This document shows, piece by piece, positions 1-15,923 of a DNA stretch of 15,923 nucleotides. Where the stretch lies: contig CAIVOW010000146.1 in assembly GCA_903907665.1 (NCBI GenBank), positions 1 to 15,923 of the forward strand, read 5' to 3'. Within the stretch, counting starts at the first letter, position 1. Each line of letters starts with the position of its first letter. The notes under the pieces were generated by a model. That model worked only from the letters and a program-made list of their open reading frames with translations, did no database searches and had not been told where the DNA came from. A program made the translations under genes and the position numbers. This DNA comes from an uncultured Actinomycetes bacterium (GTDB taxonomy: Bacteria > Actinomycetota > Actinomycetes > Nanopelagicales > Nanopelagicaceae).

Positions 1-9
1 CAGAACGAC

Positions 10-1749
10 TTAACCAAATGTAAAAGTAAAAGCTTGTGTCCCAGCATCCTGAAACGTAAAGCCGAGAACACCTTGAGCATATTGACTTGAACTATAAATA
101 TCGTAGAGACGATCCGAGTCGACCGTGATGACACCATTTTTCACATCAGCGCCAGCCGTGGCGCCACTCAAAGGTTTACCATCGAGTGAGACAAGAACGC
201 GATCACTCGCTCCTGGTGCATGCGGCTTCAAAATCATATAGACATGATTTGCCGAGAAACTTTCGGTAATCGTGGAACCTGCCGATGCTTGGGCGTACTC
301 GTTTGTGATTATCCATGTTCCGCCGAAATCAAATCGATTGGCTGGTACTGATCGATGCGACTTCAACGAAAAAGTGCCATTGCTATTAATAGGTTGGGGG
401 AACCCAAATTGATTGCGTGAGCTACCAAAGTAAGTCTCTGGAGTTAATTGATTCGTTGGGGTTGTGTTGGGAACTCCAGTCAACGTGGTTGGAACTTTCG
501 CCCCACTTTGTGTCAATAAAAGCTGGATTGCCTTTTCCATTTCATCGTACTGGCCTTCACCAAAATCTGCTCGTCGAATATTTCCGTTAGCGTCAATCAA
601 GTATTCAGCTGGCCAATATTGATTGTTATAGGCGTTCCAAATACTGAGGCTATTATCTTGAACAACTGGATACTTAATGTTGAATCGAGCAATTGCTGCT
701 AGGACATTGCCCTTATCTTGTTCAAATGCGAATTCAGGAGAGTGCACTCCGATTACTTCAAAACCGTAAGGATGGTATTTGTTGTACCAGGAGGTGACGT
801 GGGGTAGCGTTCGAATGCAATTAATGCATGTGTAAGTCCAGAAATCTACGAGAACAACTTTGCCTTTGAGAGATGAAAGAGTGACTGGTTTGGCTGGATT
901 CAACCAATCTGTTCCACCATCGAATCCGGCCGCCGGTGTATTGACGTTAAAAAGACGTGAATTATTTATAGTCGCTTGGCCACTCACGATACGATTTTTT
1001 AATTTTGCTAACGCGTTTGAAACGCTCTTTGTGCTCTCGATCTTGGTGAGTGAGCTGCTATAGGAAGGAATTGCGTTGAGCAGTTTCGCTTCTAGCGTCT
1101 TGTCGTAGTTTGTCGAGATAGCGATCGCAGTAAGAATCAGGACGACCCCAGCTGCAATTTGAATCTTGCCCGTGTATTTAGATAGACGCCTTGAACGAGC
1201 AAGGAGATTTTGACCGCCGACTGCAAAGCCAAAGAGTGGAATCGATACACCCGTGACGTAAAACAAAGTCACGATAACAACTTGGAATGAAACTTTATTG
1301 GTTGCAGCAAGAGTGGCAATTGATGCCAGAATTGGTCCGCTACATGGAGCCCACACAATTCCAAGTGCTAAGCCTGTAATGAAACCGCCACTGAAATCAC
1401 TCCTATTATTTTTGCCAACATTTCCAAACCTGCCTGAAAGTCGGCTAATTCGCGTCTCAAGCCATTGTGATGCTTTGGGAATGACCATCGATACGCCAAG
1501 TAGAACGAGTACAACGACGGCGACCTTGCGAAGCACGTTGGGATTTAAGCCAAGTGAACTCTCTAACACTGAGATAGAAAGCGTCAGGATTGTGAAAGAG
1601 AGCGCAACTCCGACAGTAATACCAAGTGGACGTCGCTTACTTTTAGATTGAGTTACATCGGCTAGAACTATGGGAAGAAGTGGCCAGATACATGGTGCCA
1701 AAATCGTGAGCAACCCAGAAAGGAATGCAACGCTATAAAGAATGATCAT
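10..1749 (-). CDS. dipZ: DipZ-type protein: CcdA membrane domain fused to thioredoxin and a C-terminal beta domain
   Basis: Predicted to carry electrons from the cytoplasm across the membrane to extracytoplasmic thiols, for disulfide reduction or cytochrome c maturation. Of 579 residues, 1-215 form a CcdA-like membrane domain with its two conserved cysteines in LAPCIWP (C20) and WAPCSGP (C136). Residues about 270-412 are a TlpA/thioredoxin fold with the active site CINC (C308, C311) inside FWTYTCINCIRTLPH and a cis-Pro in YWPAEYLID (P380). Residues about 430-579 are a beta-rich domain opening with TPETYFG, as in mycobacterial DipZ; the family calls it carbohydrate-binding-like. All four redox cysteines are present. 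The ATG at 1749 has AGAGGA a few bases upstream, so it is probably translated from the dcp mRNA 34 bp upstream. It is shorter than the roughly 695-residue M. tuberculosis DipZ (length from memory). Family assignment is strong; the redox partner is unknown. Confidence 0.93.
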   Translation of the reverse strand: MIILYSVAFLSGLLTILAPCIWPLLPIVLADVTQSKSKRRPLGITVGVALSFTILTLSISVLESSLGLNPNVLRKVAVVVLVLLGVSMVIPKASQWLETRISRLSGRFGNVGKNNRSDFSGGFITGLALGIVWAPCSGPILASIATLAATNKVSFQVVIVTLFYVTGVSIPLFGFAVGGQNLLARSRRLSKYTGKIQIAAGVVLILTAIAISTNYDKTLEAKLLNAIPSYSSSLTKIESTKSVSNALAKLKNRIVSGQATINNSRLFNVNTPAAGFDGGTDWLNPAKPVTLSSLKGKVVLVDFWTYTCINCIRTLPHVTSWYNKYHPYGFEVIGVHSPEFAFEQDKGNVLAAIARFNIKYPVVQDNSLSIWNAYNNQYWPAEYLIDANGNIRRADFGEGQYDEMEKAIQLLLTQSGAKVPTTLTGVPNTTPTNQLTPETYFGSSRNQFGFPQPINSNGTFSLKSHRSVPANRFDFGGTWIITNEYAQASAGSTITESFSANHVYMILKPHAPGASDRVLVSLDGKPLSGATAGADVKNGVITVDSDRLYDIYSSSQYAQGVLGFTFQDAGTQAFTFTFG

Positions 1750-1765
1750 TATTCCTCTGCTGTGC

Positions 1766-1796
1766 TTAAGCCCTTATTAAGGGCTAGTTAAGCCCT
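1766..1796. repeat. Palindrome and direct-repeat cluster in the dcp-dipZ gap
   Basis: A perfect 17-base inverted repeat, AGCCCTTATTAAGGGCT (1769-1785), overlaps the dcp stop codon (1784-1786). The arm TTAAGCCCT occurs at 1766-1774 and again at 1788-1796, so the middle arm can pair with either neighbour, giving two mutually exclusive stem-loops. No T-run follows on either strand, so this is not a standard intrinsic terminator. It may be an mRNA processing or stability element, or an attenuator between dcp and dipZ. Confidence 0.5.
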
Positions 1797-3820
1797 CTGC
1801 GCTTGAGAAGTGGTTCAATCGTTGCTTCGCGACCGCGGAAGTTTTTAAACATCTGCATTGAGTCAATCGAGCCACCGCGTGAAAGAAGTTGAGTGCGGAA
1901 ATGATCGCCATTGGCGCGCGTTAAGCCACCGTTCTCTTTAAACCAATCAACTGATTCTGCATCCAATATTTCAGACCAGATATAGCCGTAATAGCTTGCT
2001 GAATATCCGCCAGCAAAGATATGCCCAAAGTAGGTTGTTCGATAACGAGTAGGAACTGGAGCAAAATCTAGACCGTAATCCTGGATGGCTTTCTTTTCGA
2101 ATTCAACGACGTCACCAATTGGTTGACCGGCTTCAATTTCATGCCATGCTAAATCTAAAATTGCCGCAGCAAGATAACTCGTTGTCGCATGACCTTCATT
2201 AAATGCTTTTGCAGCTTCTAGGTTATCAATCCACTCTTGAGGTAACTTTTCGCCTGTCTCAAAGTGACGTGCATAGTTCTGCACAACTTCGGGCCAGAGG
2301 ATCCACATTTCATTCACTTGCGAAGGAAATTCTACGAAATCCCGTTCAACGTTAGTACCAGAAGTACGAATGTATGTGCCTTGCGAGAGCAGCCCATGCA
2401 GCGCGTGCCCAAATTCGTGGAACAAAGTAGTGATCTCATCAAAAGTCAGCAGCGTCAATTGTCCTGCTGGCGGCTTTGGAATGTTTAGATTATTCACAAC
2501 GATAGGCAGTTGATTGAACAGGAAATTCTGATCAACCAAGTTATTCATCCAGGCCCCGCCGTGCTTTGAATCACGGGTATAAAAATCACCAATGAAGAGG
2601 CCTAGCTTCGACCCATCCTCATTAAATACTTCATAGGCGAGGGCGTCGGGATGATACGTAACCAAGTCTTTGCGTTCTTTAAACGAGATACCAAAGAGTT
2701 TGTTGGCGGCAAAAAAGACTCCATCATTTAGCACGCGTTGTAATTCAAAGTAAGGTCGCATTGCAGTTGTATCAACGTTGTATTTAGCTAGGCGAACTTT
2801 TTCTGTATAAAAGTCCCAATCCCAAGACTCAAGCGTGAATTGATCACCGATAGCAGCTTGCAAGTCTGCTGCTTCGGCTTTGGCATTTCGAACAGCGGCT
2901 GGTGCGATCTGGCGCAGCATTTTATGAACGTTCTCTGGGCTCTTAGCAGTCGATGTTTGTAGGGAATATTGCGCGTATGTCTTAACTCCAAAAAGCTTGG
3001 CACTTTCTGCCCGTAGCTTTACCATCTCGACCAGAATTTTCTTGGTGTCATTCTCATTGTCACGATTGGCCTTGATCAGTGAGTTTTCCATAATTTTCTT
3101 ACGCAGATTTCGATTGGTGAGCGAAGCCAGGGCCGGGTTTCCACTGTAATTAACGGCGCCGATTAAATATTTACCTTCTAGGCCACGATCCTTAGCCGCA
3201 GCAGCGTATGCCGCAATTTCGTTTTCGCTCAGACCATCAAGTTCATCCAACGAATCAACAACCACCCCAAGATCATTGCTATCTGCAAGAACGCTTTTAT
3301 CGAATTGTGTTTGAAGCTTAGAAAGTTGCTCATTTATTCCCTTAAGAGTTTCGCGTTGCGACTCTGTGAGGTGAGCGCCAGCGTGAATGAAATCTGTATG
3401 GTATTTATCTAAAAGATTGGCATCTTCATCATTTAGTTTTAACGTAGCTCTTGCGTCATACAGTTTTTTAATTCTAGAAAATAGTGCAGGATTAAGTTTG
3501 ATAGCGTCTGAATGCGCTGCAAGCTTTGGCGCCATCTCTTCTTCAATTGCAATAAGGGAATCACTTGTGTCGCTGGATGACTTGTTGTAGAAAACCAAGA
3601 GCATACGAGAAAGTAGTTGGCCACTCTTTTCAAGGGCAACCAAAGTGTTCTCGAAAGTGGGTTCACCAGAGGCGATGATTGCCTCGACTTCAGCCAATTG
3701 TTGCTCGCATCCAGCATAAAAAGCTGGCAGATAATGCTCTTCTTTAATCAAGGCAAATGGAGGTAACTCGTATTCGAGTGTGCTTCGAAGGGCAAAGGGA
3801 TTTGAAGTGTCGATGGCCAT
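1784..3820 (-). CDS. dcp: M3 family zinc metallopeptidase (peptidyl-dipeptidase Dcp / oligopeptidase A type)
   Basis: Cytoplasmic zinc peptidase expected to trim short peptides, recycling products of proteases or imported peptides. The 678-residue length matches Dcp/PrlC enzymes. The N-terminus (NPFALRS followed by PPFALIKEEHYLPAF) is the usual family opening, and there is no signal peptide. The zinc motif is HEFGH (468-472), with the third ligand Glu in DFVEFPSQ (about E497). The C-terminal catalytic-lid segment FGHIFAGGYSASYYGY (about 598-613) contains the conserved His and Tyr residues. The ATG at 3820 agrees with the family N-terminus and has no Shine-Dalgarno sequence; instead TAGACT lies six bases upstream, suggesting a leaderless mRNA. 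dipZ follows 34 bp downstream. Dcp and OpdA are hard to separate by eye, so the symbol is tentative while the family is near certain. Confidence 0.93.
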   Translation of the reverse strand: MAIDTSNPFALRSTLEYELPPFALIKEEHYLPAFYAGCEQQLAEVEAIIASGEPTFENTLVALEKSGQLLSRMLLVFYNKSSSDTSDSLIAIEEEMAPKLAAHSDAIKLNPALFSRIKKLYDARATLKLNDEDANLLDKYHTDFIHAGAHLTESQRETLKGINEQLSKLQTQFDKSVLADSNDLGVVVDSLDELDGLSENEIAAYAAAAKDRGLEGKYLIGAVNYSGNPALASLTNRNLRKKIMENSLIKANRDNENDTKKILVEMVKLRAESAKLFGVKTYAQYSLQTSTAKSPENVHKMLRQIAPAAVRNAKAEAADLQAAIGDQFTLESWDWDFYTEKVRLAKYNVDTTAMRPYFELQRVLNDGVFFAANKLFGISFKERKDLVTYHPDALAYEVFNEDGSKLGLFIGDFYTRDSKHGGAWMNNLVDQNFLFNQLPIVVNNLNIPKPPAGQLTLLTFDEITTLFHEFGHALHGLLSQGTYIRTSGTNVERDFVEFPSQVNEMWILWPEVVQNYARHFETGEKLPQEWIDNLEAAKAFNEGHATTSYLAAAILDLAWHEIEAGQPIGDVVEFEKKAIQDYGLDFAPVPTRYRTTYFGHIFAGGYSASYYGYIWSEILDAESVDWFKENGGLTRANGDHFRTQLLSRGGSIDSMQMFKNFRGREATIEPLLKRRGLN

Positions 3821-3826
3821 TTCTAA

Positions 3827-3832
3827 AGTCTA
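3827..3832 (-). promoter_or_regulatory. Predicted -10 box of a leaderless dcp transcript
   Basis: On the minus strand TAGACT is followed by six bases (TTAGAA) and then the dcp ATG. That places the expected transcription start at or next to the A of the start codon. A loose -35 match (TTGCTT, 3853-3848) lies 15 bases upstream. The same box-to-start spacing recurs at 3862, 8862 and 9736-9741. Confidence 0.5.
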
Positions 3833-3861
3833 GTTGCATTCCTTTCGAAGCAAGTAGCCTC

Positions 3862-3867
3862 TAGAAT
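3862..3867 (+). promoter_or_regulatory. Predicted -10 box of a leaderless potA/pot operon transcript
   Basis: TAGAAT is followed by AAAATC and then the GTG start of potA, so the mRNA probably begins at the start codon. No Shine-Dalgarno sequence is visible. TTGCAT at 3834-3839 is a possible -35, but the 22-base spacing is too long, so the -35 is unclear. Together with the dcp box this makes a compact divergent promoter region within 53 bp. Confidence 0.5.
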
Positions 3868-3873
3868 AAAATC

Positions 3874-4842
3874 GTGCCAATTGCGATACGCCTTTCCAAG
3901 GTAGCCAAGAATTTTGGGGAAGTTCGAGCCGTAGATGGCGTTGATTTGGAGATCGCTCACGGTGAATTCTTTGCAATGCTCGGCCCTAGCGGTTCTGGTA
4001 AGACAACTGTGCTTCGCATGATTGCCGGATTTGAATTGCCAGATGCTGGAACAATAGAAATTGATGGCGTCGATGTCAGTCGTACTCCTCCTTTCAATCG
4101 TGATGTAAATACAGTTTTCCAGGACTATGCACTCTTTCCACATATGTCAGTTCTTGAAAATGTCGAATATGGACTCAAAGTTAAAAAAATTGGTAAAGAG
4201 GAACGCCTTATTCGCGCGCAAAAAGCGCTTGATCGAGTCAAGCTCAATGGGTATGAAGCGCGTAAACCATCCCAACTTTCTGGTGGACAGCGCCAACGAG
4301 TAGCCCTTGCACGCGCGCTTGTGAATGAACCAAAAGTACTTTTGCTCGATGAGCCGTTAGGTGCACTAGATTTAAAATTACGCCATGAGATGCAGATTGA
4401 ATTAAAGGAACTACAGCGAGACATCGGTATCACTTTTATTTTTGTTACTCATGATCAAGAAGAAGCCCTGACGATGGCTGATCGAATTGCAGTTTTCAAT
4501 TCTGGAAATATTGTACAAATGGGAACCCCTCGAGAGATTTATGAGGAGCCAAATTCTGAATTTGTGGCTGGCTTTGTTGGAATATCTAATTTGATTCATC
4601 AGGCTGGATCTGTCATAAGTATCCGACCAGAAAAGATTAAATTGGGCCGCCAGTTCGATCGCGTGTTAACGGGCGCTGTCTCAAATGTAATGTTTCTCGG
4701 GGCAATAACTCGCGTTGATGTGAATATAGGTTCAGATACATTAAGTATCTTGATTGAAAACGATGGAATCCAGAAGTTACCAAATCTGGGTGAAAACGTT
4801 GAGATTTCCTGGGATTCGAAATACGAATCTCGGGTTGGTTGA
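3874..4842 (+). CDS. potA: ABC importer ATP-binding subunit, spermidine/putrescine (PotA) type
   Basis: Energises import by the adjacent PotB/PotC permeases from the cytoplasmic face. Of 322 residues, the ABC ATPase domain spans about 4-235: Walker A GPSGSGKT (37-44), Q-loop Gln (Q83, VFQDYALFPH), signature LSGGQ (135-139), Walker B VLLLDE (155-160) and switch His in VTHDQEEA (H193). All catalytic residues are intact. A short TOBE-like C-terminal domain (about 245-318) has the IRPEKIKL segment typical of PotA/CysA-type ATPases, and the protein is shorter than E. coli PotA. The GTG start is supported by the TAGAAT box six bases upstream and by the family N-terminus. It is first in a potA-D-B-C order, 39 bp before potD. 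The importer class is certain. Polyamine specificity is inferred from COG0687-type binding protein and permease similarity. Confidence 0.9.
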   Translation: MPIAIRLSKVAKNFGEVRAVDGVDLEIAHGEFFAMLGPSGSGKTTVLRMIAGFELPDAGTIEIDGVDVSRTPPFNRDVNTVFQDYALFPHMSVLENVEYGLKVKKIGKEERLIRAQKALDRVKLNGYEARKPSQLSGGQRQRVALARALVNEPKVLLLDEPLGALDLKLRHEMQIELKELQRDIGITFIFVTHDQEEALTMADRIAVFNSGNIVQMGTPREIYEEPNSEFVAGFVGISNLIHQAGSVISIRPEKIKLGRQFDRVLTGAVSNVMFLGAITRVDVNIGSDTLSILIENDGIQKLPNLGENVEISWDSKYESRVG

Positions 4843-4849
4843 AAAACCA
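4836..4849 (+). other. Small GAAA-loop hairpin at the potA stop codon
   Basis: TGGTT-GAAA-AACCA forms a perfect 5-bp stem closed by a GNRA-type tetraloop and overlaps the potA TGA (4840-4842). It sits just before the strong potD ribosome-binding site. It could mark an mRNA cleavage or stability point that lets the binding protein be made in excess, as is usual for importers. The stem is short, so function is speculative. Confidence 0.3.
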
Positions 4850-4865
4850 CGTTGGCTAAAAATCT

Positions 4866-4873
4866 AGGAGAGG
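4866..4873 (+). promoter_or_regulatory. Strong ribosome-binding site deciding the potD start
   Basis: AGGAGAGG followed by TGAT is a near-complete complement to the 16S rRNA 3' end. It lies 8 bases before the ATG at 4882 and only 2 bases before the ATG at 4876. It excludes the longer TTG start at 4852, whose coding region would cover this site. It is the strongest such site in the pot operon, consistent with high binding-protein synthesis. Confidence 0.65.
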
Positions 4874-4881
4874 TGATGAGA

Positions 4882-6057
4882 ATGCGATCAAAGAAATATG
4901 TAGTAATAGTCGGTGCTTTAGCTGCGCTCGGATTGGCAGTTGCAAGTGCAACATCGACCATGGCTGCTTCTGTTCCAAATGTTGCGATGGCTAAATCTCT
5001 CGGCAAAGGCGAAGGTGCACTTAACCTGATCGTTTGGGCCGGATATGCTGAAAATGGAAGCAACGACAAGACTGTTGACTGGGTTAACCCATTTACCAAG
5101 GCAACGGGATGCAAAGTAAATGCAAAGACAGCTGGAACTTCTGATGAGATGGTTTCATTGATGAAGACCGGGGGATACGACGGAGTTTCTGCATCTGGTG
5201 ATGGTTCACTTCGTATGATCTATGGTGGCCAAGTTGCTCCGGTGAATACCGCACTTGTCCCTAACTACAAAACTATTTCTCCATTCCTGAAGAACCAAAA
5301 GTGGAATTCTGTTAACGGAACCATGTATGGAGTTCCTCATGGTTGGGGCGCGAACGTTCTTGCATACAATTCAGCAAAGGTGAAGACACCAACTTCTTGG
5401 TCTGCTGTATTTGATGCTAATTCACCATACAAGGGCAAGATCACTGCGTATGACTCACCAATTTATATTGCAGATGCTGCGATGTATCTCATGTCTACTC
5501 AACCAAAGCTTGGAATTAAAAATCCTTATGCGTTGGATAAGACACAGCTAGATGCCGCAACTGCCTTGCTTAAGGTGCAGAAGAAGAACATTGGCGAATA
5601 TTGGTCTGACTACACCAAGTCCGTTCAATCATTTGAATCTTCCAACACCCTTCTTGGATCCTCATGGCAGGTTATCGCTAACACCATTAATGGCGGTGGA
5701 AAAGTGAAGATTTCATCCACCGTTCCTAAAGAGGGAGCAACTGGCTGGTCAGATACGTGGATGATTTCATCTAAGGCCAAGCATCCTTCATGCATGTACC
5801 AATGGATGAACTGGATTACATCTCCAACAGTTAACGCACAAGTTGCTGAGTACTTCGGTGAAGCCCCATCCCAAACACTTTCTTGCACAAAGACCGCTGA
5901 TAAGAATTTCTGTTCTACTTATCACGCTACAGATGCGGCATATGCAAAGAAGATTTGGTACTGGACTACTCCAACAGTTGACTGTTTGGATGGTCGCGGA
6001 AAGATCTGTACCGACTATGCAGCATGGACTCAAGCCTGGACTTCTGTAAAGGGCTAG
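4882..6057 (+). CDS. potD: Secreted ABC importer solute-binding protein, PotD-like (polyamine family)
   Basis: Captures the solute outside the membrane and delivers it to PotB/PotC. The chosen start gives 391 residues; ATG 4876 is an alternative, and TTG 4852 is unlikely. Residues 1-29 form a Sec signal peptide: RSKK, a hydrophobic core VVIVGALAALGLAV, then an Ala-rich cleavage region around STMAAS. PotD/COG0687 landmarks are GWGANVLAYN (mid-protein), SPYKGKITAYDSP (D191) and VPKEGATGWSDTW (D291, aligned by eye with the ligand-binding Asp region of PotD). No lipobox Cys follows the signal; the first Cys is C77. Six cysteines (77, 304, 335, 344, 368, 376) suggest disulfides. Lys is mostly AAG, unlike neighbouring genes, which may reflect high expression. 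The exact ligand cannot be read from sequence. Confidence 0.88.
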   Translation: MRSKKYVVIVGALAALGLAVASATSTMAASVPNVAMAKSLGKGEGALNLIVWAGYAENGSNDKTVDWVNPFTKATGCKVNAKTAGTSDEMVSLMKTGGYDGVSASGDGSLRMIYGGQVAPVNTALVPNYKTISPFLKNQKWNSVNGTMYGVPHGWGANVLAYNSAKVKTPTSWSAVFDANSPYKGKITAYDSPIYIADAAMYLMSTQPKLGIKNPYALDKTQLDAATALLKVQKKNIGEYWSDYTKSVQSFESSNTLLGSSWQVIANTINGGGKVKISSTVPKEGATGWSDTWMISSKAKHPSCMYQWMNWITSPTVNAQVAEYFGEAPSQTLSCTKTADKNFCSTYHATDAAYAKKIWYWTTPTVDCLDGRGKICTDYAAWTQAWTSVKG

Positions 6058-6058
6058 C

Positions 6059-6934
6059 TTGAAATCTAATCGCCTCAATACCTGGCTTTATCGCCATAGC
6101 GGAGCGCGGGCGGCACTATTACTAGTGCTGCCTGTGCTCTGGCTAGCGATTGCGTATCTGGGCTCTCTCGGAGTGATGCTCGTTTCTAGTCTCTGGAGCG
6201 TTGATTCATTCACGGGAAATATTGTTCATCAGTTTTCGCTTTCTAATTTCCACCAACTTATTTCGCAAAAGGTTTATAGCACGATTGCAATTCGTTCAAT
6301 CTCAGTCGCAGTTATCGTCACCATTATTGACGGATTGCTTGCAATCCCAATTGCGCTCTTTATCGCAAAAGTTTTGCGACCTAGATTTAGAAGTGTCGTT
6401 ATAGCACTTGTGCTAGTCCCACTTTGGGCTAGCTATCTAGTTAAGACATATGCCTGGCGCAGTATGTTTTCAGATGGCGGCGTTATCTCGTGGGCCTTTA
6501 AACCACTTAAACATCTTGGTATTTCAAGTCCAGGTTTCGGGCTGGTTGCCACAACAATAACGTTGGCTTATCTGTGGTTGCCGTACATGATTCTTCCAAT
6601 CTATGCCGGACTTGAGCGGCTACCTAATTCACTTTTAGAAGCATCTAGTGATTTAGGAGCTCCAGCATTCACTACATTTAAATCGATTATTTTGCCCATT
6701 ATTTATCCGGCCATTATTGCTGGTTCGATTTTTACTTTCTCACTTTCACTTGGAGATTACATCGTCGTAAAAATTGTTGGTGGAACTAGCCAGCTTGTTG
6801 CTAATGTGATTGCCGACAACGTTGGAACAGCGGGCAATCTTCCGTTTGCTGCAGCAATGGCGCTCCTACCGATAGTCACGATCTTGGGCTATCTTTTTGC
6901 GGTCCGCCGTTCTGGTGCATTGGAGAATTTCTAA
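6059..6934 (+). CDS. potB: ABC importer permease, PotB type
   Basis: One of two membrane subunits forming the translocation channel. Its 291 residues hold about six membrane helices (roughly 18-45, 80-103, 112-133, 160-183, 212-236 and 262-283). The EAA loop contacting the ATPase is EASSDLGAPAFTTFKSIILP (194-213), with conserved E, A, G and the terminal LP. TTYAW-type and LWLPYMILPIYAGLERLP-type segments match PotB/PotH permeases. The start is TTG, supported by AAGGG (ending 6053) five bases upstream, within the end of potD, so the two genes are translationally close (one base between stop and start). It overlaps potC by one base. Assignment to the PotB half rather than a generic Fe/thiamine permease rests on the operon and is a little less certain than the family. 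Confidence 0.88.
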   Translation: MKSNRLNTWLYRHSGARAALLLVLPVLWLAIAYLGSLGVMLVSSLWSVDSFTGNIVHQFSLSNFHQLISQKVYSTIAIRSISVAVIVTIIDGLLAIPIALFIAKVLRPRFRSVVIALVLVPLWASYLVKTYAWRSMFSDGGVISWAFKPLKHLGISSPGFGLVATTITLAYLWLPYMILPIYAGLERLPNSLLEASSDLGAPAFTTFKSIILPIIYPAIIAGSIFTFSLSLGDYIVVKIVGGTSQLVANVIADNVGTAGNLPFAAAMALLPIVTILGYLFAVRRSGALENF

Positions 6935-7749
6935 TGTATTTATCAATCAGAGCCAGGCGAGCACTTGCATTTCTTACCTTTGGCACTTTGGCATTTATCT
7001 ATATTCCATTGATTGTTGTTGCGCTTAATTCATTCAATCCATCTAGAACTTTTTCATGGCCCCCACAATCTCTTTCTACTATTTGGTGGAGCCGGCTTGG
7101 TGAGAGCAAAGGCGTACTTCCAGCCATCTTCTCGTCGATAAAAGTTGGCTTAGGAGCAACGGCGATATCACTAGTTTTAGGTAGCTGTATAGCTTTTGCG
7201 GTATCTCGATATAGGTTCTACGGAAAAAATACCCTGTCCTTGCTGGTGATTTTCCCTATCGCGCTTCCTGGAATTATTACTGGAATAGCTTTGAACACGA
7301 CATTCCATACTCTATTAGATCCACTGGGTAAGGAACTGGCGCTGTGGACCGTCATTGTCGGACATGCAACTTTTTGTATTGTTGTGGTCTATAACAATGT
7401 TTTGGCACGTTTGAGACGCTTAGGACAAAGTCTAGAAGAAGCATCGCAAGATCTTGGCGCAAATATTTTTCAGACATTTCGCTACATCACATTTCCACTC
7501 GTTCGGTCTGCGCTGATGGCCGGTGGGCTACTGGCTTTTGCACTTTCATTCGATGAGATTGTGGTGACTACCTTTACGGCAGGTCCGGGTACCGAGACGC
7601 TCCCTCAATGGATCTTTAATAATCTTTTTCGCCCTAACCAAGCTCCTATAGTGAACGTGGTTGCAACAATGTTGATTGTGCTATTTATTTTCCCAGTATG
7701 GCTAAGTCAGAGAATGTCCCAGGACGGCTCGGCTGGCGGACGTTTGTAA
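6934..7749 (+). CDS. potC: ABC importer permease, PotC type
   Basis: Second channel subunit, pairing with PotB. Its 271 residues have about six helices starting near residue 10. The EAA loop is EEASQDLGANIFQTFRYITF (168-187), followed by P188. The later segment ALSFDEIVVTTF plus TETLPQWIFN is the characteristic PotC/PotI signature. The ATG shares its A with the potB stop (TAATG), and GGAGA at 6922-6926 supplies a ribosome-binding site seven bases upstream. The gene ends the operon. Its TAA (7747-7749) is immediately followed by the stop of the convergent FUSC gene, leaving no room for a terminator between them. Confidence 0.9.
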   Translation: MYLSIRARRALAFLTFGTLAFIYIPLIVVALNSFNPSRTFSWPPQSLSTIWWSRLGESKGVLPAIFSSIKVGLGATAISLVLGSCIAFAVSRYRFYGKNTLSLLVIFPIALPGIITGIALNTTFHTLLDPLGKELALWTVIVGHATFCIVVVYNNVLARLRRLGQSLEEASQDLGANIFQTFRYITFPLVRSALMAGGLLAFALSFDEIVVTTFTAGPGTETLPQWIFNNLFRPNQAPIVNVVATMLIVLFIFPVWLSQRMSQDGSAGGRL

Positions 7750-8844
7750 TTACTTTTCTTCTGGGTCTATATCGCCAAGTGCGGCCGATGATTCATCCAA
7801 TGAGTCAGAGATGATTTTAATGTTTGATGCAATAGCCATGCAGTGAAGCATCTGTTCATGAGCAATCTGATCTTTATGGTCGATTAAAGAATTGCTCAGT
7901 GTTTTTGATTGGATCCTCAGATGATCAGCCACGGTAACATCCACAAATTGGTACTTTTCACGCACAGAATCAATTTTAGAAGTAACCGCTTGGCTTGCTG
8001 CTTTAAGCGCAACTGATATTTCATTACGGATATCTTCTGGTAATGCCCCGTCAACTGAAGCGTCAAAGAGAGCCCGAGAAATTCCTCGCACCTGCACGAC
8101 TGTGTGCTCCATTGCCTTTGCGCGAAGCGCCAACAGCTTGGCCTCATCCATGGGGGCAAGTGGTGACCACTTTGCATAACTTGTAGCTTCATCTGCTTGC
8201 GAGCGGATGCTTGGAATTAATTCAATCAGAATTCGTCCACGCGATAGCCACTTACCTGCTTCTTGTTGGGTGTAGTTAATCCGAACTCCATTAGACATAT
8301 CAGAGAGCAACTTTGCAGTTTTGCGACCAATTCCACTGATTTGTTCGATGGTACGACCGGCAGGAGTTGAGGGGTGTGAGAAAAATGAAAATACAATTCC
8401 AACTGAGGCGCCGATCAAAGTTGAAAGTAATCGACTAGTAGCTGTGCTCTCACTAATTCCTGGGCCCATAACAATCAATGCCGTGACTGGAACATTGATT
8501 GAGGCAACTTCATCAAGTCGCAATCCACGGGCAATGACTGCGCAAAGCACCATGGTTGTTGCTATTGAAATAACACCAAAGTGGAAAAGATGAACTGTTA
8601 TCAACGCAATGATGGCGCCGATTGCAGTTCCAACAATTTGACCAAATCCTTCTCGGACTGATTTATGAAGGCTGATTCGAATGGTGAGTGAACAGACGAT
8701 TGCGGCGACGACGGCGCCATTGTGAAGCAAAGCGTTGCCGATAAACCAGGCCGTGGCCGATGCAATCGCGGCCACTGTTATTTGGCGTAACCAAATTTTG
8801 CGGTCCATAAAAGGCTTCAGTGCTGATGTGAATAGCCTTTTCAT
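7750..8844 (-). CDS. FUSC / aromatic acid exporter (ArAE)-like membrane protein
   Basis: Six membrane segments can be placed in the first 155 of 364 residues (about 20-38, 42-56, 69-87, 90-106, 114-128 and 137-154). A long, mainly helical, charged region (about 160-364) is predicted to be cytoplasmic. This layout, and the conserved-looking region SLTIRISLHKSVREGFGQ then GTAIGAIIA, fit the FUSC / ArAE superfamily, whose characterised members export small aromatic acids such as fusaric acid or p-hydroxybenzoate. The substrate here is unknown. The ATG at 8844 has no properly spaced Shine-Dalgarno sequence (AAGG is one base away); GAGAAT lies six bases upstream, a one-mismatch version of the leaderless box seen elsewhere in the window. 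It is divergent from the CoA-binding gene with only 29 bp between starts, so the two may share regulation. Some DUF939-type proteins have the same layout. Confidence 0.7.
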   Translation of the reverse strand: MKRLFTSALKPFMDRKIWLRQITVAAIASATAWFIGNALLHNGAVVAAIVCSLTIRISLHKSVREGFGQIVGTAIGAIIALITVHLFHFGVISIATTMVLCAVIARGLRLDEVASINVPVTALIVMGPGISESTATSRLLSTLIGASVGIVFSFFSHPSTPAGRTIEQISGIGRKTAKLLSDMSNGVRINYTQQEAGKWLSRGRILIELIPSIRSQADEATSYAKWSPLAPMDEAKLLALRAKAMEHTVVQVRGISRALFDASVDGALPEDIRNEISVALKAASQAVTSKIDSVREKYQFVDVTVADHLRIQSKTLSNSLIDHKDQIAHEQMLHCMAIASNIKIISDSLDESSAALGDIDPEEK

Positions 8845-8861
8845 GCCTTAATTCTCTCATC

Positions 8862-8867
8862 TATAGT
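8862..8867 (+). promoter_or_regulatory. Predicted -10 box of a leaderless transcript for the CoA-binding gene
   Basis: TATAGT, then six bases (GAGTTC), then the ATG at 8874. No Shine-Dalgarno sequence is present. A poor -35 (TTTTCA, 8838-8843) lies 18 bases upstream, inside the divergent FUSC gene start. Confidence 0.55.
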
Positions 8868-8873
8868 GAGTTC

Positions 8874-9293
8874 ATGAGCAAACTCCTAACCACCCCCGCT
8901 GAAGTTTCTACGCTTGTTAATAGCGTTAAAGTCGTCGCAATCGTCGGAGTATCAGATAAACCTGATCGAGCCAGCAATGGGGTTGCAAAGTACTTGCAGG
9001 ATAACTCGCCCTATAAGCTCTATTTTGTTAATCCACTTTTGGATTCTGTCCTCGGAGAAAAGTGTTACCACTCGTTGCAAGAGATTCCTGAAACAATTGA
9101 TTTAGTCGATGTCTTTAGAAAACCTTCAGATATGTCTGCTGTTATGGATGAGGCAATTCATGTTGGAGCAAAAGCTTTCTGGATGCAATTAGGAATTAGG
9201 GAAGAAGTCCAAGCCAATCGCGGAGTTGAGGCGGGTATGGACGTGGTCCAAGATCTCTGTCTGAAAGTGGAATACGAAAAGTACTGTCGCTAG
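8874..9293 (+). CDS. CoA_binding_2 domain protein (YccU-like)
   Basis: Small cytoplasmic protein of 139 residues that is almost entirely one Rossmann-type CoA-binding domain. Seen are VVAIVGVSDKPDRASNGVAK (about 20-39, first beta strand and phosphate loop), the second strand YKLYFVNP, the LGEKCYHSLQEIPETIDLVD segment and VFRKPSDMSAVMDEAI. It ends with the GAKAFWMQLGIREE block, where the family often has VWMQ.G. Members of this family bind CoA or acyl-CoA and resemble the CoA-binding lobe of succinyl-CoA synthetase, but the physiological role is not established. The ATG fits both the domain start and the TATAGT box. It is convergent with msrB across a 34-bp gap and divergent from the FUSC gene, so it is probably monocistronic. 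Confidence 0.88.
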   Translation: MSKLLTTPAEVSTLVNSVKVVAIVGVSDKPDRASNGVAKYLQDNSPYKLYFVNPLLDSVLGEKCYHSLQEIPETIDLVDVFRKPSDMSAVMDEAIHVGAKAFWMQLGIREEVQANRGVEAGMDVVQDLCLKVEYEKYCR

Positions 9294-9302
9294 CCCAGTT
9301 GA

Positions 9303-9335
9303 AATCCTAATCAGGTATGCGGATTAACTATTTTG
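9303..9335 (+). terminator. Weak stem-loop with T-rich tail between convergent genes
   Basis: AATCC (9303-9307) can pair with GGATT (9321-9325), or alternatively TAATC (9308-9312) with GATTA (9322-9326). The plus-strand continuation CTATTTTGTTT is T-rich. Lying between the CoA-binding stop and the msrB stop, it may serve as a poor terminator for the plus-strand gene. The stems are only 5 bp with long loops, so confidence is low. Confidence 0.25.
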
Positions 9336-9729
9336 TTTCAAGAATTAATGAAACTGAGTTAATGCACCAGCGCTCATCAGTTGGAACGTCATAGCCCTCA
9401 CCCTTAAATACATGCCCTAGGTGTGAATCACATTTAGCGCAGCGCACTTCGGTGCGAACGCGCGGGGCTAATGAATGATCTTCAAGTAGAACGACGGCGT
9501 CATCGGCACTCGGTGCATAAAAGGATGGCCATCCGCAGCCTGAATGAAATTTGGTCTCACTCTTAAATAACTCATTTCCGCACGCCTTACAGCGGTAACT
9601 ACCAACTGTGTCGGTATCGGTGTACTCACCCGTGAATGGGCGCTCAGTGGCACCCTTGCGCAGAACATCGTAGGAGAGTGAATCAAGGCGCTCCTTGAGT
9701 TCTGCCTCATTTACCTGGAAATCTGACAT
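9328..9729 (-). CDS. msrB: Peptide-methionine (R)-S-oxide reductase MsrB
   Basis: Reduces methionine-R-sulfoxide in proteins back to methionine, using thioredoxin-type reductants. Of 133 residues, the zinc site is formed by CKAC (C47, C50) and CAKC (C97, C100). The catalytic Cys is in DERWCINSVSL (C122, position as in the canonical RYCINS motif), and the probable resolving Cys is in HSGCGWPSF (C65). HLGHVF supplies the conserved active-site His residues. All key residues are present, so the enzyme should be active. The start is placed at ATG 9729 rather than the in-frame TTG at 9735. A TAAAGT box lies exactly six bases before the ATG, matching the leaderless pattern of nearby genes, and MSDF is a natural N-terminus. 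It is divergent from the ABC exporter. With dipZ in the window it indicates investment in oxidative-damage repair. Confidence 0.95.
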   Translation of the reverse strand: MSDFQVNEAELKERLDSLSYDVLRKGATERPFTGEYTDTDTVGSYRCKACGNELFKSETKFHSGCGWPSFYAPSADDAVVLLEDHSLAPRVRTEVRCAKCDSHLGHVFKGEGYDVPTDERWCINSVSLILETK

Positions 9730-9751
9730 GTCCAAACTTTAGTGGAATACT
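9723..9751 (+). promoter_or_regulatory. Candidate promoter for the ABC exporter genes
   Basis: CTGACA (9723-9728) and AATACT (9746-9751) are spaced by 17 bases, close to a housekeeping consensus. This would give a transcript start near 9758 and a leader of about 23 bases containing GGAG (9769-9772), eight bases before the GTG at 9781. The promoter overlaps the start of msrB, so the two promoters may interfere. Confidence 0.4.
9736..9741 (-). promoter_or_regulatory. Predicted -10 box of a leaderless msrB transcript
   Basis: On the minus strand TAAAGT is followed by TTGGAC and the ATG at 9729. This is the same six-base spacing as at dcp, potA and the CoA-binding gene. It would place the transcription start at the ATG and exclude the upstream TTG as the true start. 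Confidence 0.5.
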
Positions 9752-9780
9752 CGGGGTAACAGAAAATCGGAGTTCTTTAC

Positions 9781-11517
9781 GTGTTACTTCAGACCCTTCG
9801 TCAGTTCCTGCGCCCTTACAAGCGTAGCGTCTGGATTGTCATTTTCCTATTGCTCATTCAATCTATCGGCAACCTTTATCTACCTAATTTGAATGCAGAC
9901 CTCATTAACAATGGTGTGGCAAAAGGTGACATCGGATATATCTGGCGCATCGGCGCGATCATGTTGGCCATATCAGCGTTGATTATTGGAGCTTCTGTTG
10001 TTATTGCTTACTACAGCTCTAAGGCCTCAATGTCCTTTGGTCGCGATCTTCGAAAAGCAGTCTTCGTCTCTGTTGAAAGATTTAGCACTAGAGAACTTAA
10101 TAAGTTTGGTGCGCCATCTCTGATAACGCGTAACACCAATGATGTGCAACAAGTGCAGATGGTTCTCTTTATGGGCCTCACCATGATGGTTGCCGCGCCA
10201 ATTACCGGTATCGGCGCAGTCATAATGGCGCTAAAAACAAATGTGAAACTTTCAGGGCTTTTATTGATTGCCGTACCAATTATGGCCATATTGATTTGGT
10301 TATTACTTCGCCGCATCGTGCCGCTTTTTCGCGTAATGCAAGTTCGAATCGATCGCATCAATCTAGTTCTTCGTGAACAAATTGCCGGCGTTCGAGTCAT
10401 TCGGGCATTTGTAAAGACTCGTCATGAAGAGGAACGCTTTGCTGGTGCCAACGAAGAATTGATGCAGACCACACTGAGCGTTACACGCACCTTCGCCATC
10501 ATGTTTCCAGCACTTACTTTTATTCTTAATATTTCATCAGTAGCCGTAATTTGGTTTGGCGCAAAGTTGGTTGATACAAATGCAATGCCAATCGGCAATC
10601 TGACCGCATTCCTCTCTTATATTATGCAAATTCTCTTTAGCGTCATGATGGCGGTCATGATGTCGATGATGATTCCTCGAGCTGAAGCCAGTGCAGAACG
10701 CATACAAGAGGTGCTCATGACTGAATCATCAGTTGTCGAAAGCCTCGAGCCACATATCGTTGAAGAACGAAAAGGCCTGATTGAATTTAAGGATGTTGAA
10801 TTTAGATATCCAGGAGCAGAGCACCCAGTCTTGAGCGGAATTTCATTCACTGCAAAACCAGGCAAGATGACAGCCATTGTTGGATCGACCGGCTCTGGAA
10901 AAACAACGCTTCTCAATTTGATTCCTAGATTTATTGATCCCACATCAGGACAGGTGTTGATGGATGGTGTGGACCTTCGAGATCAGCCACTAGAAGGAGT
11001 CTGGTCGGAAATTGGATTTGTGCCACAACGAGCTTTTCTTTTCGGTGGAACAGTTGCAAGTAATTTGAGTTACGGAAAAGTAGATGCGACTGATGAGGAA
11101 ATGTGGACCGCGCTAAAGATTGCGCAAGCAGATGGATTTGTAAAAGAGAAAGATGAGGGACTAAACGCTCCCGTATCACAAGGTGGTACTAATTTTTCAG
11201 GCGGACAACGTCAGCGCCTTTCTATCGCGCGCGCAATAATAAAAGCCCCTCAGATTTATATTTTGGATGATTCATTTAGTGCACTGGATTATTCAACGGA
11301 TTCGAAGTTGCGCTCTGCGCTTATAAAACATGCAACCGGTGCAACGCTCATCGTGGTCGCCCAACGTGTTTCAACTATTTTGAAGGCCGATCAAATTATT
11401 GTTTTAAACAACGGCAAAATTGATGGAATTGGCACCCACAAAGCGCTGATGAAATCTTGTAAGACGTATCAAGAAATTGTGCTCTCGCAATTAAGTGCAG
11501 CGGAGGCAGCCTCATGA
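9781..11517 (+). CDS. ABC exporter half-transporter with degenerate ATP site residues (first subunit of heterodimer)
   Basis: 578 residues: an exporter-type membrane domain (about 1-300, six helices beginning near residues 16, 55, 128, 155, 240 and 275) followed by an ABC ATPase domain (about 333-578). Walker A is GSTGSGKT (368-375) and the signature FSGGQ (472-476) is intact. Walker B YILDD has Asp (D497) where the catalytic Glu belongs, and the switch His is replaced by Gln (VVAQRVST, Q528). These replacements mark the non-catalytic partner in heterodimeric exporters of the BmrCD, LmrCD and TM287/288 type. The GTG start has GGAG eight bases upstream. The stop overlaps the next gene by four bases (ATGA), so the subunits are made together. 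Exported substrate unknown; drugs, lipids or peptides are possible. Confidence 0.92.
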   Translation: MLLQTLRQFLRPYKRSVWIVIFLLLIQSIGNLYLPNLNADLINNGVAKGDIGYIWRIGAIMLAISALIIGASVVIAYYSSKASMSFGRDLRKAVFVSVERFSTRELNKFGAPSLITRNTNDVQQVQMVLFMGLTMMVAAPITGIGAVIMALKTNVKLSGLLLIAVPIMAILIWLLLRRIVPLFRVMQVRIDRINLVLREQIAGVRVIRAFVKTRHEEERFAGANEELMQTTLSVTRTFAIMFPALTFILNISSVAVIWFGAKLVDTNAMPIGNLTAFLSYIMQILFSVMMAVMMSMMIPRAEASAERIQEVLMTESSVVESLEPHIVEERKGLIEFKDVEFRYPGAEHPVLSGISFTAKPGKMTAIVGSTGSGKTTLLNLIPRFIDPTSGQVLMDGVDLRDQPLEGVWSEIGFVPQRAFLFGGTVASNLSYGKVDATDEEMWTALKIAQADGFVKEKDEGLNAPVSQGGTNFSGGQRQRLSIARAIIKAPQIYILDDSFSALDYSTDSKLRSALIKHATGATLIVVAQRVSTILKADQIIVLNNGKIDGIGTHKALMKSCKTYQEIVLSQLSAAEAAS

Positions 11518-13469
11518 GTACTAATCGCCCAGCTTCGGCCGCTCCCACTTCAACTCCTAGAGGTGGTCCACATGGTGGCTTTGGTGGTCCTCCGGCTAAA
11601 TCTAAGGACTTCAAAGGCTCGTTAAAACGCCTATTAAATGAGCTTCAGGGCGAGCGAAAGATCCTTACGGGCGTCATTCTGCTTATTACAACGTCCGTAA
11701 CAATTGGGGCGTTTGGGCCCAAGATTCTTGGCCGCGCTACCAACTATATTTTTTATGGATACCTGGGTCGCCAACTTCCTGAAGGCGTTTCCAAAGTTGA
11801 TGTAATCGCAAACCTCAATCGCACCGGGCAAACACGGTTGGCACAGATGCTCAGGCAAAGTGATGTCATCCCAGGGCATGGAGTGGATTTCAGTGCTATC
11901 GCTCGCATCGTGGCACTGGTCACAGTGCTCTATCTATTTTCATCACTCTTCTCGTGGATCCAAGGTTATTTGATGGCGGGTGTTACAAACCGCACGCTCT
12001 ATCGTTTGCGCAGAATTGCCGAAGAAAAGATTGGCCGCTTGCCGCTTAGCTATTTTGATACCCAATCTCGCGGTGATCTGCTTAGCCGTGTCACAAACGA
12101 TATCGACAATATCGGTAACTCACTTCAGCAAGGCTTAGCACAGATTCTAAATTCAATTCTGACGGTCTTATCTATTCTTGCAATGATGTTGTGGATCAGC
12201 CCCGTGCTAGCACTGGTTGCATTAGTGGCTATTCCGCTCTCTATGTTTGCATCAATTTTTATTGCGAAGAAATCCCAGAAGCAATTTATTGCCCAATGGG
12301 ATTGGACTGGCAAACTCAATGGCCATGTCGAAGAAATGCATACTGGTCATTCCTTAGTAAAAGTTTTTGGTCGTCGTCAACAAGCAATTGAAGATTTTGG
12401 AACTCTCAACGAAAAGCTCTTTGATTCATCTTTTAAAGCACAATTTATATCCGGCATCATTCAGCCAGTTACGCAGCTAGTTTCTAACCTTATTTATGTG
12501 GCGATTGCAGTACTAGGTGGATATCGCGTTGCGACGGGCACAATGAGCCTGGGCGATGTGCAGGCATTTATTCAATATTCACGCCAGTTTGGTATGCCTT
12601 TGGCACAAATTGCTGGCCTTATGAATGTCGTGCAATCTGGTGTTGCTTCGGCCGAACGCCTCTTTGAACTTCTAGATGCAAAGGAAGAAGAAGGTGACCC
12701 TGTCGAATTTGTTTCAATCGATCGAGCAAAAGGAAAGATTGAATTTAAAAAAGTAGCGTTTAGATATAAGAGTGATGAACCGTTGTTAGAAAATTTCAAT
12801 CTTAAAGTAAAACCAGGTGACACAGTCGCAATTGTTGGACCAACTGGTGCGGGTAAAACAACACTGGTTAATCTCATGATGCGTTTTTATGATATTTGGG
12901 GCGGTGCGATTCTTCTCGATGGCGTGGACATTCGCGAATACAAGCGCGATGACTTGCGCCGACAATTTGGAATGGTGCTACAAGATACCTGGCTATTTAG
13001 TGGAACGATGCGCGAAAATATTGGTTATGGAAGTAGCACACCGACAGATGAGTTAGTTGAAAAAGCTGCGCAAGCTGCGAACATTGATCACTTCTTACGT
13101 TCTTTGCCTGCCGGTTATGACTCGTTATTAACTGACGATAATTCGACCGTGTCAAACGGTGAGCGCCAACTATTAACAATTGCGCGCGCATTCATGGCCG
13201 ACCCTGCTATTTTAATTTTAGATGAAGCAACGTCTTCGGTAGATACGCGCACCGAAGTATTAGTTCAACAAGCGATGGCAAAGTTACGTAAAGGAAGAAC
13301 GTCATTTGTAATTGCGCACAGACTTTCAACTATTCGCGATGCTGATGTCATTCTTGTTATGGATAAGGGTGGCTTGGTTGAACATGGAACTCACGAAGAG
13401 TTAATGAAATCAAAGGGCTTCTATTTCGATCTTTATGCGAGCCAATTTGAGGAATCTCTCTCCGAATAA
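11514..13469 (+). CDS. ABC exporter half-transporter with canonical catalytic residues (second subunit of heterodimer)
   Basis: 651 residues. A Gly/Pro-rich, probably disordered N-tail (about 1-32, e.g. GGPHGGFGGPP) precedes six membrane helices (about 48-375). A long first extracytoplasmic loop of about 50 residues (79-127) is common in this subunit class. The ATPase domain (about 405-651) has Walker A GPTGAGKT (442-449), Walker B ILILDE with the catalytic Glu (E571) and the switch His in IAHRLST (H602). The signature is altered to VSNGE (546-550) instead of LSGGQ. This altered signature faces the degenerate Walker B of the upstream subunit, completing the inactive site, while its own Walker A/B and the upstream FSGGQ form the active site. 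It starts at an ATG overlapping the upstream TGA. No clear terminator follows. Confidence 0.93.
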   Translation: MSTNRPASAAPTSTPRGGPHGGFGGPPAKSKDFKGSLKRLLNELQGERKILTGVILLITTSVTIGAFGPKILGRATNYIFYGYLGRQLPEGVSKVDVIANLNRTGQTRLAQMLRQSDVIPGHGVDFSAIARIVALVTVLYLFSSLFSWIQGYLMAGVTNRTLYRLRRIAEEKIGRLPLSYFDTQSRGDLLSRVTNDIDNIGNSLQQGLAQILNSILTVLSILAMMLWISPVLALVALVAIPLSMFASIFIAKKSQKQFIAQWDWTGKLNGHVEEMHTGHSLVKVFGRRQQAIEDFGTLNEKLFDSSFKAQFISGIIQPVTQLVSNLIYVAIAVLGGYRVATGTMSLGDVQAFIQYSRQFGMPLAQIAGLMNVVQSGVASAERLFELLDAKEEEGDPVEFVSIDRAKGKIEFKKVAFRYKSDEPLLENFNLKVKPGDTVAIVGPTGAGKTTLVNLMMRFYDIWGGAILLDGVDIREYKRDDLRRQFGMVLQDTWLFSGTMRENIGYGSSTPTDELVEKAAQAANIDHFLRSLPAGYDSLLTDDNSTVSNGERQLLTIARAFMADPAILILDEATSSVDTRTEVLVQQAMAKLRKGRTSFVIAHRLSTIRDADVILVMDKGGLVEHGTHEELMKSKGFYFDLYASQFEESLSE

Positions 13470-13562
13470 CGTTTCCAGTTGTTTTCACTCACTGTGACCA
13501 GTCAGCTACGTATGTTTTCCCGAGCCTAGACAAAGCGTCCATTTAATATATGCTTTTGGGTT

Positions 13563-13568
13563 TATAAG
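13563..13568 (+). promoter_or_regulatory. Possible -10 box upstream of the LuxR-type regulator, in a 134-bp gap
   Basis: In the gap 13470-13603 the best -10 candidate is TATAAG, 36 bases before the ATG, preceded by an AT-rich stretch (13541-13551). A -35-like TAGACA (13527-13532) is too far away for it. TCACTGTGA (13489-13497) is a short palindrome that could be an operator. No terminator for the exporter genes is recognisable in this gap. Confidence 0.25.
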
Positions 13569-13603
13569 TCCACTTACCTAAACAAATCGGATTTTGAGGG
13601 ACA

Positions 13604-14338
13604 ATGTCTGAAAACAGTAGTAGGTCTAGTCAGCCTGAAGGCGAGCCTTCAGACGAGAGCATTCTTGCCCACCCTGTTTTCAACCTCATGCGTTGGTTAG
13701 CGAATAACCCATCTGGTACAGAACTTGCCCGAGAGCTAGCGTTAAATTATTTCCGCCTATACGGAGCAACACAAGTGCGGCTGTCAGTAACAGATGAAGA
13801 AGGCGCTTTGCATTTTGTCGGTGTATTTGGTGCAGACACAGTTGTAACAGGCGATTCTCAAGATATTAATGAGTGGCAAGCTCGAACGGATGAGATTGCC
13901 AAAGTTGAAATAGGACCAGATGGACTGGGTTGGTCTAGTTCGGGCAGATACCTGCAGGCAAGTCTCAATGAATTTGGAAATCGCCGTGGCTGGATCACCA
14001 TCGGCTTTATTGAGCCCCATGGGAAAAATCAATTAAAAGTTGAGCAGTTATTGAAGATTCTCAAGCAAGTTGTGGCCATGCATATGGTGGCGCTTATCCG
14101 CCAATCACCACTTGTGCTCGGCGCCCGGCGCGCACCAGTGGATCGCGATGCTTTTTCACCGCGCCAGCTTTCTATCCTTCAAGGGATGATCCAGGGCAAA
14201 ACCAACAACGAGCTGGCGCTAGAGCTTGGTTTCAGCGTTAGTACTGTTCGCCACGAAACAATGCGTATTTTTGAGCTCCTGAACGTGAGTGATCGCCGTG
14301 AAGCCGCTCGAGATGCCTTGGAGCGAGGGATTTTCTAG
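13604..14338 (+). CDS. LuxR-family transcriptional regulator with GAF-like N-terminal domain
   Basis: DNA-binding regulator of 244 residues. The C-terminal LuxR helix-turn-helix spans about 183-240, with FSPRQLSILQGMIQGKTNNE, LGFSVSTVRHETMRI (recognition helix region) and LNVSDRREAARDAL, all in the expected order. The N-terminal part (about 40-165) alternates beta strands and helices (GATQVRLSVTDEEGALHFVG, RRGWITIGFIEPH) and resembles a GAF-like sensor fold. There is no receiver-type phosphoacceptor Asp pattern, so this is probably a one-component sensor-regulator. The ATG is preceded by GAGGG (13596-13600) with a short three-base spacer. It lies in the same orientation as, and between, the ABC exporter and the sigma factor; either could be its target, but nothing in the sequence proves it. 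Confidence 0.85.
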   Translation: MSENSSRSSQPEGEPSDESILAHPVFNLMRWLANNPSGTELARELALNYFRLYGATQVRLSVTDEEGALHFVGVFGADTVVTGDSQDINEWQARTDEIAKVEIGPDGLGWSSSGRYLQASLNEFGNRRGWITIGFIEPHGKNQLKVEQLLKILKQVVAMHMVALIRQSPLVLGARRAPVDRDAFSPRQLSILQGMIQGKTNNELALELGFSVSTVRHETMRIFELLNVSDRREAARDALERGIF

Positions 14339-14393
14339 AAAGCTCCTAAAAGAGCCCAAAATATAGCAAAACGGACATATCGACCGCCATTAG

Positions 14394-14426
14394 CCCAGCC
14401 AACCAGATAACCAGCCACCCAGCCCC
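14394..14426 (-). repeat. CCAG-repeat block, G-rich on the minus strand (possible two-tetrad quadruplex)
   Basis: CCAG occurs four times in 33 bases, and CCAGCC three times (14395, 14411, 14419). Read on the minus strand this gives seven runs of two to four G separated mostly by two-base spacers, which fits a two-layer G-quadruplex motif. It lies about 130-160 bases upstream of the sigma-factor start. Confidence 0.35.
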
Positions 14427-14498
14427 TTCTCAGCAAAATAAATGAGAATTCTTCCTACCAGGACGCAACATTTGGGCTACTTACGTGTCTTACATAGT

Positions 14499-14519
14499 AG
14501 AGGGCAAGACGTTGCTCCC
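14499..14519. repeat. Imperfect inverted repeat upstream of the sigma-factor gene
   Basis: AGGGCAA and TTGCTCCCT flank a GACG loop, pairing with a two-base bulge. It lies just downstream of the promoter-like CATAGT, so it could be an operator near the transcription start or a leader hairpin. No T-run follows. Confidence 0.3.
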
Positions 14520-14542
14520 TGTAAAACCTTGATCAAGTAATT

Positions 14543-14548
14543 AGGCGG
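14543..14548 (+). promoter_or_regulatory. Ribosome-binding site deciding the sigma-factor start
   Basis: AGGCGG is one mismatch from AGGAGG and lies five bases before the GTG at 14554. That GTG is the first usable start after the in-frame stop TAG (14542-14544), and the sigma region 2 begins about 25 codons later. Confidence 0.5.
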
Positions 14549-14553
14549 ATAAA

Positions 14554-15923
14554 GTGCAATTGGGTAAAAAGGGCAAGTCAACAGAGGCGGCTGGTACTAA
14601 CCAGGCCGTATCTGAGTGGACTATTGCCGATTTAAGCGCCCTATACGCCGAACAGCGCTCATCACTTACCGCTCAAGCCCGCCGCATTCTGCGCAATCAA
14701 GCAGATGGCGATGAAGTCGTCCAAGAAGCATTCCTCAAGTTCATTCTTGCTGCTCCTGAACTCGACTCTCGTGAACGTGCGCTCGCTTACCTTCGCACCA
14801 CAGTTAACAACCTCTGCCTCAATCACATCCGCGCAACTGGTTCACGCCCCAACCTTGTTGCTATCGACAGTGAGACTAGCCAAGAGGCAATCAACGAAAT
14901 TTCAGCTACCAACCACATCTCCTTCGACACCACTATGGCTGCCGCTGAAGATGCTTCCATTATTCGCGAAGCTCTTGCTCGCCTCTCATCAGACCAGCGC
15001 ACAGCACTGGTTATGTGGGAGATGGAAGGCCGCTCTACTGAAGAGATCGCAGAAGCACTTGGTACAACTCCAGCGAATGTTCGCCACGTTGTTCAACGCG
15101 CTCGCGCTTCCTTCGTCCGCGTCCTTGCTACATGGGTTGTTGATGAAGAGACTGGCGCTACAGCACTTGATGCTCTTTCAACTTCTTACAAGAAGGCTGC
15201 AGAACTCGCGAAAAAGAGCTCAAAAGTGGCACTTTCATTGCTCCTTGTTCTTGTTGCATTCCTTGGCTTCAACTCCATCACTGGTAACGAAGTTACAAAG
15301 ACAACAACTCAGATTTCAGCTCCAGTGCAGCAAGAAGCGAATACCGCACCAGCGCCTTCAGCTTCTGCAACTGCAACTTCAGATCTTGTAAACAAGTCCA
15401 TTCAGCTTCTTGATGGTGTTAACGTCAAGAGCAACCCATACACATTCCCAGGTCTTGATGCTGAAGGTATCCCAACAGGATTCACTGCCACTGACGGAGT
15501 TCACACCGGCAAGCTTTACGCCTCGGTCTCGGCCCCAGTGGTCACAATCGACGGCACTACCCTTCACGTCATTTCAATGAGCCAGGATGCCAATGCCATC
15601 AACGTCCTGCTCGACCAGAGCCTTTCCATTACTGCCCTCGGTACCACCTATACGGTTGATCCAACGATTACGATCAAGAAGTCGTGGGTACCACTTAATG
15701 TTTCAACTACGAGCACCGATATCACACGCCTACCCGACGGTAATTACCTCGTGACAAGCGTGATGGTCATCGATTCCGCAGTTGATACAGGTACAATTGT
15801 GCCTGTTAACCGGGGTTTTGACCTTACGTCAGCTCCGTCCACTATCACCACTCGCATCGTAATGAACCCAGGCAAGACTCAGGTCTTGGCTCAGGCTATT
15901 TATGTCCAAGCGAAGGGAGCGAA
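14554..15923 (+). CDS. ECF-type sigma factor fused to a transmembrane helix and a predicted extracytoplasmic domain (partial, runs off the right edge)
   Basis: Reading from GTG 14554, the frame stays open for 456 codons with no stop before the window ends. Residues about 26-97 are sigma region 2: ADLSALYAEQ, then DGDEVVQEAFLKF (51-63), then ALAYLRTTVNNLCLNHIR (76-93). A linker follows. Region 4 (about 132-190) has LARLSSDQRTALVMWEMEG, the EEIAEALGTTPANVRHVVQR helix-turn-helix and RARASFVRVL. A Lys-rich segment (KKAAELAKKSSK, 213-224) precedes a hydrophobic helix (VALSLLLVLVAFLGF, 225-239), so by the positive-inside rule the rest faces outward. Next come a Pro/Ala/Ser/Thr-rich linker (about 250-277) and at least 170 residues rich in beta-type sequence that I do not recognise. 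Only one Cys is present in the visible part. No separate anti-sigma gene is visible upstream. Target promoters and signal are unknown. Confidence 0.85.
   Translation, partial: MQLGKKGKSTEAAGTNQAVSEWTIADLSALYAEQRSSLTAQARRILRNQADGDEVVQEAFLKFILAAPELDSRERALAYLRTTVNNLCLNHIRATGSRPNLVAIDSETSQEAINEISATNHISFDTTMAAAEDASIIREALARLSSDQRTALVMWEMEGRSTEEIAEALGTTPANVRHVVQRARASFVRVLATWVVDEETGATALDALSTSYKKAAELAKKSSKVALSLLLVLVAFLGFNSITGNEVTKTTTQISAPVQQEANTAPAPSASATATSDLVNKSIQLLDGVNVKSNPYTFPGLDAEGIPTGFTATDGVHTGKLYASVSAPVVTIDGTTLHVISMSQDANAINVLLDQSLSITALGTTYTVDPTITIKKSWVPLNVSTTSTDITRLPDGNYLVTSVMVIDSAVDTGTIVPVNRGFDLTSAPSTITTRIVMNPGKTQVLAQAIYVQAKGA

Follow-up and report, generated by a model that had tools for sequence, protein, structure and literature searches.

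As described in excerpts of the ECF52 study (PMC5826349), the proteins of this group, which is confined to actinobacteria and represented by SCO4117 of Streptomyces coelicolor, join sigma regions 2 and 4, a membrane helix, a Pro-rich stretch, and an outer domain on one chain, and a truncated form of SCO4117 activates the promoter of its own gene. Extracts of a review (PMC8999054) add the ECF48 and ECF53 groups, actinobacterial sigma factors with C-terminal membrane extensions for which proteolysis is expected and which, by the review's description, carry one or two transmembrane (TM) segments in addition to a zinc-finger domain. The same extracts present IutY of Pseudomonas putida (ECF243), a sigma factor that shares one chain with the membrane part controlling it and is released by membrane proteolysis (PMC8999054). 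A preliminary description of the DNA studied here had surmised that an ECF sigma factor continuous with a membrane anchor and an outer domain might have actinobacterial kin, and ECF48, ECF52, and ECF53 supply that precedent. We compare these systems with a gene at the end of the window (the whole 15,923-nucleotide stretch of DNA that we analyzed) and with the region that follows this gene in related genomes.

The gene for the membrane-tethered ECF sigma factor occupies 14554..15923 of the + strand, on which all of its features lie. A GTG start codon at 14554 opens a single frame that, in the ORF listing, reaches the window end after 456 codons plus 2 bases of a gene of 457 codons plus stop. 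The stop codon, which the preliminary description had proposed to seek by extending the contig, lies just past the window: four database proteins identical or nearly so to the window protein (P0002-P0005; 457 aa) finish at residue 457, so that the window lacks only the stop itself and the third base of codon K457. Both sigma regions, read from the letters as intact, score above their Pfam cut-offs, region 2 at 14644..14841 (residues 31-96; PF04542 Sigma70_r2, 47.7 bits, cut-off 24) and region 4 at 14959..15108 (residues 136-185; PF08281 Sigma70_r4_2, 49.1 bits, cut-off 25.7). The TIGR02937 sigma70-ECF model scores 74.3 bits against a cut-off of 42.9, and in the Pfam search of the window protein Sigma70_r3 stays below cut-off as a domain (16.7 bits versus 25.3). 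The window protein is an ECF (group 4) sigma-70 factor with regions 2 and 4 and without a region 3 domain.

Beyond region 4, the frame continues through a conserved, Lys-rich juxtamembrane segment (15124..15219, residues 191-222), a predicted membrane helix running from inside to outside (15220..15282, residues ~223-243), a variable linker rich in Pro, Ala, Ser, and Thr (15283..15429, residues 244-292), and an all-beta outer domain (15430..15921, residues 293-456 in the window). Hydropathy, composition, and AlphaFold modeling all agree with this arrangement of Lys-flanked helix, linker, and beta domain in one frame, just as it had been proposed. The most hydrophobic 19-mer spans residues 225-243 with a mean Kyte-Doolittle value of 2.26, and across 50 aligned rows (45 of the 58 related loci introduced below plus 5 database proteins) the hydropathy peak ranges from 1.71 to 2.28. 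Topology was assigned from hydropathy and the positive-inside rule: all 50 rows carry 4-5 Lys or Arg in the 20 residues before the hydrophobic peak and 0-2 in the 20 after it, which places the sigma part inside and the C terminus outside. In the linker of the window protein (residues 242-292), Pro, Ala, Ser, or Thr stands at 23 of 51 positions, Pro at only 3 of 51. The AlphaFold model of the whole protein (pLDDT 70.6, pTM 0.40) is all beta-strand over residues ~310-452, and the outer domain modeled alone (residues 285-456) is again all beta (pLDDT 89.5, pTM 0.85). Pfam gave no match beyond the sigma part of the window protein, and a fold search returned no convincing match between the outer beta domain and known folds; a sensory role for this domain is plausible.

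With one genome scanned per species, we obtained 58 related loci, all under actinobacterial records (including 'Candidatus Planktophila' and 'Candidatus Nanopelagicaceae'), among which certain MAG labels, such as 'Bifidobacterium breve', look misnamed. The full fusion is kept in these relatives, being complete in 48 of the 58 and interrupted by contig ends in the remaining 10, and the 48 complete fusions exclude the frameshift or assembly join at 15200-15260 that the preliminary description had entertained. In a sample from the order of the complete genome G001, a TM-sigma match at E <= 1e-30 occurs in 82 of 201 genomes, a count of presence that says nothing on absence, as the completeness of the other 119 is unstated. 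Each of six genomes titled complete or chromosome has one TM-sigma copy among 3-4 sigma region-2 proteins, and the tethered sigma is thus one of few transcription switches in these small genomes. Mean pairwise identity is 0.65 in sigma region 2, 0.76 in sigma region 4, 0.47 in the outer domain, and 0.31 over linker residues 242-292; the juxtamembrane segment (0.74 over 50 rows) and TM residues 223-241 (0.78) are conserved to the same degree as sigma region 4. Third-position entropy at fourfold sites, computed over 46 coding sequences, is 1.51 in the juxtamembrane segment and 1.44 in the TM versus 1.33 over residues 30-190. Synonymous sites are therefore free beneath the conserved residues, which argues for selection on the protein segment itself, beyond mere hydrophobicity.

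An ECF-like promoter, CAACATTT-N11-GTGTCTTA, precedes the sigma gene at 14466..14492 (+ strand) and is the single exact match in the window. An AAC-type -35 element is a trait of ECF promoters, which the window motif resembles. Shuffled sequence is expected to yield 0.01 matches with up to 2 mismatches allowed, a figure obtained post hoc, since the window and related loci had themselves supplied the pattern. Upstream alignments inspected by eye show a possible small hairpin with a GACG loop where the sigma mRNA would begin (14502..14519, + strand). We surveyed promoters in 59 sources, namely, the 58 loci and the window: the type C motif stands before 30 clade-1 sigma genes and 2 unclassified sigmas, and type D, a different motif, stands before 20 clade-2 sigma genes, with 0 crossed cases; neither motif was found in 3 sources, and the upstream sequence is too short in 4. 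Type C lies at the sigma gene in all 9 genomes searched for it, without a second match in G082 and five single-long-contig genomes, and with additional matches in G018 (1), G024 (1), and G043 (3). Strict type D was matched in 7 of 9 type-D genomes, at the sigma gene in 5, and 5 matches fell elsewhere. This pattern suits autoregulation; the matching of sigma to promoter amounts to one deep split and, taken alone, is weak evidence for it. The type-C motif is absent at the second surface genes of L006, L009, and L015, and in the 3' end of the sigma gene we found no constrained stretch hinting at a surface-gene promoter (entropy 1.67, residues 430-457).

The upstream surroundings offer several observations of their own. 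A LuxR-type regulator gene lies directly upstream of the sigma gene (13604-14338), and its cluster recurs in 14 of the 59 sources at varying distance from the sigma gene. Positions 14370-14379 read AACGGACATA, the reverse complement of which resembles a portion of TGTCCGTTTTGTCC, a repeat that sits before clade-2 sigma genes (e.g., in L033 and L041). Ordinary polyamine-type ABC transporter genes, encoding an ATPase, a YdcS-like binding protein, and two permeases, fill 3874-7749.

The window ends before the region downstream of the sigma gene, and the leader and surface gene described here are known from relatives. An RNA leader of ~130-200 nt follows the sigma stop in 50 of 50 loci having sequence there (L002:11378-11530, L024:11321-11490, L033:11327-11493, and 47 more); the other 8 of the 58 loci end within 2 nt of that stop. 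The leader model was built from 44 of the 50, and the other 6 are independent of it. The leader consists of three strongly covarying hairpins with the constant loops TCCGGATA and CAGCACGTGCG, and 23 of its 31 pairs change on both sides. Its cells pair in 97.1% of cases versus 74.9% in shuffles and 33-51% with the partners slid, a comparison in which the first figure is favored by a structure derived from the same alignment. Compared with shuffles, two natural leaders fold 5.7 and 4.1 standard deviations lower. For 6 loci, Rfam at the gathering threshold returned nothing but tRNAs, and a relaxed search with one leader returned 4 matches, all far under their gathering scores; a search for the TM-sigma, the leader, and the coat locus in a limited set of open-licence papers found nothing. 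The leader is apparently undescribed so far. It is present in 80 of the 201 order-level genomes, where 71 of 91 leader matches adjoin a sigma match and 71 of 85 sigma matches have an adjoining leader; judged by coordinates, the remaining 14 sigma matches comprise 13 that break off at a contig end or close to one and 1 that is half of a split match. In G098:C24:9252-14141, the TM-sigma gene stands in two tandem copies, with a separate leader behind each.

The leader ends in GAAAGGA and is followed by a gene whose product mostly begins MSTKT and has a signal-peptide-like start. Complete surface-type proteins of this kind run to roughly 560-1000 aa, and none of the 6 tested matched a Pfam family above cut-off. 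By their tested members, a Wzy_C ligase cluster and a UDP-glucose/GDP-mannose dehydrogenase cluster occur near the surface gene in 26 and 20 of the 59 sources, respectively. We infer from these sequences that the downstream product is a surface coat. The sigma gene heads a conserved unit that comprises the putative promoter and, in relatives, the leader and a predicted secreted surface-type gene, and its position before that gene suggests one-protein control of the outer coat in some tiny and highly abundant lake bacteria.

Departures from this architecture are found both within and beyond the order. L090 (2266-3279) and L092 (4951-5907) retain the sigma part and the TM and have the beta domain swapped for a short tail; the surface gene stays in both, and their leaders score just 52.6 and 61.6 bits. 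In a class-level sample, the number of genomes with a match at E <= 1e-20 is at least 31 of 296, a lower bound obtained with up to five candidates scored per genome. Five of these 31 matches fall outside the order sample, in genomes of 2.6-4.1 Mb (G304, G341, G323, G236, and G214). Four of the five genomes have a TM-fused sigma, each with its own Pro-rich linker, the TM being assigned by hydropathy in three and by eye in the fourth (L133), which is cut by a contig end; the fifth, with the distant relative L136, has a short frame without a TM. Secreted-looking proteins with Ig-like matches below cut-off are encoded downstream of L134 and L136, and the RNA leader was not found in the five outside-order genomes. 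Because a secreted neighbor occurs there without the leader, the pairing of the sigma with a secreted-protein gene may be older than the leader.

With confidence that falls somewhat short of even, we favor a model in which the tethered sigma would be freed by intramembrane proteolysis and would autoregulate an operon with the coat protein as its chief product. The conserved juxtamembrane-TM segment would act as the tether and keep the sigma largely from RNA polymerase, and the outer beta domain would feel a change in the coat or envelope. That change would trigger proteolysis in or near the TM by a site-2 protease or a rhomboid, the freed sigma would fire the CAACATTT-N11-GTGTCTTA promoter, and transcription would pass through the sigma gene, the structured leader, and the surface gene. 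We count in favor of release and autoregulation the conservation of the juxtamembrane segment and TM, the linkage to the leader, the matching of promoter to clade, the single type-C match in each of five single-contig genomes, the lack of a constrained stretch in the 3' end of the sigma gene, and the proteases, alongside the precedents of truncated SCO4117 and released IutY. The preliminary description, which had inferred either action at the membrane or release by regulated proteolysis, had pointed to site-2 and rhomboid proteases as partners to look for, and one of each (PF02163 and PF01694) is indeed present in 6 of 6 complete relatives; both families are, however, also present in 14 of 14 control genomes, and their co-occurrence is thus permissive only. 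Further points against release and autoregulation are the loss of the outer domain in L090 and L092 even though the TM and surface gene stay, the secreted protein that follows L136 even without a TM, the second surface genes without type C, and the placement of strict type D at the sigma gene in just 5 of 9 genomes with 5 other matches. A Pfam search also recognized no anti-sigma domain in the tethered protein; across the six complete genomes, zf-HC2 was matched just once, in G005, ~0.4 kb past a different ECF gene, and we therefore see no zinc-finger anti-sigma for the tethered sigma.

A protein with no anti-sigma domain to be removed is what would be expected under the main rival, which we consider possible but doubtful, namely, that the sigma is active while in the membrane and recruits RNA polymerase to the inner face. 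The coat protein would then be transcribed, translated, and exported in one place, and the outer domain would modulate activity by conformation without cleavage. The protein-level conservation of the juxtamembrane segment and TM, the secretion of the neighboring gene's product, and the retention of the TM where the outer domain is lost all count for such a sigma, as do ToxR and CadC, which are DNA-binding regulators bound to the membrane. Against it, we know of no sigma factor that initiates while membrane-bound. According to extracts of the ECF review (PMC8999054), moreover, release is the expected fate of the closest fused sigmas. We judge it unlikely that the protein senses some other envelope condition, such as wall or membrane stress, and commands a wider regulon in which the surface gene is one target or a chance neighbor. 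The outer domain, which has neither a fold match nor an established ligand, leaves room for such a signal, and our promoter searches used exact patterns only, which a degenerate regulon would escape. Against this reading, the sigma gene is linked to leader and surface gene in all 50 of the 50 loci that extend past its stop. That the sigma part no longer works and the protein serves as a membrane anchor or decoy is highly improbable: its unusual architecture and nothing else commends the idea, against which stand two sigma regions above their Pfam cut-offs and conserved at identities of 0.65 and 0.76.

Some loci carry two surface genes in opposite orientation. These are L006 (11380-16800), L009 (7690-12760), and, in four further genomes found through partial leaders, L122, L123, L124, and L125. 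A tyrosine recombinase gene lies between the surface genes in L006, L009, L122, and L125 and beside them in L123 and L124. PF00589 scored above cut-off in 4 of 4 tested recombinases (those of L006, L009, L091, and L095, of which L091 is identical with the L125 locus and L095 is adjacent to L124), and those of L122 and L123 were assigned by motif alone. Two sets of inverted repeats occur: the outer ones (121-186 nt, 83-96% identity) overlap the leader in its 3' part, and the inner ones (189-287 nt) overlap the surface genes at their 3' ends; in L006, by eye, the repeat begins ~10 bases before the short palindrome CTCATGACTTATGAG. The second copies have partial or weak leaders (37-57 bits). The pair inspected at L124 consists of two extra copies, the sigma-linked copy not being among them, and the L122 contig stops at the leader, ahead of any sigma gene. 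An opposite-strand partner lies 4.8-12 kb away in 6 of the 80 leader-bearing genomes (G024, G025, G051, G055, G092, and G152), and no single locus was seen in both orientations. The opposed surface genes, repeats, and recombinase likely mark an invertible coat locus.

Joined to the preceding evidence, such a locus leads us to offer, as a tentative synthesis, that the TM sigma may be a single-protein coat sensor that auto-activates its own gene, the new leader, and an S-layer-like protein, and that the leader may hold a recombinase crossover that swaps coat genes. If this is true, coat genes would be swapped behind a fixed sigma, promoter, and 5' leader half, and the resulting antigenic variation, which might help to evade phages, would arise in a bacterial group that ranks among the most abundant in fresh water. 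Sensing outside and acting inside on one chain, with no recognizable anti-sigma domain, such a sigma would be a minimal signaling device. With the surface gene, the covarying leader, and the inverted coat genes in hand, surface variation and phage resistance become directly testable.

Set against the described systems, the window protein has the TM and subsequent Pro-rich extension of ECF52 in the form of one hydrophobic peak and a linker rich in Pro, Ala, Ser, and Thr. ECF52 proteins have a zinc finger ahead of the TM and an outer carbohydrate-binding module; the window protein has no zinc finger, its outer beta domain is unrecognized, and its neighbor in relatives is a surface-protein gene. 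Pfam found no zf-HC2 between region 4 and the TM, and over residues 188-222 Cys occurs in 0 of 50 rows and His is lacking in 47 of 50. We rejected membership in ECF52 because its defining zinc finger is absent. IutY differs in that its fused part, in the extracts that describe it, is the anti-sigma factor of a siderophore system, and the window protein has no such Pfam domain. In invertible surface-layer loci, of which sap of Campylobacter fetus is an example, opposed alternative surface-protein genes are flanked by inverted repeats and a recombinase gene lies nearby. The loci reported here share all three of these traits. What sets them apart is a structured leader behind a TM-sigma gene, with whose 3' part the outer repeats overlap, and the opposed arrangement was seen in 6 of 80 leader-bearing genomes. 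Fused ECF sigma factors are already known; what is novel here is the conserved unit that such a sigma forms with the leader and the surface gene.
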